Shown piece by piece: positions 1 through 64,000 of a DNA stretch of 64,000 nt; position 1 is the first letter of the stretch; each line of letters opens with the position of its first letter. The translations under genes and the position numbers were made by a program. The stretch spans positions 1,400,001 to 1,464,000 of the forward strand of contig NZ_CP127389.1 of NCBI RefSeq assembly GCF_030271835.1, in the 5' to 3' direction. Source of the stretch: Proteus appendicitidis (GTDB lineage Bacteria > Pseudomonadota > Gammaproteobacteria > Enterobacterales > Enterobacteriaceae). Below the pieces are notes generated by a model, which searched no databases, was not told where the DNA came from, and saw only the letters and a program-made list of their open reading frames with translations.

Positions 1-187
1 CAAAGTAAGCTGGATGCGTGATCACAAACTGAAAATTTACTACGGTGATGCTGATGCTGATATCGCAGCAGCAGATGAACTGAATATCCGTGGTATTCGT
101 ATTCTGCGTGCTGCTAACTCTTCTTACCAACCACTGCCAAAAGCAGGTCAGTTTGGTGAAGAAGTGGTTATCAATTCAGAGTATTAA
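1..187 (+). CDS. aphA: Class B acid phosphatase AphA, 3' end only
   Basis: Reading from base 2, the frame gives 61 residues ending ...[11 protein letters not shown] before a TAA at 185-187. The stretch with [15 protein letters not shown] and [11 protein letters not shown] matches the C-terminal third of E. coli AphA, a periplasmic Mg-dependent nucleotidase/phosphotransferase of the HAD (DDDD) superfamily. GDxDxDI is the last HAD motif carrying the metal-binding aspartates. The start, signal peptide and nucleophile motif lie outside the window. In E. coli mukB precedes ldtD, so aphA here is a local difference in gene order. The family call rests on recalled similarity and is strong. Confidence 0.9.
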
Positions 188-215
188 TCTTTACGCTTTG
201 TTTACCTTTATTTGT

Positions 216-241
216 AAGGCGTAGGAAACTGCGCCTTTTTC
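216..241 (+). terminator. Rho-independent terminator of aphA
   Basis: An AAGGCG/CGCCTT stem with a 10-base loop is followed directly by a run of T, 29 bases after the aphA stop codon. Confidence 0.75.
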
Positions 242-539
242 TATTTTAAAATACCTTCCATTTAAATAATCTTATTTATCCATTCATAATTCTTTATTAT
301 TTCCTAAATGCTTATTTTCAGTATGTCTGCTTTTGTTCTTTTATTGTGCTTTTAACTTAAATTATATATTTGAATATAAAAATAGCTAAATAGTCTTTTT
401 TTGATTAAATAAAATTAAATTTCTATCAAGGGCTTACAAAACTTTAAAAATATTAGTTTATTCCTATAAAACTCTTTGCCTAGCTCATCTAATATTCTAG
501 GATACCAAAATAATAATAAGGGATGAGGGTAGAGGATTT
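242..539. other. Intergenic stretch upstream of ldtD
   Basis: About 300 bases of very AT-rich sequence with no ORF worth calling. It must carry the ldtD promoter. A ribosome binding site (GGATGAGGG, about 522-530) precedes the ldtD start. I see no clear operator. Confidence 0.5.
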
Positions 540-2267
540 ATGACGTATCAACCAATTAAAAGAGCAATCGCATATTCAGTTGTTATAGGTACACTCCTTT
601 CTAGTCATTATGCAATAGCCACAGAAACAGAGTCGGTGACTTTATCTGCACCCGAAACAGAAAACACGACGTTAGTTCCTGTGAATAATGAAATTATGCC
701 AGCACCTGCAACTGTGGTTATGAAAGCCCCACCATTGACTGAGTTAGCAGTAAGAACAAAACTACAGTCATGGAGCCAGCCGGGATATAAACCGTTATAT
801 TTAAACCAGCTAGTAAAAGTTTACCAAGCAAATGACTTAGCATTAATCTGGCAAGATGAAAAAATAGTCCAGCAATTACAGCAACAAATTGCTGAAGTGG
901 CGATGTCGGGAACCCAACCTCAGTTTGGGCAATGGCTAATACAATTAGATGCGCCTGAATTAACAAAAGAAGCGCGTGATCTTATTTTATCAGATGCTTT
1001 TTTAGGCTATATCAGTTTTGTTGAGCAAGTAAATAAATCAGGCATATCTTTACTGTATCGTGATGTGACTCAAACATTACCATCACCAACTGATAAATCA
1101 GTCGTGGAATTACAGCAAAATATTCAAAATAACACTTTAGGTAGCTTTATTATTTCTTATGCACCGTCTCATCCTTATTACGCCTTAATGAAAGAGGAAG
1201 TACGAAAGCAGTTACATGATTCAGTTGTTTGGCCTGAAATGAAAGGAACGACATCATTAAAGCCAAATCAATCATCACAAGAAGTTATACCGCTGAGACA
1301 AATTTTACGTAATTTAAAATTAATTCCTGAGTTGGCAGCAAACGAGCAGGAAATTGCGACAACGGTTTATGATCCGTCTTTAGTTGCGGCTGTTAAATTA
1401 TTTCAAACTGCCCATGGATTGGAGCCAGATGGTGTTATTGGGCGACAAACGCGAGTGTGGTTAAATATAACGCCAGCACAGCGTGCTAGCATTATGGCAT
1501 TAAATATTCAACGTCTTCGCCTAACGCCTGCTGTTGGTAACACTGGAATTTGGGTTAATATTCCTGATTTCTCACTCTACTTTTATGCCAATAACGAGCT
1601 TATTCTCGACTCAAAAGTTATTGTTGGTCGCCCTGATAGAAAAACACCGATTATGAGTAGTGCGCTAAATAATGTCGTGGTTAATCCACCTTGGAATGTG
1701 CCAATAAGCATGACTCGTAAAGATATTGTACCTAGAGGTAAAGCAGATCCTAGTTACTTTAGTCGTAAGGGATATACCATTTATTCAGGGTGGGGGAATG
1801 ATGCTTATCCTATTAACCCTTACGATATTGATTGGCAAAATATGAGTGCTAATAACTTCCCTTACCGAATTTGGCAGGCTCCTGGACCAACAAACTCATT
1901 AGGTCGTTATAAGTTTAATATGCCAAATTCAGATGCGATATATCTGCATGACACACCAAATCATTCACTGTTTGCAAAAAATATGAGGGCAATCAGCTCA
2001 GGGTGTATTCGTGTTAATAAGGCCTCTGAACTTGCTTCAATTTTATTGGGTGATGCTGGATGGAAACAAGATAGAATTGATGCGGCACTAAAACGTGGTT
2101 CAACACAATATGCGCCAATTCCTGAACGGATTCCGGTTTATTTATATTATCAAACAGCATGGGTGGCTCCGGAAAATGCACCTCAATATCGTGCAGATAT
2201 TTATGGTTATGACAAAATAACGATCAATTCACAACCTTATTTAGAGAATATTAAGAAATACTTTTAA
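540..2267 (+). CDS. ldtD: L,D-transpeptidase LdtD (YcbB)
   Basis: 575 residues, somewhat shorter than E. coli YcbB (about 615). An N-terminal signal peptide (residues 1-28, cleavage near YAIA|TE) sends it to the periplasm. A peptidoglycan-binding domain lies near residues 275-315 (DPSLVAAVKLFQ, DGVIGRQT). The C-terminal YkuD catalytic domain has His470 (YLHDTP) and nucleophile Cys489 in SSGCIRV. The family makes 3-3 (mDAP-mDAP) crosslinks between peptidoglycan stems and confers beta-lactam bypass. The next gene, mepK, encodes an endopeptidase known to cut 3-3 crosslinks, so the pair makes and trims the same bond. The ATG follows a GAGGG-type ribosome binding site. Confidence 0.95.
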   Translation: MTYQPIKRAIAYSVVIGTLLSSHYAIATETESVTLSAPETENTTLVPVNNEIMPAPATVVMKAPPLTELAVRTKLQSWSQPGYKPLYLNQLVKVYQANDLALIWQDEKIVQQLQQQIAEVAMSGTQPQFGQWLIQLDAPELTKEARDLILSDAFLGYISFVEQVNKSGISLLYRDVTQTLPSPTDKSVVELQQNIQNNTLGSFIISYAPSHPYYALMKEEVRKQLHDSVVWPEMKGTTSLKPNQSSQEVIPLRQILRNLKLIPELAANEQEIATTVYDPSLVAAVKLFQTAHGLEPDGVIGRQTRVWLNITPAQRASIMALNIQRLRLTPAVGNTGIWVNIPDFSLYFYANNELILDSKVIVGRPDRKTPIMSSALNNVVVNPPWNVPISMTRKDIVPRGKADPSYFSRKGYTIYSGWGNDAYPINPYDIDWQNMSANNFPYRIWQAPGPTNSLGRYKFNMPNSDAIYLHDTPNHSLFAKNMRAISSGCIRVNKASELASILLGDAGWKQDRIDAALKRGSTQYAPIPERIPVYLYYQTAWVAPENAPQYRADIYGYDKITINSQPYLENIKKYF

Positions 2268-2287
2268 TATAAATAAATATAAATTGA

Positions 2288-2323
2288 ATAAAGGGTGGCT
2301 CAATCGGCTGCCCTTTATTTTAT
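2288..2323 (+). terminator. Terminator after ldtD
   Basis: An ATAAAGGG/CCCTTTAT stem with a 15-base loop is followed by a T-rich run, 20 bases after the ldtD stop. Confidence 0.7.
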
Positions 2324-2594
2324 ATAAATCAATAAGATGATGAGGCTTTATTCTGATTATTTATAAGATGGTTAAAAATATAATAAATTATAAAATATTT
2401 TTAAAATTTCTATTAAAAATAGAATGATAAAAATAGAATTTAGTATAAATAACTAAACTTATAAAATTACTAATGGCATTAAATTGGAAGGAAGTGTTAT
2501 TTACAATACTATACAAACTATAAGAAACAATTCGAGAAAAATATTGTCATAATAAAGGTTCTTCCTTCTGAAATAATTGTTGAGTGCATATACT

Positions 2595-3143
2595 ATGGAT
2601 ATTATTGATTCACATCGCCGTAAATGGCTGGGGCTTGGTATGGCCGCAGTGGGGTTAGGGTTATTGCCTTCTCATGCTTTTGCTTCATTAGCGACACCTC
2701 GACCAAAAATCCTTCGCTTTAATAATTTAAATACTGGCGAAACTATTAAAGCCGAGTTTTTTGATGGGAAACGTTATAATAAACAGGAACTTGCTAAATT
2801 AAACCACCTTTTTAGAGATTATCGTCAAAACAAAATCAAAACCATTGATCCCGCACTGTTTGACCAAATCTATTTATTGCAAGTGATGCTTAATAACAAT
2901 AAACCTGTAGAGCTTATTTCAGGTTATCGCTCTTTAGTAACGAATAATAATCTACGTCATAGTAGTAGCGGAGTGGCAAAGAAGAGCTATCACACGCGTG
3001 GACAAGCAATGGATTTTCGTTTACTCGGCACTGATCTTTCTAAAGTGCGTCAAGTTGCATTAAGAATGAAAGCAGGTGGTGTAGGCTATTATCCAAGAAG
3101 TAATTTTGTGCATATTGATACAGGACCAGTCCGCTCATGGTAA
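2595..3143 (+). CDS. mepK: Murein endopeptidase MepK (YcbK), M15/DUF882 family
   Basis: From the ATG at 2595 the product is 182 residues and aligns end to end with E. coli YcbK (182). In-frame TTG codons at 2577 and 2580 would add residues absent from that family, so ATG is preferred. The N-terminus (SHRRKWLGLG, then a hydrophobic stretch ending HAFA) looks like a Tat signal. The peptidase domain carries ISGYRS, SYHTRGQAMDFR and NFVHIDTG, the His/Asp zinc ligands of the LAS metallopeptidase fold. The E. coli enzyme cleaves 3-3 crosslinks produced by L,D-transpeptidases. About 300 bases of AT-rich DNA separate it from the ldtD terminator, so it is probably transcribed independently. Confidence 0.93.
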   Translation: MDIIDSHRRKWLGLGMAAVGLGLLPSHAFASLATPRPKILRFNNLNTGETIKAEFFDGKRYNKQELAKLNHLFRDYRQNKIKTIDPALFDQIYLLQVMLNNNKPVELISGYRSLVTNNNLRHSSSGVAKKSYHTRGQAMDFRLLGTDLSKVRQVALRMKAGGVGYYPRSNFVHIDTGPVRSW

Positions 3144-3181
3144 TCTATTGAGAATTAGATAATAGAGTGGAGTGATTCATG

Positions 3182-3829
3182 ATGTATCACATTGTACCTG
3201 TGACAAACTATATGCAAAATTGCACCCTTATTTGGTGCGATGAAACGAAGGAAGCGGCAATTGTTGATCCTGGTGGCGATGTCGAAACGCTTATTGCGCA
3301 AATCGAAGAACGCCAATTAACATTGACCAAAGTATTATTAACACACGGGCACTTCGACCATATTGCAGGCACCTCACAAATTGTTGAGCACTTCAATGTT
3401 CCTGTTTACGGTCCTCATGAAGATGATAATTTCTTATTAGAAGAATTAGAACAACAGTGCCGTATGTTTAATTTCCCTTGCGGAAAATCATTTAGACCAG
3501 ATAGCTGGTTAAATGAAGGCGATACTATCACAATTGGTAAAACAATTTCGTTATCTGTTTTACATTGCCCTGGTCATACGCCGGGACATATTATTTTTGT
3601 AAATCATCAGAATAAACTTATCTCTATGGGAGATGTGTTATTTAAAGAAAGTATTGGTCGTACCGATTTCCCTCGAGGAAACCATGCCGATCTTATTGCT
3701 TCAATCAAAAATAAAGTTTTACCTTTAGGCGATGATTATTTGTTTATTCCGGGACATGGACCTATGTCTAATTTAGGGCACGAACGACAATATAATCCTT
3801 TTTTACAAGATGAAATGCCAATCTGGTAA
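3182..3829 (+). CDS. gloC: Hydroxyacylglutathione hydrolase GloC (YcbL)
   Basis: 215 residues, the same length as E. coli GloC. This is a metallo-beta-lactamase-fold glyoxalase II that hydrolyses S-lactoylglutathione to lactate. The metal-binding motif THGHFDH is at residues 54-60, with HCPGHTPGH, GDVLFKESIGRTDFP and IPGHGP supplying the remaining ligands. Two ATGs are adjacent (3179 and 3182). The second gives the family N-terminus (MYHIVPVT) and follows GTGGAGTG. The gene lies 38 bases after mepK. mgsA, which makes methylglyoxal, is elsewhere in this window. Confidence 0.94.
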   Translation: MYHIVPVTNYMQNCTLIWCDETKEAAIVDPGGDVETLIAQIEERQLTLTKVLLTHGHFDHIAGTSQIVEHFNVPVYGPHEDDNFLLEELEQQCRMFNFPCGKSFRPDSWLNEGDTITIGKTISLSVLHCPGHTPGHIIFVNHQNKLISMGDVLFKESIGRTDFPRGNHADLIASIKNKVLPLGDDYLFIPGHGPMSNLGHERQYNPFLQDEMPIW

Positions 3830-3855
3830 TACTGATAATATCCATTAATTAACGA

Positions 3856-3884
3856 AAAGCTCTTTATTATAAAGAGCTTTTTTT
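3856..3884 (+). terminator. Terminator after gloC
   Basis: A perfect AAAGCTCTTT/AAAGAGCTTT stem with a 5-base loop is followed by a T tract. Confidence 0.85.
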
Positions 3885-3931
3885 ATAAATAAAAAAGTGT
3901 GGTTTATATTTCTTTTTTCTTTTATGCCAAT

Positions 3932-3959
3932 AAAAAAGCCACGTTGCTAATAACGTGGC
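3932..3959 (-). terminator. Terminator of aspC
   Basis: A GCCACGTT/AACGTGGC stem with a 6-base loop. Read on the minus strand it is followed by TTTTTT. It lies 30 bases past the aspC stop. Confidence 0.85.
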
Positions 3960-3988
3960 ATTTATCTTAATTACACTTTAGAAGGCAA

Positions 3989-5179
3989 TTAGAGTACTGC
4001 AACAATGGCTTCACACAGTGGAACCATATTCTCAAGGGTTAAACCTGCAACGTTAATACGACCTGAACCCACGATATAAATACCGTATTCAGCACGTAAA
4101 CGCTCAACTTGCTCTTTATTTAAACCACTAAATGAGAACATACCATTTTGGTCGATAATAAAGCTAAAGTCTTGTTTAGCGCCTTTTTCTTGTAGTGTAG
4201 TCACTAACAATTGACGCATACGTTGAATTCGTTCACGCATGGTTGTCAGCTCTTCAATCCACTCTTCTTTTAACTCTGGGTTAGAAAGAATAGTAGTTAC
4301 CACTGAAGCGCCGTGTGCTGGTGGGTTTGAGTAGTTTGCACGAATAATTGCTTTTGCTTGGCTAAAGGCTTTTTCAGCCGTGTCGCTGTCTTTGGTAACA
4401 ATGGTGCATGCGCCTACACGTTCGTTGTAAAGACCGAAATTTTTAGAATATGAACTAGCAACAATAAGCTCAGGATTCTTTTCTGCAAAGAGACGCAAGC
4501 CTTGTGCATCCTCTTCAAGACCACGGGCAAAACCTTGGTATGCAAAGTCAAAAACAGGTAACCAGCCTTTCTCTGCTGATAATGTCGCTAATTGACGCCA
4601 TTGTTCTTCTGTTGGATCAATACCGCTTGGGTTATGACAGCAACCGTGGAATAAGACAACGTCACCAGCCTGTGCATTTGCAAGGCTTGCTAACATACCG
4701 TCAAAATCTAACCCGCGATTTTCTGCGTCATAATAATCATAATTACAGATCTCAAGACCTGCAGTTTGGAAAATATTATTATGGTTAGGCCAAGTTGGAT
4801 TACTGATCCAGACACGTTTTGCTGTGGTTTGTTGAGCAATAAAATCTGCAGCAATACGTAAAGCACCTGTACCACCCGGTGCTTGAGCTGTGCGTGCGCG
4901 CTTTTCAGTAATAATAGGATGTTGTTCACCAAACAGAAGTGCTTGGGTCACATTGCCAAATTCAGGGATACCGCTAATAGGAAGGTAGTTTTTAGTGGTT
5001 TCGTTTTCTAACAGGTATTTTTCTGCTTTCTTAACAGTGGTTAAAACAGGTGTTTTACCTGTCTCATCCTTGTAAACACCAATTCCTAAATTAATTTTGT
5101 TTTCACGAGGATCAGAACGGAAACTATCAGCTAAACCCAGAATAGGATCGGCTGGTGCAGCAATGATTTTCTCAAACAT
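3989..5179 (-). CDS. aspC: Aspartate aminotransferase AspC
   Basis: 396 residues from the ATG at 5179, which follows a good AGGGA site and gives [13 protein letters not shown], the E. coli N-terminus and length. An in-frame extension of 8 residues upstream is unlikely to be used. This is a PLP-dependent fold-type I aminotransferase that interconverts aspartate/2-oxoglutarate and oxaloacetate/glutamate. The Schiff-base lysine sits in [13 protein letters not shown], with [12 protein letters not shown] and the substrate-binding region RINVAGL also present. It is monocistronic, with its own terminator. Confidence 0.96.
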
Positions 5180-5514
5180 AGTGTAATTGTTCCCTAAGCT
5201 CAAAACGAAGCCGAAATATGAGTATCAAGAGTAACGCTATGAGGGCTTTTTGCCAACTGTTTGTAGTGAAATTAACAAGAAGTTGTGAACTAAGTGAGAA
5301 TAAATAGCAAATCAAGATGTAAATAAGTGAATATCCTGTGATTACATTAACATGTAAAAATAATCACTAAAAAGACATAATTGTTTAGTGGGATAAACTT
5401 TTTTGATTTTCAAAAAAGAGAGGCAAGGGAAGTTATTGCATTTAATAAATTAGTTGAGTGCGATTGGTTTAGGTACAAAAGAGGCAAATAGGGAAGTGAT
5501 GGTTAAATTGTGCA
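5180..5514. other. Intergenic stretch between aspC and the ompF terminator
   Basis: About 335 bases, AT-rich, holding the aspC promoter on the minus strand. No ORF or RNA gene was recognised. Confidence 0.5.
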
Positions 5515-5545
5515 AATAAAAAAGCAACACCGAAGTGTTGCTTTT
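5515..5545 (-). terminator. Terminator of ompF-type porin gene
   Basis: An AAGCAACAC/GTGTTGCTT stem with a 4-base loop, followed by T6 on the minus strand. Confidence 0.85.
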
Positions 5546-5587
5546 CAAATCAATTAACTTGACTGTTTAATTACCTATAAGCGGTAA

Positions 5588-6685
5588 TTAGAACTGATAA
5601 GTCAGACCTAAACCAACTACGTTATCGTCGTTCAGACCTAAAGCATTATCAGATTTCAGCAGGTTGATTTTGTAATCAACAACTGCAGTCATGTTTTTGT
5701 TAAATTTGTAGAAAGAACCTACAGAGATATATTTAACTAAATCAGCATCAGAAACGCGTGAAGCACCATTAGCATCTAAATCTTTACCTTTAGATTGAAC
5801 ATAACCTAAAGATGGTTTCAGACCTAAATCTTTAAAGTCATATTGTGCAGTTAACTCGATGTTTTGAGTTTTGTTAGCGATACCGTCTTTATAAGTAGTC
5901 ATGTTACGGGTTTCACCGTACATTGCTGCTAAGTAAACGTTGTTAGCTTCGAATTTACCACCGAAGTTCCATGCTTCTGCACGGCTACCGCGAGCTGTCG
6001 CGTTAACGCCATCTTGTTGAGCAGAAGTACGAGCAGAGTTAGAATAACCACCACCCAGAGTTACACCCCAGCCTAAGTTATAAGCTGTAGAGAAACCGAA
6101 ACCGTCGCCATTAGCTTTTGAGCCTTGACGTGCATTGTTGGTGTTTTCGTTGTTTTTACCTTGGTATTGCAGAGCAAAACCTAAGCCATCAACATAGCCA
6201 AACATATCAGTGTTACGGTAAGTCAGAACGTTGCCAGTACGACCAGTCATGTAAACGTCAGTTTGTGACATTGAGTCGCCGCCCCATAAAGGCAGTACGT
6301 CTGTCCATGCATTGGTGTCGTAAATTACACCGTAGTTACGACCGAAGTCCATTGAACCGTAGTCAGCGAATTTAAAACCAGCGTAAGCGAAACGAGTTTT
6401 CGCATTACCTTCGCTACCTTCAGTGTTGTTAGTTTTAACTTCGTATTCAAAACGACCAAAACCAACTAAATCTTTATTGATTTGAGTTTCGCCTTTGAAA
6501 CCGATACGTGCACGAGAAGCATCACCGCTTTCATGTGAATCTTTATCAGCGAAGTAATGACGAACGTCAACTTTACCGTAGATGTCTACTTTGTTGCCGT
6601 CTTTGTTATACATTTCAGCTGCGTTTGCTGCACCAGCAAACATTAAAGCTGGGATTACCACTGCAAGAAGATTGCGCTTCATCAT
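5588..6685 (-). CDS. ompF: General porin, OmpF/OmpC family
   Basis: 365 residues from the ATG at 6685 ([18 protein letters not shown]), preceded by GAGGG. The signal peptide is cleaved after GAANA. The mature protein begins [16 protein letters not shown] and ends GLTYQF with the terminal Phe required for BAM-dependent insertion. The constriction-loop segment [12 protein letters not shown] and the [22 protein letters not shown] strand pattern are typical of 16-strand trimeric porins. The position between aspC and asnS is that of ompF in E. coli, hence the symbol. Porins of this type diverge in Proteus, so OmpC-like selectivity cannot be excluded. Confidence 0.9.
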
Positions 6686-6849
6686 TATTATTACCCTCAT
6701 TGGTGTTATTCAGACACCTTTGCCACTGCCAGAAATAGTTTCTTAATTTTTATGGAACTATTTATGAGAGTTAAGTGTCGTCTGTGTCGGGTGACAGTGT
6801 TCCATTGGTAAAAAATTTTATCTACCCCCAATTTGCTACAAAAACGAAA

Positions 6850-6869
6850 AAAGTGTAACAAATTGTAAC
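6850..6869 (-). promoter_or_regulatory. Candidate OmpR site upstream of ompF
   Basis: On the minus strand GTTACA is repeated exactly 10 bases apart (GTTACAATTTGTTACACTTT). OmpR binds tandem 10-base half-sites of the GTTAC/GAAAC type in porin promoters. The position about 165 bases upstream of the ompF start fits. The repeat is seen; the factor is inferred. Confidence 0.4.
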
Positions 6870-6925
6870 TATGTATTTCAAAGTGTGTATTTGGGGGAAC
6901 TTTTGAATCAAATAACAGCCATGCA

Positions 6926-6953
6926 TAAAAAAAGCCAACCTTGAGGTTGGCTT
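6926..6953 (-). terminator. Terminator of asnS
   Basis: An AAGCCAACCT/AGGTTGGCTT stem with a 2-base loop and a T7 tail on the minus strand. Confidence 0.85.
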
Positions 6954-7025
6954 CTTGACTTAAGTAAAACTAGTACAATAAAACAACAATGCAAATTTCC
7001 AGCTGAATACTAATTAATCACTAAA

Positions 7026-8426
7026 TTAAAAATCTGCATTTCTTGGTGTGCGTGGGAACGGAATAACTTCACGAACGTTTGCGACACCGGTCACATAAGC
7101 AACTAAACGTTCAAAACCTAAACCGAAACCTGAATGAGGCACAGTGCCATAACGACGTAGGTCGCGATACCACCAGTAATCTTCTTTATTCATTCCCATT
7201 TCTTCTAAACGTTTATCAAACATATCTAAACGCTCTTCACGTTGAGAACCACCGATGATTTCACCAATTCCTGGTGCTAATACATCCATTGCTGCAACTG
7301 TTTTACCGTCTTCATTCATACGCATATAGAATGCTTTGATGTCTTTCGGATAGTTTTTCACCACAACAGGTGCTTTAAAGTGTTTCTCTGCAAGATAACG
7401 TTCATGCTCAGAAGAGAGGTCAACACCCCAATAAACTGGGTTTTCAAATTTCTCACCACAGTTTTCAAGCACAGTAACTGCATCGGTATAATCAATTTGA
7501 GCAAAGTCAGAGGTGATAAAGTTCTCTAAGCGTGTGATAGCGTCTTTATCGACACGTTGTGCAAAGAACTCCATATCATCTTTACGCTCTGCTAATACAG
7601 CTGCAAAGGTGTATTTCAGCATTTTTTCAGCAAGAGCTGCGATATCGTTAAGATCAGCAAATGCCACTTCAGGCTCTACCATCCAGAATTCAGCAAGGTG
7701 ACGACTGGTATTTGAGTTTTCAGCACGGAATGTGGGGCCGAAAGTATACACTTTGCTTAATGCAGAGGCGTAAGTTTCACCATTTAGCTGACCAGAAACC
7801 GTTAAAAACGCTTCACGACCAAAAAAGTCTTCACTGAAATCGACTTCGCCTTTATCTGTGCGTGGCAGGTTGTTCATATCTAATGTAGAAACACGGAACA
7901 TTTCACCTGCACCTTCTGTATCAGCCGCTGTAATTAGTGGCGTAGAAACCCAGAAGAAGCCTTGTTCATCGAAGAAACGATGTAGTGCTTGTGCTAATGT
8001 GTGACGAACACGAGCAACTGCACCAATTAAGTTAGTACGAGGACGAAGGTGAGCAACTTCACGTAGGTACTCAATACTATGACGTTTGGCGGCCATCGGA
8101 TAAGTTTCCGGATCATCGACCATTCCTACCACAACAACATTAGTGGCTTGAATTTCAAAGTTCTGTCCCTGGCCCGGAGATTCAACAATTTTACCGGTGA
8201 CTTCCACAGAACAGCCTGTGGTTAAGTGCAGCACTTCATCTTGATAATTCGGTAAATTATTATTAATGATGGCCTGTACTGGATTAAAGCAGGAACCGTC
8301 ATAGACGGTAAGAAATGAGATACCAGCTTTTGAATCTCTTCTTGTACGTACCCAACCGCGAACGGTGACGTCTTCGCCAACCGCGATACGGCCTTGCAGT
8401 ACGTCGACTACAGGCGCAACGATCAT
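7026..8426 (-). CDS. asnS: Asparaginyl-tRNA synthetase
   Basis: 466 residues, identical in length to E. coli AsnS. This cytoplasmic class IIb enzyme charges tRNA-Asn. The N-terminal OB-fold anticodon-binding domain (about 1-105) begins with [12 protein letters not shown]. The catalytic domain shows motif 2 ([21 protein letters not shown] segment, central FRAE...R) and motif 3 (GFGLGFERL, near the C-terminus). It ends [10 protein letters not shown]. The ATG follows AGAGAG. Confidence 0.97.
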
Positions 8427-8630
8427 AAATAAATCTCTCTTCGTTTAATTAAAATAATTGTTTGGTTAATTCATTCTGCCCCTGTCGGACAGTTTTTCTA
8501 TGTTACTTGCAATAGCGCAGGAAACAAGTAGGAAATTTTAGTTTAAAGAGTCAATAAAGAAGAGAAAAGCTTTTGTATAAAATAAATTGATAAAAATAGA
8601 TGAAATATTGATAAAAGCAGATGTTATGAC

Positions 8631-8662
8631 AAAAGAAAGGGCAATTATTACCCTTTCTTTTA
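8631..8662 (-). terminator. Terminator of pncB
   Basis: An AAAGAAAGGG/CCCTTTCTTT stem, 22 bases past the pncB stop on the minus strand. Confidence 0.75.
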
Positions 8663-8683
8663 TTAATGAAGATTTTTAGCTAA

Positions 8684-9898
8684 TTAACAGGCCTGTTTAA
8701 CAAGAGGAACGTCAAAGGCTTTGCGTAGCTTGTCAACAAAGTCATTGTCGTCACAAATCGTTTTACCTGGGCTATCTGATAATTTAGCAACTGGCTTACC
8801 ATTGCACTCCACCAGCTTAATTACAATATTAAGAGGCGTTATTTCAGGAATGTTACAAGTAAGTCGAGTGCCAATACCAAAGATTAGACGAATGCGCTTA
8901 TGAAAATGCTTATAAAGGACCAGTGCTTTTTGAAAATCGAGACTATCAGAAAAGACTAATACTTTACTCATTGGATCAATACCCAATTTTTCATAATGCG
9001 CGATCGCTTTTTCACCCCATTCAATCGGATCACCGGAGTCGTGACGTAAACCTTGGTAGCTCTCTGCAAAGGCTTTATCAAAATCACGCAAAAACGCATC
9101 CATTGTAATGCAATCTGTTAATGCAATACCTAATTGATCTGGATATTCATCTAACCAAGATTGCAAGGCTGCACGCTGGCTATTTGCCAGTTCAGGGCTA
9201 ATCTGCTGATGAGCTTGAAACCACTCGTGAGCTTGCGTTCCCACAGGAGCCAAATGCATACGTTCAGCTAAATGATAGTTACTTGTACCAATAAGATAAG
9301 GGAAATGATTTTTTAGCTCATCCACAATGGCACACTGTACATCATAAGAGAAACGGCGGCGAGTACCGAAATCCATTAATTTAAAATCAGCTAAGTCAAC
9401 CTGTTGCTCTGCAGCATCACGGTAGAAGATATCAATTAATTTACGTAGTTGATTAACTGCGTCATCAGGCGTGATTTGAGGAGAACGAGTACGATGTACA
9501 ATTTCACTCACTAAAGCCAACAAAGGAACTTCCCATAGAATAACTTCGCGCCAAGGCCCCGTTATTCTGATCGACAATTGGTTTTCAGCTGTTGTTGAAA
9601 TTTTGACTTGTTCAGGTTTAAAGCGAAAATGCTTAAACCATTGCAGATAGTCATTTTTGAAAAAGGGGAGGCTCTGAAGATAGTTAAATTCTTCATTCGT
9701 TAATGACAAGTCTGCCATCATATTAACTTGATGGCGTAAGGTTGTTGCATATTCACCTAGACGTTCATCACTCCGACAGCGGAACTCAGCAACGACAGGA
9801 ATATCACTATAATGGTGGTAAACCGCTTGTTGCATGTGGAGCTTATATGCATCGGTATCCAACAGTGATGTAATAATCGGTGTAGCGTCTAAAATCAT
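8684..9898 (-). CDS. pncB: Nicotinate phosphoribosyltransferase PncB
   Basis: 404 residues (E. coli 400). It converts nicotinate, PRPP and ATP to nicotinate mononucleotide in NAD salvage. [39 protein letters not shown] and [13 protein letters not shown] are the PRPP and substrate loops. The His in [13 protein letters not shown] corresponds to the residue phosphorylated in the Salmonella enzyme. It is divergent from pepN, as in E. coli. Confidence 0.96.
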
Positions 9899-10238
9899 AG
9901 CGCGTCAAGCATCCTCACGGAGCGTTTTTGTGTCTGCTAAATCGTTAAGGTTGGAGAGTATACCCGAATATGACGACAAAGCGTCACTATTCAACAATAT
10001 TTCTCTGCGACATAAAAACAAGCTGTAAAACTTAGATGAGTTTACCACGTTAAACATAATTTGGGAGTATATTAGCATCATTTACCAAATAAATTGATTA
10101 CATATATTAATAAGCTATTAACATTCTGTTGACTTTTAATGTTTTCAATTGAATTTTCGACTGGCTAAACAGGTTTTTGACGGGTAAGCTTTGGCAATAT
10201 AACCGTTAAATAGTCGTGTTAACTAAAAGGTTTTTTCT
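9899..10238. promoter_or_regulatory. Divergent pncB/pepN promoter region
   Basis: A 340-base gap between two diverging genes, so it must hold both promoters. An AAAAGG ribosome binding site precedes pepN. No specific operator was recognised. Confidence 0.5.
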
Positions 10239-12854
10239 ATGACACAACAAAGAATCGCGAAATTTCGCAAAGATTATCGTGCTCCTGACTACACAATCAC
10301 CGATTTACATCTTGATTTTATTTTAGACAAAGAAAACACCCAGGTTACGGCGATAAGCCAATGTAAACGCCTAAACTCAGATGCGACAGCATTAGTGTTA
10401 GATGGTGAAGACTTAACATTAAAATCAATCGCAGTGAATGATGTTGCTTGGACACACTATAAAGAAGAAAACGGCAAACTCATCATTGAACAACTGCCAG
10501 AGCAATTTACATTAAAAATTGTTAACGAGATTAATCCATCGGCTAACACCGCGTTAGAAGGGTTATATGTTTCTGGTGATGCATTATGTACACAATGTGA
10601 AGCTGAAGGCTTTCGCCATATTACTTACTATTTAGATAGACCTGATGTATTAGCTCGTTACACCACAACAATTACGGCAGACAAAAAACAGTATCCTTAT
10701 TTATTATCCAATGGTAACCGTATTGCACAAGGTGAACTGGATGATGGTCGCCATTGGGTAACATGGGAAGATCCACATCCAAAACCAAGTTATTTATTTG
10801 CTGTGGTAGCGGGTGATTTTGATGTATTACGAGATACTTTTATCACCAAAAGTGGCCGTGAAGTTGCTTTAGAGCTTTTTGTTGATAAAGGTAATTTGGA
10901 TCGTGCAGATTGGGCTATGACATCATTGAAAAATGCGATGGCATGGGATCAATCTCGCTTTAATTTAGAATATGATCTCGACATCTATATGATAGTTGCT
11001 GTTGATTTCTTTAATATGGGTGCAATGGAGAATAAAGGGCTGAATGTCTTTAACTCTAAATATGTGCTAGCAAAAAGTGAAACGGCAACTGACAAAGATT
11101 ACTTAGGTATCGAGTCTGTTATTGGTCATGAATATTTCCATAACTGGACAGGTAACCGTATTACTTGTCGTGATTGGTTCCAGTTAAGTTTAAAAGAAGG
11201 CTTAACTGTTTTCCGTGATCAAGAATTTAGCTCTGACTTAGGTTCACGCTCTGTGAATCGTATCAATAATGTACGAGTGATGCGTACTGCTCAGTTTGCA
11301 GAAGATGCAAGCCCTATGGCACACCCAATTCGTCCTGATAGTGTGATCGAAATGAACAACTTCTATACTTTAACAGTATATGAAAAAGGTTCAGAAGTGA
11401 TCAGAATGATCCACACCTTATTAGGTGAAGAGCAATTCCAAGCTGGTATTCAAATGTATATTCATCGTCACGACGGCAGTGCTGCAACTTGTGACGATTT
11501 TATTCAAGCAATGGAAGATGCTTCTAATGTTGATCTTACCTTATTCCGTCGTTGGTATAGCCAATCAGGTACACCACAACTGACCGTTCGTGACAGTTAT
11601 AATGCTAATAAAAAGCAATACACTTTAACGGTTAGTCAAATGACACCACCGACAGCCGATCAAACTGAAAAGCAGCCATTACATATTCCATTAGATATTG
11701 AATTATATGATACCAAAGGCAATGTGATCCCACTGCGTTCACAAGGTCAAACTATTTCTAATGTATTGAATGTGGTACGTGAAGAGCAGCAGTTTGTTTT
11801 TGACGATGTGCCAGAACAACCGATCCCATCTTTATTGCGTGAGTTCTCTGCGCCTGTAAAACTTGATTATCCATTTACGGATGAGCAACTCTCTTTCTTA
11901 ATGAAATATGCACGTAATGCATTTTCACGTTGGGATGCAGCTCAAGCATTATTAGGTCGCTATATAAAAGAAAATGTTGCTCGAGTTCAAAAGGGTGAAA
12001 GCTGCATTTTGCCTGAAATGGTGGTTGATGCTTTCCGTGCAGTATTACTTGATAAAGATATCGATCCTGCATTAGCTGCACTTATTCTGACATTACCAAC
12101 AGATGTCGAAGCCGGTGAATCATTTAGTATTATTGATCCAGTTGCTATCCATAAAGCGCTTGGTTTTATTCGTAAAACACTAGCAACTGAAATGGCAGAC
12201 GAGTTCTCTGCTGTTTACCATTCAATGCATATCGGTGCTTATCGTGTTAATCATGATGATATTGCAAAACGTGATTTGCGTAATGTTTGTTTAGCTTATT
12301 TAGCGGTTGAAAATGAGCAAACGGGCAATCAGCTTGTTGGTGTGCAATATCATAACAGTGACAATATGACCGACGCGCTCGCCGCACTTAATGCTGCTGT
12401 AATGGCTCAGTTACCTTGTAAAGATGCGTTATTACAAGAGTTCGATGACAAATGGCATCAAGATGGTTTAGTAATGGACAAATGGTTTAGTTTACAAGCC
12501 ATGAGTCCAGCAAAAGAGGTGCTACAGAAAGTACGTAGTCTGTTATCTCATCGCTCATTTACACTTGCAAACCCTAATCGTACTCGTGCGCTAATTGGTG
12601 CTTTTGTGAATAATAACCCTGTGGCATTCCACGCTGAAGATGGTTCAGGTTATTTATTATTGACAGAAATTCTGACTGATTTAAATAGCCGTAACCCACA
12701 AGTTGCATCACGCCTTATTGAACCGTTTATTCGTTTAAAACGTTATGATGCAACGCGCCAAGAAAAAATGCGTGCAGAGTTATTAAAACTGAAAGAACTT
12801 GAGAATTTATCTGGTGATTTATATGAGAAAATTACCAAGGCGTTAGCTGATTAA
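10239..12854 (+). CDS. pepN: Aminopeptidase N, M1 family
   Basis: 871 residues (E. coli 870). This broad-specificity cytosolic zinc aminopeptidase handles the later steps of peptide degradation. The exopeptidase motif GAMEN lies in DFFNMGAMENKG. The zinc motif HEYFHNW has His297, Glu298 and His301, with Glu320 in LKEGLTVF as third ligand; these numbers coincide with the E. coli enzyme. The C-terminal half is the helical DUF3458 region. The ATG follows AAAAGG. Confidence 0.97.
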   Translation: MTQQRIAKFRKDYRAPDYTITDLHLDFILDKENTQVTAISQCKRLNSDATALVLDGEDLTLKSIAVNDVAWTHYKEENGKLIIEQLPEQFTLKIVNEINPSANTALEGLYVSGDALCTQCEAEGFRHITYYLDRPDVLARYTTTITADKKQYPYLLSNGNRIAQGELDDGRHWVTWEDPHPKPSYLFAVVAGDFDVLRDTFITKSGREVALELFVDKGNLDRADWAMTSLKNAMAWDQSRFNLEYDLDIYMIVAVDFFNMGAMENKGLNVFNSKYVLAKSETATDKDYLGIESVIGHEYFHNWTGNRITCRDWFQLSLKEGLTVFRDQEFSSDLGSRSVNRINNVRVMRTAQFAEDASPMAHPIRPDSVIEMNNFYTLTVYEKGSEVIRMIHTLLGEEQFQAGIQMYIHRHDGSAATCDDFIQAMEDASNVDLTLFRRWYSQSGTPQLTVRDSYNANKKQYTLTVSQMTPPTADQTEKQPLHIPLDIELYDTKGNVIPLRSQGQTISNVLNVVREEQQFVFDDVPEQPIPSLLREFSAPVKLDYPFTDEQLSFLMKYARNAFSRWDAAQALLGRYIKENVARVQKGESCILPEMVVDAFRAVLLDKDIDPALAALILTLPTDVEAGESFSIIDPVAIHKALGFIRKTLATEMADEFSAVYHSMHIGAYRVNHDDIAKRDLRNVCLAYLAVENEQTGNQLVGVQYHNSDNMTDALAALNAAVMAQLPCKDALLQEFDDKWHQDGLVMDKWFSLQAMSPAKEVLQKVRSLLSHRSFTLANPNRTRALIGAFVNNNPVAFHAEDGSGYLLLTEILTDLNSRNPQVASRLIEPFIRLKRYDATRQEKMRAELLKLKELENLSGDLYEKITKALAD

Positions 12855-12914
12855 TATTACGTTTTATATCACTTTATGAGTGAGTAAATAGTATAAAAGC
12901 AGCAAGATAATTAG

Positions 12915-12942
12915 ATCCCCAGCATAGTCTGGGGATTTTTTA
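12915..12942 (+). terminator. Terminator of pepN
   Basis: An ATCCCCAG/CTGGGGAT stem with a 6-base loop and T6. Its 3' arm and the bases after it form the left copy of the 28-bp direct repeat described separately. Confidence 0.85.
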
Positions 12943-12950
12943 TGGTGAAT
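12923..12950 (+). repeat. 28-bp direct repeat, left copy
   Basis: The 28 bases from CATAGTCTGGGG to TGGTGAAT occur again without mismatch at 14333-14360. Flanking bases differ on both sides. The copies bracket the yhcG-like gene. The left copy overlaps the pepN terminator and so marks the ancestral sequence. Confidence 0.9.
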
Positions 12951-13008
12951 ATTTGGCTTGATTAATAGGCAGCTAATAACGATAGAAAATAAATACAGCG
13001 TGATTTTT

Positions 13009-14055
13009 TTATTCTAGATTTTTTTGTTCAAGTAATTTCTGACGCTCTTCTTCTAGTTTTGAAATTAACTCTGTTTCACTTGGTAGTGCTAGCATATATT
13101 TTGAAGCAAATAATTGCTTACTTTCATTAAGAATTGAATATTGGGCTACCGTGTGGTTTTTTTCAGTACAAAGAATAAGACCAATTGTTGGATTATCATC
13201 ATTACGGCGTTTTTTTTCTTCATACATTCGTACATACATATCCATTTGTCCAACATCTTGGTGAGTGAGCTTATGCATTTTTAAGTCAATTAGTAGAAAG
13301 CATTTTAAGTGGAAGTTATAAAATACTAAGTCAATATAATAATCACCATCATCAGTGTTAATGCGTTGTTGACGCTCGACAAAAGCAAATCCTTTACCAA
13401 GTTCAAGTAAGAATTCTTTTAGGTTATCAATTAAAGCTTGTTCTAACTTATTTTCCTGTAATGCGTTACTCGGTAGGCCGAGAAAATCGAAAATGTATGG
13501 ATCACGTAAGTAATCTTTGACTGAAGTTTCAAGGCTTGAGGCTTTTTGTTGACCTTCAATTAATATAGGTAAAATATCTTGTTTTTTCTGTTGACTTGAA
13601 AGTAAGCGCTCATAGTATAAAGCCCCTATTTGCCTTTCTAGGGCGCGAGCAGACCAAGATTGTGCTATTGCCTCATTAATATACCACTGACGAGCGTGTT
13701 CATTTTTTAGGCGAAGTAATGTTCTGTAATGTGTCCAGCTTAATTCGTGACGCACTGCGTCACAAATTGGAAATTTAAGATAAAATTGTCGCATATGACG
13801 AAGATTCGAGGCATCAAACCCTTTTCCAAATTCTTTAGTTAATTCGGTAGATAGTGATTTTAGAACTCCTTTGCCAAATTCTGCCCGTGTATTTCCTTGT
13901 TGTTCATCTTCAACAATTAAACGACCAATTTCCCAATAAGTTTGAACCATTATACTGTTAACTGCTTGTGCAGTCTTTTTTCGACCTTGGTTAAGGAGCT
14001 TGCGGATATTGGAAAGTAAAGGTAGGTGTGTACTGAGTGTGTTTTGGTCTTTCAC
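13009..14055 (-). CDS. YhcG/DUF1016-family PDDEXK nuclease
   Basis: 348 residues. The N-terminal half (about 10-160) is the DUF1016_N helical domain (YWEIGRLIVEDEQQG, FGKGFDASNLRHMRQFY, LSWTHYRTLLRL). The C-terminal half is a PDDEXK-type nuclease core with a conserved Asp in DYYIDLVFYN and an (D/E)xK-type DLK in CFLLIDLK, followed by GQMDMYV and NPTIGLILC. E. coli YhcG and many island-encoded homologues share this layout; function is poorly defined, with links to DNA recombination and mobile-element cargo. The gene sits alone, opposite to pepN and pyrD, in a segment framed by a 28-bp direct repeat, which suggests recent acquisition. In E. coli the ssu operon occupies this gap. Confidence 0.88.
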   Translation of the reverse strand: MKDQNTLSTHLPLLSNIRKLLNQGRKKTAQAVNSIMVQTYWEIGRLIVEDEQQGNTRAEFGKGVLKSLSTELTKEFGKGFDASNLRHMRQFYLKFPICDAVRHELSWTHYRTLLRLKNEHARQWYINEAIAQSWSARALERQIGALYYERLLSSQQKKQDILPILIEGQQKASSLETSVKDYLRDPYIFDFLGLPSNALQENKLEQALIDNLKEFLLELGKGFAFVERQQRINTDDGDYYIDLVFYNFHLKCFLLIDLKMHKLTHQDVGQMDMYVRMYEEKKRRNDDNPTIGLILCTEKNHTVAQYSILNESKQLFASKYMLALPSETELISKLEEERQKLLEQKNLE

Positions 14056-14332
14056 TAGATAGTCTCCGTTTTTTTAATATTCATCGACGTTTACACACTG
14101 TTTGCTTTCCAAATTTAACTTTATTTGATGACAACAATAGTGAGTTTTCTAATTCGTGTTATGCTTTTATGTAATTAATTGTTTTCTTTGAGCTATTTTT
14201 AACTATTTTTACTTATTTCATCCTTTTCTAAATATGAAAAAAATCCTAAATTTTCATTTTTTTAGTTAGTTAAATCCATTTGTGTTGTATGACTGGTCAT
14301 TCATCCAATAAGAGAATAAATGGGACTCAATT
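14056..14332. other. AT-rich upstream region of the yhcG-like gene
   Basis: Upstream of the nuclease gene and inside the repeat-bounded insert. T-rich, with no second ORF, no transposase and no terminal inverted repeats seen. Confidence 0.5.
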
Positions 14333-14360
14333 CATAGTCTGGGGATTTTTTATGGTGAAT
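14333..14360 (+). repeat. 28-bp direct repeat, right copy
   Basis: An exact copy of 12923-12950. It retains only the 3' arm of the pepN terminator hairpin, with no matching 5' arm, so it is a duplicated fragment and not a working terminator. Confidence 0.9.
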
Positions 14361-14366
14361 TGTGAA

Positions 14367-14382
14367 ATTGAAGCGTTTACTT
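14367..14382 (+). promoter_or_regulatory. Candidate PurR operator of pyrD
   Basis: ATTGAAGCGTTTACTT agrees with 9 of the 11 fixed positions of the PurR consensus ANGCAANCGNTTNCNT. PurR represses pyrD in E. coli. It lies just inside the right flank of the yhcG insert, 87 bases before pyrD. The match is seen; binding is inferred. Confidence 0.4.
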
Positions 14383-14468
14383 TTCGTGCTTTTATCTATA
14401 TGATGCTCGACGCTTAAATTGTCGTAGACATATCATTCCTAATACCCGATATTCTCAATGGAGATCGT

Positions 14469-15479
14469 ATGTATTATTCCTTAGTAAGGAAGGCATTGTT
14501 TCGGCTAGATCCTGAACGTGCCCATGATTTTACCTTCCGTCAGTTAAAACGTTTATCTCATTCCCCATTTCAATTTCTTATTCAGCAGTCACTTCCTTCT
14601 AAACCCGTATCCTGTATGGGACTCTCATTTAAAAATCCACTAGGTCTTGCTGCCGGTCTTGATAAAAACGGTGATTGTATAGATGCATTGGGTGCAATGG
14701 GATTTGGTTTTATTGAAGTTGGTACAGTGACACCACGACCTCAAGTGGGAAATGATAAACCTCGTTTATTCCGCTTAGTGGAAGCGGAAGGTTTAATTAA
14801 CCGAATGGGCTTTAATAACCTTGGCGTTGATAACTTAATTGAAAATGTAAAACAATCTCGTTATGGTGGCGTGCTGGGTATTAATATCGGCAAAAATAAA
14901 GATACTCCAGTAGAGCAAGGCAAAGATGATTATCTGATTTGTATGGAAAAAGTCTATGCTCATGCCGGTTATATCGCAATCAATATCTCATCACCAAATA
15001 CCCCAGGTTTGCGTACACTACAATATGGTGAAGCATTAGACGATCTGCTATCAGCAATTAAAAATAAACAACTAGAGTTGCAGGGTAAATATCAAAAATA
15101 TGTTCCTGTTGCTGTTAAAATTGCACCTGATTTAACACATGAAGAATTAATTCAAGTTGCAGATAGCTTAGTTCGTCATCATATTGATGGTGTTATTGCG
15201 ACAAATACTACATTAGATAAATCATTAGTCAGTGGATTAGATCACTGTAATGAAGCTGGGGGATTAAGTGGTCGCCCGGTACAATCAAAAAGTACACAAA
15301 TAATTCGACAATTAAATGAAGAATTAAAAGGTGCATTACCTATTATTGGTGTCGGTGGAATTGATTCATTAACTGCAGCCAGAGAAAAAATGGATGCGGG
15401 TGCTTCTCTAATTCAAGTCTATTCAGGATTCATTTATCAAGGTCCTGCACTTATCAAATCTATAATTAATCATATCTAA
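14469..15479 (+). CDS. pyrD: Dihydroorotate dehydrogenase, class 2
   Basis: 336 residues, the E. coli length. This membrane-associated FMN enzyme of pyrimidine synthesis passes electrons to quinones. The N-terminal helix pair that forms the quinone tunnel ([23 protein letters not shown]) marks class 2. [26 protein letters not shown] (catalytic Ser in class 2), ATNTTLD and IIGVGGI (phosphate binding) are all present. The ATG follows a GGAG site. A candidate PurR operator lies upstream. Confidence 0.96.
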
Positions 15480-15493
15480 ATACATTTAATAAT

Positions 15494-15528
15494 GAGTTAG
15501 GGGCTTTTCTTCTGCCCCTAACTCGTTT
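15494..15528 (+). terminator. Terminator of pyrD
   Basis: A strong GAGTTAGGGGC/GCCCCTAACTC stem with a 9-base loop, followed by a weak T-rich tail. Confidence 0.75.
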
Positions 15529-15698
15529 ATATTGCCCCTAGTTGGTTATTTTTTATTAAATTGCACTGATTGTGCTTAATTAATAGTAAAATGAATCCTG
15601 TTTTTGTTAGGTGATATTAAATATTTTATTTAGGTCATTTAATTTTGATTGTTTGTTAGAGTATAAAACAGGGTAATGAATCGAAGGGGGATTAATTA

Positions 15699-16250
15699 GT
15701 GATAATAAAACCCGATGATCGCTGGCGTTGGTATTTTGATGTTGAGCAACAAAAATTAATGCTTGATTTAGCAAATGGGATGGTTTTTCGTTCCCGCTTT
15801 CCAAGCAAAATGTTGAGTGAGAGCGCTCAACAATCAGCATCTTTTACCGTTGATGATGCAGCTCTTTATTATGGATACGATGAGCAAATTCGCCAAATAG
15901 ATATGCCATCAGAATCAAGAGCTGAATTAGCGTTAAATGCATTAATAGCCCATCGCTTTTTAAAACCACTGATGCCTAAGAGTTGGTATTTTGAAGTTAA
16001 CAATAATCAAATCAACCCTTATTTGTCTCAAGTGGTAGAAGCTTCATTAAAAGAAGGAAATGAAACAGCTCTTTTTTTAGTGACCGAAGTGGGCGCTCAA
16101 GCTTGTTTATGTTTATTAGCTCAACCACAGTTAACGTTATTCGATAGAACACTTAATTTTTGTGACCCAATAAAAATTATGAATGACAGGTTAAGCAATT
16201 ATCATAAAAAGTCAGAGTCAGGATCATTTTTGTACGAGAAAGTTATTTAA
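15699..16250 (+). CDS. zapC: Cell division protein ZapC
   Basis: 183 residues (E. coli 180). Starts at GTG after GAAGGGGG. IKPDDRWRWYFD, LDLANGMVFRSRF, VDDAALYYGYDEQ, KPLMPKSWYF and CLLAQPQL match ZapC, which binds FtsZ and bundles its protofilaments at the Z-ring. The start is fixed by the family N-terminus. The C-terminal tail (KSESGSFLYEKVI) is more divergent. Position between pyrD and ycbX is as in E. coli. Confidence 0.93.
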   Translation: MIIKPDDRWRWYFDVEQQKLMLDLANGMVFRSRFPSKMLSESAQQSASFTVDDAALYYGYDEQIRQIDMPSESRAELALNALIAHRFLKPLMPKSWYFEVNNNQINPYLSQVVEASLKEGNETALFLVTEVGAQACLCLLAQPQLTLFDRTLNFCDPIKIMNDRLSNYHKKSESGSFLYEKVI

Positions 16251-16251
16251 C

Positions 16252-16280
16252 AAAAAGAGTAAAAAGGACTTACTCTTTTT
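16252..16280 (+). terminator. Terminator of zapC
   Basis: An AAAAAGAGTAA/TTACTCTTTTT stem directly after the zapC stop. Confidence 0.8.
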
Positions 16281-16463
16281 ATCGTCAGTTATTATTTATA
16301 ACATTCTAAAAGTAAATCCACCCCCAAACAACACTCCCTAAAATCAAATCTTCATTACGCTCTTCCTGTCATCTTTTTCTAAAAGTAAAATAAGTTTATT
16401 GATAATTTATTATTGAGTTCTTAATAAGATAATTCTTATTAAATAAACTATTTTATTTAAAAT

Positions 16464-16497
16464 AAAAAAAGAAGATAAGGGCAAATTACCTTCTTTT
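16464..16497 (-). terminator. Terminator of ycbX
   Basis: An imperfect AAGAAG..AAGG/CCTTCTT hairpin, T-rich on the minus strand, 22 bases past the ycbX stop. Between it and the zapC terminator there is only AT-rich spacer. Confidence 0.55.
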
Positions 16498-16518
16498 AAT
16501 TTGTGATAAAGATAAGCG

Positions 16519-17643
16519 TTATTTTTTATTAAGTGAAAGTCTCACATTGCCGTTAGGAACACAGCTACAGGCTAAAATTTTACCTGAGCGTTTAATTGCT
16601 CCGGCTTTTAATGCATTAACATCGCCTTCATCTAATTGGATAACACAAGAGCCACAAAGACCGGCACGGCAACTATAAGGGATAGCATAGCCATTATTTT
16701 CAAGCTGTTCTAATAACACTTCTTGGTTATTACCCTCAAAAGCTACACCATTAAATTCAATGCTAACAGTTTGTGCTTGAGTGCTTTCCACCGCTGGTGT
16801 GGCTTGTGTTTCTATAGGTGCTGTTACAATATAGTGCTTTGCTTCTTTATAAGCTAATACTTCAACTGTATCCCCCACACGAATAATCCCTGTTTGACGA
16901 ATGATGACATTTTGACCAAAATCGACATCGCCTGTTTCATCACTACGGAATGTTTGCAGTGTTGCGAGGGGTTCTGTGTTAGGATGTTTCACGCCTTTAT
17001 CAATACTAATTGTGGTCATAATGCAACGACTACAAGGTTTCATCAGATCCATCACAACAGAGCCAATACGAATAGTCTGCCAAGTATCTTCTTCAAAAGG
17101 CTTTGCACCTGTTATGAGGATATTGCCTCGAAATTGCTCAATATTAATGGAAGCAGGGCAACGCTGTTGTAAGTATTGAAATGAGGCTTCATTAATTAAT
17201 AAGTAAGGGTAACCATCAGCGAAAGAAACAGCGGTTTCTGGATTTTTTTTCACTCGACGTGTCGATTTTTCGCCAGTCCAACGAAGTTGAACATCCATTT
17301 TTAAATAACGACTGAACCACTGATTTATTTCATCTGGAGCCACATACGCGGTAAAATGGTTGCCCCAAACTTCTGTCGGTTGCAATGTGGTTTCAAAATC
17401 TTGATAGGTGATAGCAATACCTTCACCATCAGGAGCTTGAATATAAATACCATTTGCCATGACAGTGGGAATAAAACACAGCAAAACGGGAAATTTTCGT
17501 GCCGTGATAAAAGTCCCTTCAGGGGTGGTTATCATAAAATCGCGATCAAACGTGAATCCGCTCTCACGAGCAAATGCATGAGAAAGTCGAATTCCCTTCA
17601 TTGATTTAACTGGGTGTATATAAAGGCGTGAAACGTTGATCAT
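16519..17643 (-). CDS. ycbX: YcbX: MOSC domain with C-terminal 2Fe-2S ferredoxin domain
   Basis: 374 residues from the ATG at 17643, which follows TTGGGAGC and gives the family start MINVSRLYIHPVKSMKG (E. coli 369). Order: MOSC N-terminal beta barrel, MOSC domain with the Moco-binding cysteine region KPCSRCIMTT, then a ferredoxin domain (about 290-374) with ligands in SCRAGLCGSC and the final CSC. E. coli YcbX is a molybdoenzyme that detoxifies N-hydroxylated base analogues together with CysJ. It is divergent from rlmL. Confidence 0.94.
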   Translation of the reverse strand: MINVSRLYIHPVKSMKGIRLSHAFARESGFTFDRDFMITTPEGTFITARKFPVLLCFIPTVMANGIYIQAPDGEGIAITYQDFETTLQPTEVWGNHFTAYVAPDEINQWFSRYLKMDVQLRWTGEKSTRRVKKNPETAVSFADGYPYLLINEASFQYLQQRCPASINIEQFRGNILITGAKPFEEDTWQTIRIGSVVMDLMKPCSRCIMTTISIDKGVKHPNTEPLATLQTFRSDETGDVDFGQNVIIRQTGIIRVGDTVEVLAYKEAKHYIVTAPIETQATPAVESTQAQTVSIEFNGVAFEGNNQEVLLEQLENNGYAIPYSCRAGLCGSCVIQLDEGDVNALKAGAIKRSGKILACSCVPNGNVRLSLNKK

Positions 17644-17751
17644 CAGTGCTCCCAAAAAGACATTATTATTTTTTATAGCCAGTAACTTTATGACAACGTA
17701 ATACAATTAGCTATAATGCCCAACAATTTTATTTTAGGTGGTAACAATATT

Positions 17752-19866
17752 ATGCGCTCTCTGTTTGCCAGCACAGGCCGAGGTCTGGAAGAACTATTAA
17801 AATCTGAACTTGAACACTTAGGTGCTCAGGCTTGCCAGATAACACAAGGCGGTGTTTATTTCCGTGCTGATGATAAAACCATGTATCAGTCTTTACTTTG
17901 GAGCCGTTTAGCGTCGCGTATTATGTTGCCGTTAAATGAATTCAATGTTTATAGTGATCTAGACTTATATCTTGGTGTGCAGGCAATTGATTGGAGTGAG
18001 ATTTTTACTGTTGATCAGACTTTTGCTATTCATTTTAATGGCACGAATGACATTATTCGCAATAGCCAATATGGTGCATTAAAAGCGAAAGATGCCATCG
18101 TTGACTCATTTCAACGTAAAGTAGGGCAACGTCCGGATGTCGCTAAACAATCTCCTGATATCCGTTTAACTATTCACCTTCATAAAGAAAAAGCCTCTCT
18201 ATCTTTAGATTTAAGTGGTGATGGTTTACATCAACGTGGCTATCGTGACTTAACAGGGCAAGCGCCTTTAAAAGAAAACTTAGCTGCTGCAATTATTATG
18301 CGTTCAGGCTGGAAACTTGACACACCATTAATCGATCCAATGTGTGGCTCCGGTACATTATTAATTGAAGCAGCGATGATGGCGACAGATTGCGCTCCAG
18401 CATTAAATCGTGTGCATTGGGGATTTCGTCATTGGTTAGGTCACGATGAAGCATTATGGAAACAAGTGACTCATGAAGCTTTTGCTCGTTTCCGTGAAGG
18501 TAAAAAGAATACCACTGCGCGTTTCTATGGTTTTGATGTTGATAAACGTGTATTGGATATGGCAAGAGCCAATGCTCGCAGAGCGGATGTTGCTGAACTG
18601 ATCACATTTGCTCACGGTGATGCAGCTAAACTGACAAACCCAGTTTCAACAGAAATAAAAGGGACAATTATCAGTAACCCACCGTATGGTGAGCGTTTAG
18701 AAAGCGAGCCTGCATTAATTGCACTGCATAGCCAGTTAGGAAGAGCGATAAAAGCACACTTCCCAGGTTGGAGATTGTCACTATTTAGTGCATCACCTGA
18801 ACTGTTAAGTTGCATTCAATTACGTGCTGAAAGAGAGTTCAAAGCAAAAAATGGCCCTCTTGATTGTGTACAAAAAAACTATTTACTTTCTGATACACCA
18901 TCAACGATTAACACCGGGCTTGCGGAAGATTTTGCAAACCGTTTACGTAAAAATGAGAAAAAACTCGCGAAATGGGCAAAACAACAGCAAATTGAATGTT
19001 ATCGTTTATACGATGCTGATTTACCTGAATATAATGTTGCTGTGGATCGTTATGGCGATAAAGTGGTTATTCAAGAATATGCACCACCTAAAACAGTTAA
19101 TGAGCACAAAGCTCGCCAGCGTTTATTTGATGTGATTAGCGCAACAATGGAAGTATTGGCATTACGTTCGGATCAACTGATTTTAAAAACGCGTCAACGC
19201 CAAAAAGGTAAACAGCAGTATGAAAAAATGGCCGAAAAAGGTGATTTTTTCTTAGTTGATGAGTTTGGTGCAAGATTTTGGGTAAATCTAACAGATTATC
19301 TCGATACAGGGTTGTTCTTAGATCACCGTATTGCACGAAAAATGCTGGGTGAAATGAGTAATGGAAAAGATTTCTTAAATCTTTTTGCTTATACCGGTAC
19401 AGCTTCTGTTCATGCGGGAATTGGTGGTGCAAAAAGCACAACAACCGTTGATATGTCTCGTACTTATCTTGAATGGGCGGAGAAAAACTTTCAAGCGAAT
19501 GGCTTATCAGGTAGACAACACCGTTTAATGCAAGCAGATTGCATTCAATGGTTAATGCAGAGCAACGAACAATTTGATGTGATCTTTATCGATCCGCCTA
19601 CGTTTTCTAACTCAAAACGAATGGAAAACACCTTTGATGTACAGCGTGATCACATTGAACTAATGAAACATCTAAAACGTTTGTTGAGAAAAGGTGGAAC
19701 AATTATGTTCTCAAATAACAAACGTGGATTCAAAATGGAACATGACGAGTTAGCAAAAATTGGGTTGTGTGCAAAAGAGATAACACAGAAAACATTATCA
19801 CAAGACTTTGCACGTAACCGCCAAATTCACAATTGCTGGCTGTTAACTCATGCTAGTGAGGAATAA
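17752..19866 (+). CDS. rlmL: 23S rRNA methyltransferase RlmKL (m7G2069 / m2G2445)
   Basis: 704 residues from the ATG at 17752 ([20 protein letters not shown]), matching E. coli RlmL (702); an upstream in-frame ATG would add 12 non-conserved residues. Order: THUMP domain (about 45-155), RlmL methyltransferase with [15 protein letters not shown] and SNPPYGERL, then the RlmK methyltransferase with [12 protein letters not shown] and [11 protein letters not shown]. Two catalytic domains fused in one protein are normal for gammaproteobacteria. Its stop is 6 bases before uup, so the two are co-transcribed. Confidence 0.96.
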
Positions 19867-19872
19867 TTTACA

Positions 19873-21801
19873 ATGCCGTTAATTAGTTTGACTGGGGCTT
19901 ATTTATCTTTCAGCGATGCCCCACTATTAGATAGCACCGATTTATTTATTGAAGAAAATGAACGCGTTTGTTTAGTTGGGCGCAATGGTGCGGGTAAATC
20001 AACACTATTAAGAGTGTTATCTAAAGAGCAACCTTTAGATGATGGTCAAGTTGTTTATGAACAAGATCTTGTGACTGCTCGCTTACAACAAGATCCGCCA
20101 AGAGATATTGAAGGCACTATCTTTGACTTTGTTGCCGAAGGTGTTGAAGAAGATGCTAAATACCTAACGGATTATCACCATATTTCTAAACTAATTGAGA
20201 CAGATCCTTCTGATAAAAATCTCAATAAAATGGCTGAGCTACAAGAAGTACTTGATAGTCGTAACTTGTGGTTACTTGATAGCCGAATTGCCGAAGTGCT
20301 AGAAAAACTCGGTTTAGATGGTGAAGCAGAGCTTTCTTTTTTATCCGGTGGTTGGTTAAGAAAAGCAGCATTAGGGCGCGCATTAGTCAGCGCACCAAGA
20401 GTACTGTTTTTAGATGAACCAACAAACCACCTTGATATTGAAACGATCCTTTGGCTTGAGAAATTCTTAAAAGATTTCCAAGGTAGTATCGTATTTATTT
20501 CCCATGACCGTTCATTTATCCGTAATATGGCAACGCGTATTATCGATCTTGATCGTGGCAAACTTTCTTCATGGCCGGGAAATTACGATAAATATCTTGA
20601 AAGCAAAGAAGAAGCATTGCGTGTTGAAGAACAACAAAACGCAGAGTTTGATCGTAAATTAGCACAAGAAGAAGCGTGGATACGCCAAGGCATTAAAGCA
20701 CGACGTACTCGTAACGAAGGTCGTGTAAGAGCATTAAAAGCACTGCGTGTAGAGCGCAGCGAACGCCGTGAAGTGCTAGGCAGTGCTCGTATGCAGGTCG
20801 AAGAAGCGACGCGTTCTGGTAAAATTGTTTTTGAACTTGAAGATGTTAATTACAGCATTGGAATGCGTAAGCTAGTTCGTGACTTTTCTGCCAAAGTACA
20901 ACGTGGCGATAAAATTGCGCTGGTGGGGCCAAATGGTTGCGGTAAAACCACTTTATTGAAACTCATGTTAGGCGATTTAAAAGCAGACAGCGGACGAGTT
21001 CATTGTGGTACTAAGCTTGAAGTGGCTTACTTTGATCAGCACCGTGCGGCACTTGATCCTGATAAAACAGTAATGGATAACCTTGCTGAAGGTAAGCAAG
21101 AGGTGATGGTAAATGGTCGTCCTCGCCATGTGCTTGGTTATTTGCAAGACTTCTTATTCCCACCTAAACGTGCGATGACGCCTGTTCGCGCACTTTCAGG
21201 CGGTGAGAGAAACCGTCTGTTACTGGCACGTTTATTCTTAAAACCGAGTAACTTACTGATCCTCGATGAGCCAACCAATGATCTCGATGTTGAAACATTG
21301 GAATTATTAGAAGAGCTGGTTGATGCTTATCAAGGCACTGTTTTACTGGTTAGCCATGACCGTGAATTTGTTGATAATAGTGTTACTGAGTGTTGGATCT
21401 TTGAAGGTGATGGTGTTATTAACAGCTATGTTGGCGGATATTACGATGCTCAGCAACAACGAGCGCAGACGGTTTCACTAAAGAGTGAGACAAACAAATC
21501 ACGCAACGTACCAGAAAAAGCTGAAAAAGAAGCAAAAGTGAAAGATAGCTCTAAAAAGAACACTCGTAATAACAAATTAAGTTATCATTTGATACGAGAA
21601 CTTGAGCAACTTCCTGCTAAATTAGAAAGCTTAGAAACGCAGTTAAGTGCATTACAAGAAGAAGTGAGTGGGGCAGATTTCTTTACTCGTCCTCATGAAG
21701 AGACAGAAAAAGTCTTAAAGGCGCTTGCAGATAAAGAACAAGAGCTTGAAACGGCTTTTGATAGATGGCAAGAGCTGGAAATGATGCAAAACGGCGAGTA
21801 G
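19873..21801 (+). CDS. uup: ABC-F ATPase Uup
   Basis: 642 residues. Two ABC domains with no membrane part: Walker A GRNGAGKST and signature LSGGWLRKAALGRAL in the first, GPNGCGKTT and LSGGERNRLLLARL in the second, plus the ABC-F linker between them (EEAWIRQGIKARRTRNEGR). The C-terminal about 70 residues form a charged coiled coil that in E. coli Uup binds DNA. Uup limits transposon precise excision and acts on ribosomes. It starts at an ATG 6 bases after rlmL. Confidence 0.95.
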   Translation: MPLISLTGAYLSFSDAPLLDSTDLFIEENERVCLVGRNGAGKSTLLRVLSKEQPLDDGQVVYEQDLVTARLQQDPPRDIEGTIFDFVAEGVEEDAKYLTDYHHISKLIETDPSDKNLNKMAELQEVLDSRNLWLLDSRIAEVLEKLGLDGEAELSFLSGGWLRKAALGRALVSAPRVLFLDEPTNHLDIETILWLEKFLKDFQGSIVFISHDRSFIRNMATRIIDLDRGKLSSWPGNYDKYLESKEEALRVEEQQNAEFDRKLAQEEAWIRQGIKARRTRNEGRVRALKALRVERSERREVLGSARMQVEEATRSGKIVFELEDVNYSIGMRKLVRDFSAKVQRGDKIALVGPNGCGKTTLLKLMLGDLKADSGRVHCGTKLEVAYFDQHRAALDPDKTVMDNLAEGKQEVMVNGRPRHVLGYLQDFLFPPKRAMTPVRALSGGERNRLLLARLFLKPSNLLILDEPTNDLDVETLELLEELVDAYQGTVLLVSHDREFVDNSVTECWIFEGDGVINSYVGGYYDAQQQRAQTVSLKSETNKSRNVPEKAEKEAKVKDSSKKNTRNNKLSYHLIRELEQLPAKLESLETQLSALQEEVSGADFFTRPHEETEKVLKALADKEQELETAFDRWQELEMMQNGE

Positions 21802-21810
21802 CCAACTGAA

Positions 21811-21834
21811 AGCGGGGCATTATGCCCCGTTTTA
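21811..21834 (+). terminator. Terminator of rlmL-uup
   Basis: A CGGGGCATTATGCCCCG hairpin with a T4 tail, 10 bases after the uup stop. Confidence 0.85.
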
Positions 21835-21886
21835 ATTCCTAGATTAAATATTCTTTTATTGATTATTCTAAATAAGAGGTGTCGCT

Positions 21887-23176
21887 GTGTGCTCTGGTCA
21901 ACAACATCGTCATGAACATAAACATGAGCAAATATTATGTCCTCAGTGCGATCTGGTGGTCAGTGTTCCTGAATTAGTACAAGGAACAAAAGCAACATGC
22001 CCTCGTTGCCATACTGTGCTAACTGCACGTTGGCGCCAACCTTTTTATCAACCTGTTGCATTAGCAATCAGCGCATTATTTATGTTGTTAATGGCGAGCC
22101 AATTCACTTTTGTTAGTATGGAAGTGGCGGGTATTACCAATAATGTCACATTGATGCAAATTCCAACGGTGATGTTTAGCGAAAACTACGTTGAGCTAGG
22201 TGCCTTTTTCCTATTGTTTGTGCAGATTGTGCCCGCTTTTTGCATGATCGCAATCTTGCTTCTTTGCACACCCATTAAATTACCAAGAAAATTACAAATT
22301 TGGTTATCGCGTATTTTATTTCAACTAAAATCGTGGTGTATGGCAGAAATTTTTCTTGCGGGAATTTTAGTTAGCTTTGTAAAATTAATGGCTTATGGTG
22401 ATATTGGGTTGGGATTAAGCTTTCCACCTTATGTGCTTTATTGCTTATTTCAAATTCGTGCTTTCCAGTGTCTTGATAGACATACCTTATGGGAAAAATT
22501 AGAGCCTCGTCCTGCTTATCCTGACATAGAATCGGGTAAACCGGGATTAAAACAAGGTGTAAGATTGTGCCGTTCATGTACGGCAATTTTACCTGCCGAC
22601 CAATATGAATGTAGTCGTTGTGAAGTGAAAGGACATGCAAGAAAACCGAAAAGTTTGCAATGGACAGTATCACTGTTGATTACTTCGTTGATCCTCTATA
22701 TCCCCGCGAATTTATTACCGATTATGGTGACAGAATCACTGGGTAATAACCTCTATTCAACCATTATGGCTGGGGTTATTTTGTTATGGGAAGATGGCTC
22801 TTATCCTGTTGCCATGGTGATATTTATTGCCAGTATTATGGTGCCAAGTTTAAAAATGCTCGCAATTGCTTGGTTGTGTTGGGATGCACACAAATCTAAT
22901 GGAAAAAGAGATCCTGCTAGAATGCATTTTCTCTATGAAGTTGTTGAATATGTAGGGCGTTGGTCGATGATTGACGTCTTCGTAATTGCTGTTTTAGCTT
23001 CATTAGTCAGAATGGGACGTCTGATGAGCATCTATCCTGATTTTGGTGTGGTGCTATTTGCATTGGTTGTAGTGCTAACTATGTTCTCTGCAATGATGTT
23101 TGATCCTCGGTTGACGTGGGATAAGTGTACAACCGATGATGATAAACCCACGATTAAGGAGCCTAAGGGTGACTGA
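21887..23176 (+). CDS. pqiA: PqiA, inner-membrane subunit of the Pqi lipid transport system
   Basis: 429 residues starting at GTG after AAGAGGTG. Two rubredoxin-like zinc ribbons (CPQCDLVV...CPRCHTVL near the N-terminus; CRSCTAIL...CSRCEVKG mid-protein) alternate with two blocks of four membrane helices. FLLFVQIVPAFC, VSFVKLMAYGDIG and PVAMVIFIASIMVPSLKMLAIAWL are typical PqiA helices. PqiA anchors the PqiB MCE tube that spans the periplasm; in E. coli the operon is SoxRS-induced. The N-terminus carries an extra His-rich stretch (HRHEHKHEQ). pqiB overlaps its 3' end. Confidence 0.95.
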   Translation: MCSGQQHRHEHKHEQILCPQCDLVVSVPELVQGTKATCPRCHTVLTARWRQPFYQPVALAISALFMLLMASQFTFVSMEVAGITNNVTLMQIPTVMFSENYVELGAFFLLFVQIVPAFCMIAILLLCTPIKLPRKLQIWLSRILFQLKSWCMAEIFLAGILVSFVKLMAYGDIGLGLSFPPYVLYCLFQIRAFQCLDRHTLWEKLEPRPAYPDIESGKPGLKQGVRLCRSCTAILPADQYECSRCEVKGHARKPKSLQWTVSLLITSLILYIPANLLPIMVTESLGNNLYSTIMAGVILLWEDGSYPVAMVIFIASIMVPSLKMLAIAWLCWDAHKSNGKRDPARMHFLYEVVEYVGRWSMIDVFVIAVLASLVRMGRLMSIYPDFGVVLFALVVVLTMFSAMMFDPRLTWDKCTTDDDKPTIKEPKGD

Positions 23177-24821
23177 AAAGAATGAAACTGCTTTAACTGA
23201 AGCAAAAATTAACAAACTAAAAAGCTGGTCTCCAGTTTGGATCATACCACTTGTCACTTTACTGATTGGTGCGTGGATACTTTATTATCATTTCAGCCAT
23301 CAGGGACCAGAAGTTACATTAATTACCTATAATGCAGATGGCATTGAAGCTGGTAAAACTAAAATTAAAAGTCGCAGTGTGGATATTGGCTTAGTTGAAA
23401 GTGTCACACTCGATAGCAATTTTAGTCGCGTTATTATTACGGCTCGTCTTGATAAAGAGATGAAAGAGTTATTACGCGCAGATACTGCATTTTGGGTTGT
23501 AAGACCTCAGGTCGGTAAAGAGGGTGTAACGGGCTTAGGTACCTTGCTTTCGGGTGCTTATATCGAATTGCAGCCGGGATTAAAAGGTAAAGAAGTCGAT
23601 GAATTTAATCTTCTCGACTCGCCTCCATTGGCGTCACCAGATGCAAAAGGTATTCGTATCAATTTGGTAAGTGAAGCCGCTGGTCAATTAAATGCGGGTG
23701 ATCCTGTTTTATTTAGAGGCTACCAAGTCGGCTCTGTTGAAACCAGTGAGTTCAACATTGAGAGCCGAGATATGCACTATCAACTCTTTATCAAAGCACC
23801 TTATGACAAAATGGTGACCTCAAATGTTCGATTCTGGAAAGATTCCGGTATCGCTTTTGATATGTCTTCATCGGGTGTGCGTGTTGAAATGGCATCACTT
23901 TCTACACTCTTTAGTGGCGGTGTCAGTTTTGATGTTCCTGCGGGATGGGTACCCGGTGATCCTATTGCACCTAAAACAGAATTTAAGCTCTACGACAATG
24001 AAAAGAGCATTCAAAACTCGCTATATACCGACTATCGTAGCTACATTATGTTTTTCTCTGATTCTGTAAGAGGATTGCAAGCAGGCGCTCCCGTCGAATT
24101 CCGTGGGATCCGTATGGGTACAGTTGTACAAGTGCCTTATTACACTAAAGGTATGCAACAATCGCTAGATAAAGATTTTCGTATTCCAGTGCTTATCCAT
24201 GTTGAACCAGAGCGTTTTGCCAATGATGTCGGTGAAAGTTTCGACTTCGTTAAAGAAATCACTTTTGCTTCTAATAATGGGCTAAGAGCATCATTGAAAT
24301 CAGGTAACCTTTTAACTGGGGCGCTTTACATTGATCTTGATTTCTATCCTGACGAAGCTAAATGGGAAGGACCTCAAGAAGTTGCAGGTTACCAACAAAT
24401 TCCGACGGTTAGCTCTGGTTTAGCGCAGATTCAGCAAAAAGTGATGACATCACTGGATAAGATCAACAATCTTCCTGTTGAACCAATGCTTAAAGAGATG
24501 ACTGCAACATTATCTGAAAGCCAAAAAGCAGTCAGTGAAGCTAAAGAAACACTGAAGTCATTGAATGCCATGATTGGTAGTGATGAATTTAGAAATCTTC
24601 CTAACGATATTCAGCAGTCATTGAAAGAGATTAATCGCAGTATGCAAGGCTTCCAACCAGGCTCTCCTGCATACGGAAAAATGATCGATAATATGCAGCA
24701 GGTTGATCAGGTTTTAAGAGAAATGCAGCCTTTATTGAAAACATTGAACAATAAGAGCAATGCATTAATTTTTGAAGCGAAGGAAGGTAAAGATCCAGAA
24801 CCGAAGAGGGCTGAAAAATAA
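23169..24821 (+). CDS. pqiB: PqiB, MCE-domain periplasmic tunnel protein
   Basis: 550 residues from the GTG at 23169, preceded at the right distance by AAGGAG. This GTG overlaps the pqiA stop by 8 bases and gives an N-terminus like E. coli PqiB, so the longer ORF from 23136 is rejected. One membrane helix (VWIIPLVTLLIGAWILYYHF) is followed by three MCE domains (beginning near EVTLITYNADGIEAG, KGIRINLVSEAAGQL and FKLYDNEKSIQ) and a long C-terminal helical needle (about 425-550). It forms a hexameric tube that moves lipids between the membranes. Confidence 0.95.
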   Translation: MTEKNETALTEAKINKLKSWSPVWIIPLVTLLIGAWILYYHFSHQGPEVTLITYNADGIEAGKTKIKSRSVDIGLVESVTLDSNFSRVIITARLDKEMKELLRADTAFWVVRPQVGKEGVTGLGTLLSGAYIELQPGLKGKEVDEFNLLDSPPLASPDAKGIRINLVSEAAGQLNAGDPVLFRGYQVGSVETSEFNIESRDMHYQLFIKAPYDKMVTSNVRFWKDSGIAFDMSSSGVRVEMASLSTLFSGGVSFDVPAGWVPGDPIAPKTEFKLYDNEKSIQNSLYTDYRSYIMFFSDSVRGLQAGAPVEFRGIRMGTVVQVPYYTKGMQQSLDKDFRIPVLIHVEPERFANDVGESFDFVKEITFASNNGLRASLKSGNLLTGALYIDLDFYPDEAKWEGPQEVAGYQQIPTVSSGLAQIQQKVMTSLDKINNLPVEPMLKEMTATLSESQKAVSEAKETLKSLNAMIGSDEFRNLPNDIQQSLKEINRSMQGFQPGSPAYGKMIDNMQQVDQVLREMQPLLKTLNNKSNALIFEAKEGKDPEPKRAEK

Positions 24822-25393
24822 TGAAATACATCATTGGGGTATTTGTATTGATGTTAACGGCATGTTCAAGTCAGATTGATAAAACGTATTATCAGTTGCC
24901 CGATGTTTATCAAGGTGGCATGTCAGAACAAGTCTCGACAACACAGTCAGCCAAGAAGCCTCAAATTTGGGTTCAGCCGATCCGTTTGTCTAATATGCTA
25001 ATTAATGCAGGAATTGTTTATCAAACGACGGATATTAACTATACCGTGGCTAATCAGCACCTATGGATTAATCCACTTGATCAGCAATTACAACAGAACC
25101 TTATTTCCGGTTTAACAAAAGCATTGCCGGGCACAGTTGTTGCTAATCAACCTGTTGAAGATAGCTTAGCGAAATTAACGGTCACCGTTAATTACTTTCA
25201 AGGCCGTTATGATGGACAGGTAATTATTTCAGGTGACTGGATTTATACTGAAAATAATAAAGTGATTAATCAGCCATTCTCTTTAGTTTTAACACAAACT
25301 GAAGATGGTTATCCTGCTTTAGTGCGTACATTAGGGCAAGGCTGGGAGCAAGTGGTTTCTGATATAGCGAAAGCAATTCAAGCTCAATACTAA
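24821..25393 (+). CDS. pqiC: PqiC outer-membrane lipoprotein
   Basis: 190 residues. The N-terminal signal MKYIIGVFVLMLTAC has an LTAC lipobox, with Ser after the Cys, consistent with outer-membrane sorting. The rest is an ABC-type transport auxiliary (DUF330) domain: YYQLPD, QIWVQPIRLSNML, LWINPLDQQLQQNL. It docks the PqiB tube at the outer membrane. The start overlaps the pqiB stop by one base (TAATG), showing translational coupling. Confidence 0.94.
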   Translation: MKYIIGVFVLMLTACSSQIDKTYYQLPDVYQGGMSEQVSTTQSAKKPQIWVQPIRLSNMLINAGIVYQTTDINYTVANQHLWINPLDQQLQQNLISGLTKALPGTVVANQPVEDSLAKLTVTVNYFQGRYDGQVIISGDWIYTENNKVINQPFSLVLTQTEDGYPALVRTLGQGWEQVVSDIAKAIQAQY

Positions 25394-25416
25394 CTGACTT
25401 AGTATCGTGTTTATTC

Positions 25417-25466
25417 AAACCCAATATTCTCTTAAATTGTCTTTAAGTTGAATATTGGGTTTTTGT
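25417..25466 (+). terminator. Terminator of pqiABC
   Basis: A 13-base perfect stem AAACCCAATATTC/GAATATTGGGTTT with a 20-base loop and a T-rich tail. Confidence 0.8.
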
Positions 25467-26124
25467 TTCTTTAGAAAAGAATAAAAAACAATCAGTTAGA
25501 AAACCTTAAAGGAAATATCTCACTGCAATTAGTGGGGCATTTTGGCAACAAAGGCATAACGCTTTCTTCAATTGAGAAGATTATTTTGCAGAAGATATGG
25601 AATTGGTATTTAAAGAGTCTGAATTAATAGATGTATATAAGAGGCATTAATCGCTTATTTTACCTTCAATGATGGCTAATTCCTTAATAAAACAAAGGTA
25701 ATTAAAAAGAGTTTTCTACAAAAAAATAAAAATAGAGCAAAAAATTATATATATAAACCAAGTCTTATATTGACATAAATTTTAAAATAAACATTATTTT
25801 ATCTTAATTAAATTATTGGTTACATAAAATAAAAATAAAGAAAGTTATTTTTATTTATAAAAATTGATTAAATATCAACATATTGTGATTTGTTCTAATA
25901 TAACTTATTAAAATGATTAGATAATATTTTAGTCGAATTATTAGATAAAATAAATAATAACATTAAGTATTAAATTTATAGTTGGTTCAACATCACAAAT
26001 ATGACATTTGTATTAACTTCTTTACTTGCTTAAATGTGCAATAAAGCGTATCAATTTATAGTGGTTGTTGAAAAAACAATCATTATCTTTCCGCTTAAAC
26101 TTAGAACGTGAGGGTTGTCTAGAT
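25467..26124. other. Long AT-rich intergenic region before rmf
   Basis: About 660 bases. A short frame around 25580-25650 (AEDMELVFKESELIDVYKRH after a stop) may be a coding remnant, but is too short to assign. The last 100 bases must hold the rmf promoter; in E. coli ppGpp and CRP act there. No operator was recognised. Confidence 0.4.
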
Positions 26125-26295
26125 ATGAAAAGACAGAAACGAGATCGTTTAGCAAGAGCATTATCGAAAGGTTATCAAGCTGGTATGCAAGGTCGTTCAA
26201 AAGAACTTTGCCCTTATTTCGCCATTGATGCGCGTTCACATTGGCTTGGAGGCTGGCGACAGGCGATGGAAGATCGCCCGAGTCTGGTAAAATAA
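26125..26295 (+). CDS. rmf: Ribosome modulation factor
   Basis: 56 residues from the ATG at 26125 (E. coli 55). MKRQKRDRLARALSKGYQAGMQGRSKELCPY...W LGGWR.AMEDR matches Rmf, the small basic protein that pairs 70S ribosomes into inactive 100S dimers in stationary phase. A longer frame upstream adds 20 residues not found in the family and is rejected; GAGGG lies upstream of the chosen ATG. The gene is monocistronic and followed by a hairpin. Confidence 0.95.
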   Translation: MKRQKRDRLARALSKGYQAGMQGRSKELCPYFAIDARSHWLGGWRQAMEDRPSLVK

Positions 26296-26460
26296 ATAAC
26301 CCGTCGCAGTGAAATAGATAATAGTTTATTTTTAGCTATATTAAATATTATCACTAAGATTTTACCGACAATCAAAACGAGGGTTATTTATATATATTCC
26401 TATGTACATATTGAACATAGGACAATTTGAGTATAAATAACAAACAATCAAATTGGATAT

Positions 26461-26489
26461 AAAAAGGCTTACATTTTGTAAGCCTTTTG
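26461..26489. terminator. Bidirectional terminator between rmf and the mdtO-like gene
   Basis: An AAAAGGCTTAC/GTAAGCCTTTT stem with a 4-5 base loop, A-rich on one side and T-rich on the other. Confidence 0.75.
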
Positions 26490-26515
26490 CATTTATCATT
26501 TTATAATTAAACAGA

Positions 26516-28513
26516 TTAACGACCTAAATTAAAGAAACTGTTCATGCTTAGCTCAAAGTTTTGCATTAATTCTTTTAAGTTATTATTTTTAACTTTATTA
26601 AGATCAGGGTAGCGTGGGCGATTAGTACGGGCGCCTTGTAATCTAAGTGTTATGAGGAATAAATTATTTTTATATTGATTAATAATTTCAGTGTTACTTT
26701 CTATCGCTTTTTGATCCATTGTTTTTTTACTATCATCAAATTGTAAAAGTAATTTTTCATAGTTATAAATGATATTTTTTAATAAATAGAAAATCTCTTG
26801 TGTATGCTGATTAAAATTATCGTGTGACCCTTCATTATTTACCCATGTTGGCTCAATACTTACTCGTGAAATAAATTCATTACACTCAAAGAGTTTTATT
26901 GCAATATCTTCGCGTGTTAGCTTCATCCCTTGCTTATTTTTCGGACTCCATTTATTTCTGACTAATTCTATAATAGAGGCAAGTTTTCCTAAAACTATCG
27001 CCCCTTCTCTTTCTGGAGAGATGAAGATATGTATTATACTACCTAATATGATACCTAAAATTATACCAATAATACGATCCCGAACAGCCGTAAGTTCATA
27101 AACAGGGCCCGTTGTTTCTAATAAAGCTAATGAAAATGTAAATGCTATTTGAATACCTGCATAGCTAATATTTTCTTGCCCCGTTGCCACCCATCCAGCA
27201 AGAAAAAAAACGGGAATTATCAATAATAATAAACCAAAAATAGAATTTATTTGGTTGGTGATAAACATTATTGAAAATAGCGCAAAAGCCGCACCAATAA
27301 CTGCGCCAGATAAACGCAAAATAACTTTACGTTGAACATTGCCTAATCCAGGTTGAGCAATAATTAGGCAGCTTAACATAAAGGTGCTAATCCCAGTCCA
27401 ATCAGTTAATGTATAAATAAAATAACTAACTAATACAGAGAGTAATGTTTTTAATGCAAAGATGATGTATCGACTATTAGTAAAAGCATCTTCGATCCAA
27501 AAACGTTCTTTAGGTTGATCAACCTTATTTAAAATTAATTCAACTTCCTCTTTACTAAGGTAATTTTTTTCACTTTCTAAATATCTTTTTAGTGCCGAAT
27601 AGATCCTATTTAGAATCACATTATTTGTAGTTTTATAATGAATTATATCTTGTTCAGATAATGATTTTTTTTCTAGTGATAATTTTATATTTTCTAGCGT
27701 ATTGGCTAGTTGTGCAGCAAATATTTTATCTTCCTCATTAGCTAATTCTTGAGGTAGTTTTGCTGATAAATTTCGAATTTCAGAAATAAAGGTTATTTTT
27801 TCAATATAGTATTGTTTATCTAGTGTGTTATTTTTATCTCGCATAATACTAAAGCGCAGATATTTATACATGGCTTGTAGGTCCATGCCTACTTGAACAA
27901 TATTATGATCTTTTTCGGTAGATGAAATTGTAGGATCAATGCATTTATTAATAATTTTAATTTGATAAATTAAAAAATTAGTAAGCTGTTTTTCGGGTTC
28001 AATGGGTAATAAAAGTGTATTAACTATCAGTGTAACAACTATAGTATAAATAACAGAAACCCAAACCCATAAAATTGATCTAACAAGTAGTTCTGCATTA
28101 GGTGCAATATCAACAAGGGATTGTGAATAAATAACAACGATTGAAATAATATAAAAGAGAATTCCGACTTTTGTTGTTCTCATTAAAAAAAAGCTAATTA
28201 GAAAAACAAGGGAGGAAAGTAATATTCTGAGAAAAGGGGAATTCCAAGTTATAATAATGATTAGAAGAGATACCAATATTGCTAATGTACCTGCAATAAT
28301 AAATAGAAAGCCGATTATTTTTGTAATAACAATATTTGTTTGAGTTAGAAAGAAGACAACAATAATAGAAAGAGGAATATAGGGTATTTGCAGGGATAGT
28401 GAAATAATTACAACCAAAACGCATGATATTACTGTGCGTACTGTTTGGTTCATTCTTCCTGGGTAAGGTAATAAAGCATTCTGAATATTTTCTAAAATTG
28501 AGTTCTCTTTCAT
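26516..28513 (-). CDS. FUSC-family inner-membrane efflux protein, MdtO-like
   Basis: 665 residues from the ATG at 28513, which follows AAGGAAG; the longer frame to 28609 overlaps the upstream gene and is rejected. Two blocks of membrane helices (about 20-170 and 360-500) are separated and followed by soluble helical regions, the FUSC/aromatic-acid exporter layout of AaeB, YccS and MdtO. GLGNVQRKVILRLSGAVIGAAFA is the conserved FUSC segment. Together with the MdtN-like and YtcA-like genes upstream it forms ytcA-mdtN-mdtO order. Substrate unknown; E. coli MdtNOP is linked to sulfa drugs and dyes. Confidence 0.85.
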   Translation of the reverse strand: MKENSILENIQNALLPYPGRMNQTVRTVISCVLVVIISLSLQIPYIPLSIIVVFFLTQTNIVITKIIGFLFIIAGTLAILVSLLIIIITWNSPFLRILLSSLVFLISFFLMRTTKVGILFYIISIVVIYSQSLVDIAPNAELLVRSILWVWVSVIYTIVVTLIVNTLLLPIEPEKQLTNFLIYQIKIINKCIDPTISSTEKDHNIVQVGMDLQAMYKYLRFSIMRDKNNTLDKQYYIEKITFISEIRNLSAKLPQELANEEDKIFAAQLANTLENIKLSLEKKSLSEQDIIHYKTTNNVILNRIYSALKRYLESEKNYLSKEEVELILNKVDQPKERFWIEDAFTNSRYIIFALKTLLSVLVSYFIYTLTDWTGISTFMLSCLIIAQPGLGNVQRKVILRLSGAVIGAAFALFSIMFITNQINSIFGLLLLIIPVFFLAGWVATGQENISYAGIQIAFTFSLALLETTGPVYELTAVRDRIIGIILGIILGSIIHIFISPEREGAIVLGKLASIIELVRNKWSPKNKQGMKLTREDIAIKLFECNEFISRVSIEPTWVNNEGSHDNFNQHTQEIFYLLKNIIYNYEKLLLQFDDSKKTMDQKAIESNTEIINQYKNNLFLITLRLQGARTNRPRYPDLNKVKNNNLKELMQNFELSMNSFFNLGR

Positions 28514-28538
28514 TATTTTGTTCTTCCTTAATGACTTA

Positions 28539-29555
28539 TCATTTATCGCGGTGAATAATGACAACGGAAGAAGCACCAATACGGAATAAATCAGGATCAG
28601 GATCAGCAATACGTATTTTTACAGGAAACCGTTGTGAGACATGGACCCAATTAATAGAACGACTTACTGACGGTAAACCGCCAATAATTATTCCTTCATC
28701 TGTGGGAGCAACACCATAACTAATTGAGTCAACAACACCAGAAAAAGATTTATTTGTATCGCTCATAACAAACACTTGTGCTGGAGAGCCTTTATGAAGT
28801 CCTTTTAAATCTGTTTCACGGAAATTTGCGATGACAAACCATTGTTTTGTATCAATTAAGGTCATAATGGCTTGAGAGGGGGAGGTATATTGCCCTACAG
28901 TGGTTTTTAGTGATGTTACTATGCCATCAAAAGGGGCTATGACTTCTGTATATTGTAAATTAAGCTTCGCTTTTTCAATTTGAGCAACGACTTCATTACG
29001 TTGAGCTTCTAAAGCCTCAATACCATCAATCGCTAGAATTGCTTGTTTGGCTTGTAATTGTAAAGCTTTATAAACAGCCTCATCACTATTTTTCTTTGTT
29101 AATGCTTGATTTATCTCTTCTTTAGAAACATAGCCTTTTTTAACTAAAGGGAGTTTTCGATTATATGAATCGAGAGATTGTAAAAATTGAACTTTTGCAC
29201 TTTCAACTTGTGCATGAATAGCTTCAGCATTTTTTTCTTGAGAACTGATTGAGCGTTGCATTAATTTTATTTGTTCTTCAAGCGTTTTTTGTTTAGCTAA
29301 ATTATAGTTTAAATCAGCTTGATAAAGCTGAGGGTCTATTCGATAAAGTAAGTCGCCTTTTTTGACTAGCTGATTATTCTCGATAGGAAGCTCAATAATT
29401 TTACCATTAATTTCAGGTACTACATTAATTGTATCTGCGTAAATATAAGCATCATCTGTTCTTGGTGCATTATTAACATTCCAAAGCACTATCCCTAATA
29501 CAATTAATGTGATTAATAGAAGTAATAGGCTATATATTTTACGTACTAATATCAT
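28539..29555 (-). CDS. HlyD-family periplasmic adaptor, MdtN-like
   Basis: 338 residues (E. coli MdtN 343). One N-terminal membrane helix (YSLLLLLITLIVLGIVLW), then APRTDDAYIYADTINVVPEINGKI (barrel-sandwich start), a long coiled coil (about 90-190), and TEVIAPFDGIVTSLKTTVGQY closing the lipoyl domain. This adaptor links the FUSC pump to an outer-membrane channel. The ATG follows AAAGGAC. The FUSC gene starts 25 bases downstream and the YtcA-like gene ends 12 bases upstream, so this is an operon. No OMF gene is present. Confidence 0.88.
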   Translation of the reverse strand: MILVRKIYSLLLLLITLIVLGIVLWNVNNAPRTDDAYIYADTINVVPEINGKIIELPIENNQLVKKGDLLYRIDPQLYQADLNYNLAKQKTLEEQIKLMQRSISSQEKNAEAIHAQVESAKVQFLQSLDSYNRKLPLVKKGYVSKEEINQALTKKNSDEAVYKALQLQAKQAILAIDGIEALEAQRNEVVAQIEKAKLNLQYTEVIAPFDGIVTSLKTTVGQYTSPSQAIMTLIDTKQWFVIANFRETDLKGLHKGSPAQVFVMSDTNKSFSGVVDSISYGVAPTDEGIIIGGLPSVSRSINWVHVSQRFPVKIRIADPDPDLFRIGASSVVIIHRDK

Positions 29556-29567
29556 CTCTAGTCCTTT

Positions 29568-29834
29568 TTACTTAGGAAAAAATAATAACCAAGTTAACAT
29601 TGAAATTAATGCTGTAACGCAAGGATATACAATAATAACAGGGTGCAAAAAGAAGCGCCCTTTAGTTTTGGATAGTATGATATGGATGATAATCATGCCT
29701 AAAATGCCAATGGCAGAACATAATAACCAATCAGGAAATGATGCACCAAATAATACAATGGAAGGGGCAGGTGAGCATCCTGTAAGAAACAATATCATTA
29801 ATACAGTTGCTACTAAATTTTTTATATTATTCAT
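29568..29834 (-). CDS. YtcA-like small membrane lipoprotein
   Basis: 88 residues. The signal ends in an LTGC lipobox, followed by SPAPSIVLFGASFPDWLLC and two further hydrophobic helices. YtcA, encoded just upstream of mdtN in E. coli, has the same length, the GCS.SPAIPV.GAYYPSWFFC-like segment and two helices. It is the first gene of the three-gene operon; a good AGGA site precedes the ATG. Its role in the pump is unknown. Confidence 0.8.
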   Translation of the reverse strand: MNNIKNLVATVLMILFLTGCSPAPSIVLFGASFPDWLLCSAIGILGMIIIHIILSKTKGRFFLHPVIIVYPCVTALISMLTWLLFFPK

Positions 29835-30146
29835 AACATCCTATTTTCTAATAATGACGCATAAAAATGGCTTATTAAAATAAGTAATATCATTCATTAT
29901 TGCACAAAACTTATTTAAAAATATAACAATAAGCTAAATTTATAGTCTTTGTTTAACTTTTAAATGTTAAATTTATCTTTGATATAAAAACAAAGAATAG
30001 ATGAAATTCGGAGTTATGATCTGAATAAGATTAAATTACTCACATAATCAAAATGTTATCACTATGCTTTCTTGGAAAGGTAAGTTTTCAATATGATAGG
30101 TAGGATGAAAAACTAGATGAGAATAAGTTTTATTTTTATAACAGAA
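29835..30146. other. Upstream region of the ytcA-mdtNO operon
   Basis: About 310 bases, AT-rich. It contains a near-palindrome TTTAACTTTTAAATGTTAAA (29951-29970) that could be an operator, but no regulator gene lies beside it. Confidence 0.35.
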
Positions 30147-30181
30147 ATAAAAAAGCCTAATCTTAAAAAGAGTAGGCTTTA
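30147..30181 (-). terminator. Terminator of fabA
   Basis: An AAAGCCTA.TCTT/AGA.TAGGCTTT hairpin with T6 on the minus strand, 20 bases past the fabA stop. Confidence 0.75.
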
Positions 30182-30201
30182 GTCTATCAGTTACTGACGA
30201 T

Positions 30202-30720
30202 TTAGAATGCAGTCGTATCTTTAAATAAGCCAACTTTTAAATCTTTTGCTTCATAAATCAGCTTACCATCAACATACACTTCACCATCGGCAATACCCAT
30301 AATCAGTTTACGATTGATAACACGTTTGAAATCAATTTTATAGGTAACTTTTTTTGCTGTTGGTAATATTTGTCCAGTGAATTTTACTTCGCCAACACCA
30401 AGTGCGCGGCCTTTACCTTCACCACCAAGCCAGCCAAGATAGAAGCCAACAAGTTGCCACATGGCATCTAGACCTAAGCAACCCGGCATAACAGGATCAT
30501 TGACGAAGTGGCAATCAAAGAACCATAAATCTGGCTTGATATCGAATTCTGCTTCGATAAAGCCTTTATTATGGGTGCCGCCATCTTCTGTCATTTTAAT
30601 GATGCGATCCATCATTAGCATATTACCAGATGGCAGTGGTGGGCCATCTTGGCCAAATAATTCACCACGGCCTGAAGCAATGAGGTCTTCTTTAGAATAA
30701 GATTCGCGTTTATCAACCAT
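30202..30720 (-). CDS. fabA: 3-hydroxydecanoyl-ACP dehydratase/isomerase
   Basis: 172 residues, the E. coli length. The hot-dog-fold enzyme dehydrates beta-hydroxydecanoyl-ACP and isomerises trans-2- to cis-3-decenoyl-ACP, the branch point to unsaturated fatty acids. Active-site His lies in [24 protein letters not shown] and the catalytic Asp in GLDAMWQ. The start [13 protein letters not shown] matches E. coli. A FabR-like palindrome lies 39 bases upstream. Confidence 0.97.
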
Positions 30721-30758
30721 TGTCTATATAGCCTTTATCAAGTGTAAGATAACAGAAT

Positions 30759-30776
30759 AGCTTACACTTGTACGCT
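30759..30776 (-). promoter_or_regulatory. Candidate FabR operator of fabA
   Basis: AGCTTACACTTGTACGCT is an imperfect palindrome close to the FabR site (AGCGTACA..TGTACGCT type) known at fabA and fabB. The site is seen; FabR binding is inferred from the family. Confidence 0.5.
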
Positions 30777-30803
30777 GAACAACTCCGATCACTTGAAACA
30801 GAA

Positions 30804-32546
30804 TTATCTGAATAGACGTAAGAACCAAGGTAATTTAGGTCTATCCTGATTATTTGCGAGTGTTATACGATCATGAATAACAGCTAACAAGTGTGAGTCT
30901 GATTGTTCTGGTTCACATTGCTCTTCATAATATGGTTGACGAGTCAGTAACGTTATCGCTTCTGCTACATGAGTGACAGGCCAAATATGAAATTTTTCTT
31001 CTTTTACCGCTTGTTGCACATTTTCGTTGAGTACAAGATGACGAATATTAGCAAGAGGAATAATTACGCCTTGCGCACCCGTTAATCCTCTTTGTTGGCA
31101 GATATCAAAGAAGCCTTCGATTTTCTGGTTTACGCCACCAATTGGTTGGACTTGACCAAATTGATCAACGGCACCTGTAACCGCAATTTGCTGATCAATA
31201 GGTTGTTGTGCCAGTGTGCTAATAAAAGCACATAATTCAGCCAAAGAGGCGCTATCACCATCAACCTCACCATATGATTGCTCAAAAACAATCGAGGTGC
31301 TAAATGGCTGCGGTTGGTCTAAACGTAATTCTGAGTTTAAGTAAGCTTGCATAATCATCATTCCTTTAGCATGAAGATTGCCACCAAGCTCTGCTTTTCG
31401 CTCAACATCCGTAAACTCACCATCACCTATATGTGCAACGCAGGTAATACGAGTCGGCTCTCCGATTAAATCAGGATATCCCGGGTAATCTAAGACAGAA
31501 AGCCCATTGATTTGACCAATAGCTTCACCTTCTGTTTGTATCATTACTTGGTCTTGTAAAATCTCATCACGACTACGTTCTAACAAATAACTGTGTCGCC
31601 ATAGGCGGTTTTCTTCAGCTTTTTTCAATGCATCGGCATTTAGAAAAGCACCATGATTAAAACGTATGGCATAACGAAGCTGGCGTAAGATCCATTCTAA
31701 ATCTAGGCTCAGTATTAACTGATCTTCATGTTGTCTTGCTGCTTGTGTTAGCAAGACTTCCCAAGCATCCGCAGATAGAGAAGGGAGGCGATATTTTTGA
31801 CACAATGAATTTACAAATCCACACCATTGAGAAAGAGCGGTTTCGTCTTCTAAATACATGTCGTATTCATATTCACCATATAAAGCAGTGCTACTTAGTT
31901 CTGGCTCCATAAATTCAAGCTCTTCAAGGCTAAGTCTATCGCCAACTAAGATAACTCGAAGATTGAGCGGCATGCTCTCAATAGGTAAAGGTAAGGATTG
32001 ATTGTCATTCCAGACAAGCCATTCAAAACGCTGCTCTTCAACCATTTTTTTAAGGCGGAACCACATTAGTGGTTGTGCAAGTAAAGATTTTATAGAGAGG
32101 ACTAAGATGCCTCCATTTACTTTATGCAATAAGCCTGGGCTGAGGGTAACTTCATCTTTATGGCAATAGAATGAACCAAAGAGTTGTTCTGGCTCTATCC
32201 ATTGGCAACAAGTAATAGATTCTGATGATGAAAATGCACCTTGTACATTATCTTGCCAATTGATTTTATTGGTTTCTGCTTGATAACTGCCAACAACAGG
32301 ATCAGTTTTGATCCCTGATTGCATTAATGTGTCTGTCAGCATATCAAAGTAAGCAGCAGAATCATCCACTTTTAACAGCATAAACTGCCCTGAATCTGCA
32401 TTATTTAACCATTGCAGGCTTTCATACAGGCGAGGTTGAACCTCACGAAGTAGAGATGCAGGTAATTGAGATGCCGTTTGAAAGAAAGTTTGGTAGGAGG
32501 CGTAATCAGGACGTAACGCCTGCCATTCTAATTCGTTGTTTTTCAA
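30804..32546 (-). CDS. ycbZ: Lon-type protease homologue YcbZ (LonH)
   Basis: 580 residues (E. coli 586). There is no AAA Walker A; the N-terminal about 350 residues are the divergent LonB/LonC-like ATPase remnant. The C-terminal protease domain (about 360-550) has the catalytic Ser in VDGDSASLAELCAF and the Lys in GGVNQKIEGFFDICQQRG. ERKAELGGNLHAKGMMI precedes it. Function in the cell is not settled. It sits upstream of fabA in the same direction, as in E. coli, 83 bases apart, with a fabA promoter between. Confidence 0.93.
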   Translation of the reverse strand: MKNNELEWQALRPDYASYQTFFQTASQLPASLLREVQPRLYESLQWLNNADSGQFMLLKVDDSAAYFDMLTDTLMQSGIKTDPVVGSYQAETNKINWQDNVQGAFSSSESITCCQWIEPEQLFGSFYCHKDEVTLSPGLLHKVNGGILVLSIKSLLAQPLMWFRLKKMVEEQRFEWLVWNDNQSLPLPIESMPLNLRVILVGDRLSLEELEFMEPELSSTALYGEYEYDMYLEDETALSQWCGFVNSLCQKYRLPSLSADAWEVLLTQAARQHEDQLILSLDLEWILRQLRYAIRFNHGAFLNADALKKAEENRLWRHSYLLERSRDEILQDQVMIQTEGEAIGQINGLSVLDYPGYPDLIGEPTRITCVAHIGDGEFTDVERKAELGGNLHAKGMMIMQAYLNSELRLDQPQPFSTSIVFEQSYGEVDGDSASLAELCAFISTLAQQPIDQQIAVTGAVDQFGQVQPIGGVNQKIEGFFDICQQRGLTGAQGVIIPLANIRHLVLNENVQQAVKEEKFHIWPVTHVAEAITLLTRQPYYEEQCEPEQSDSHLLAVIHDRITLANNQDRPKLPWFLRLFR

Positions 32547-32907
32547 GGTTACCGTTTTTATTATTGATTAGTGAAAAGAGATAATTAGATATCGTATAAG
32601 TCGATATCTATCCTGCAATAAGACGGTTCTTTAACTGTCATCAACTGCATAGGCAGGGAATATGTACCGCTACGACCTTATAATGACGGGTTAAAAATGG
32701 GTCATTAAGGTTTTATGATAGCGACGCTCGATTCTATCATAACGCGCTCAGAAAACTATCCCTTATCAAGGCTTGTTATTAATTGATAAGAAAGATTATG
32801 TAAAATAAATTTGTCTATAAAATAATCGAAAAATTTCGGTTCAGTGGCAGTATTTTTGTAAAATTGTTGATATGCTACTATATAGTTACGTTGTCACGGG
32901 ATTTTGT
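32547..32907. other. Divergent ycbZ/matP promoter region
   Basis: 360 bases holding both promoters. Two inverted repeats stand out: AGATATCG/CGATATCT (32587-32609) and TTATGATAG/CTATCATAA (32713-32742). Neither has a T tract, so operators or leader hairpins are more likely than terminators. Confidence 0.45.
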
Positions 32908-33369
32908 ATGAAATATCAACAATTAGAGAACCTAGAATGTGGCTGGAAATGGGCCTATCTAGTAAAAAAACACCGTGAAGGTGAATTAATTACCCGTTAT
33001 ATAGAAAGAAGTGCCGCTGATGAGGCTGTCGAGCAATTGTTGCTTCTGGAATCGCAACCACTAAAAGTTTTAGAGTGGATAGATTTGCATATGGATCCTG
33101 ATTTATCTAATAGGATGAAGCAAACGATTAGAGCACGAAGAAAACGTTATTTTAATGCTGAGCATCAACACACGCGCAAAAAATCAATCGATTTAACATT
33201 TAAAGTTTGGCAGCGCTTATCTGCATTGTCACAACGAAGAGGGATCACATTATCAGAAACGATCGTGCAATTAATTGAAGATGCTGAGCGAAAAGAACAA
33301 TATGCATTAAAAGTGCATAGTTTAAAAGATGGGCTTATTGAGTTATTAGAACGCGATAAAGAAAAATAA
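32908..33369 (+). CDS. matP: Macrodomain Ter protein MatP
   Basis: 153 residues from the ATG at 32908, giving [33 protein letters not shown] as in E. coli (150). The longer frame from 32872 adds 12 unmatched residues. The N-terminal four-helix bundle is followed by a ribbon-helix-helix ([18 protein letters not shown]) that binds matS sites, and a C-terminal coiled coil for tetramerisation (about 130-153). MatP organises the chromosome terminus. No matS site (GTGACRNYGTCAC) was noticed in the window by eye. Confidence 0.95.
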
Positions 33370-33499
33370 GTTACATTAATTTTGGCTTACTGGTCTCGAC
33401 AATTAATTTGTTTTTATTGTGATATTTCATACTGGCCCGAACACATTTTTGTCTTTATATTTTTACCTAATTTTATCTACCTAATTTTATCGCCATAAA

Positions 33500-33526
33500 G
33501 AAAAACCCTGCCATTGGCAGGGTTTT
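33500..33526 (-). terminator. Terminator of ompA
   Basis: An AACCCTGCC/GGCAGGGTT stem with a 3-base loop and T-rich minus-strand tail; it may also stop matP transcription from the other side. Confidence 0.85.
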
Positions 33527-33561
33527 GAATTCATCAACAGTAGATTATTCTACTATCTGAA

Positions 33562-34653
33562 TTATTTACCAGCAGGAACAACAACTTCAGTTGTACCTTG
33601 GATTTCGATCTCAACACGACGGTCTGGCGCTAAGCAATCGATCAGAGCTGAACGAGCTTTAACGTTGTCACAAGTGTTGCCAGTAACTGGGTTTTCTTTA
33701 CCACGACCTTCTGCAGAGATGCTGTTTGCAGGGATACCTTTAGAAACCAGGTAATCAACTACAGATTGAGCACGTTTTTCTGACAGAGGCAGGTTGTAGT
33801 TTTGTGAACCGATACGGTCAGTGTAACCGATAACTACTACACGACCTTGAGTTGGGTCGATGTTAGCCAGTTCATTGTACAGACCATTCAGAGCATCTTG
33901 ACCTTCAGCTTTCAGAGTAGATTTGTTGAAGTTGAACAGAACGTCTGAACGCAGAGTAAAGGTTTTGTTCTCAACAACTGGAGCTGGAGCTACAACTGGA
34001 GCTGGAGCTACAACTGGAGCTGGAGTTTCTTGGTTGAAGCGGTAAGCAACACCAACACTCAGCATGCCGTTGTCTGGACGAGCATTCAGAGTACCTTTAT
34101 CACCGATGTTGTTGATCCATTGATATTCAACACGGGTAGCGATGTTTGGAGTGATCGCGTATTCAGTACCTAATGCGAATACTGGAGAAACACCAGTGTC
34201 GTTATTAGAGAAACGTTCTTGTTTTGGAGATAAAGAAGTAGCGTTTTTAGTTGCAGAAGAATCTGCACGCCATACCATACCACCTAAACGTGTATAAACG
34301 TCTAAGTCTTCCATTACTGGATAGCTTAATTTAGTGGTTAATTGGATACCTTGAGCACGGAATGCACCGTTGTCATATGAACCTTTGTAAGTCATACGAC
34401 CTAACCAATCATAACCCAGTTCAAAACCTAAGTATTGGTTGTATTGATAACCAGCAAATGCACCTGCACCTAACTGATCACGGTGAGTGTTACCGTTACC
34501 AATAGAAGTTTCACCGAAATGGTTACTAGTACCTTGGTATTGAGACCAACCTAATTTACCACCGGTATACCAGGTATTGTCTTTTGGAGCTGCTTGCGCT
34601 GCAGTTGCGAAAGCTGCCACTGCCACTGCTAATGCGATAGCTGTCTTTTTCAT
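33562..34653 (-). CDS. ompA: Outer membrane protein A
   Basis: 363 residues from the ATG at 34653, after a GAGGC site in a context nearly identical to E. coli ompA. The signal peptide ends AAQA. An 8-strand barrel (about 22-195) is followed by a Pro-Ala hinge with repeated APAPVV, then the peptidoglycan-binding OmpA domain (about 230-350) with [25 protein letters not shown] and the two Cys of [23 protein letters not shown]. It is among the most abundant outer-membrane proteins and anchors the envelope. Confidence 0.96.
33976..34025 (-). repeat. 18-bp tandem repeat in the ompA hinge
   Basis: The unit AACTGGAGCTGGAGCTAC (plus strand) occurs twice in full and a third time in part. It encodes the repeated VVAPAP hinge of OmpA. 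Unit loss or gain would keep the frame and change hinge length. Confidence 0.85.
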
Positions 34654-35000
34654 TTTACGCCTCGTTATCATCCAAGTTAGGCATTTGGCTTTAAGCCTTA
34701 TTATTTGCCCTTGGTTAAATTATTGTTAGGAATCCAATGCTCTCATCAAATGATGATCCCAAAAATGGGATTTAAAGCATAACCTTAACGACATAAAGTC
34801 TACAATGAACTTAAAAAGTTACAAGTAATCCTTTAAAATTCGACTTAAAATTTTAAAAAGATCCGTCTTATTCCACAATGGGGAAGATTCTGTATTTTTG
34901 TTAAATTTGTTGTAACTATATGATTTAGGTTATAAATACATTTGACTTATCTTAAATGATATCAGCGTGTTTTGAGTATTAGGAAAACTCTTAAATTTCA
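34654..35000. other. ompA leader and promoter region
   Basis: 347 bases between sulA and ompA, both on the minus strand. It should hold the ompA promoter and a long untranslated leader, as in E. coli. No ORF. Confidence 0.5.
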
Positions 35001-35552
35001 CTAATGGTAGTGAATTGAATGAATTTTTACGGAATTCAAATGTCGTTTAGATGCATTACTACTTTCTAAATGGATATTTGTATTAACTTGCTGTCGCATA
35101 ATAAACCCAAGGGTTTTTCCTTTACTTGCAGCAGATTCTAATCGTTTCATCTCTTCTGACGATATTTCTGGTAACCAACCGAGTACTACACTGTAATTAC
35201 CACTCATCAGTGCTTTTTCCATTAAATCAACAGTAGTTATCATATTTATATGATTTAACTGAATTATCTTATTAAGTGGTAATCCCGCATTTTTTAACCA
35301 AGTACGATTTAGTTTTTGTTGTGGGTTTAACCACAATAACCAACGTGATTCATGACTATACTGTCTCAGTAATGGCAAAAGGATGTGATTAATGACGAGC
35401 GGATTTTGGTAGAGAAGTTCACTCACCATACCTTGTTTATTGTTGCTATCGTAAGTCGCCACTGTTGAAGGGATAGATAGAGGTAATACCTCATTTGAGA
35501 TCTCTTGGAGAATGGCGTTCTGTCTTGTCGGAGATGATGTTGAGAGTTTCAT
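35001..35552 (-). CDS. sulA: SOS cell-division inhibitor SulA
   Basis: 183 residues (E. coli 169). The core LLPLLRQYSHESRWLLWLNPQQKLNRTWLKNAGLPLNKIIQL and SGNYSVVLGWLPEISSEEMKRLESAASKGKTLGFIMR, and the C-terminal KIHSIHYH, match SulA. The tail is the Lon degradation signal. SulA blocks FtsZ assembly during DNA damage. A LexA box lies just upstream. The N-terminal about 25 residues are not conserved. Confidence 0.94.
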   Translation of the reverse strand: MKLSTSSPTRQNAILQEISNEVLPLSIPSTVATYDSNNKQGMVSELLYQNPLVINHILLPLLRQYSHESRWLLWLNPQQKLNRTWLKNAGLPLNKIIQLNHINMITTVDLMEKALMSGNYSVVLGWLPEISSEEMKRLESAASKGKTLGFIMRQQVNTNIHLESSNASKRHLNSVKIHSIHYH

Positions 35553-35573
35553 ATTTACCTCGTTCCATGTATA

Positions 35574-35589
35574 CTGTATGAATATACAG
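35574..35589 (-). promoter_or_regulatory. LexA (SOS) box of sulA
   Basis: CTGTATGAATATACAG fits the CTGT-N8-ACAG LexA consensus exactly and is embedded in a longer TATACTGTAT/ATACAGTA palindrome, 22 bases upstream of the sulA start. This is the expected site of SOS control. Confidence 0.93.
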
Positions 35590-35781
35590 TATCTCTATAT
35601 TTCGCTTAAATCAAGCTCCTTTTTTTGAAAGTTCCTCTCAAATTTTATGTAAATCTCTATTTTTGAGTCGTTAACTATTGGCAATATAAAGGAAATTCTT
35701 TATTGTCTTTCTTGTGATGTCTTATGCATGTTTTTGAATTCAAAGATAAAATTTAATCTTAAAGTATGTGTTGGAGTTTCA

Positions 35782-36390
35782 ATGTTATTTTTACCTGAGC
35801 AAAGGAAGGCTCATTTATTATCGCGTATTGCGCAATATGGAGAGTTAACAACAAAGTCTCAATTTGGTGGCGTTAGCTTAATGATTGATGATGTTATGTT
35901 TGCTATCACGTCAGATAATGAGTTTTATTTAAAAGGAAGTGGCTTTTTAGAAACTCTTTATAAGGCAACAAAAATGAGTTCCTATACCTATTTGAAAAAA
36001 GGAATTCCTATCATATTGCGTTATTACCATATAACGGATTCGCTATGGGAAAATCAGCAAAAATTAGATCAATATATTGATATGTCATATCACTACAGCA
36101 TTCAAGAATATTTAGGACAACGAAAGAAGCCTTGCAGAATAAAAGACTTACCTAATCTAGGCGTGATATTAGAAAAAAGATTGAATCAAATTGGCATTAA
36201 TCAAGTTGAAGAACTGCGTTTAATCGGTGCTAAAGCGTGTTATCTAAAATTAATGCATAGCCACAATTTGAGGAATAGTGAACTTTTACTCTCATTGGCA
36301 GGAGCTATCGTCGGGTGTCATCGTTCTGTATTACCTAGTCAACTTAAAATGGAGTTATTAGATTGGTACAACGAATTATCTTTCCAATAA
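35782..36390 (+). CDS. sxy: Competence/CRP-S regulator Sxy (TfoX)
   Basis: 202 residues from the ATG at 35782, which follows TTGGAG; the longer frame from 35728 has no clear site. The N-terminal TfoX domain has FGGVSLMIDDVMFAITSDNEFYLKG; the C-terminal TfoX domain has RIKDLPNLGVILEKRLNQIGINQVEELRLIGAKACYLKL. Sxy assists CRP at CRP-S promoters of DNA uptake genes. It diverges from sulA, as in E. coli. Confidence 0.92.
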   Translation: MLFLPEQRKAHLLSRIAQYGELTTKSQFGGVSLMIDDVMFAITSDNEFYLKGSGFLETLYKATKMSSYTYLKKGIPIILRYYHITDSLWENQQKLDQYIDMSYHYSIQEYLGQRKKPCRIKDLPNLGVILEKRLNQIGINQVEELRLIGAKACYLKLMHSHNLRNSELLLSLAGAIVGCHRSVLPSQLKMELLDWYNELSFQ

Positions 36391-36405
36391 GATAAAAACA
36401 ATGAC

Positions 36406-36449
36406 CGTTATTTTCTCTAATGTACTTATGGAAATTAGAGAAAATAACG
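36406..36449. repeat. Long 16-bp inverted repeat between sxy and yccS
   Basis: CGTTATTTTCTCTAAT and its exact complement are separated by 12 bases, between two converging genes. There is no T tract, yet the position and strength of the hairpin suggest a bidirectional transcript end or processing site. Confidence 0.7.
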
Positions 36450-36460
36450 TCAATATGAGT

Positions 36461-38629
36461 CTAAACTTGAGGTTGAGGTAGGCTGTTTGATTCGCTTTGC
36501 TCAATAATTTGGATACAACTAATAATTTGTGGCAGTAAATCCAATAGTAAGCGGATCTGAGTAAGTACTAATTGAATGCGAGGATTATCTGCATTAGGTA
36601 ATAGATTAATCCTTTCAATTAATTCTACATGAGATTGCTTAAATCCTTCGTCTTGCGGTGTTTTGCGACGTAAAGCAGAATCGATATAACAAACCGTATC
36701 ATTAAGCAATGTAAGCACATTCTCATCTTCTATTTTTGAACGATGAACACCAAGTGCAGAAATATAACTGAGTAAAGTATGATTTAAACAAAGCAACTGG
36801 AATGCTACTTCTTGGGATGCTTGATAGCTTTTTGGCTCTGATGACATATTTGAGATCAGTGAAGCTAATTCACCATCACTGCTATGAGCATTTCGACGAG
36901 CAATTCGATAACTCAAGCTATTATCTTTCCCTTGGTAATATTGAATAAGGATGGCATCAAGATAATAACAGTTATTCGTCATTGTTTTTTGAATAACAAC
37001 AGGCAGTTGACGGAATTTCCAATCAGGCCAAATAAAACTAACTGCAAACCATGCTATGGCACAGCCAATTAAGGTATCAATAATACGAGGAAGAGCAACA
37101 TCATAACCTTCACCAAGCAGATTGAAGCTTAATAAAACCAATAAAGTAATAAATAGTGTGGCATGTGCATATTGTATGGTTCTAAATGCGAAAAAGAGCG
37201 TACCTGTTATCACAATTAAAACGAGTTGCCCTTCAATTGAAGGCACAAAATATAAAATAGGGAAGCCAATTAAAATACCAATAATAGTACCACTTACACG
37301 CAGTGTAAGACGTCGGCGAGTCGCATTGTAGTTAGGTTGGCAAACAAATAGGCTGGTCAATAATATCCAATAGCCTCTATCCAATTGGAAAAATTGAATA
37401 ATGGCATAGCCAATACATAAAACCAGTGACATCCTAACGGCATGCCTAAAAAGCGCCGATTTAGGCGTAAGGTGCTCTCTTATTCTTAGTGCAATATCGC
37501 GCCATCCTGTTAAACCATCATCAGAAAGTTGCGTTTCTTCCTTTTGGTCATGGGATATTTGATATTGCTCTGTACTAATACTTCGTAAAAGCGCATCAAT
37601 GCCTTGAAGGTTTTGCAATAAATTATTTAAAGGCGTTATTAGTTGTGGTTCTGAAGTCGTATTTTTTAAATGATTTAATGCATTCTCTAAATAATTTATA
37701 GCGCGCTCTAATGAAGGGTTATGCTGATATTTTTTATGCCAAAGAATAGATTGTGCAACTTGTTCACACGCTCGTGCTTGCATAGAAAGTAAACGTTGAA
37801 AACGAAATAACACATCGCTATGTCGTAATTCATTACTTAATAGTTGATATTGAACATGTGACGAACTTGCTCTTTCATGAATATCCTGAGCAACAAAATA
37901 GTAATGAAGTGTGAAACGGCTACTACGTTGACCTCTATCACCTTTTAATCGACTTAATAATGTAACTTTAGTTTGGTTCATCGAGTCAATTAATTGGCTA
38001 TTTGCCATTGCTAAATTATAAAGGGAATGTTGATAGTCATCTTCGATATCAGGATCAAATAATGTTGCTTTAGCTTCGAGGTAAGTTGCAAGCTGTTGGT
38101 AGCAGCGAGTTAAATTGTCCTGAACTGGGCGAATTGGGAATAATAAGTGACCAACCAATGTTAAAGAGTTATACCAAATAGCGCCTAATAGCAATAAAAC
38201 GGGTTGTTCATACCATTCAGGGAAAATAGGCATACCGAGCATAGTATAAATTGCGATTAATAAAGCACCAAAAGCAATGGTTGCGTACCGTTGCCCTAAA
38301 GCACCTAACAAAATAAATCCCCAAGTAGAAATGGCTAAACCGCAAAAGAATAAAATAGGATATGGATAAAGCAATCCTATTGATGCTGAAGCAAGAAGAA
38401 AACAGCATAAAGTGATAACGAGGTTTTTTAAACGACCAACAAGCCTATCATCTAAGTCAGTTAATGCAGCTGCAACCACACCTAAAGTTAGAGGAATTGT
38501 GTATTTAGGCTCTTGTCCTAAAACCCAAGGAAACAAAGTCGTTCCTGTAAGCGCGATTATTATGCGAATATAATATAAAAAGTGGCTATTATAGATAAAT
38601 CGGCGGGCGCCATTTAGCAAAGTGAACAC
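36461..38629 (-). CDS. yccS: FUSC-family inner membrane protein YccS
   Basis: 722 residues (E. coli about 717). Two groups of membrane helices (about 15-150 and 395-525) with large soluble helical domains in between and at the C-terminus, the YccS/YhfK branch of the FUSC family. Conserved segments include LTLGVVAAALTDLDDRLVGRLKNL, GQRYATIAFGALLIAIYTMLG and QPNYNATRRRLTLRVSGTIIG. The exporter role is inferred from the family; no substrate is known. E. coli has yccF next to it; here it is absent. Confidence 0.9.
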   Translation of the reverse strand: MFTLLNGARRFIYNSHFLYYIRIIIALTGTTLFPWVLGQEPKYTIPLTLGVVAAALTDLDDRLVGRLKNLVITLCCFLLASASIGLLYPYPILFFCGLAISTWGFILLGALGQRYATIAFGALLIAIYTMLGMPIFPEWYEQPVLLLLGAIWYNSLTLVGHLLFPIRPVQDNLTRCYQQLATYLEAKATLFDPDIEDDYQHSLYNLAMANSQLIDSMNQTKVTLLSRLKGDRGQRSSRFTLHYYFVAQDIHERASSSHVQYQLLSNELRHSDVLFRFQRLLSMQARACEQVAQSILWHKKYQHNPSLERAINYLENALNHLKNTTSEPQLITPLNNLLQNLQGIDALLRSISTEQYQISHDQKEETQLSDDGLTGWRDIALRIREHLTPKSALFRHAVRMSLVLCIGYAIIQFFQLDRGYWILLTSLFVCQPNYNATRRRLTLRVSGTIIGILIGFPILYFVPSIEGQLVLIVITGTLFFAFRTIQYAHATLFITLLVLLSFNLLGEGYDVALPRIIDTLIGCAIAWFAVSFIWPDWKFRQLPVVIQKTMTNNCYYLDAILIQYYQGKDNSLSYRIARRNAHSSDGELASLISNMSSEPKSYQASQEVAFQLLCLNHTLLSYISALGVHRSKIEDENVLTLLNDTVCYIDSALRRKTPQDEGFKQSHVELIERINLLPNADNPRIQLVLTQIRLLLDLLPQIISCIQIIEQSESNSLPQPQV

Positions 38630-38743
38630 AAAAAGCCCTTAAATAAACAAGATGAAGATAATTACCTCTTAGAATATAGGGTTTATCACCGATTAAAAAG
38701 AGCTTAACAACAGACTATTTGTTATTTATTGCAGGAATTACGT

Positions 38744-40795
38744 ATGGAACTGAAATCCACCCCGATGGGACAACGTTTAGCACAGCATCCTTATAATAGA
38801 GTCAAATTGTTAAATGCAGGTATTGAAGTCAGTGGTGAAAAACATCAGTATTTAATCCCTTTTAACGAATTGATTAATATTTACTGTAAAAAAGGAATTG
38901 TGTGGGGGGAATTAGAATTTTTATTGCCTGAAGATAAAGTTGTTCGATTGCATGGAACAGACTGGGAAGAAACTCAGCAATTTTATCGTTATCTTTATCA
39001 ATCATGGCAAAATTGGAGTAAAGAAATGAGCGAAATAAGTGCTCAGGTGCTTGAGAAGCAACTCCATAATATTAATGAAATTACTCAATCAAATAGATGG
39101 ATAAAACAGCCTAAACTTAGTGAAATTCAGCAATCTATTAAAGAAAGCTTTTCCGCTATTCCCCTTCCTCTTGAACGCCTTACTCAATTTGATAATTGCC
39201 ATACTCTTTATCAGCAATGTTTAGAATGGTTACAGCAAGGTGAAGCACTTATTAATAAAGAAAATTCTGCATGGGTAACTCAAATATTAAATGAGCATGC
39301 GGAATTTTTTAATACGATTGAATCATCGCCGTTAAATGAATCTCAGTGTCGCGCCGTAATTAATGGAGAAGAAAATATTCTTGTACTTGCTGGTGCGGGA
39401 AGTGGCAAAACTTCTGTATTAGTCGCAAGAGCAGGCTGGTTATTACGTCGCCAGTTAGCGCAACCAGATCAAATATTATTACTTGCTTTTGGGCGTAAAG
39501 CTGCACAAGAAATGAATGAAAGGCTTTCTAGTCGTTTAAATGCCGATATTATGGCAAAAACGTTCCATGCACTGGCATTATCCATCATTCAACAAGCGAC
39601 CAAAAAACAACCTAAAATTAGTGAGCTTGAAATAAATAGTGAAAAAAGAAGAGCTTTATTATTAGGTGAGTGGCGAGAGCAGTGCCAACAGAAAAAAGCA
39701 CAAGCAAAAGGGTGGCGAGAGTGGTTATCTCAAGAATTAGAGTGGGATATTACTGATGGTGAGTTTTGGCATGATAAAAAATTAGAAAACCAAGTTGCCG
39801 TAAGATTAGAGCGTTGGGTTAGTTTATTAAGGATGCAAGGCGGTAGCCAAAAATCGCTGATTGACAGTGTACAACCCGAATATACAGAAGCCTTTAAAAA
39901 GTATTTAAAATTATTATCGCCATTATTAAAAGCGTGGAAAACTGCATTAAAAGAGGAAGATGCCATCGATTTTTCGGGCTTATTACATCAAGCTATTAAT
40001 CTTATTGAAAAAGGGCGTTTTATTAGCCCATGGAAACATATTCTTGTTGATGAGTTCCAAGATATTTCACCATTAAGAGCTTCATTATTAACCGCATTAA
40101 AACAGCAAAATAAGCAAACATCTCTATTTGCAGTCGGAGATGATTGGCAAGCCATTTATCGTTTTAGTGGCGCAGAATTATTATTAACGACCTCTTTCCA
40201 TCACTCTTTTGGTGAAGGTGCTGAATGTGCATTAGATACGACTTATCGTTTTAATGACACGATAGGAAATGTTGCCAATACGTTTATTCAACAAAACCCA
40301 GCTCAATTATCTAAACCTTTAAATAGTTTAGTGAAAGGCAATAAAAAGTCAGTTGTGCTGTTATCTGACGATCAACTTGAAAATCTACTCAATAAAATGA
40401 GTGGTTATGTAGAAGAAAATGAAACTATTCTTTTACTCGCTCGTTATCACTATTTAAAACCAGATTTATTAAAAAAAGCGAAAACACGTTGGCCTAAATT
40501 AGACCTACAGTTTATGACTTTTCATGCTTCAAAAGGGCAACAGGCAGATTACGTTATTATTTTAGGTTTACAAGAAGGTAAAGACGCTTTTCCAGCACCA
40601 GCAAGAGAGTCGATTATTGAATTGGCATTACTGCCTAGTGTTGAAGATTATCCTAATGCGGAAGAGCGACGCTTAATGTATGTCGCTTTAACAAGAGCAA
40701 AAAAACAAGTATGGCTATTATTTAATAAACAACAGCCATCTTGTTTTGTTTCAGAACTAAAATCTCAAGGTGTTCCTATACAGCGAAAACCTTAG
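38744..40795 (+). CDS. helD: DNA helicase IV
   Basis: 683 residues from the ATG at 38744 (MELKSTPMGQRLAQHPYNR), after AGGA; E. coli HelD is 684. It is a superfamily 1 UvrD/Rep-type 3'-5' helicase: Walker A AGAGSGKTS, Walker B VDEFQDIS, motif III VGDDWQAIYRFSGA, TYRFN, FHASKGQQADYVIILGLQEG, and motif VI YVALTRAK. The N-terminal about 200 residues are helicase-IV specific. It contributes to RecF-pathway repair. It diverges from yccS. Confidence 0.95.
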   Translation: MELKSTPMGQRLAQHPYNRVKLLNAGIEVSGEKHQYLIPFNELINIYCKKGIVWGELEFLLPEDKVVRLHGTDWEETQQFYRYLYQSWQNWSKEMSEISAQVLEKQLHNINEITQSNRWIKQPKLSEIQQSIKESFSAIPLPLERLTQFDNCHTLYQQCLEWLQQGEALINKENSAWVTQILNEHAEFFNTIESSPLNESQCRAVINGEENILVLAGAGSGKTSVLVARAGWLLRRQLAQPDQILLLAFGRKAAQEMNERLSSRLNADIMAKTFHALALSIIQQATKKQPKISELEINSEKRRALLLGEWREQCQQKKAQAKGWREWLSQELEWDITDGEFWHDKKLENQVAVRLERWVSLLRMQGGSQKSLIDSVQPEYTEAFKKYLKLLSPLLKAWKTALKEEDAIDFSGLLHQAINLIEKGRFISPWKHILVDEFQDISPLRASLLTALKQQNKQTSLFAVGDDWQAIYRFSGAELLLTTSFHHSFGEGAECALDTTYRFNDTIGNVANTFIQQNPAQLSKPLNSLVKGNKKSVVLLSDDQLENLLNKMSGYVEENETILLLARYHYLKPDLLKKAKTRWPKLDLQFMTFHASKGQQADYVIILGLQEGKDAFPAPARESIIELALLPSVEDYPNAEERRLMYVALTRAKKQVWLLFNKQQPSCFVSELKSQGVPIQRKP

Positions 40796-40797
40796 GA

Positions 40798-41256
40798 TTA
40801 TTTTAATCTCTCTTTTAAATAGCCTTCGTAATCTGGAATTTTAATTGTAGATTCTTGTGAAAAGAAAGGTGATGAAATTAAAAAATTCGCAGTTGCACGA
40901 TTTGTTGCAACTGGGATGTTCCAAACTGTAGCTAAGCGTAGAAGGGCTTTAACATCGGGGTCATGCGGAACGGCATTTAATGGATCCCAAAAGAAAATCA
41001 TAATATCAATTTTCTTTTCAGCGATCATTGCACCAATTTGTTGGTCGCCACCCATGGGACCACTTAGCATTTGAGTAACAGGAAGACCAGTGTGGTGATT
41101 AATTAAGTTACCGGTAGTTCCTGTTGCGAATAGCTTGTGTAGAGACAGTTGTTCACGATTATTTTCAACCCACTCCAGTAATGAGCTTTTACAGTGATCA
41201 TGGGCAACAAGCGCGATATTTTTTTCTTTTAGGAGCGTGCGGTCAATTTGTTCCAT
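40798..41256 (-). CDS. mgsA: Methylglyoxal synthase
   Basis: 152 residues, the E. coli length. It converts dihydroxyacetone phosphate to methylglyoxal. [36 protein letters not shown] (catalytic Asp and phosphate binding) and [20 protein letters not shown] (His and Asp) are the active-site segments. Its stop is only 2 bases from the end of helD on the opposite strand, so the genes converge tightly with no terminator room. Confidence 0.96.
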
Positions 41257-41393
41257 TTGATACCTTTAAAAATAAATATAGTAATTGTTTCAGTTTTCAA
41301 AATACCTTTTTTTTATCTTATAAGCTATGAACAGATCAAGATACTATGATGTATCATAATATTTTCAATCTTCATGATGAACGGAGTAGATAA

Positions 41394-41807
41394 ATGGTGG
41401 ATTCAGACATTTATGACATTTTAAGAAGCGTTAAAACCATTGCGCTTGTTGGTGCGAGTAATAAAGAAGATCGCCCAAGCTATAAAGTCATGAAATTCCT
41501 ATTAGAACAAGGCTATGATGTTATTCCTGTCAATCCAGGCATGTCAGGGCAAACCTTATTGGGGCAACTATGTTATGCCTCATTAAAAGATATTCCTGTT
41601 GCTGTCGATATGGTTGATGTTTTTCGCCAATCTGACGTAGCATTAGAAATTGCGCAAGAAGCCATTGAAATTAATGCCAAAGTATTATGGTTGCAGATTG
41701 GTGTTATTAATGAAGATGCTAAAGACTTAGCTGAAGATGCCGGGTTACGTGTGGTAATGGATCGTTGTCCTAAAAAAGAAATTGAAGCACATGGTCTTCC
41801 TTGGTAA
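41394..41807 (+). CDS. yccU: CoA-binding protein YccU
   Basis: 137 residues, as in E. coli. A single CoA-binding Rossmann domain: TIALVGASNKEDRPSYKVMKFLLEQGYDVIPVNP, then VDMVDVFRQSDVALEIAQEAIEI and VVMDRCPKKEI. The fold is that of the CoA-binding domain of succinyl-CoA and acyl-CoA synthetases; no reaction is known. It diverges from mgsA. Confidence 0.93.
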   Translation: MVDSDIYDILRSVKTIALVGASNKEDRPSYKVMKFLLEQGYDVIPVNPGMSGQTLLGQLCYASLKDIPVAVDMVDVFRQSDVALEIAQEAIEINAKVLWLQIGVINEDAKDLAEDAGLRVVMDRCPKKEIEAHGLPW

Positions 41808-41820
41808 TACGCCAAAATAA

Positions 41821-41846
41821 AATCGCCGAAAACAAATTCGGCGATT
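41821..41846. terminator. Bidirectional terminator between yccU and hspQ
   Basis: A perfect AATCGCCGAA/TTCGGCGATT stem with a 6-base loop between two converging genes. Confidence 0.8.
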
Positions 41847-41886
41847 ATCATTTCATTCAGATTACTGGTTATGTAGATTAATTGGG

Positions 41887-42207
41887 TTAATTTCTTAATC
41901 GTGGCGCCTGTAGTTGGCTACGAATTGACTGTGATAACTCATCCAATGAGTCATTATCTAAGTGTTCATCTGAAACTTCATAGGTTATCTGCGCTTCAGC
42001 AAGATAAGTATGAACAGGTTGCCCTTCATCATCTTCCATCACAACATGGTACCAAGGTGCTGCTCGCAAGGTCACATTAGATGCAATATCATCCTCATTA
42101 GGTTGATCAAGGGAATATTCAGCATCCACATCGACAACAACGCCTAAGTAGCCGAGTAATTTATGTCTAACTTGCTGTCCTATCCCAAATTTGCTGGCGG
42201 TCATCAT
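41887..42207 (-). CDS. hspQ: Heat shock protein HspQ
   Basis: 106 residues (E. coli 105). [53 protein letters not shown] and [19 protein letters not shown] match HspQ, a small YccV-type beta protein that binds hemimethylated oriC DNA and enhances Lon. The ATG follows GGAGGT. It diverges from acyP; E. coli rlmI, normally between them, is missing. Confidence 0.94.
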
Positions 42208-42403
42208 AGTATCACCTCCATATAGCCTTGCTTATTGGTTATATATATGAGGGCATAAAGTGAAATTTCAAGGGTTTGGAAAAATATAATCCTTTGCTTT
42301 CATTATGAATAAAAAACCTCACAAAATCAGATTATCTATTGTATAAAGAAAAGACAATAACCTAGACAGAATTTTTATTTGAAGAAGGTTACTAGAAGGG
42401 CAT

Positions 42404-42685
42404 ATGAAAATCGGTAGAGAATATATTATTCAAGGGCGTGTTCAAGGTGTTGGTTTTCGTTTTTTTACTTATCAGTGGATGAAAAAACAGCCAATAACCG
42501 GGTATGTTTGGAATCGTGATGATGGTAGCGTGGGAGTAAAGGCTTTTGCGGAAGAAAATGCATTAAAAGAATTTGAAGATTGGTTAGAAGCTGGTGGCCC
42601 TAAAAGCGCCAAAATTACATTTTGGTCAGCGGCATCTTGTGAATATGAACAAATGGCAGATTTTTCAATCCACCATTATGAGTAA
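42404..42685 (+). CDS. acyP: Acylphosphatase
   Basis: 93 residues (YccX in E. coli, 92). The phosphate-binding loop and catalytic Arg lie in GRVQGVGFRFFTYQWM; the catalytic Asn lies in GYVWNRDDGSVGV. It hydrolyses acyl phosphates such as acetyl phosphate. Single domain, complete. The ATG has AAGG upstream. Confidence 0.94.
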   Translation: MKIGREYIIQGRVQGVGFRFFTYQWMKKQPITGYVWNRDDGSVGVKAFAEENALKEFEDWLEAGGPKSAKITFWSAASCEYEQMADFSIHHYE

Positions 42686-42729
42686 CACTGTTTTAATGAT
42701 TTTTAATTCTCTTTGATCGAAAGATAATA

Positions 42730-43059
42730 TTAAATACATTTAACGGGTTTTGGTAAGCCAGCAAGTTTTGTAGCCTGTTTTGCCGGACCTTTAGGAAATA
42801 AACGATAAAGATAACGGCTATTCCCTTTTTCATCGCCATATTTTTGTGCAAGTGCTTTTACTAACATACGAATAGCAGGGGAGGTATTAAATTCTAAATA
42901 AAATTGGCGAACAAAACGGATAATCTCCCAATGTTGTTCTGTAAGCTCTATTTCTTCTAGTTCTGCTAATGTTGGAACCATATCTTCATTCCACTCATTG
43001 CTATTTTTTAAATAACCGTGGCTATCTGTCTCGATTTCTTTTCCGTTAAATACAAACAT
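42730..43059 (-). CDS. tusE: Sulfurtransferase TusE
   Basis: 109 residues from the ATG at 43059, the E. coli length; an ATG 15 bases upstream is possible but adds residues outside the family. DsrC fold: [43 protein letters not shown], and a C-terminal PKPVKCI whose Cys accepts sulfur from TusBCD and passes it to MnmA for 2-thiouridine in tRNA. It converges with acyP. Confidence 0.95.
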
Positions 43060-43241
43060 GTGCGTAGCAACCAATCAAAAATAATACCGCTAATTTAGCA
43101 AAAATAAGGGAAATACCCAAGTAGAACCCATAAATCGTTGATAAATTAAGCCATTGACTTGTAATGCGTTTAATTTTACGGCAAACAGTACAATAAGGGC
43201 TTTACAACATAAGCCTAGGTGTTTATATTGCTCCCCATTGC

Positions 43242-43329
43242 GGAGGGGTGGCCGAGCGGCTGAAGGCAGCGGTCTTGAAAACCGCCGATGGGAAACCATC
43301 CGAGAGTTCGAATCTCTCCTCCTCCGCCA
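43242..43329 (+). tRNA. serT: tRNA-Ser(UGA)
   Basis: An 88-base cloverleaf of class II size. The acceptor stem GGAGGGG/CTCCTCC (one G-T pair) is followed by encoded GCCA. The D arm is GTGGCCGAGCGGCTGAAGGC, the anticodon loop CTTGAAA gives TGA, a long variable arm follows, and the T arm is GAGAG-TTCGAAT-CTCTC. Position after tusE matches serT in E. coli. Confidence 0.97.
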
Positions 43330-43503
43330 TCTCATCATCTCCTGCGTCTCCTGAAGTCTCCTAATCCCAGTAAAATAAAACATTTTATTGCCTATATCGT
43401 TTTATAGAATCTACACGATTGTTCGAAAAATAAATTAACTAACCAGATCTCATTCACCTTCAATAAAATCCTCTTTGTTGAGTAGTCACAAAAAACTGAG
43501 TAA

Positions 43504-43734
43504 TCACTCTGTTTTTAAATACTGCACCGAATTTCCATCAGGCAATTTCTTACTTCTCTCACGATAAAATACTAACCGTTCATTAAAGTACTCGCGCAAA
43601 TGTGCTGGTTGTTGTCGTTCAACTTCGGATACAACAACTGGCATGTTGAGTCGTTCTTTATATGCGACACCCGAAGCAGCCAAATCGACATTGATTTTGT
43701 CTTTTTCTTCTTTGGTTAAGTTTGCGGGGTTCAT
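43504..43734 (-). CDS. holE: DNA polymerase III subunit theta
   Basis: 76 residues, the length of E. coli Hol[41 protein letters not shown] matches the three-helix core of theta nearly residue for residue, while the C-terminus ([14 protein letters not shown]) differs. Theta binds the epsilon proofreading subunit and stabilises it. The gene is at a different chromosomal neighbourhood from E. coli, where holE lies near yobB. No separate terminator was recognised. Confidence 0.9.
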
Positions 43735-43843
43735 ATCAGATCCGGTTTGTTATTTTTGGAGAGTATAGCAGGGTGTGGAATTAAAAATGATGATGTGGTT
43801 TTTATTGCCTGAAATACCATGGCTACATAGCATAAATTTCGGT

Positions 43844-43866
43844 GAAGCCCTAGTATAAGGGCTTCA
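43844..43866 (-). terminator. Hairpin after the six-cysteine protein gene
   Basis: A GAAGCCCT/AGGGCTTC stem with a 5-6 base loop, 50 bases past the stop at 43917. It lacks a T tract. Confidence 0.5.
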
Positions 43867-43916
43867 TTTGGTTAGCTTAATTAGAGACATAAGCGCGGCA
43901 GGCGATAACGTATATT

Positions 43917-44246
43917 TTATTTGAGTGAATAAGGGAGTTTACAGCTAGTTGGAATAGAAACAGTTAAAATGGCATCTACTTTTTGTCCTTCTGTTTGGGA
44001 AAAGGGACCAGGGTCAGTGGCTAAGCAGTAGAAATCTACTCTAGCACCTCGTGTGTGTGCGGGAACGCATGGGACGTTACAAGCAGGTTGGGGAGTCGTA
44101 CTAAAACAAGTTTTATTGTTTAGAGTTTCTACTAAGGTTCTCATTTCTATTTGGCAACTATTATCAGCAGATACACCACCAATCATAAGTACGTAACTTA
44201 AAATAAAGATAACAGCAGATAGTAAATATTTAAATTTATTAGTCAT
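43917..44246 (-). CDS. Secreted six-cysteine protein of unknown function
   Basis: 109 residues. A signal peptide (hydrophobic 8-24, cleavage near SADNS) is followed by a mature part of about 80 residues with Cys31, 47, 56, 60, 74 and 102, suggesting three disulfides. The stretch TTPQPACNVPCVPAHTRGARVDFYCLATDPG is Pro- and Cys-rich. AAAAGG precedes the ATG. I do not recognise the family. It begins the accessory stretch after holE. Confidence 0.7.
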   Translation of the reverse strand: MTNKFKYLLSAVIFILSYVLMIGGVSADNSCQIEMRTLVETLNNKTCFSTTPQPACNVPCVPAHTRGARVDFYCLATDPGPFSQTEGQKVDAILTVSIPTSCKLPYSLK

Positions 44247-44475
44247 AAAAATTACCTTTTAAATTAATTATCGCCTCAGAACCAAGTATAGATAACTAAT
44301 CATATATTGCTAATCAATAATAGATAATTAAGGTTGCAGATTTTATCACGAGCTAAAACTATATATGCTGATTTTTCATCAAACGTTAAATTGGGTATTT
44401 GAGGTGATAATTCAATTCTATAATATTATAACCAGATAAACTAAGAGAAAATTAACTAATAAGGATGACATATTA
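44247..44475. other. AT-rich spacer
   Basis: No ORF or RNA gene recognised. It should hold the promoter of the six-cysteine gene on the minus strand. Confidence 0.4.
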
Positions 44476-44679
44476 ATAAATAAGTATATTTTTGTTTATG
44501 AAGTATATGGTTTTAGTTCAGAACTGTTACTAAAAGGAAATATAGCGATGGAGCTTGATTTTAAAGCCTCTGATTTAGATGGCGCTTTAAGTTTTCTTTT
44601 AGATAAAGCAAATAAAGATGCTAAATTGAGGTGTTCGCATAGTTTTAGAAATAGAGTAATTACAGATATTATAAAATAA
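44476..44679 (+). pseudogene. Small ORF without a standard start, possible remnant
   Basis: An open frame runs to TAA at 44677. In it KYIFVYEVYGFSSELLLKGNIAMELDFKASDLDGALSFLLDKANKD reads like real protein, and AAGGA (44461-44465) sits where a ribosome site for a codon near 44473-44476 would be. Those codons are TTA/ATA, not standard starts. The first in-frame ATG is at 44548 (43 residues). A hairpin follows at 44700. It may be a truncated gene or use a rare start. No function recognised. Confidence 0.35.
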
Positions 44680-44699
44680 TAAATTTATTCTTCCTAATA

Positions 44700-44722
44700 A
44701 GACCACATAAGTGGACTTTTTG
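44700..44722 (+). terminator. Hairpin with T tract
   Basis: An AAG.CCAC/GTGG.CTT stem with an A-A mismatch and TTTTT tail, after the small ORF ending at 44679. A second small GCCTC/GAGGC hairpin with TTTT follows at 44792-44812. Confidence 0.5.
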
Positions 44723-44863
44723 TTTGCTTGATTGGCACTTGTATTTAGTCAGAATAAGAATAAAAACGACAATGCTTAAGATCACATATTATGCCTCTTA
44801 ATTGAGGCTTTTCTGATTATTTTGATAGTATCACCTACAATATTAATATTTTTTGGTGATGAC

Positions 44864-45745
44864 ATGAAATCAAAAACATTAGGGTTAGATCTTCTATATT
44901 GGCAATTTGTTGATCTTGCGATGAATAAAGAATATGTAACAACGAATGATTTTCTTAGAAGATTCATAATTAATCAAGATAGAGTAAATAAAGTGATCGC
45001 TGAACTGGAAAAAACGAACGTCATTGTTAAAGATGGTGAAAGATATAAGGTTATTGGTTTTCCTACAGAATTAAATTGGCGAGAGGTAAGCTCAACACAA
45101 CCCCAAGGTGATGAGTGGCAATTAAATCAAAAATATACAAATGTGCTGACAATAGAGGAAGGTAAAACATTTGTTTATCAGGATTTTTACAACAGAGGTT
45201 TCACTGGAAAGCCTGAGTTTCTTATAGACATTCATGGTGATATTACAAAGTATCATCCAGTTAGCTTTGGTGGCGTTAATGAGAGATTAAGGTATGCGTA
45301 TTTATCAGCTTACTGGCCTAGAGAAACAATAGTTGCTTTTCATTATGATGAGGAAATAAGAACCTTATTTATAGATGTAGATCTTCCAGAAATTGAAGAC
45401 ACACCAGTATCAAATGGCGAAAGGCTAAAAACCGCAGAAGAATATTATTATGATTATGCAAGGCATGTTCATGCTATTGCTCTCAGAGTATCCGCTATTG
45501 GGTTCATGGTTTGCTCAGAAATAGAGAATATCATCGTGGCTGGATATTCTCAGATATTTAATCATGAAACTGGTGATGAAGATGATCTCTATTTAATCAA
45601 TGTAAAACTGAATAGAGATAAGTTTGAAAGTTTGCCTATTAAAAATATCGCTATGAGTGATCCCATTCAGTATCTTTCAGTATTTGAAGCCTTAGTTAAG
45701 ATGAATAAAAATTATAAAATGAATGCAATCGATCTGAAATGGTAA
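44864..45745 (+). CDS. Hypothetical protein with N-terminal winged-helix-like region
   Basis: 293 residues from the ATG at 44864, which follows GGTGATGAC; an upstream in-frame start is weaker. Residues about 5-65 (LYWQFVDLAMNKEYVTTNDFLRRFIINQDRVNKVIAELEKTNVIVKDGERYKVI) look like a winged helix-turn-helix. The rest is mixed alpha/beta with DIHGDITKYHPVSFGGVNERL, then a helix HVHAIALRVSAIGFMV followed by NIIVAGYSQIFNHETG. It is soluble, with no signal or membrane segment. I do not recognise the family. Confidence 0.65.
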   Translation: MKSKTLGLDLLYWQFVDLAMNKEYVTTNDFLRRFIINQDRVNKVIAELEKTNVIVKDGERYKVIGFPTELNWREVSSTQPQGDEWQLNQKYTNVLTIEEGKTFVYQDFYNRGFTGKPEFLIDIHGDITKYHPVSFGGVNERLRYAYLSAYWPRETIVAFHYDEEIRTLFIDVDLPEIEDTPVSNGERLKTAEEYYYDYARHVHAIALRVSAIGFMVCSEIENIIVAGYSQIFNHETGDEDDLYLINVKLNRDKFESLPIKNIAMSDPIQYLSVFEALVKMNKNYKMNAIDLKW

Positions 45746-45755
45746 TTTACTTTAG

Positions 45756-46025
45756 CTTGCGACTATAAATAACGACACTAAAGAGAATGAAAATAATAGT
45801 GATGTACTATTTTGTTATGGGGTATCTAGCAAGGAAACTCAAGAAGGTTTCAAACAATTGAAAAGCCTAATTGGATTTAATCAGATCATTGCAGTTGAAA
45901 GTGAGTGATTGTATGGTAAATATCATAAATTCTATAATCATCCATATAATATTGTTGATTTAGAATATTTAGCAACTTTCCTCTATCCTGCACAACTTGT
46001 AAAATTAAAGCCCTGGTTTTTTTAA
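45756..46025 (+). pseudogene. Broken gene with one in-frame TGA
   Basis: One frame reads ...SDVLFCYGVSSKETQEGFKQ... to TGA at 45906-45908, then continues in the same frame as LYGKYHKFYNHPYNIVDLEYLATFLYP... to TAA at 46023. It has no ATG at its 5' end. The amino acid make-up is protein-like on both sides of the TGA. It looks like the 3' part of a decayed small gene, probably an accessory or immunity-type gene, but the family is not recognised. Confidence 0.45.
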
Positions 46026-46057
46026 GGGCTGTCTATATTTATTTACATTTTAATAAA

Positions 46058-46252
46058 TCAGAGTATCTGACTTAATAAAGTTAAAATAAGACTAATAACT
46101 ATAATAATGAGCAATACACCCAGAAGTGTTCTGACTAAAAGGCAAGAAAGTGTTGTGGGTGGCGCTTTAGGAAAAAGTGCAGAGAAACACCAATAGGCTA
46201 ATATAGTGGTCAAAATAATCGAAAAAAGGATATAACTAATAAAAATGATCAT
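46058..46252 (-). CDS. Small two-helix membrane protein
   Basis: 64 residues. Two hydrophobic segments (about 2-26 and 38-62) are joined by FPKAPPTTLSCLLVRT. No strong ribosome site was seen. It could be a genuine small membrane protein or a chance frame in AT-rich DNA. Unknown function. Confidence 0.4.
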   Translation of the reverse strand: MIIFISYILFSIILTTILAYWCFSALFPKAPPTTLSCLLVRTLLGVLLIIIVISLILTLLSQIL

Positions 46253-46603
46253 TTATTGCTACTCTTTTGGTGTTAATAATAAATAACAGCTCAGTTATCA
46301 CTTTATTTTTGAGCATCTACAGTATTTATTGTTCTACACAATTTTATAAGTATTTTCCAATAAGTATTAAAGTATCTTCATCATGATCAATTGTAAAAGC
46401 AATAAAATCTTTATTTTTTGCGATTTTTTAAGCCTCTGTTTGCTTAAATAGAGTGGGAGATTCTGAAAATATTTGAATAATTTTTGTTAAAACGTGAGAG
46501 TAAGAACCGTTTTATAAGGTGTTTAATAAAGTTGTTCTAAGGATGTTTTATCTTATTCGTGATAAAAACACCTAATGATAGTTCAAAAGGTGTTTTCGAG
46601 AAA
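46253..46603. other. AT-rich spacer before the PACE transporter gene
   Basis: 350 bases without a convincing ORF. An inverted repeat AAAACACCTaatgatagttcAAAAGGTGTTTT near 46565-46596 probably terminates the PACE transporter gene. Confidence 0.45.
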
Positions 46604-47056
46604 TTATTGACGTGCAACAACCCGTTTTTGTTTACGATAAAACCACTTTTCACGTAATTTATCGTAACTAAGATTAAATGCATAGGTATAGAAAAGGAAA
46701 AAGGCAAAGAAGCCGACTTCTAATAAGAATGCATTCCACAGTGACATCTTTAATAAAAATGCCAATATTGGTAAACCAACGATCACAAAACTTAATTCAA
46801 AGCCAATGGCATGCATGACTCTTATTTTTGTTGGTCTTGGACCTTTGATTAAAGGCCAATAGTGATCAAAAATCATGTTATAAAATAAATTCAATAACAT
46901 AGCTAATGTTGATAAAACAATAGCAACGGTTCCCATTTGAAAAATTGAGCGTTCCAAAATCCATGCACTAAGTGGCGCTGTTATTGCAATAGCTATCACT
47001 TCAAATGAAACAGCGTGAAAAACGCGCTCAGTAAATGTTTTTTGATATTGGCTCAT
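46604..47056 (-). CDS. PACE-family (AceI-like) efflux transporter
   Basis: 150 residues from the ATG at 47056; GAGGTGGG lies directly before it, inside the longer frame, which is therefore rejected. Two tandem BTP (bacterial transmembrane pair) domains: RVFHAVSFEVIAIAITAPLSAW and RVMHAIGFELSFVIVGLPILAF each begin with the conserved R.[FM]HA..FE, giving four helices. The membrane Glu of each FE is the proton-coupling residue in AceI. The family exports chlorhexidine, acriflavine and short-chain diamines. It is divergent from a LysR gene with a palindrome between. Confidence 0.9.
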   Translation of the reverse strand: MSQYQKTFTERVFHAVSFEVIAIAITAPLSAWILERSIFQMGTVAIVLSTLAMLLNLFYNMIFDHYWPLIKGPRPTKIRVMHAIGFELSFVIVGLPILAFLLKMSLWNAFLLEVGFFAFFLFYTYAFNLSYDKLREKWFYRKQKRVVARQ

Positions 47057-47108
47057 ATCCCACCTCAAATTAATTATTTAGCAAAAAACAGATGCAATTA
47101 TTGGTGAT

Positions 47109-47128
47109 ATTTTGTATATATACAAAAT
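47109..47128. promoter_or_regulatory. Perfect 20-bp palindrome between PACE and LysR genes
   Basis: ATTTTGTATA followed by its exact reverse complement, with no spacer. It lies in the 100-base gap between the divergent genes, 53 bases from the PACE start and 29 from the LysR start. An operator for the adjacent LysR regulator is the likely reading. Confidence 0.7.
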
Positions 47129-47156
47129 AGGAGCCATCGAAAAAACCGATACCATA

Positions 47157-48029
47157 ATGAACTATTCCATAGAAACTCTGCGTACATTTGTTGAAGCAGC
47201 CTCACTAAAATCATTTTCTGCCGCTGCTCGAAAATTAAATAAAAGTCAGTCTACAGTGAGTAGCACAATTACAGGATTTGAAGATGATATGGGCTTTGAA
47301 TTATTCGAACGAAAGGGGAGAGAATCAACGCTAACCTTTGCAGGGCAAAAGGTATTAAGCTTAGTTGAAGATATATTAGCCGCAGATGAACGATTACAAG
47401 CATTAAGAATAGAGTTATCACCAGAAATGGAGCCTCGTTTAAGTTGCGTTTTTTCTGATATGTACCAACCCCCTTATTCTGAGCAACTTTTAAAAATTCT
47501 AGATAAAGAATTCCCTCATATTGAATTTGAATTTCTTGTCGCTGAAAATGATAATGTCATTAATATGCTACAAAATAAGCAGGCACATATTGGTATGATG
47601 GAATCACGAATAGAATATCCAGCCGATATTGCTTTTGCCCGTTTACCCGTTAGCGGTAAGTTAGGATTATATGCACATAAAACTCATCCACTTGCGAAAG
47701 AAAAACAAATTAACTATCAACATTTAACCATGCATCGTCAATTGCGGCTAAGTAGTCGCGCTCAGTTTGTCATTAATAGTGAAAAAAATTGGCTGGCGCC
47801 TAACTATTTATTACTACTTGAAATGGCAGAGCAAGAAATGGGATGGGCAATATTACCCACTTGGTTAGTTGAGCAATTTGGACATGACTTACTAGTCAGT
47901 CTGAATTATGACCAGTTTCCGAAAAAAATAGATATCGATTTAGTTTGGTCAAGAAATAATCCGCCAGGAAAAGCAGGATATTGGATGATTGATAAACTAT
48001 TGAAAAATAATATTCAATCTTCTCGATAA
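47157..48029 (+). CDS. LysR-family regulator, likely of the divergent PACE gene
   Basis: 290 residues from the ATG at 47157. The N-terminal winged helix (IETLRTFVEAASLKSFSAAARKLNKSQSTVSSTITGFEDDMGFELFER) is typical LysR. The substrate-binding domain (about 90-290) senses an inducer. PACE genes are commonly paired with a divergent LysR regulator (AceR in Acinetobacter), so control of the neighbour is inferred. A TAGGAG site at 47128-47133 is too far from this ATG, so the start is not certain. Confidence 0.88.
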   Translation: MNYSIETLRTFVEAASLKSFSAAARKLNKSQSTVSSTITGFEDDMGFELFERKGRESTLTFAGQKVLSLVEDILAADERLQALRIELSPEMEPRLSCVFSDMYQPPYSEQLLKILDKEFPHIEFEFLVAENDNVINMLQNKQAHIGMMESRIEYPADIAFARLPVSGKLGLYAHKTHPLAKEKQINYQHLTMHRQLRLSSRAQFVINSEKNWLAPNYLLLLEMAEQEMGWAILPTWLVEQFGHDLLVSLNYDQFPKKIDIDLVWSRNNPPGKAGYWMIDKLLKNNIQSSR

Positions 48030-48043
48030 AAATGAGGGAAGCA

Positions 48044-48073
48044 ATCACCTTCATTAGCAATAGTGAAGGTGAT
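48044..48073. terminator. Hairpin between LysR gene and yoaG-like gene
   Basis: An ATCACCTTCA/TGAAGGTGAT stem with a 10-base loop between two converging genes. No long T tract. Confidence 0.6.
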
Positions 48074-48104
48074 ATAAGTTCATTATTATCTTAATAAAAT
48101 TAAC

Positions 48105-48443
48105 TCACCAACCACAGACATTTGTTTCTTCATCCATATCATAGCCACGTACAATATTGATAAGATCTTTTACCATTAGGCTCGACATATCTGCATCTAA
48201 TAAATCAGTCAAAAAGCTCTCTTTATTGACAGAAACACCATTATTTTTATTTGTTAATGCTAAGGTAAGTTCTTGCGAATCAATATTTACTTTGCTTTTT
48301 AACTCATCAACTAAGAGTAAAATTTCTTGAGTTGCAACGTCTGGGATATACAGAATTTTAGGATTAAGAAAGATTTTTTGGGACTTATCTTGGCCATCAG
48401 CGCTAATCAATTCTAATAAATAGCCTTTGTTTTCATTTTCCAT
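48105..48443 (-). CDS. yoaG: YoaG-like protein, apparently duplicated
   Basis: 112 residues from the ATG at 48443. The C-terminal half (TNKNNGVSV...VKDLINIVRGYDMDEETNVCGW) matches E. coli YoaG (60 residues, ending HDVCGW). The N-terminal half has the same pattern: a strand (YLLELIS), a second strand, IPDVA and a helix (ILLLVDELKSKV). This points to an internal duplication of the YoaG unit, which is a dimer in E. coli. It starts 9 bases after yeaR, the same pair as in E. coli, where it is induced by nitrate and NO. Function unknown. Confidence 0.8.
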   Translation of the reverse strand: MENENKGYLLELISADGQDKSQKIFLNPKILYIPDVATQEILLLVDELKSKVNIDSQELTLALTNKNNGVSVNKESFLTDLLDADMSSLMVKDLINIVRGYDMDEETNVCGW

Positions 48444-48452
48444 AATCAACCT

Positions 48453-48785
48453 TTAACCTTCAGCAAGTATTTTAGGATCGACATAAAAATCGACGTTAAA
48501 AACAGTATCTTGAGTTTTCGCTTCTATTTTGTGCCACGTTTCTGGTGGAAACACACCAAATTCACCTGCATTAATCACTAGAGTCTCTGTTGGCTCCGGG
48601 CTAAATTCATCTGCATAAGCGTAATAAACAATAGTACCTTGCATAACCGATAATTTAGGATAAACCCCTTGGCGAGTTCCTTTATCTAAATGTCTTTCCC
48701 AAATTGATTTAGGGGCAGTGTCTTTCGTCCAAAGTGGCGTTGCACGTACATGAATATAGTGAGTGGGGATAATAATTCTTTCCAT
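48453..48785 (-). CDS. yeaR: YeaR-like cupin (DUF1971/TehB-N type)
   Basis: 110 residues (E. coli YeaR 119). YIHVRATPLWTKDTAPKSIWERHLDKGTRQGVYPKLSVMQG and INAGEFGVFPPETWHKIEA align well with YeaR. The fold is a small cupin with His/Glu ligands, related to the N-terminal domain of some tellurite-resistance proteins. E. coli yeaR-yoaG is controlled by NarL, NsrR and FNR. A candidate NsrR site lies 120 bases upstream. Confidence 0.9.
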   Translation of the reverse strand: MERIIIPTHYIHVRATPLWTKDTAPKSIWERHLDKGTRQGVYPKLSVMQGTIVYYAYADEFSPEPTETLVINAGEFGVFPPETWHKIEAKTQDTVFNVDFYVDPKILAEG

Positions 48786-48905
48786 TTTACCGCCCTAGAA
48801 AAAGTGAATATATTGATTTTTATACTTTTTATCTTAATTAAAAAGAAAAACCGTAGTTGATAACGTAGTAAATTATTATGCGTCAAATAAAATCTACCTC
48901 TTATA

Positions 48906-48928
48906 ATGAGGTATTTCAAATGCAATTT
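48906..48928 (-). promoter_or_regulatory. Candidate NsrR operator upstream of yeaR
   Basis: Two inverted 11-base arms, ATGAGGTATTT and AAATGCAATTT, are separated by one base. Each resembles the NsrR half-site AAGATGCYTTT (about 9 of 11). NsrR is the NO-sensing repressor of E. coli yeaR. The fit is moderate. Confidence 0.4.
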
Positions 48929-49165
48929 AATGAGAATATACAATAATACTATTCATTTTTTATTTAACACATTGTTTTATATTATTTTATTTTTTTAAAT
49001 TAATTTTTAATATTTAAAATATTTTTTAGTTTAAACCTATTTTTTTAGGCTGCAAGCACGCTTTTCGTGGGAATTTACTCATCAACATAGTTTCTTTGTT
49101 CTATAATTGATCAAGTATTGGGCATTAATATTTAATTCATTGTTTAACATAATTGAGATATCACT
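48929..49165. other. Divergent region before cbpA
   Basis: Very AT-rich; it should hold the yeaR and cbpA promoters. No ORF. A GAGAT site precedes cbpA. Confidence 0.4.
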
Positions 49166-50107
49166 ATGGAATTAAAGGATTATTACGCCATTATGGGTGT
49201 TAAACCCACTGATGATACTAAAACGATTAAAACAGCTTATCGCCGTTTAGCGAAAAAATATCATCCAGATGTCAGTAAAGAGCCAAATGCAGAAGAGCGT
49301 TTTAAAGAAATTGCTCAGGCATGGGAAATATTAGGCGATGAACAACGTCGAGCCGAATATGATGAACTTTGGGCCCATCGTAACGATCCTAAATTTAGGC
49401 AATTTACACAACAACATTCAAATAAGAGTCAAGAAAACTTTAGCCAAGAAGATTTTGATGATTTTTATGCTTCATTTTTCGGTCAACACTCCCCATTTGA
49501 AGGGCGTCGAACTCAACAGCCTCATAAACAGCGTGGGCATGATTTAGAAATAGAATTAGCTGTTTTTCTGGAAGAATCACAGGAAGAGCATAAACGCACA
49601 ATAAGTTACCACTTACCTGTTTATAATGTCTTCGGTATTTTGGAAAAAGAAATTCCTAAAACACTGAATGTTAAAATTCCCGCAGGTGTTATTGATGGAC
49701 AACGTATACGCTTAAAAGGGCAAGGTACTTCAGGTGAAAATGGAGGAGAAAATGGTGATTTATGGTTAACGATTCGTATTGCTCCTCATCCTTTATTTGA
49801 TGTTAAAGATCATGATTTAGAAATCGTTGTTCCAGTAGCTCCTTGGGAAGCTGCATTAGGTGCAAAAATTCCTATACCCACAATAAAAGAAAAAATCTTG
49901 TTAACTATCCCGGCGGGAAGTCAGGCAGGACAAAAACTACGTATTAAGGGAAAAGGGTTAGTTAGCAAAAAGGTCAGCGGTGATTTATATGCAATTTTAA
50001 AAATTGTAATGCCACCTAAACCCGATGAAAAGACACGCGAATTATGGCAACAAATTGCAGATAGCCAGACCGATTATAATCCACGTAAAGACTGGGAGAA
50101 TAAATAA
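49166..50107 (+). CDS. cbpA: DnaJ-like co-chaperone CbpA
   Basis: 313 residues (E. coli 306). An N-terminal J domain (1-70) carries HPD in [11 protein letters not shown] Gly/Phe-containing linker follows, then two DnaJ C-terminal beta domains ([20 protein letters not shown] onward) without the zinc finger, which separates CbpA from DnaJ. It assists DnaK and binds curved DNA. cbpM overlaps its stop by one base (TAATG). Confidence 0.95.
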
Positions 50108-50412
50108 TGGGTCAATTAACAACAACCGTATTTACTGTTACTGAGTTTTGTTATCACACAGGAATATCAAATGATGAGCTAAAAGAGTTTGTAGCTCTTG
50201 GTGTGATCGAGCCGTTAGAAATTGAAACTCAGGAATGGTTTTTTGATGATAACGCTATTGTGGTGATACATCGTGCATTAAAACTTCATAAAGAACTCGC
50301 ATTAGATTGGCATGGTATCGCCATAGCATTGACTTTATTAGATGAAAATGAACAGTTAAAACAAGAAAATAAGCAATTACGCCAGCAGTTAATGCGTTTT
50401 ATAAAAGAATAA
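50107..50412 (+). CDS. cbpM: CbpA modulator CbpM
   Basis: 101 residues, the E. coli length. [29 protein letters not shown] is the MerR-like helical segment, with a C-terminal coiled coil ([21 protein letters not shown]). CbpM binds the J domain of CbpA and blocks both its co-chaperone and DNA-binding activity. Translationally coupled to cbpA. Confidence 0.94.
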
Positions 50413-50422
50413 AGATTAATAA

Positions 50423-50464
50423 AATAGCCACTAAAACAGTAAACAATTCTAGTGGCTATTTTTA
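50423..50464 (+). terminator. Terminator of cbpAM
   Basis: An AATAGCCACTA/TAGTGGCTATT stem with a 16-base loop and T-rich tail. Confidence 0.8.
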
Positions 50465-50844
50465 TGCCTGAATTTTATTACTATTAATATCTTTTATTAA
50501 CATAGAACATTATTATATTTAATTAGTTGTTATTTAATTTAATATTTAAGTCTGTTTTTATAATTAAATTTCATTTGGATTACATCTCTAGATTTTATCA
50601 ATAATAAAAATGGTATTTATATTTTAAATGCATCTTTCTATAAAGCTTATTGATATTAATATGATGCGAATAATTAATGTTTTTATTTCGAAATATAATA
50701 ATCATTGAGATGTAAATCACGGAAACTCATACTTTTTCATTGTTAATATTTCGCATCAAATTATCTATCTGGTTTTTTATTTTGATTCTAAAAAGATACT
50801 TAATTGATCTATAAATTATAAATAACAAGCAAATGGGGAGTTTT
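50465..50844. other. AT-rich region before the C69 peptidase gene
   Basis: 380 bases of very AT-rich DNA; promoter of the following gene presumed. No ORF seen. Confidence 0.4.
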
Positions 50845-52341
50845 ATGTCTTTATTTAAAAAGGGCATTATTGCCTTATCCGTTAATATTGCATTAGTTTC
50901 TTCAGCTTTAGCCTGTACAACGTTGTTAGCGGGAAGTGAAGCAACAAATGATGGTTCATTGATTATTGCTCGTAGCGCAGACAGCGATGCATTAAAAGCC
51001 CAACATTTCGTTATTCATCCTGCTAAAACGAATCAAACGGGGATTTATAGTACCAAAGAACATAACGGTGCTAATAATTTTACGTATCCATTACCTAAGA
51101 ATTCATTGCGCTATACCACTGTACCGAATTGGAAAACACAACTTCATGGTGCAACAGGATTTAATGAACTAGGGGTGGGTGTCAGTGGTACTGAATCTAT
51201 TTTTGCTTCACCTAAAGCACTCTCTTTTGATCCCTATGTTGAAGAGACCGGGATAACGGAAGATGATATTCCAGATGTCCTGCTTTCAAGAGCAAAAACA
51301 GCTCGTGAAGCCGTGGAATTATTAGGTAGTATTATTGAAAAACAAGGTGCTGGTGAAGGATTTGGTGTTGCCGTTGTTGATAAAAATGAGCTTTGGTACT
51401 TAGAAACTGGAACTGGGCATCATTGGATCGCACAAAAATTACCTAAAGATAAATACTTTGCGACAGGAAACCAAGGTCGATTACAACACTATGATATTAA
51501 CAGTAATGATGTTTTAGGCTCGAAAAATCTAGTGGAATTTGCTGTTGAGAAAGGGCTTTATAATCCTGAAAAAGAAGGCGCGTTTAATTTTTCAAAAGCT
51601 TATACACGAGATGACGAACGAGATCGTACTTATAACGATCCGCGAGTATGGGTTATTCAGCAACAATTTAATCCATCATTAAAGCAAGCTGTGGGCGATG
51701 GTCGTAACTTTGCGCCTTTATTAACGCCAGAGAAAAAAGTATCTGTTGAAGAGGCGAAAGCGATGTTACGTAATCACTTTGAAGGAACAGAGCACGACCC
51801 ATATACCAATGGATTAAATGGTGAAGAGCCATGGCGTCCAATTAGTGTATTTAGAACTTATGAAGCACATGTTATGCAAGTCCGCCCAGAACTTCCTCAA
51901 GAAATAGGCGAAGTGACTTATGTAGGATTAGGTATGGCGGATTTAACTGCATTTGTTCCGTATTACAGTGGATTAAAAGCTTATCCGCAACATTATGGAA
52001 TAGGAACCAATCAAGCAGACAGTGATTCTATTTACTGGAAATATCGTAAGTTACAAACATTGGTAATGACAGATTATCCAAAACTTGCACCAATAGTGAA
52101 AAAAGCTTATCAAGAGTGGGAAGCAAAAACTGCATTAGAGCAAAAAGAAATGGAAGCTAAATATCTCACTATGGTGAAAACAGATAAAGCCGGTGCAGAT
52201 AAAATGCTTAATGAATTTAATCTACGAGTTATGGCTGATGCTGAAAAATTAACTGAAAACTTAATGAACGAATTGTTTACAATAAGAACAAAAGATATCC
52301 AAGACGATATTTTCTTTGCTAATAAGTCTAAGAAAGATTGA
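50845..52341 (+). CDS. Secreted C69-family dipeptidase
   Basis: 498 residues from the ATG at 50845, which has GGGGAG four bases before it; an ATG at 50833 includes that site. The signal peptide is cleaved at SSALA|CTTLLAG, exposing the N-terminal Cys nucleophile of the Ntn-hydrolase family C69 (Lactobacillus PepD, U34). EATNDGSLIIARSADSD and GFGVAVVDKNELWYLETGTGHHWIAQ are typical. The protein is most likely periplasmic or exported. Peptide substrates unknown. It has its own terminator. Confidence 0.88.
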   Translation: MSLFKKGIIALSVNIALVSSALACTTLLAGSEATNDGSLIIARSADSDALKAQHFVIHPAKTNQTGIYSTKEHNGANNFTYPLPKNSLRYTTVPNWKTQLHGATGFNELGVGVSGTESIFASPKALSFDPYVEETGITEDDIPDVLLSRAKTAREAVELLGSIIEKQGAGEGFGVAVVDKNELWYLETGTGHHWIAQKLPKDKYFATGNQGRLQHYDINSNDVLGSKNLVEFAVEKGLYNPEKEGAFNFSKAYTRDDERDRTYNDPRVWVIQQQFNPSLKQAVGDGRNFAPLLTPEKKVSVEEAKAMLRNHFEGTEHDPYTNGLNGEEPWRPISVFRTYEAHVMQVRPELPQEIGEVTYVGLGMADLTAFVPYYSGLKAYPQHYGIGTNQADSDSIYWKYRKLQTLVMTDYPKLAPIVKKAYQEWEAKTALEQKEMEAKYLTMVKTDKAGADKMLNEFNLRVMADAEKLTENLMNELFTIRTKDIQDDIFFANKSKKD

Positions 52342-52378
52342 TAGAAGAGAATTATTTTAGATATCTCTTTAAATAGAA

Positions 52379-52407
52379 AGATCCCAATTTAATTGGGATC
52401 TTTTTTG
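52379..52407 (+). terminator. Terminator of the C69 peptidase gene
   Basis: An AGATCCCAATT/AATTGGGATCT stem with T6; it converges on the Rob-like gene. Confidence 0.85.
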
Positions 52408-52420
52408 TAGATGAAACTGA

Positions 52421-53317
52421 TTAAAGAACAGGAATATAGTAGCTAATTTTTTGTAAGTATTGTTCACTTTGCTCAAGTAATTTATCGTAACTCACCGATC
52501 CTTTTAATGTATATTGTTCAATATCAGGGCCAGATCTACGTAATAAATTCATTTTTGGTAATACTTTAGTATATACCGTGTAAATAATATCATCGTAACC
52601 TGTTAATGAACCTAAAATTTCATCCATATTAAAAGTAATTGCTAAATAATTACCACTAGGTAATTCTAATTGTGACATTGAAGATAGATTAGATATTGTT
52701 GATAATTTTTCTTTATCAACCGCGGTACTATAAATGTACATTGTATCTTCTAATGTACTTGCAGAGGCTCGATGCATTGCATATAGCTCTGTGGGTATTG
52801 TATGCATATCCTTCAAAAATTTACGCCAAAATTCTTTTCTAAATTTTTTCTTATCTGAATTCCACGTTGAAACAGGTTTGTTGTATTGGTGAGACATACC
52901 CGCTAATTTTAGGGAAGGAAAGGTAACGACTTCATATTTAGCGCTAAGTTCAACTGTTTCTAGTGCGGGAAAAATCAGTTCACTAATATCCCAACCTGGC
53001 TTTTTTCTGTATTCGGAAGGCGTAATATTAAATTGTTTTTTAAATGCGCGACAAAATGTTTGTTGAGAGTCAAACCGATATTTCAAGGAAATATCAAGCA
53101 GGCTACAACGCGTTATACGTAAAGCGTAAGCACCGCAAGATAAACGGCGGGCGAGTATGTATTTTCCTAAAGATATTCCTGTATATGCTTTAAATAAGCG
53201 CTGAAAATGCCATTTTGTATAACCTGATTTTTCAGCAACAATATCTAGTGATAAGCGTGAATCAAGATTTTGCTCAATCCAAACAATAATATCTTTAACA
53301 ACATTCTCTTGAAGCAT
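52421..53317 (-). CDS. AraC-family regulator, Rob/SoxS/MarA type with GyrI-like domain
   Basis: 298 residues (E. coli Rob 289). The N-terminal DNA-binding domain (1-110) has two helix-turn-helix units: LSLDIVAEKSGYTKWHFQRLFKAYTG and DISLKYRFDSQQTFCRAFKKQFNITPSEYRK, almost as in Rob. The C-terminal half is a GyrI/AraC_E_bind effector domain ending SYDKLLEQSEQYLQKISYYIPVL. Such proteins activate mar/sox/rob genes including efflux and envelope defence. Whether it is the Rob orthologue or a paralogue cannot be decided here. Confidence 0.88.
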   Translation of the reverse strand: MLQENVVKDIIVWIEQNLDSRLSLDIVAEKSGYTKWHFQRLFKAYTGISLGKYILARRLSCGAYALRITRCSLLDISLKYRFDSQQTFCRAFKKQFNITPSEYRKKPGWDISELIFPALETVELSAKYEVVTFPSLKLAGMSHQYNKPVSTWNSDKKKFRKEFWRKFLKDMHTIPTELYAMHRASASTLEDTMYIYSTAVDKEKLSTISNLSSMSQLELPSGNYLAITFNMDEILGSLTGYDDIIYTVYTKVLPKMNLLRRSGPDIEQYTLKGSVSYDKLLEQSEQYLQKISYYIPVL

Positions 53318-53697
53318 GAATATTCCTATTTTTTTTCTTTATCGATATTTTTCAATAAGATCGACTTAAATTATTGAACTACAATAAATTTATAGGTACT
53401 AGGATAATAGCATATCGTATAGTGATAATTACACTGAATAAAGTAAAATAGACAGATAATAATGTAAAGTTATGTATTGAAATTTGGTTTAATTAAACTT
53501 GATTTTAATTAAGAAATTGCATTTTAACTCACTCATCAATGATTGATAATTTTTTATTAAAATTAATCTTAAATTAAAATGTTCATATAAACTTTTAGTT
53601 TTAATAAAATGCGGAGATATCCTATTTCATCTTTAAAAGATGAAGTCTAGTCTAATTTTATTAGTAAAACTTTACTTGGTTATTTTAGGATGTGTAA
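53318..53697. other. AT-rich intergenic region
   Basis: 380 bases between two divergent genes; promoters of both presumed. A TTTTAGGATGT stretch supplies the ribosome site for the next gene. No RNA gene recognised. Confidence 0.4.
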
Positions 53698-54030
53698 ATG
53701 AATAAATTACTTTCTATTTTTGCTATTGCATTAGTTTCTTCATTAATAACAGCTCCTGCTTTGGCTGCTAAAACGGATACTTATAACTGTGAAGGTCAAA
53801 AAATTAGAGTTTCTTTCCCTACTGAACAGTTAGCGGTTATGTATTACAACGATGAAATTATTGTTCTAAAAGAAGCTATTGCGGCTAGTGGCGCTCGTTA
53901 TGTTGGTGAGAATTTCCAAATTTGGGGCAAAGGACAAAATGAATTTAATTTAGCAACAATTTCAGAAGATGATGCAGTTAATGGGCGTGTTGCTGAAGAT
54001 GAAGGACGTACTTGTAAATTAGTAAAATAA
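53698..54030 (+). CDS. Periplasmic C-type lysozyme inhibitor, MliC/PliC family
   Basis: 110 residues. A signal peptide ends APALA|AKT with no lipobox Cys, so the protein is soluble periplasmic (PliC-like) and not membrane-bound MliC. The domain has YNCEGQKIRVSFP, then the family signature ASGARYVGENFQIWGKGQNEFNL and a final Cys (RTCKLV) that should pair with the first. It would protect peptidoglycan from host lysozyme. Confidence 0.88.
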   Translation: MNKLLSIFAIALVSSLITAPALAAKTDTYNCEGQKIRVSFPTEQLAVMYYNDEIIVLKEAIAASGARYVGENFQIWGKGQNEFNLATISEDDAVNGRVAEDEGRTCKLVK

Positions 54031-54052
54031 CGTAGAAACCAGTTATAAATGA

Positions 54053-54085
54053 AAAAGAGGGCAATTTTATTGCTCTCTTTTTTTA
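54053..54085 (+). terminator. Terminator of the lysozyme inhibitor gene
   Basis: An AAAGAGGGCAAT/ATTGCTCTCTTT stem with a T7 tail. Confidence 0.85.
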
Positions 54086-54401
54086 TAAGAAAAAGAAAAC
54101 AATAAATATAATAAAAATTTAAAATAAAAATGATCAGTGATGACTCTTACCTATTACAGCTAACTCGATTATACTAATAGGGCGTAGTATGAAATCTACG
54201 CATTTTTAGTTTTTAAAAACAAAGAATAAGTTTCGGTTTATCCATTTATCGGCAACGAAACAAAATTTATTGCGAGTTTATATGAAATCTTACCCTTAGC
54301 GAGTCTCAACATTAATTTTTAAAAGCAAAACTTAAAAATAGACATTGCTATGCAAATTGGCAGGTAGTGTGTTATCAAAAATTAATAAAAGACAAAATCT
54401 A
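54086..54401. other. AT-rich spacer
   Basis: About 315 bases, no ORF on a strand with a ribosome site. It presumably contains the promoter of the hydrolase gene. Confidence 0.4.
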
Positions 54402-55259
54402 ATGAAAATTAAAAACTCAAGAAAATATAATGTATCATTACCAGATAATAGAATTTTAACGTGGTATGAATCAGGTCCAGAGCAAGGTAAGCCAGTATTA
54501 TTTTGCACCGGTGCAGGTATGAGTGGTTTATTAGGAGTAGACGCTGACCTTTTAAATAAGCTTAATATTCGGTTGATTACACCCACTCGCCCAGGATTAG
54601 GCGATTCGACTTTTGATCCTCAAAAGTCGTTAAAATCTTTTTCTAAAGATATTTTATTTTTATTAGACCATCTTCATATTAAAAGTATTAATGTAATAGG
54701 ATTTTCGCAAGGTGCTGTTTTTGCTATGGCGCTTTGTGTTTATTGTCATGTTGATAAATTACTTATTGTCGCAGGACAAGATCAATTTGACTATCCGGAT
54801 ACACAAAATAATCTAACAGATGATGTTGTTAATATGCAACGTCAGGCTGTTGGATCACCAGATTCGTTAACCAGTTGGATTAAGCAAAATATAACAGCCA
54901 AATGGTTAATGGATTTTATTCTAAATTACAGTGCCGAAGTTGATTTGGCTATTTATAAATCAATTGATTTTCTCCCAGTTTATCAAGAATGTATGGCAGA
55001 AGCCTTTAAACAAGGCAATGATGGATATACTCAAGATTTATTGATTGCTATGCAACCTTGGGGATTTTCACCTGAAGAAATAAAGACACCAACAACCTTA
55101 TGGTATGGAATGAAAGATACCAGTACCGTTCATTCTCCAGATTTTGGGAATTTATTATTTCAACGTTTTCCTAATGCTGAGCGGCATTTATGGCCAGAAG
55201 AAGGAGGTTCACTTCTATGGACGAAAACAGAAGAAATTTTATTAGAACTCGCTGATTAA
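54402..55259 (+). CDS. Alpha/beta hydrolase
   Basis: 285 residues from the ATG at 54402; a longer frame begins at TTG 54345. The nucleophile elbow GFSQGA has Ser102; FCTGAGMSGL is the oxyanion region, and PTRPGLGDST follows strand 4. The acid is likely in WYGMKDTSTVHSPDF. At the usual catalytic His position the sequence reads PEEGGSLLW, with Gly-Ser in place of GH; a His is present only eight residues earlier (RHLWP). Activity may be altered. No family or substrate identified. Confidence 0.8.
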   Translation: MKIKNSRKYNVSLPDNRILTWYESGPEQGKPVLFCTGAGMSGLLGVDADLLNKLNIRLITPTRPGLGDSTFDPQKSLKSFSKDILFLLDHLHIKSINVIGFSQGAVFAMALCVYCHVDKLLIVAGQDQFDYPDTQNNLTDDVVNMQRQAVGSPDSLTSWIKQNITAKWLMDFILNYSAEVDLAIYKSIDFLPVYQECMAEAFKQGNDGYTQDLLIAMQPWGFSPEEIKTPTTLWYGMKDTSTVHSPDFGNLLFQRFPNAERHLWPEEGGSLLWTKTEEILLELAD

Positions 55260-55283
55260 GGTGATGTAGTACATTAATGATAG

Positions 55284-55328
55284 AGTAGATACTGATTATC
55301 TTAAAAAATAACAGTATCTACTTTTTTA
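55284..55328 (+). terminator. Terminator of the hydrolase gene
   Basis: An AGTAGATACTG/CAGTATCTACT stem with T6. Confidence 0.85.
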
Positions 55329-55485
55329 TTCATGTTCTTAAATTAAAATAATGAGATAGGTGAAATAGATAATTGTTTTTATCTTATAATTATCTTCTAA
55401 TTTTGCCGGTGAAAAGTTTTTTTAAAATAAAGATGAAAATAATTTGCTATAAAACGAATTATATGACTTAATAGCGCCACTGGTT

Positions 55486-55497
55486 TGGAAGTACAGA
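55486..55497 (+). promoter_or_regulatory. Cold box in the leader of the csp gene
   Basis: TGGAAGTACAGA resembles the cold box TGACGTACAGA found near the start of cspA-family leaders. It lies 158 bases before the csp ATG, so the mRNA has the long leader expected of a cold-regulated csp gene. Confidence 0.6.
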
Positions 55498-55654
55498 CCT
55501 ATTTATGTTAGTGCAGTTTTAAGTAGTTCACCGTTTAGCGTTATCCCTGATACCTCTTCGTTGCGAATTCCTTCAAATAGTGACCATAAGTAAAAATCCG
55601 AAATCAAACCGCAAACAATGCCTTATGGCAAAATAATTAATTAAAGGAAATCTT

Positions 55655-55867
55655 ATGTCTAATACAATGACTGGTACAGTAAAATGGTTTAACGATGATA
55701 AAGGTTTTGGCTTTATCACTCCTAAAGACGGTAGCAAAGACGTATTCGTACACTTTTCAGCGATCCAAAGCGATAGCTTCAAATCTCTGAAAGAAGGCCA
55801 AGAAGTTTCATTTTCTATCGAAAATGGCGCTAAAGGTCCAGCAGCAGCGAACGTAATCGCTCTGTAA
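55655..55867 (+). CDS. Cold shock protein, CspA-like
   Basis: 70 residues, the CspA length. [36 protein letters not shown] includes RNP1 (KGFGFI) and RNP2 (VFVHF); the C-terminal [13 protein letters not shown] is as in CspA. It is a single-strand nucleic-acid chaperone. AAAGGA precedes the ATG. The long leader with a cold box argues for a cold-inducible, CspA-type member; paralogues CspB/CspG are equally possible. The next gene is an LpxL/LpxP-type acyltransferase. Confidence 0.94.
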
Positions 55868-55927
55868 TCTATTGAGCTGTTATTACTGTATGTATTGCTT
55901 AATGCAATATTGATACAAGTAAGATCT

Positions 55928-55957
55928 AAAAAACCTCACTTCGGTGAGGTTTTTTTT
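55928..55957 (+). terminator. Terminator of csp
   Basis: An AAAACCTCAC-TTCG-GTGAGGTTTT hairpin with an extra-stable TTCG tetraloop and T7. Confidence 0.92.
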
Positions 55958-56330
55958 ATATCAATTTTTAGTGTTATTTAAATTTAGAGTGTACTTAGTA
56001 AAGCGTATAAAAATAGTATTATTAAAGTTATGTAAGTATTTAATATAAATTATTTAAAACTCCAAAAAGTTATTTACTTTAATGCCTACTGATTTTTACA
56101 GAACAATAAATTAATGGATAAATTAATTATTATAATGGCAAAATAAAGGCATTAAGATATTGTCTTCTCAATCAAAAGAAACAAAAAAAATTTATTAGAA
56201 TAAAAGATATCAGATAAATCATAAAAATAATTTAAGATAAAATTAAATTAACATTTAAAGACTTATCTTAAACAATTGCTGTTTAATTCAATGCGGCTTA
56301 AATGCTTTTTGGTTCCTAAAGGACAAACTT
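55958..56330. other. AT-rich leader of the acyltransferase gene
   Basis: 373 bases with no ORF. Promoter and possible leader of the following gene. Confidence 0.4.
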
Positions 56331-57260
56331 GTGTACGCTAAAAATGTTTTTTCATTGCATCTATTACATCCAAAATATTTCTTAACTTGGTTTGGTGTTT
56401 TTATTCTTTTTTTATTAGTACAACTTCCTTATTCTTGGTTACTTTTTTTAGGTAAACATCTTGGGCTGTTATCTCGTTTCTTTGTCAAAAGAAGAGTCTC
56501 GATCATAAAGAAAAATTTAGAATTATGTTTCCCTAATAAAGATAAAAATGAAATTAACAAGCTTGTGATGGATAATTTATCGTCATTAGGTGTCGCATTA
56601 TTTGAAACAGGCATGGCGTGGTTTTGGAGTGATCGCCGATTAAAAAGCCTCTTTGAAGTCCAGGGGATCGCCAATTTTACTGATGCAAATGATAAAAATG
56701 CTGGGATCCTATTAATTGGTATACATTCTATGTCTCTAGAGCTGGGTGGACGTATCATGGGGCTTTGTTTCCCTGTGAACGCTATGTATAGACCACATAA
56801 TAATAAAGCGATGGAGTTTATCCAAACTAAAGCAAGATGCCGTTCAGATAAGGGCATGATAGATAGACGTAACTTGAAGTTTATGGTTATGGAGTTAAAA
56901 AAAGGGAAAGCAATTTGGTTTGCTCCTGACCAAGACTTTGGTTTAAAAGGTACAACATTTTCTCCATTCTTTTCTGTTGAAAAAACATCAACTTCAAAAG
57001 GGGTTGCTATTTTAGCAAAATTATCAGGAGCACCATCTTTAACTGTTACTTTGGTCAGAAATGAAAATCTGAAAGGCAAAAAATACAGTTTAATCATAGG
57101 TAAAGAGCTGATTAATTATCCTTCTGAAGATATTCAAAATGACACAGATAGAATGAATAAGTTGATTGAAACAGAAATTATGAGAGCGCCAGATCAATAT
57201 TTATGGGCTCACCGTCGTTTTAAAACTCGACCAGCAGGTGAAGCCAGCTTTTATAATTAA
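56331..57260 (+). CDS. Lipid A late acyltransferase, LpxL/LpxP family
   Basis: 309 residues (E. coli LpxP and LpxL 306). GTG start after AAAGGA. One N-terminal membrane helix (YFLTWFGVFILFLLVQLPYSW) is followed by the acyltransferase domain with HSMSLE (H-X4-E catalytic pair) in LLIGIHSMSLELGGRIMG, YRPHNNKAMEFIQ, and FAPDQDFGLK; it ends LWAHRRFKTRPAGEASFYN. It adds a secondary acyl chain to Kdo2-lipid IVA. LpxP is the cold-induced form, and the csp neighbour hints at it, but sequence alone cannot separate LpxL from LpxP. Confidence 0.9.
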   Translation: MYAKNVFSLHLLHPKYFLTWFGVFILFLLVQLPYSWLLFLGKHLGLLSRFFVKRRVSIIKKNLELCFPNKDKNEINKLVMDNLSSLGVALFETGMAWFWSDRRLKSLFEVQGIANFTDANDKNAGILLIGIHSMSLELGGRIMGLCFPVNAMYRPHNNKAMEFIQTKARCRSDKGMIDRRNLKFMVMELKKGKAIWFAPDQDFGLKGTTFSPFFSVEKTSTSKGVAILAKLSGAPSLTVTLVRNENLKGKKYSLIIGKELINYPSEDIQNDTDRMNKLIETEIMRAPDQYLWAHRRFKTRPAGEASFYN

Positions 57261-57275
57261 TTATTAATATATATA

Positions 57276-57375
57276 AAAAAAGACCAACACATGATGTGTT
57301 GGTCACAGTAAATACTGGAAGCAATGTGAGCAATGTCGTTGTGAAAAACCAAGTAAAACACTCAACTATTCACGA
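57276..57375 (-). ncRNA. ryhB: RyhB-type small RNA, copy 1
   Basis: On the minus strand the core CGACATTGCTCACATTGCTT, followed by CCAGTATT, is that of E. coli RyhB. The promoter is TTGACA (57405-57410), a 17-base spacer and TATCTT (57382-57387), giving a start near 57375. The RNA ends in a terminator stem GACCAACACATCATGTGTTGGTC region (57283-57305) followed by T7. A Fur box overlaps the promoter. RyhB is the Hfq-dependent RNA that represses iron-using proteins (sdh, sodB, fumarases) under iron starvation. About 100 nucleotides long. Confidence 0.95.
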
Positions 57376-57383
57376 GGTAAAAG

Positions 57384-57396
57384 ATAATCATTATCA
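57384..57396 (-). promoter_or_regulatory. Fur box of ryhB copy 1
   Basis: GATAATCATTATC, a near-palindrome overlapping the -10 (TATCTT) of the small RNA. It agrees with the core of the 19-bp Fur consensus GATAATGATWATCATTATC. Confidence 0.9.
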
Positions 57397-57420
57397 CTTA
57401 ACTTGTCAACCCTAATGTTT

Positions 57421-57681
57421 GTATGGATTTTATCGATAAAGACAGGGCATACAAAGCAAAGATAAGACGATTAAAATTATATAAATAAGTTAAAATAGAG
57501 TTAGCAAATATAGAAATAAACTATATCTACTTAATATGTTATAGTCATAATAAAAATATTATTTATATAGTAATGAATTCTAATTTCTTTAAAATATATA
57601 CTCGTTATTTAATAATAAATACTATTTCTACTTGATAGAGATTGATGTTTATTAAAAATATATGATTTTAATTTTTCTATA
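57421..57681. other. AT-rich spacer between ryhB copy 1 and the pilin-like gene
   Basis: No ORF or RNA recognised. Confidence 0.4.
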
Positions 57682-57993
57682 TTAGTTATATTCGATATCC
57701 ATAATCCCTACATTTTCTTTGATCCAATTTATGCTCATTGTACCTTTATTTTCACCCAATTGAGCGTCAAAAACTTTATTGGGTTCAATGTTATGCAAAG
57801 TTTCCTCCATTTCAGTTCCATTCCAACAATTTGTTTTAAAAGTATTTCCTACTGAGTTGGTCATACAATTTCCCTCTATAATTGAACCTGTAAATGTAAT
57901 TGTTCCTGAACCGATTACTTTATTATTATTTGCCATAGCTGGAGCTGATAATAAAAGTGCTAAAAAACTTCCGATAATAAAATTATTTTTCAT
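57682..57993 (-). CDS. Short fimbrial-subunit-like secreted protein
   Basis: 103 residues; mature about 82. Signal peptide MKNNFIIGSFLALLLSAPAMA. The mature start GSGTITFTGSIIEGNC resembles the first strands of type-1 pilins (G.I.F.G.I....C), with Cys43 and Cys56 close together. It is about half a normal pilin and ends IMDIEYN, so it may be a truncated or specialised subunit. AAGGA precedes the ATG. No usher or chaperone gene is near. Low GC relative to backbone. Confidence 0.6.
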   Translation of the reverse strand: MKNNFIIGSFLALLLSAPAMANNNKVIGSGTITFTGSIIEGNCMTNSVGNTFKTNCWNGTEMEETLHNIEPNKVFDAQLGENKGTMSINWIKENVGIMDIEYN

Positions 57994-58419
57994 TTTATAT
58001 TCCTTAAATATTCTTTCTTTGGTTAATTTTTTATTTGTTTTTCTGTATACAATGAATAAGTATTTTTTCGTACCAAGTTGGTGGAAGGAATATTAGAGGA
58101 AAAAAATATATCAATCTGTAAAAAATCTTGATAGTTAATGACAGGTAGATAAAGATTTATGAATGAATTTATGATTTTTTCAGTACTGAATTATTAACAC
58201 GAGTTAATTATAATTTATATAAATATCTGAAATTTAAAAATTAAATTTATTTTTGATTATTTTTGTTAATAAGTTAACTTTTTTTGATATTAGTTAAATT
58301 ACTTAATTTTTTCATGATACATTTTGTCGTTAAAATAGAAAACTTATAAAATGAGTAATTTCAGAGTTCAAAAAAAGTTGTCAAAATATTACAAAGAAAT
58401 AGTTATTAAGAATAAAAAC
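57994..58419. other. AT-rich upstream region with first copy of a 24-bp repeat
   Basis: The motif GGAAAAAAATATATCAATCT... (58098-58121) recurs at 58790-58813. Otherwise no ORF was recognised. Confidence 0.45.
58098..58121 (-). repeat. 24-bp repeat, copy A
   Basis: GG-A7-T-ATATCAATCTGTAA, matching 58790-58813 with one mismatch, 105 bases upstream of the pilin-like gene. Confidence 0.6.
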
Positions 58420-58620
58420 TCATTTTTTTAGATAGTTTTTATATTGATAAGATAACGTTTGATATTGAAAAGGAACTCCTAATGTTCCTGTAATTAATTG
58501 AGTGATGTGTTGATTACTTTTATTTCCCAGTTTATGAAGGTATGTACATTTTGCTCTGTCACTAATTTTAGCTTTATTGCCATATTCCTTTTCGTCCATT
58601 ACAAAAGACATAATTGGCAT
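58420..58620 (-). CDS. Possible 66-residue hypothetical protein
   Basis: MPIMSFVMDEKEYGNKAKISDRAKCTYLHKLGNKSNQHITQLITG... has a balanced composition, unlike most chance frames in this AT-rich stretch. No strong ribosome site was seen. No family recognised. Low confidence. Confidence 0.3.
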   Translation of the reverse strand: MPIMSFVMDEKEYGNKAKISDRAKCTYLHKLGNKSNQHITQLITGTLGVPFQYQTLSYQYKNYLKK

Positions 58621-58717
58621 AATATGTTTACGCTATGGGGGAAAAATAGGAAAGTAGGTTTAGTTTGAAAATAGTGAGAGTTTAGCGATTGAATATTTTG
58701 AGAGGGTAATTTAGATA

Positions 58718-58742
58718 AAAAAATCCCCGCGCAAGGCGGGGG
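58718..58742 (-). terminator. GC-rich hairpin with minus-strand T tract
   Basis: CCCCGC/GCGGGG with a 5-base loop, followed on the minus strand by T7. The SUKH-HEAT gene has its own terminator further upstream, so the transcript ended here is not identified. Confidence 0.7.
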
Positions 58743-59073
58743 AAAATTAAATATCTATCAGTGATGAAATACTGAAAAAAAATAATAAGGGAAAAAAAGA
58801 TATCAATCTGTAACAAACTTTAAAAAGAAATAATAAGAATAAGTGCAGAATTAGAGTGGTTTTCTGAGGTAATAAATGTTTTTTGGGTTTTATTGTATTT
58901 AACTGCGTGATTTTATTGGTTTTTATTTTAATTTAACTATGAGGTTAAATGGTATAAATGAAAATCATCTTGGTTTAGCTATAAAGTTTGCATACATTTA
59001 GTTGAAATTCTTGATAATTTATTTCATTGGTTAGTATAACAATATGCTTATTTATAATGAGATTTGAATTAAA
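58743..59073. other. AT-rich region, possible unassigned transcript
   Basis: No ORF recognised. The hairpin at 58718 would terminate a minus-strand transcript from here. It contains copy B of the 24-bp repeat (58790-58813). Confidence 0.35.
58790..58813 (-). repeat. 24-bp repeat, copy B
   Basis: GG-A7-G-ATATCAATCTGTAA, one mismatch from copy A, 170 bases upstream of the 66-residue ORF. Confidence 0.6.
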
Positions 59074-59107
59074 AATAGACAATAACAAGATCTACTTATT
59101 GTCTATT
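59074..59107 (-). terminator. Terminator of the SUKH-HEAT gene
   Basis: An AATAGACAATAA/TTATTGTCTATT stem, 38 bases past the stop. Confidence 0.75.
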
Positions 59108-59145
59108 TAAAATAAATAAGAGAAAAATGCCTATTTATCTGTCAG

Positions 59146-60567
59146 TTACCATTTTGTTACATCAACTTCATTGTTCTGATATACCTTCGCAATATAAGAA
59201 GAGATATTGTTGCGTATATAAGGATTTTTTTCTTTGGGATACATTTTCCAAGCTTGTTGTAAATAAGGTAACAACTCACTATCGATATAATTTGAGCTAG
59301 ATAATGCCTGAATTGCACCTAAGCTGATCTCTTCATTTTCAGAGATTGCGAGTTCATAAAATGCTGATGTTTTTTCTTTTAAATTAATATCATGAGAAGC
59401 TGCATAAATTGCACTTCTTATTATTTCTACATTTGGGTGAGTAAAGAATGGTTGAAAATCTTCAACTAAAACGGCTTTTAATTCGGCCAAAGAGTAACCG
59501 ATAAAACGTAATGTATCTTCGCTGTTCGTTACTTTAAGAATTGGGAAAAGGCTATCTTTGAAAAGAGAGCATTGATCTCTATATTTAGAGTAAATAATAG
59601 GAATAACAATGTCTGTTTTTTCATCAAATGGAGCAACTAAAGCTTGCTGAATATAAGGTAATGCTTGTTCTTTAAAATAAGTGGCTAAAACATTTAATGA
59701 AGCTTTATATAACTCAATATTTTCAGTTTGTAGCTGTTGTTCTAAAAAACATAAACTGCTATTGGATAATTTAGGCAACTTAGTTAGTGAGTTGATAGCA
59801 TTAATTTTTTTCGTAATATCTTCATTATTTTGGGCAAAATGAAGTAATGTTTCTTCATTGCCTCCCATTCGATGACCAAACCAACTTGTGTCATAGCCTA
59901 AAATCACTTCATCTAACCAACGTTCGTACCATTGTGTAAATGAAGTTTCATAGGAAAATGTGTAAGGAGTATCTGAATTAACCCAATCAGAGGTATATAA
60001 AATATGACCTTTATATTTACCATTGACCACTAATAAAAGATCGTATTCGCATCCACAAGTGCCTAAATAAAGCGTACCTTGATGAACTCTATCGCAAATA
60101 ATATCAAAGTCTTCATCACTACAGTCTTCAGGTACATGACACAGTGCTTTCCATTCATCGATATCCATTTTAGGTTTAAGTAAGCAGGGTAATGCACAAT
60201 TTTGTGCGCCATTTCTATCTATTGCGTCATCAAAAGCATATAAGCCATAGTAAGGACCCGCACCGCCATAAGAGCCTGTACCGCCATTGCCAATTTGAGT
60301 TATAAAGGCGATATAATCTTCGGGGAATTCACATCCTGCCTTTACTTGTAGCTGATTAACTTTCTCTATTGAGAGTGGAGAATTTAGTTGATATTTATGA
60401 TTGTCCGCACCAAATTCCTTATATTCATGATCAACACTAGATACGAGTACTAATTTTTCACGAATACGCTCTATAGGATTATCTGCATATTTTTTATTAA
60501 GTTGTTCCCATTGCTGCTCTGGTGTTAGCTCTTTATTTTTTCCAATGATAGTGGAAATAAAACCCAT
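59146..60567 (-). CDS. SMI1/KNR4 (SUKH) protein with C-terminal HEAT-like repeats
   Basis: 473 residues. Residues about 65-215 form a SUKH domain: LQVKAGCEFPEDYIAFITQIGNGGTGSYGGAGPYYGLYAF is the family core. The C-terminal half (about 245-470) is a series of paired helices, as in HEAT repeats (NAINSLTKLPKLSN, YKASLNVLATYFKEQ, RSAIYAASHDINLKE, LGAIQALSSSNY). No signal or membrane segment. SUKH proteins often neutralise secreted toxins, but no toxin gene lies beside it, so an orphan immunity or housekeeping role is open. It lies between the two ryhB copies. Confidence 0.8.
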   Translation of the reverse strand: MGFISTIIGKNKELTPEQQWEQLNKKYADNPIERIREKLVLVSSVDHEYKEFGADNHKYQLNSPLSIEKVNQLQVKAGCEFPEDYIAFITQIGNGGTGSYGGAGPYYGLYAFDDAIDRNGAQNCALPCLLKPKMDIDEWKALCHVPEDCSDEDFDIICDRVHQGTLYLGTCGCEYDLLLVVNGKYKGHILYTSDWVNSDTPYTFSYETSFTQWYERWLDEVILGYDTSWFGHRMGGNEETLLHFAQNNEDITKKINAINSLTKLPKLSNSSLCFLEQQLQTENIELYKASLNVLATYFKEQALPYIQQALVAPFDEKTDIVIPIIYSKYRDQCSLFKDSLFPILKVTNSEDTLRFIGYSLAELKAVLVEDFQPFFTHPNVEIIRSAIYAASHDINLKEKTSAFYELAISENEEISLGAIQALSSSNYIDSELLPYLQQAWKMYPKEKNPYIRNNISSYIAKVYQNNEVDVTKW

Positions 60568-60767
60568 AATTTAAAATCCCTATTGATGATATGGTTTAAT
60601 TATAATGTGGTTATTTCATGATCCTTTTTAGATGTGATAACCAAATACAATATTACTACCTTGCGTTAAATTCACTATAAACTATTTTAGCTTTAACAAG
60701 ATAATAGTATTTCGAAGGAGAGTATGTCCTCCATTTAGGGTTAAGCAGATTGCGGGATAATACAGAT

Positions 60768-60866
60768 AAAAAAAAGACCAACGCTAGGAGAGTTGGTCAA
60801 TAAATACTAGAAGCAATGTGAGCAATGTCGTTGTGAAAAACCAAGTAAAATACTCAACTATTCACG
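60768..60866 (-). ncRNA. ryhB2: RyhB-type small RNA, copy 2
   Basis: Nearly identical to copy 1 over the promoter, 5' part and core (ACGACATTGCTCACATTGCT, then TCTAGTATT with one change). The promoter is TTGACA (60896-60901), 17-base spacer, TATCTT (60873-60878). The terminator stem GACCAAC/GTTGGTC (60776-60798) has a different loop from copy 1 and ends in T8. The divergent terminator and conserved core indicate a true second gene, comparable to the RyhB-1/RyhB-2 pair in Salmonella. Confidence 0.94.
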
Positions 60867-60874
60867 AGTTAAAA

Positions 60875-60887
60875 GATAATCATTATC
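60875..60887 (-). promoter_or_regulatory. Fur box of ryhB copy 2
   Basis: GATAATCATTATC, identical to that of copy 1, overlapping the -10. Confidence 0.9.
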
Positions 60888-60954
60888 ATTTAATCTGTCA
60901 ACCCTAAGAAAATTGCGGTTATTATTTATTCACACTAAAAGCCAATAAATTATT

Positions 60955-61116
60955 TTACTTTATAGAAACCAAAGTTGGGATTTTATTATTAATAACAACA
61001 AGATCACTATTTTCTGATTTAGTGTTTATTGTATTTTTAACAGCACTCATTTTTTTCATTTTATTGACTAAATCTTTAAAATGCTGAGAGCGTAAATGTA
61101 TCGTTTTCTTAACCAT
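60955..61116 (-). CDS. Short basic protein under a Fur-like box
   Basis: 53 residues, not in any larger frame: MVKKTIHLRSQHFKDLVNKM...SENSDLVVINNKIPTLVSIK. An AAGGAG site stands 7 bases before the ATG. The N-terminal half is basic and helical. A Fur-like box lies 59 bases upstream of the ATG. Its length and C-terminal Lys recall HemP, but the HemP signature (RLT..GKLILTK) is absent, so I leave it unassigned. It ends 54 bases before the ryhB copy 2 promoter. Confidence 0.7.
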   Translation of the reverse strand: MVKKTIHLRSQHFKDLVNKMKKMSAVKNTINTKSENSDLVVINNKIPTLVSIK

Positions 61117-61174
61117 GAGTTTTCTCCTTATGAATTGTAGTCATAACAATAATAAGGATATTCCTTAAATGCAA

Positions 61175-61191
61175 ATGATAATCAATATCAT
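61175..61191 (-). promoter_or_regulatory. Fur-like box upstream of the 53-residue ORF
   Basis: ATGATAATCAATATCAT is a near-palindrome close to GATAATGATWATCATTATC. A TTGATT/TATCCT promoter can be drawn around it on the minus strand. Confidence 0.7.
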
Positions 61192-61336
61192 TAATGGGTA
61201 TGATTTAATGATAAAGTGCTTATGCTCAGGTAAATACTACGATTTTATCTGCTTTTTTGTATAAGTTTTCTTATCTTCACTCTCTTAAAAGAGTGATATT
61301 ATGAATAATAAAAGGAACTAACAGAGAATTTTGGCG

Positions 61337-62272
61337 ATGGCGTATGATTTAACGAAGAGATTAGTCATAGGGCTTTCTTCTAGTGCGTTATTTGATTTAG
61401 AAGAATCAGATAATATTTTTCGCACACAAGGAGAGGAAGCTTATCGAAAATATCAACATAAAATGCAGGATGTACCTTTGAATAAAGGTGTTGCATTTCC
61501 TTTTATTAGCCGACTTTTGAAGCTAAATAATATTAGACCTGACGATCCACTCGTTGAAGTTATTTTGTTATCTAGAAATGATCCCGACACTGGATTAAGA
61601 GTGATGAATTCTATTGAACATTATAAGCTCGGGATCACCCGAGCTGTATTCCTTCAAGGAAAATCACCTCATATTTATATTCCAGCATTTGATATTGAGT
61701 TATTTTTATCTGCTGATCATGACGATGTTTTACAAGCAATTAATGCAAATTATCCAGCAGGGCAGATATTAGAAGGTCATGTTAATGATGATGATGCTGA
61801 TGAATTAAGAATTGCGTTCGACTTTGATGGTGTGATTGCTGATGATGAAGCTGAAGTTATTTATAAAACTTCAGGTGAATTGTCTCAATTTCATAATCAT
61901 GAAGCCAAAATGGTTAATGTTCCTCATAATCCTGGACCATTAAAAAAGTTTTTACTGCGTATTTCTGATATTCAAAAATTGGAATTAGAAAAAGTAAAAC
62001 AAGATCCTACATATATTCCATTACTTAAGATCTCTATTGTTACTGCACGTAATGCGCCATCTCATAAACGTGTTATTAACACGATGAGAGCATGGGGAAT
62101 TTCTGTTAATGAAGCCTTTTTTATGGGGGGAGTAGAGAAGGCCAATGTTCTGAGAATTCTAAAACCTCATATATTCTTTGATGATCAAAGACTGCATTTA
62201 AAATCATCATCTGAATTACCTTCTGTGCATATTCCTTTTGGAATAGCGAATAGAAAAATAGATAATGAATAA
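61337..62272 (+). CDS. 5'-nucleotidase, cN-I/PF06189 family
   Basis: 311 residues from the ATG at 61337; a TTG at 61331 is also in frame. RLVIGLSSSALFDLEESDNIFRTQGEEAYRKYQ is the conserved start, and RIAFDFDGVIADDEAE carries the HAD-like nucleophile Asp. ISIVTARNAPSHKRVINTMRAWGISVNEAFFMGG and IFFDDQRLHL supply the later HAD motifs. The family dephosphorylates IMP/AMP-type nucleotides. No recognised gene symbol. It diverges from the small Fur-box gene. Confidence 0.85.
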   Translation: MAYDLTKRLVIGLSSSALFDLEESDNIFRTQGEEAYRKYQHKMQDVPLNKGVAFPFISRLLKLNNIRPDDPLVEVILLSRNDPDTGLRVMNSIEHYKLGITRAVFLQGKSPHIYIPAFDIELFLSADHDDVLQAINANYPAGQILEGHVNDDDADELRIAFDFDGVIADDEAEVIYKTSGELSQFHNHEAKMVNVPHNPGPLKKFLLRISDIQKLELEKVKQDPTYIPLLKISIVTARNAPSHKRVINTMRAWGISVNEAFFMGGVEKANVLRILKPHIFFDDQRLHLKSSSELPSVHIPFGIANRKIDNE

Positions 62273-62490
62273 TAAGTTTTTAATTATTGAGTGTCTGATA
62301 TATAGCATACACTCAATTTTTATTTTGTCTAATTATGTTTTTTCTTTAATTTAAATAATAGTACGACTAGAAACTGGATCTATTTTATAAAAGTAGTATG
62401 GTATTAAATAACGACTAAAAATTATAAATAATAAATATTTATAATTAATTTAAAGAGGTCTTAAGTTTAATTTAAAGAAGGAAAATTGAA

Positions 62491-62670
62491 GTGGATAATA
62501 ATCATAGATTTTTTTCTGATGAAGTGTGCCCTAAAACTGCATTATATGGTCAATTTTATGGTGATAATCACTATGCTGGCCGAGATTATGAGCGAAAAAT
62601 ATATTATGGAAGTAAATTTCCAAAAACTAAAAAAGGCTTCTATTTTAAGAAGTTGATGAATTTTAAATAA
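62491..62670 (+). CDS. 59-residue hypothetical protein
   Basis: GTG start after AAGAAGGAAA (good ribosome site). Sequence pattern FFSDEVCPKTALYGQFYGDNHYAGRDYERKIYYGSKFPKTKKGFYFKKL: Tyr/Gly-rich centre, Lys-rich end, one Cys. It is shorter than the track limit but has both a site and a balanced composition. No family assigned; some resemblance to YjzC-like short proteins (C.P..G.Y ... G..FP) is only suggestive. Confidence 0.55.
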   Translation: MDNNHRFFSDEVCPKTALYGQFYGDNHYAGRDYERKIYYGSKFPKTKKGFYFKKLMNFK

Positions 62671-62810
62671 CAAAAATTACAAATAAATAGTATGGGATTA
62701 TTTTAAATGGAAATATCAATGTTGTTTAAATTGATACATATTTAAAAACAGGTTGATGATTGCTTAAATAAAATTTACTACGCTGAAAAATAACAGCGCA
62801 GTAAAAATTA

Positions 62811-63326
62811 TTATTGAGTCTTTTCAATACCAATAGGCTGATAACCTTGCCATAAAGGTTTGAAATGTTCACCTGAATTATTTGGCATTAGATGAATGTA
62901 AAAATTACCAATTTTGCTTAATAAAATGCAATCATCAACATCTTTTAAATTATCTTTATGTTGCTGCTGACTATTTACTAAAAGTGTTGCAATAGCCTTC
63001 TCTTTAGCTTCATTCGCTGATTTAGCAACAAATAAATCAAATTCATGTAATTCAGCTAGACTTGATGGATGGTAGCCTCCCACATTAACAAAATATAAAT
63101 TATCATTGCTATTGCTAGGTTTATCACTAAGGGTAATATTAAATCCATCAACCCAAGTGATTTCTGCATAACCATCGATATGTATTTTGTCTTTATCTCC
63201 AAACCATGCTTCTCTTAACGCAGGCCAAGCATCTGTAGGTTTTTCTGCCACAACAAATTGGATATCGTGAACTTCAATATTTGATTTACCGGCATTACCA
63301 CCAATGTAGAACATAAATAACTTCAT
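62811..63326 (-). CDS. DUF1543-family protein with internal repeat
   Basis: 171 residues. The first half (MKLFMFYIGGNAGKSNIEVHDIQFVVAEKPTDAWPALREAWF) is the DUF1543 signature. The second half (LYFVNVGGYHPSSLAELHEFDLFVAKSANEAKEKAIATLL) repeats the same pattern of strand, GG, E.H, strand and helix. Cytosolic, no signal. Function unknown. GGAGA precedes the ATG. Confidence 0.85.
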   Translation of the reverse strand: MKLFMFYIGGNAGKSNIEVHDIQFVVAEKPTDAWPALREAWFGDKDKIHIDGYAEITWVDGFNITLSDKPSNSNDNLYFVNVGGYHPSSLAELHEFDLFVAKSANEAKEKAIATLLVNSQQQHKDNLKDVDDCILLSKIGNFYIHLMPNNSGEHFKPLWQGYQPIGIEKTQ

Positions 63327-63638
63327 TGCTTCTCCAACTTTTTATTTTGTTATCGTTATGTAATTTATTATATATCGATTTTGGGAGCAAGTTAAAATGA
63401 GATGATAGATAGGATAAAAAGTGTGATTGTTGGGGCTTGGGTTTTAATTACCAGTGGTGTGATTCAATAGGGTTTGCAGGTGTGAAAGAAGGAATGTTTG
63501 GTATTGAGGCTCTTACTCGTAATCAAGATGAGGTGCTTATAGATATGCCGAAGAACGAGGCAGAAATAATCGGTACTGATGGTGAACCTATTTAAATAAC
63601 AGGCATTGACCTTCGTTAGTTGAGTTTTAAGTAGATTA
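63327..63638. other. Region with a weak plus-strand frame
   Basis: A plus-strand frame about 63415-63594 (FAGVKEGMFGIEALTRNQDEVLIDMPKNEAEII...) is protein-like but lacks a clear 5' end, so it may be a remnant. It is not called as a gene. Confidence 0.3.
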
Positions 63639-63749
63639 TTAAATTGAGAAAGATCCATAAAACTGAATAAATATATCCATTCGACCTAAATACGCAATAT
63701 AAGTCACCTCATTATGATTGCCTGCTTTGAGCGAAGAGCGGGCGTTCAT
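63639..63749 (-). CDS. Possible 36-residue ORF
   Basis: ATG at 63749 with CAGGA upstream: MNARSSLKAGNHNEVTYIAYLGRMDIFIQFYGSF... The region around it (GCGGTCGCGCTAACC on the minus strand) is more GC-rich than its surroundings. This resembles short leader-type ORFs of phage satellites, but the call is weak. Confidence 0.3.
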   Translation of the reverse strand: MNARSSLKAGNHNEVTYIAYLGRMDIFIQFYGSFSI

Positions 63750-63808
63750 AATCATTCCTGTTCTGGAATGCATGGTTAGCGCGACCGCTAATATATTTTT
63801 TAGATAAC

Positions 63809-63829
63809 AACCTGCTTTATACAGGTTTT
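63809..63829. terminator. Hairpin at the end of the right-end gene
   Basis: An AACCTG/CAGGTT stem with a 7-base loop; the stop codon of the right-end gene falls inside it. Confidence 0.55.
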
Positions 63830-64000
63830 TGCGTTGCTACTAAGCGGAACCGACGAAAACATATGCTATCAAACATCACTTCACCATCAGGATGAAAACC
63901 TAACCGTAAAATAGTTTTAATTTTTACCCTACTCAAGGGAAGTAAAATAGTGATGCTTTCTAGTTTCATTTCACAGAAAGCACGTCTGATAATTTCGTCA
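63817..64000 (-). CDS. 3' end of an unrecognised, possibly phage-related gene
   Basis: A minus-strand frame enters from the right edge and stops at 63817-63819: DEIIRRAFCEMKLESITILLPLSRVKIKTILRLGFHPDGEVMFDSICFRRFRLVATQKPV. The K.LES...LLP.SR......LGF..DG pattern recalls GNAT-like proteins of prophages. The start is outside the window. Family uncertain. Confidence 0.5.
   Translation of the reverse strand, partial: DEIIRRAFCEMKLESITILLPLSRVKIKTILRLGFHPDGEVMFDSICFRRFRLVATQKPV

What the first reader, a model, noticed from the sequence alone, without database searches (positions are those of the whole stretch)
57276..60901. Two near-identical RyhB small RNA genes 3.5 kb apart, each with its own Fur-controlled promoter
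Both copies keep TTGACA, a 17-base spacer, TATCTT, the Fur box and the RyhB core, while the terminator loops have diverged. Seen directly on the minus strand. Paired RyhB genes are known in Salmonella, Yersinia and Klebsiella, but usually at distant loci; this close same-strand arrangement is unusual and suggests dosage or division of targets. Copy 2 changes one core-flanking base (CCAGTATT to CTAGTATT).
Basis: partly seen in the sequence, partly recalled or inferred. Interest (0 to 1): 0.8.

Follow-up and report, generated by a model that had tools for sequence, protein, structure and literature searches.

The report
Paired ryhB genes, one doubly specialised
This Proteus genome carries four genes for the iron-saving small RNA RyhB, two of them in an old neighbouring pair, and one of that pair ends in a loop that also appears in other iron-controlled small RNA candidates, including ones carried by Proteus viruses.

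Summary
Both sites pass Rfam's RyhB cut-off (60.4 and 59.1 bits) and have the stated promoter and Fur-box-like palindrome. The genome has four ryhB genes. The pair is not a recent duplication: the copies are 88% alike over 152 bp, and among 20 Proteus genomes copy C occurs in 20 and copy D in 18, each with its own fixed sequence. Both belong to a widespread RyhB subtype with a covarying 5' hairpin.

The new point is copy C's terminator loop, CUCCUAGCG. It took 1 change in 9 sites where flanking DNA predicts 22. Loop conservation alone is not special: copies A and B have constant loops too. But C's loop also closes terminators of other Fur-boxed RNA candidates, some without a RyhB core, several in prophages. 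The loop-terminator pattern occurs in 5 of 5 sampled Proteus genomes and 0 of 387 others in the family. I propose that C carries two active parts: the shared RyhB core and a genus-specific loop. The loop's target is unknown; expression is untested.

The parts
60769..60867 (-). ryhB copy C (CTAG allele): predicted RNA from about 60867 to the T-run at about 60769
   Evidence: RF00057 60.4 bits at 60837-60769; present in 20 of 20 Proteus genomes. Start inferred from the -10 position
60873..60901 (-). Copy C promoter TTGACA-17-TATCTT with overlapping Fur-box-like palindrome TGATAATGATTATC
   Evidence: near-invariant in 20 genomes: -35 0.14 and Fur/-10 0.12 changes per site against 2.45 upstream
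60833..60865 (-). Copy C 5' hairpin of the subtype (GUGAAUAGUUGAGU..ACUUGGUUUUUCAC)
   Evidence: fold; covariation over 41 aligned sequences
60810..60829 (-). RyhB core GACATTGCTCACATTGCTTC, identical in all four copies of this genome
   Evidence: 0 changes in 20 genomes
60776..60798 (-). Copy C terminator GACCAAC-TCTCCTAGC-GTTGGTC; loop 9-mer CTCCTAGCG is 60790-60782
   Evidence: fold; loop 1 change in 9 sites; loop shared with other Fur-boxed terminators
57275..57375 (-). ryhB copy D (CCAG allele): predicted RNA
   Evidence: RF00057 59.1 bits at 57345-57275; present in 18 of 20 Proteus genomes, absent between copy C and the acyltransferase gene in G005 and G010
57381..57409 (-). Copy D promoter TTGACA-17-TATCTT with overlapping Fur-box-like palindrome
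   Evidence: 0.14 and 0.19 changes per site against 3.07 upstream
57318..57337 (-). RyhB core of copy D
   Evidence: 1 change in 18 genomes
57306..57317 (-). Copy D CAGTATTTACTG, predicted small hairpin after the core; no change in 18 genomes
   Evidence: fold
57282..57304 (-). Copy D terminator GACCAACAC-ATCAT-GTGTTGGTC; its loop varies freely (1.80 changes per site)
60955..61116 (-). 53-codon ORF just upstream of copy C, with its own Fur-box-like palindrome at about 61192-61171; candidate Fur-controlled small protein
   Evidence: intact in 15 of 20 genomes, dN/dS 0.24 over the 14 of equal length; no Pfam or NCBIfam match
59146..60567 (-). 473-aa SUKH-1 (SMI1/KNR4) protein between the copies; part of the variable cargo of the gap
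   Evidence: PF09346 32.4 bits, cut-off 25.4; gap content differs between genomes
56331..57260 (+). Lipid A acyltransferase-family gene flanking copy D
   Evidence: PF03279 268.8 bits; present beside this locus in 20 of 20 genomes

Best explanation
These are two genuine, anciently separated ryhB genes of one RyhB subtype, kept side by side in the genus Proteus on top of two further ryhB genes elsewhere. Each should be silenced by Fur when iron is plentiful and made when iron is short, and each should save iron through the RyhB core that all four copies share (inferred from RyhB biology). Beyond that shared job the copies have specialised. Copy D keeps a small hairpin after the core and a free terminator loop. 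Copy C has a derived CUAG after the core and an invariant loop CUCCUAGCG in its terminator. That loop is a separate functional element, most likely a second base-pairing site (its CUCCU resembles an anti-Shine-Dalgarno sequence). The same loop is used by other Fur-boxed RNA candidates in Proteus, several on prophages. Shown: homology, conservation, covariation of the 5' hairpin, shared loop, genus restriction. Inferred: Fur control, transcription, iron sparing, pairing by the loop.
For: RyhB membership of both sites and four copies per genome. Copies A, B and C in 20 of 20 Proteus genomes, D in 18 of 20. Fixed differences between C and D at seven alignment columns, one of which (C/T after the core) was used to sort them; all D sequences form one clade, support 0.98. 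No gene conversion: C-D identity within a genome equals that between genomes (5' part 0.860 against 0.859, p 0.37; 3' part p 0.06). 5' hairpin: 93.4% of cells paired, 5 of 13 pairs with changes on both sides, at most 38.5% when slid. Loop of C: 1 change in 9 sites; 22.1 expected from the upstream spacer (Poisson P 6e-9), 11.8 from C's own 5' hairpin (P 1e-4). The same loop in 37 distinct terminators of several bodies, 36 with a Fur-box match of 14 or more of 19, against 5.3% of random windows. Loop plus T-run in 5 of 392 family genomes, all 5 Proteus.
Against: No expression data. Invariant terminator loops also occur in copy A (20 of 20) and copy B (11 of 11 seen), so loop conservation alone does not set C apart; the loop may serve stability or a protein. 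The 37 loop-terminators are related by descent and not independent. Predicted pairing did not discriminate: sodB was unremarkable (z -0.2 to -1.5), sdhC gave z -1.9 to -3.1, but an unrelated leader gave z -2.2 to -2.6. No conserved iron-related target of the loop was found. Copy D is missing in 2 of 20 species, so it is dispensable.
Confidence: 0.68

Rival explanations
1. Pure dosage: the four copies are redundant and the pair only raises RyhB output during iron starvation.
For: The 20-base core is identical in all four copies, and each copy of the pair keeps a near-invariant promoter and Fur palindrome.
Against: C and D keep separate fixed sequences outside the core across the genus, with no gene conversion; C's loop and D's CAGUAUUUACUG are each constrained in a copy-specific way.
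Confidence: 0.2
2. The C loop is constrained for termination, Hfq binding or RNA stability, not for pairing with a target.
For: Terminator loops of copies A and B are also constant. The T-run and stem next to the loop are conserved as well.
Against: Copy D of the same subtype terminates with a freely varying loop (1.80 changes per site). Stems of the other loop-bearing terminators differ while the loop stays. A general termination or Hfq role does not explain a 9-base sequence confined to Proteus in this sample.
Confidence: 0.25
3. The loop came to the host from prophages or the reverse by simple descent, and the shared sequence is only a relic of recent exchange without present function.
For: Several of the other loop-bearing RNAs lie in prophages and have remnants of the RyhB core.
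Against: Copy C is in 20 of 20 species and its loop is nearly unchanged while neighbouring DNA changed about 2.5 times per site; in some of the other RNAs the core decayed but the loop did not.
Confidence: 0.1
4. The sites are decayed ryhB copies that are no longer transcribed.
For: No transcript was measured here.
Against: Promoter, palindrome, core and terminator are conserved against neutral rates in both copies.
Confidence: 0.04

Closest known systems
RyhB-1/RyhB-2 siblings (Salmonella RfrA/RfrB, Yersinia RyhB1/RyhB2, Klebsiella ryhB/ryhB-2)
   Same: Same RNA family, same core. A K. pneumoniae record with two RyhB places (CP125156, 5.4 Mb, labelled plasmid) has one of this very 5'-hairpin subtype; a paper names a second K. 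pneumoniae gene ryhB-2 away from yhhX-yhhY (PMC3415461, passage). That the two are the same gene is inference.
   Different: Siblings in Salmonella and Yersinia are reported as distal (PMC4211561, passages); here four copies with two adjacent. Whether Salmonella RfrB is of this subtype was not tested; its sequence was not found in the papers searched.
PrrF1/PrrF2 of Pseudomonas aeruginosa
   Same: Two tandem, Fur-controlled iron-sparing RNAs (PMC4211561, passages): the same kind of arrangement and role.
   Different: Not homologous to RyhB according to that review. The Proteus copies are about 1 to 5.3 kb apart with genes between, so a read-through RNA like PrrH is less likely.
OmrA/OmrB of E. 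coli
   Same: Adjacent paired sibling RNAs that arose by duplication (PMC4211561, passages).
   Different: Different family and control.
Prophage-encoded Pas sRNAs of E. coli
   Same: Small RNAs carried by prophages and exchanged with the host (PMC13192938, preprint, passages); analogue of the loop-bearing prophage RNAs.
   Different: The passages seen describe no RyhB relation for them and do not mention Proteus (0 occurrences).

Membership tests
RyhB (RF00057) | Covariance-model score at or above the gathering cut-off | tested here: met
   60.4 and 59.1 bits against 55
RyhB (RF00057) | RyhB core sequence | tested here: met
   GACATTGCTCACATTGCTTC identical in all four copies of this genome
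RyhB (RF00057) | Fur box over the promoter | tested here: met
   Sequence only: palindrome between and over the -35/-10 boxes, conserved. Fur binding not tested
RyhB (RF00057) | Intrinsic terminator at the 3' end | tested here: met
   Folds.
RyhB (RF00057) | Iron-repressed, Hfq-dependent transcript that down-regulates iron enzymes | not testable with these tools
   No expression data; pairing with sodB and sdhC predicted but not discriminating
5'-hairpin RyhB subtype (seen in Klebsiella, Pseudescherichia and others) | GAAUAGUUGAG..CUCAGGUAUUC hairpin ahead of the core | tested here: met
   Covariation over 41 aligned sequences
5'-hairpin RyhB subtype (seen in Klebsiella, Pseudescherichia and others) | Shared genomic locus | tested here: not met
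   Ten proteins of the Proteus locus against 20 loci of about +/-6 kb from 19 genomes plus 3 named loci: only a cspA match in one. The subtype moves between loci, so locus does not define it
Tandem sibling sRNAs (PrrF-like arrangement) | Two homologous genes in the same orientation close together | tested here: met
   18 of 18 genomes with both copies have them on one strand, 988 to 5308 bases apart

The most novel reading that the evidence does not exclude
Proteus has a genus-specific, Fur-controlled RNA module: a terminator hairpin with the invariant loop CUCCUAGCG that acts as a pairing site of its own. It is fused to the RyhB core in the host gene ryhB-C, was captured by lambdoid prophages that carry it between the late regulator Q and the lysis genes, and in some of these RNAs persists after the RyhB core is gone. 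The host thus runs a two-site RyhB, and phages run their own iron-responsive RNAs that share one of the two sites. A possible partner is the complement CGCTAGGAG, found in about 125-base ERIC-like repeats of the genome.
Probability: 0.42. Interest if true: 0.78.

Novelty: new variant of a known kind. Interest (0 to 1): 0.6.

Why it matters
Four RyhB genes in one genome, with two kept adjacent and separately conserved across a genus, give a natural test of how sibling sRNAs divide work: core shared, everything else copy-specific. If the terminator loop is a second pairing site, RyhB-C would be a case where the terminator of an sRNA is itself a targeting module, and the prophage RNAs would show that module travelling without the ancestral core. 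It would also link phage carriage to host iron status, since the RNAs in question have Fur-box-like sites.

Tried and rejected
A third ryhB remnant between the copies (58776-58717): 20.6 bits, E 0.44; no core; rejected as a plain terminator. Concerted evolution of C and D: tested and not found. Synteny of the subtype with the Proteus locus in other genera: not found. HemP-like identity of the 53-codon ORF: no Pfam or NCBIfam match. Targets of the C loop: 15 sites of CTAGGAGA outside C in this genome, 4 of them 12 to 14 bases ahead of a start codon (L156, L160 a 399-aa protein, L161 a 70-aa protein, L163 a 393-aa protein; the names PilC/HofC, YacG and methionine gamma-lyase are my recall from the sequences); the listing was capped. 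None is known to me as iron-linked and none was tested further. A CUAG-CUAG contact between C's linker and its loop: possible on paper, no variation to test it. The C/T change was part of the motif used to tell C from D; position (C upstream, D next to the acyltransferase gene) agrees in the 18 genomes with both. The per-site change counts use the acyltransferase gene tree for both copies, and one genome (G010) shows signs of mixed ancestry at the locus. In one search sites without a T-run, without a perfect stem of 6 or more, or without 165 bases upstream were dropped; one search lists the 46 distinct sequences before those filters (a T-run was still required), including a decayed one from P. 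hauseri and coding-region sites.

Literature. Searches for RyhB with Proteus, paralogues, tandem copies, multiple RyhB and prophage-encoded RNAs listed no paper on several ryhB genes in Proteus by title or abstract start; most were seen as listings only. One passage states ryhB is found in P. mirabilis and single-copy in Morganella morganii (PMC3521468). The library holds open-licence papers only, so this is not proof of absence.
Full report
1. What is there. The covariance model confirms both RyhB genes on the minus strand. I call the upstream one copy C (predicted RNA about 60867-60769) and the downstream one copy D (57375-57275). Each has TTGACA, 17 bases, TATCTT and a Fur-box-like palindrome over the promoter. 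The pair shares a 152-bp cassette at 88% identity, and the homology ends at its edges. The cassette is promoter, RNA and terminator and little else.

2. Four copies. The same genome (4.1 Mb, one contig) has two more ryhB genes above the cut-off. Copy B lies beside a pirin gene, probably the E. coli ryhB neighbourhood (recalled). Copy A lies between sapA and pspF. In 20 Proteus genomes, own included, copies A, B and C occur in 20 and D in 18; G005 and G010 lack D although the contig is continuous from C to the flanking acyltransferase gene. Three of these C or D matches fall just below the cut-off (51.8 to 54.8 bits). In a sample of 198 genomes of the family only the two Proteus genomes reached four; nine others had three (stricter filters). 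The genus is identified by contig matches to named records: P. mirabilis, P. terrae, P. vulgaris, P. hauseri and others. The species of the window is not known to me.

3. An old pair of a known subtype. C and D keep fixed differences at seven alignment columns, one of them used for sorting. All D sequences form one clade with support 0.98, and C-D identity is no higher within a genome than between genomes, so gene conversion is not seen. The split therefore predates the sampled species. Spacing varies from 988 to 5308 bases, always on one strand, in 18 of 18 pairs, because the genes between differ. A model built from C, D and three outside sequences finds the same 5' hairpin across the family (392 genomes; I inspected 25 non-Proteus loci among the best). 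The hairpin is supported by covariation: 93.4% of cells paired, 32 cells with changes on both sides, at most 38.5% paired when slid. These relatives sit at other loci. A K. pneumoniae record carries one.

4. Copy-specific constraint. Counting changes on the tree of the flanking acyltransferase gene, upstream DNA changed 2.45 (C) and 3.07 (D) times per site, third codon positions of the gene 2.58, the core 0.00 and 0.05. D's CAGUAUUUACUG took no change and its terminator loop 1.80 per site. C's loop took one change in nine sites; 22 are expected at the upstream rate and 12 at the rate of C's own 5' hairpin (Poisson). Against over-reading this: the loops of copy A (20 of 20) and copy B (11 of 11 seen) are also constant, so constrained terminator loops are usual in RyhB and D is the exception.

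5. The loop outside RyhB-C. Weak RyhB matches that recurred in other Proteus genomes proved to be another Fur-boxed RNA candidate with an altered core and the loop CTCCTAGCG. A genus-wide search for the loop followed by a T-run found C in all 20 genomes plus further loci (listing capped, overlapping matches repeated). Reading these and virus-collection stretches gave 37 distinct terminators with a perfect stem: 16 from copy C, 14 of the E type, 2 E-like with most of the core deleted, 4 without a recognisable core, 1 with a partial core. Of 37, 36 have a Fur-box match of at least 14 of 19 in the 170 bases upstream, at 100 to 122 bases before the loop, against 5.3% of random windows. They share ancestry and are not independent. 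The stems differ (GACCAAC/GTTGGTC; GCCGATA/TATCGGC; GCCGACA/TGTCGGC) while the loop stays. In 392 family genomes the pattern occurs in the 5 Proteus genomes sampled and in none of 387 others, while the pattern read backwards occurs in 15. Where looked at, these RNAs lie between lysis genes and a Q-like regulator of prophages. In this genome only copy C has the loop-terminator; the one other pattern match has no such terminator.

6. How it most likely works. Iron shortage inactivates Fur, all four genes are transcribed, and the shared core acts on the usual RyhB targets (inferred from RyhB biology). The sodB leader has GCAATGTC at the start codon, an exact complement of the start of the core, but overall duplex energies are unremarkable (z -0.2 to -1.5). 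The sdhC leader scores better (z -1.9 to -3.1), yet an unrelated control leader scored z -2.2 to -2.6. These predictions therefore do not prove targets. Copy C adds the loop, which I read as a second pairing site because it is held constant across different stems and bodies, is a CU-rich anti-Shine-Dalgarno-like sequence, and is confined to one genus in the sample. Its partner is open. Candidates seen are a few ribosome-binding sites and, more speculatively, ERIC-like repeats with the exact complement.

7. Known or new. RyhB siblings, tandem iron-sparing RNAs (PrrF) and prophage sRNAs are each known (PMC4211561 and PMC13192938, passages). I found no report of four ryhB genes or of this loop in the searches named under Tried and rejected, which cover open-licence papers only. 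I file the pair as a new variant of a known kind. The loop shared between a host ryhB gene and prophage RNA candidates is the part that would surprise a specialist, if expression and pairing are shown.

Noticed in passing
L202-L204, L206, L208-L211, L213-L223 and 35 IMG/VR stretches (L226-L260): A Fur-boxed RyhB-like RNA candidate ('E') with an altered core (GACATGACTTACATTGCTTC) and the loop CTCCTAGCG; exact core pattern in 12 of 20 Proteus genomes, not in the window's own genome (0 at up to 2 mismatches). CTCCTAGCG present in 35 of 35 viral stretches. No match in the phages collection.
   Followed up: partly
L299, L305, L306, L314 (and L315, L322, L298): Fur-boxed intergenic RNA candidates with the same loop and stem but no recognisable RyhB core (best ungapped match 10-11 of 20). 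In L306 two loop-terminators sit in one prophage stretch.
   Followed up: partly
L222, L306, L315: Prophage position: holin and endolysin on one side (L222) and a Q-like antiterminator on the other (L306, L315). Context of L300 and L299 in their genomes was not resolved.
   Followed up: partly
window 60955-61116 (-): 53-codon ORF with its own Fur-box-like palindrome upstream of copy C, intact in 15 of 20 genomes, dN/dS 0.24 over 14; 5 homologues found, the only source name being Proteus sp. ZN5.
   Followed up: partly
own genome, L333-L348: 16 sites of CTAGGAGCATA, most in ERIC-like repeats of about 125 bases (the name ERIC is recalled); 10 of 16 carry CGCTAGGAG, the exact complement of the C loop. 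May be coincidence.
   Followed up: no
window 57345-60837 and loci L035-L053: The gap between copies C and D holds different genes in different species (SUKH-1 protein, NAD-dependent epimerase-like and other ORFs, an insertion-like gene in L045); functions other than those are by eye.
   Followed up: no
L054 and L002: Copy A (C1:1780724) lies between SapA and PspF genes; copy B (C1:3992276) lies beside a pirin gene, probably the E. coli ryhB neighbourhood (yhhW, recalled).
   Followed up: yes
plasmid collection: NZ_OL790811, NZ_OL790812, CP125156 and others: Records of 4-5 Mb labelled plasmids look like whole chromosomes. Two K. pneumoniae records of about 0.22 Mb also carry the RyhB subtype, one beside a Fiu receptor gene.
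   Followed up: no
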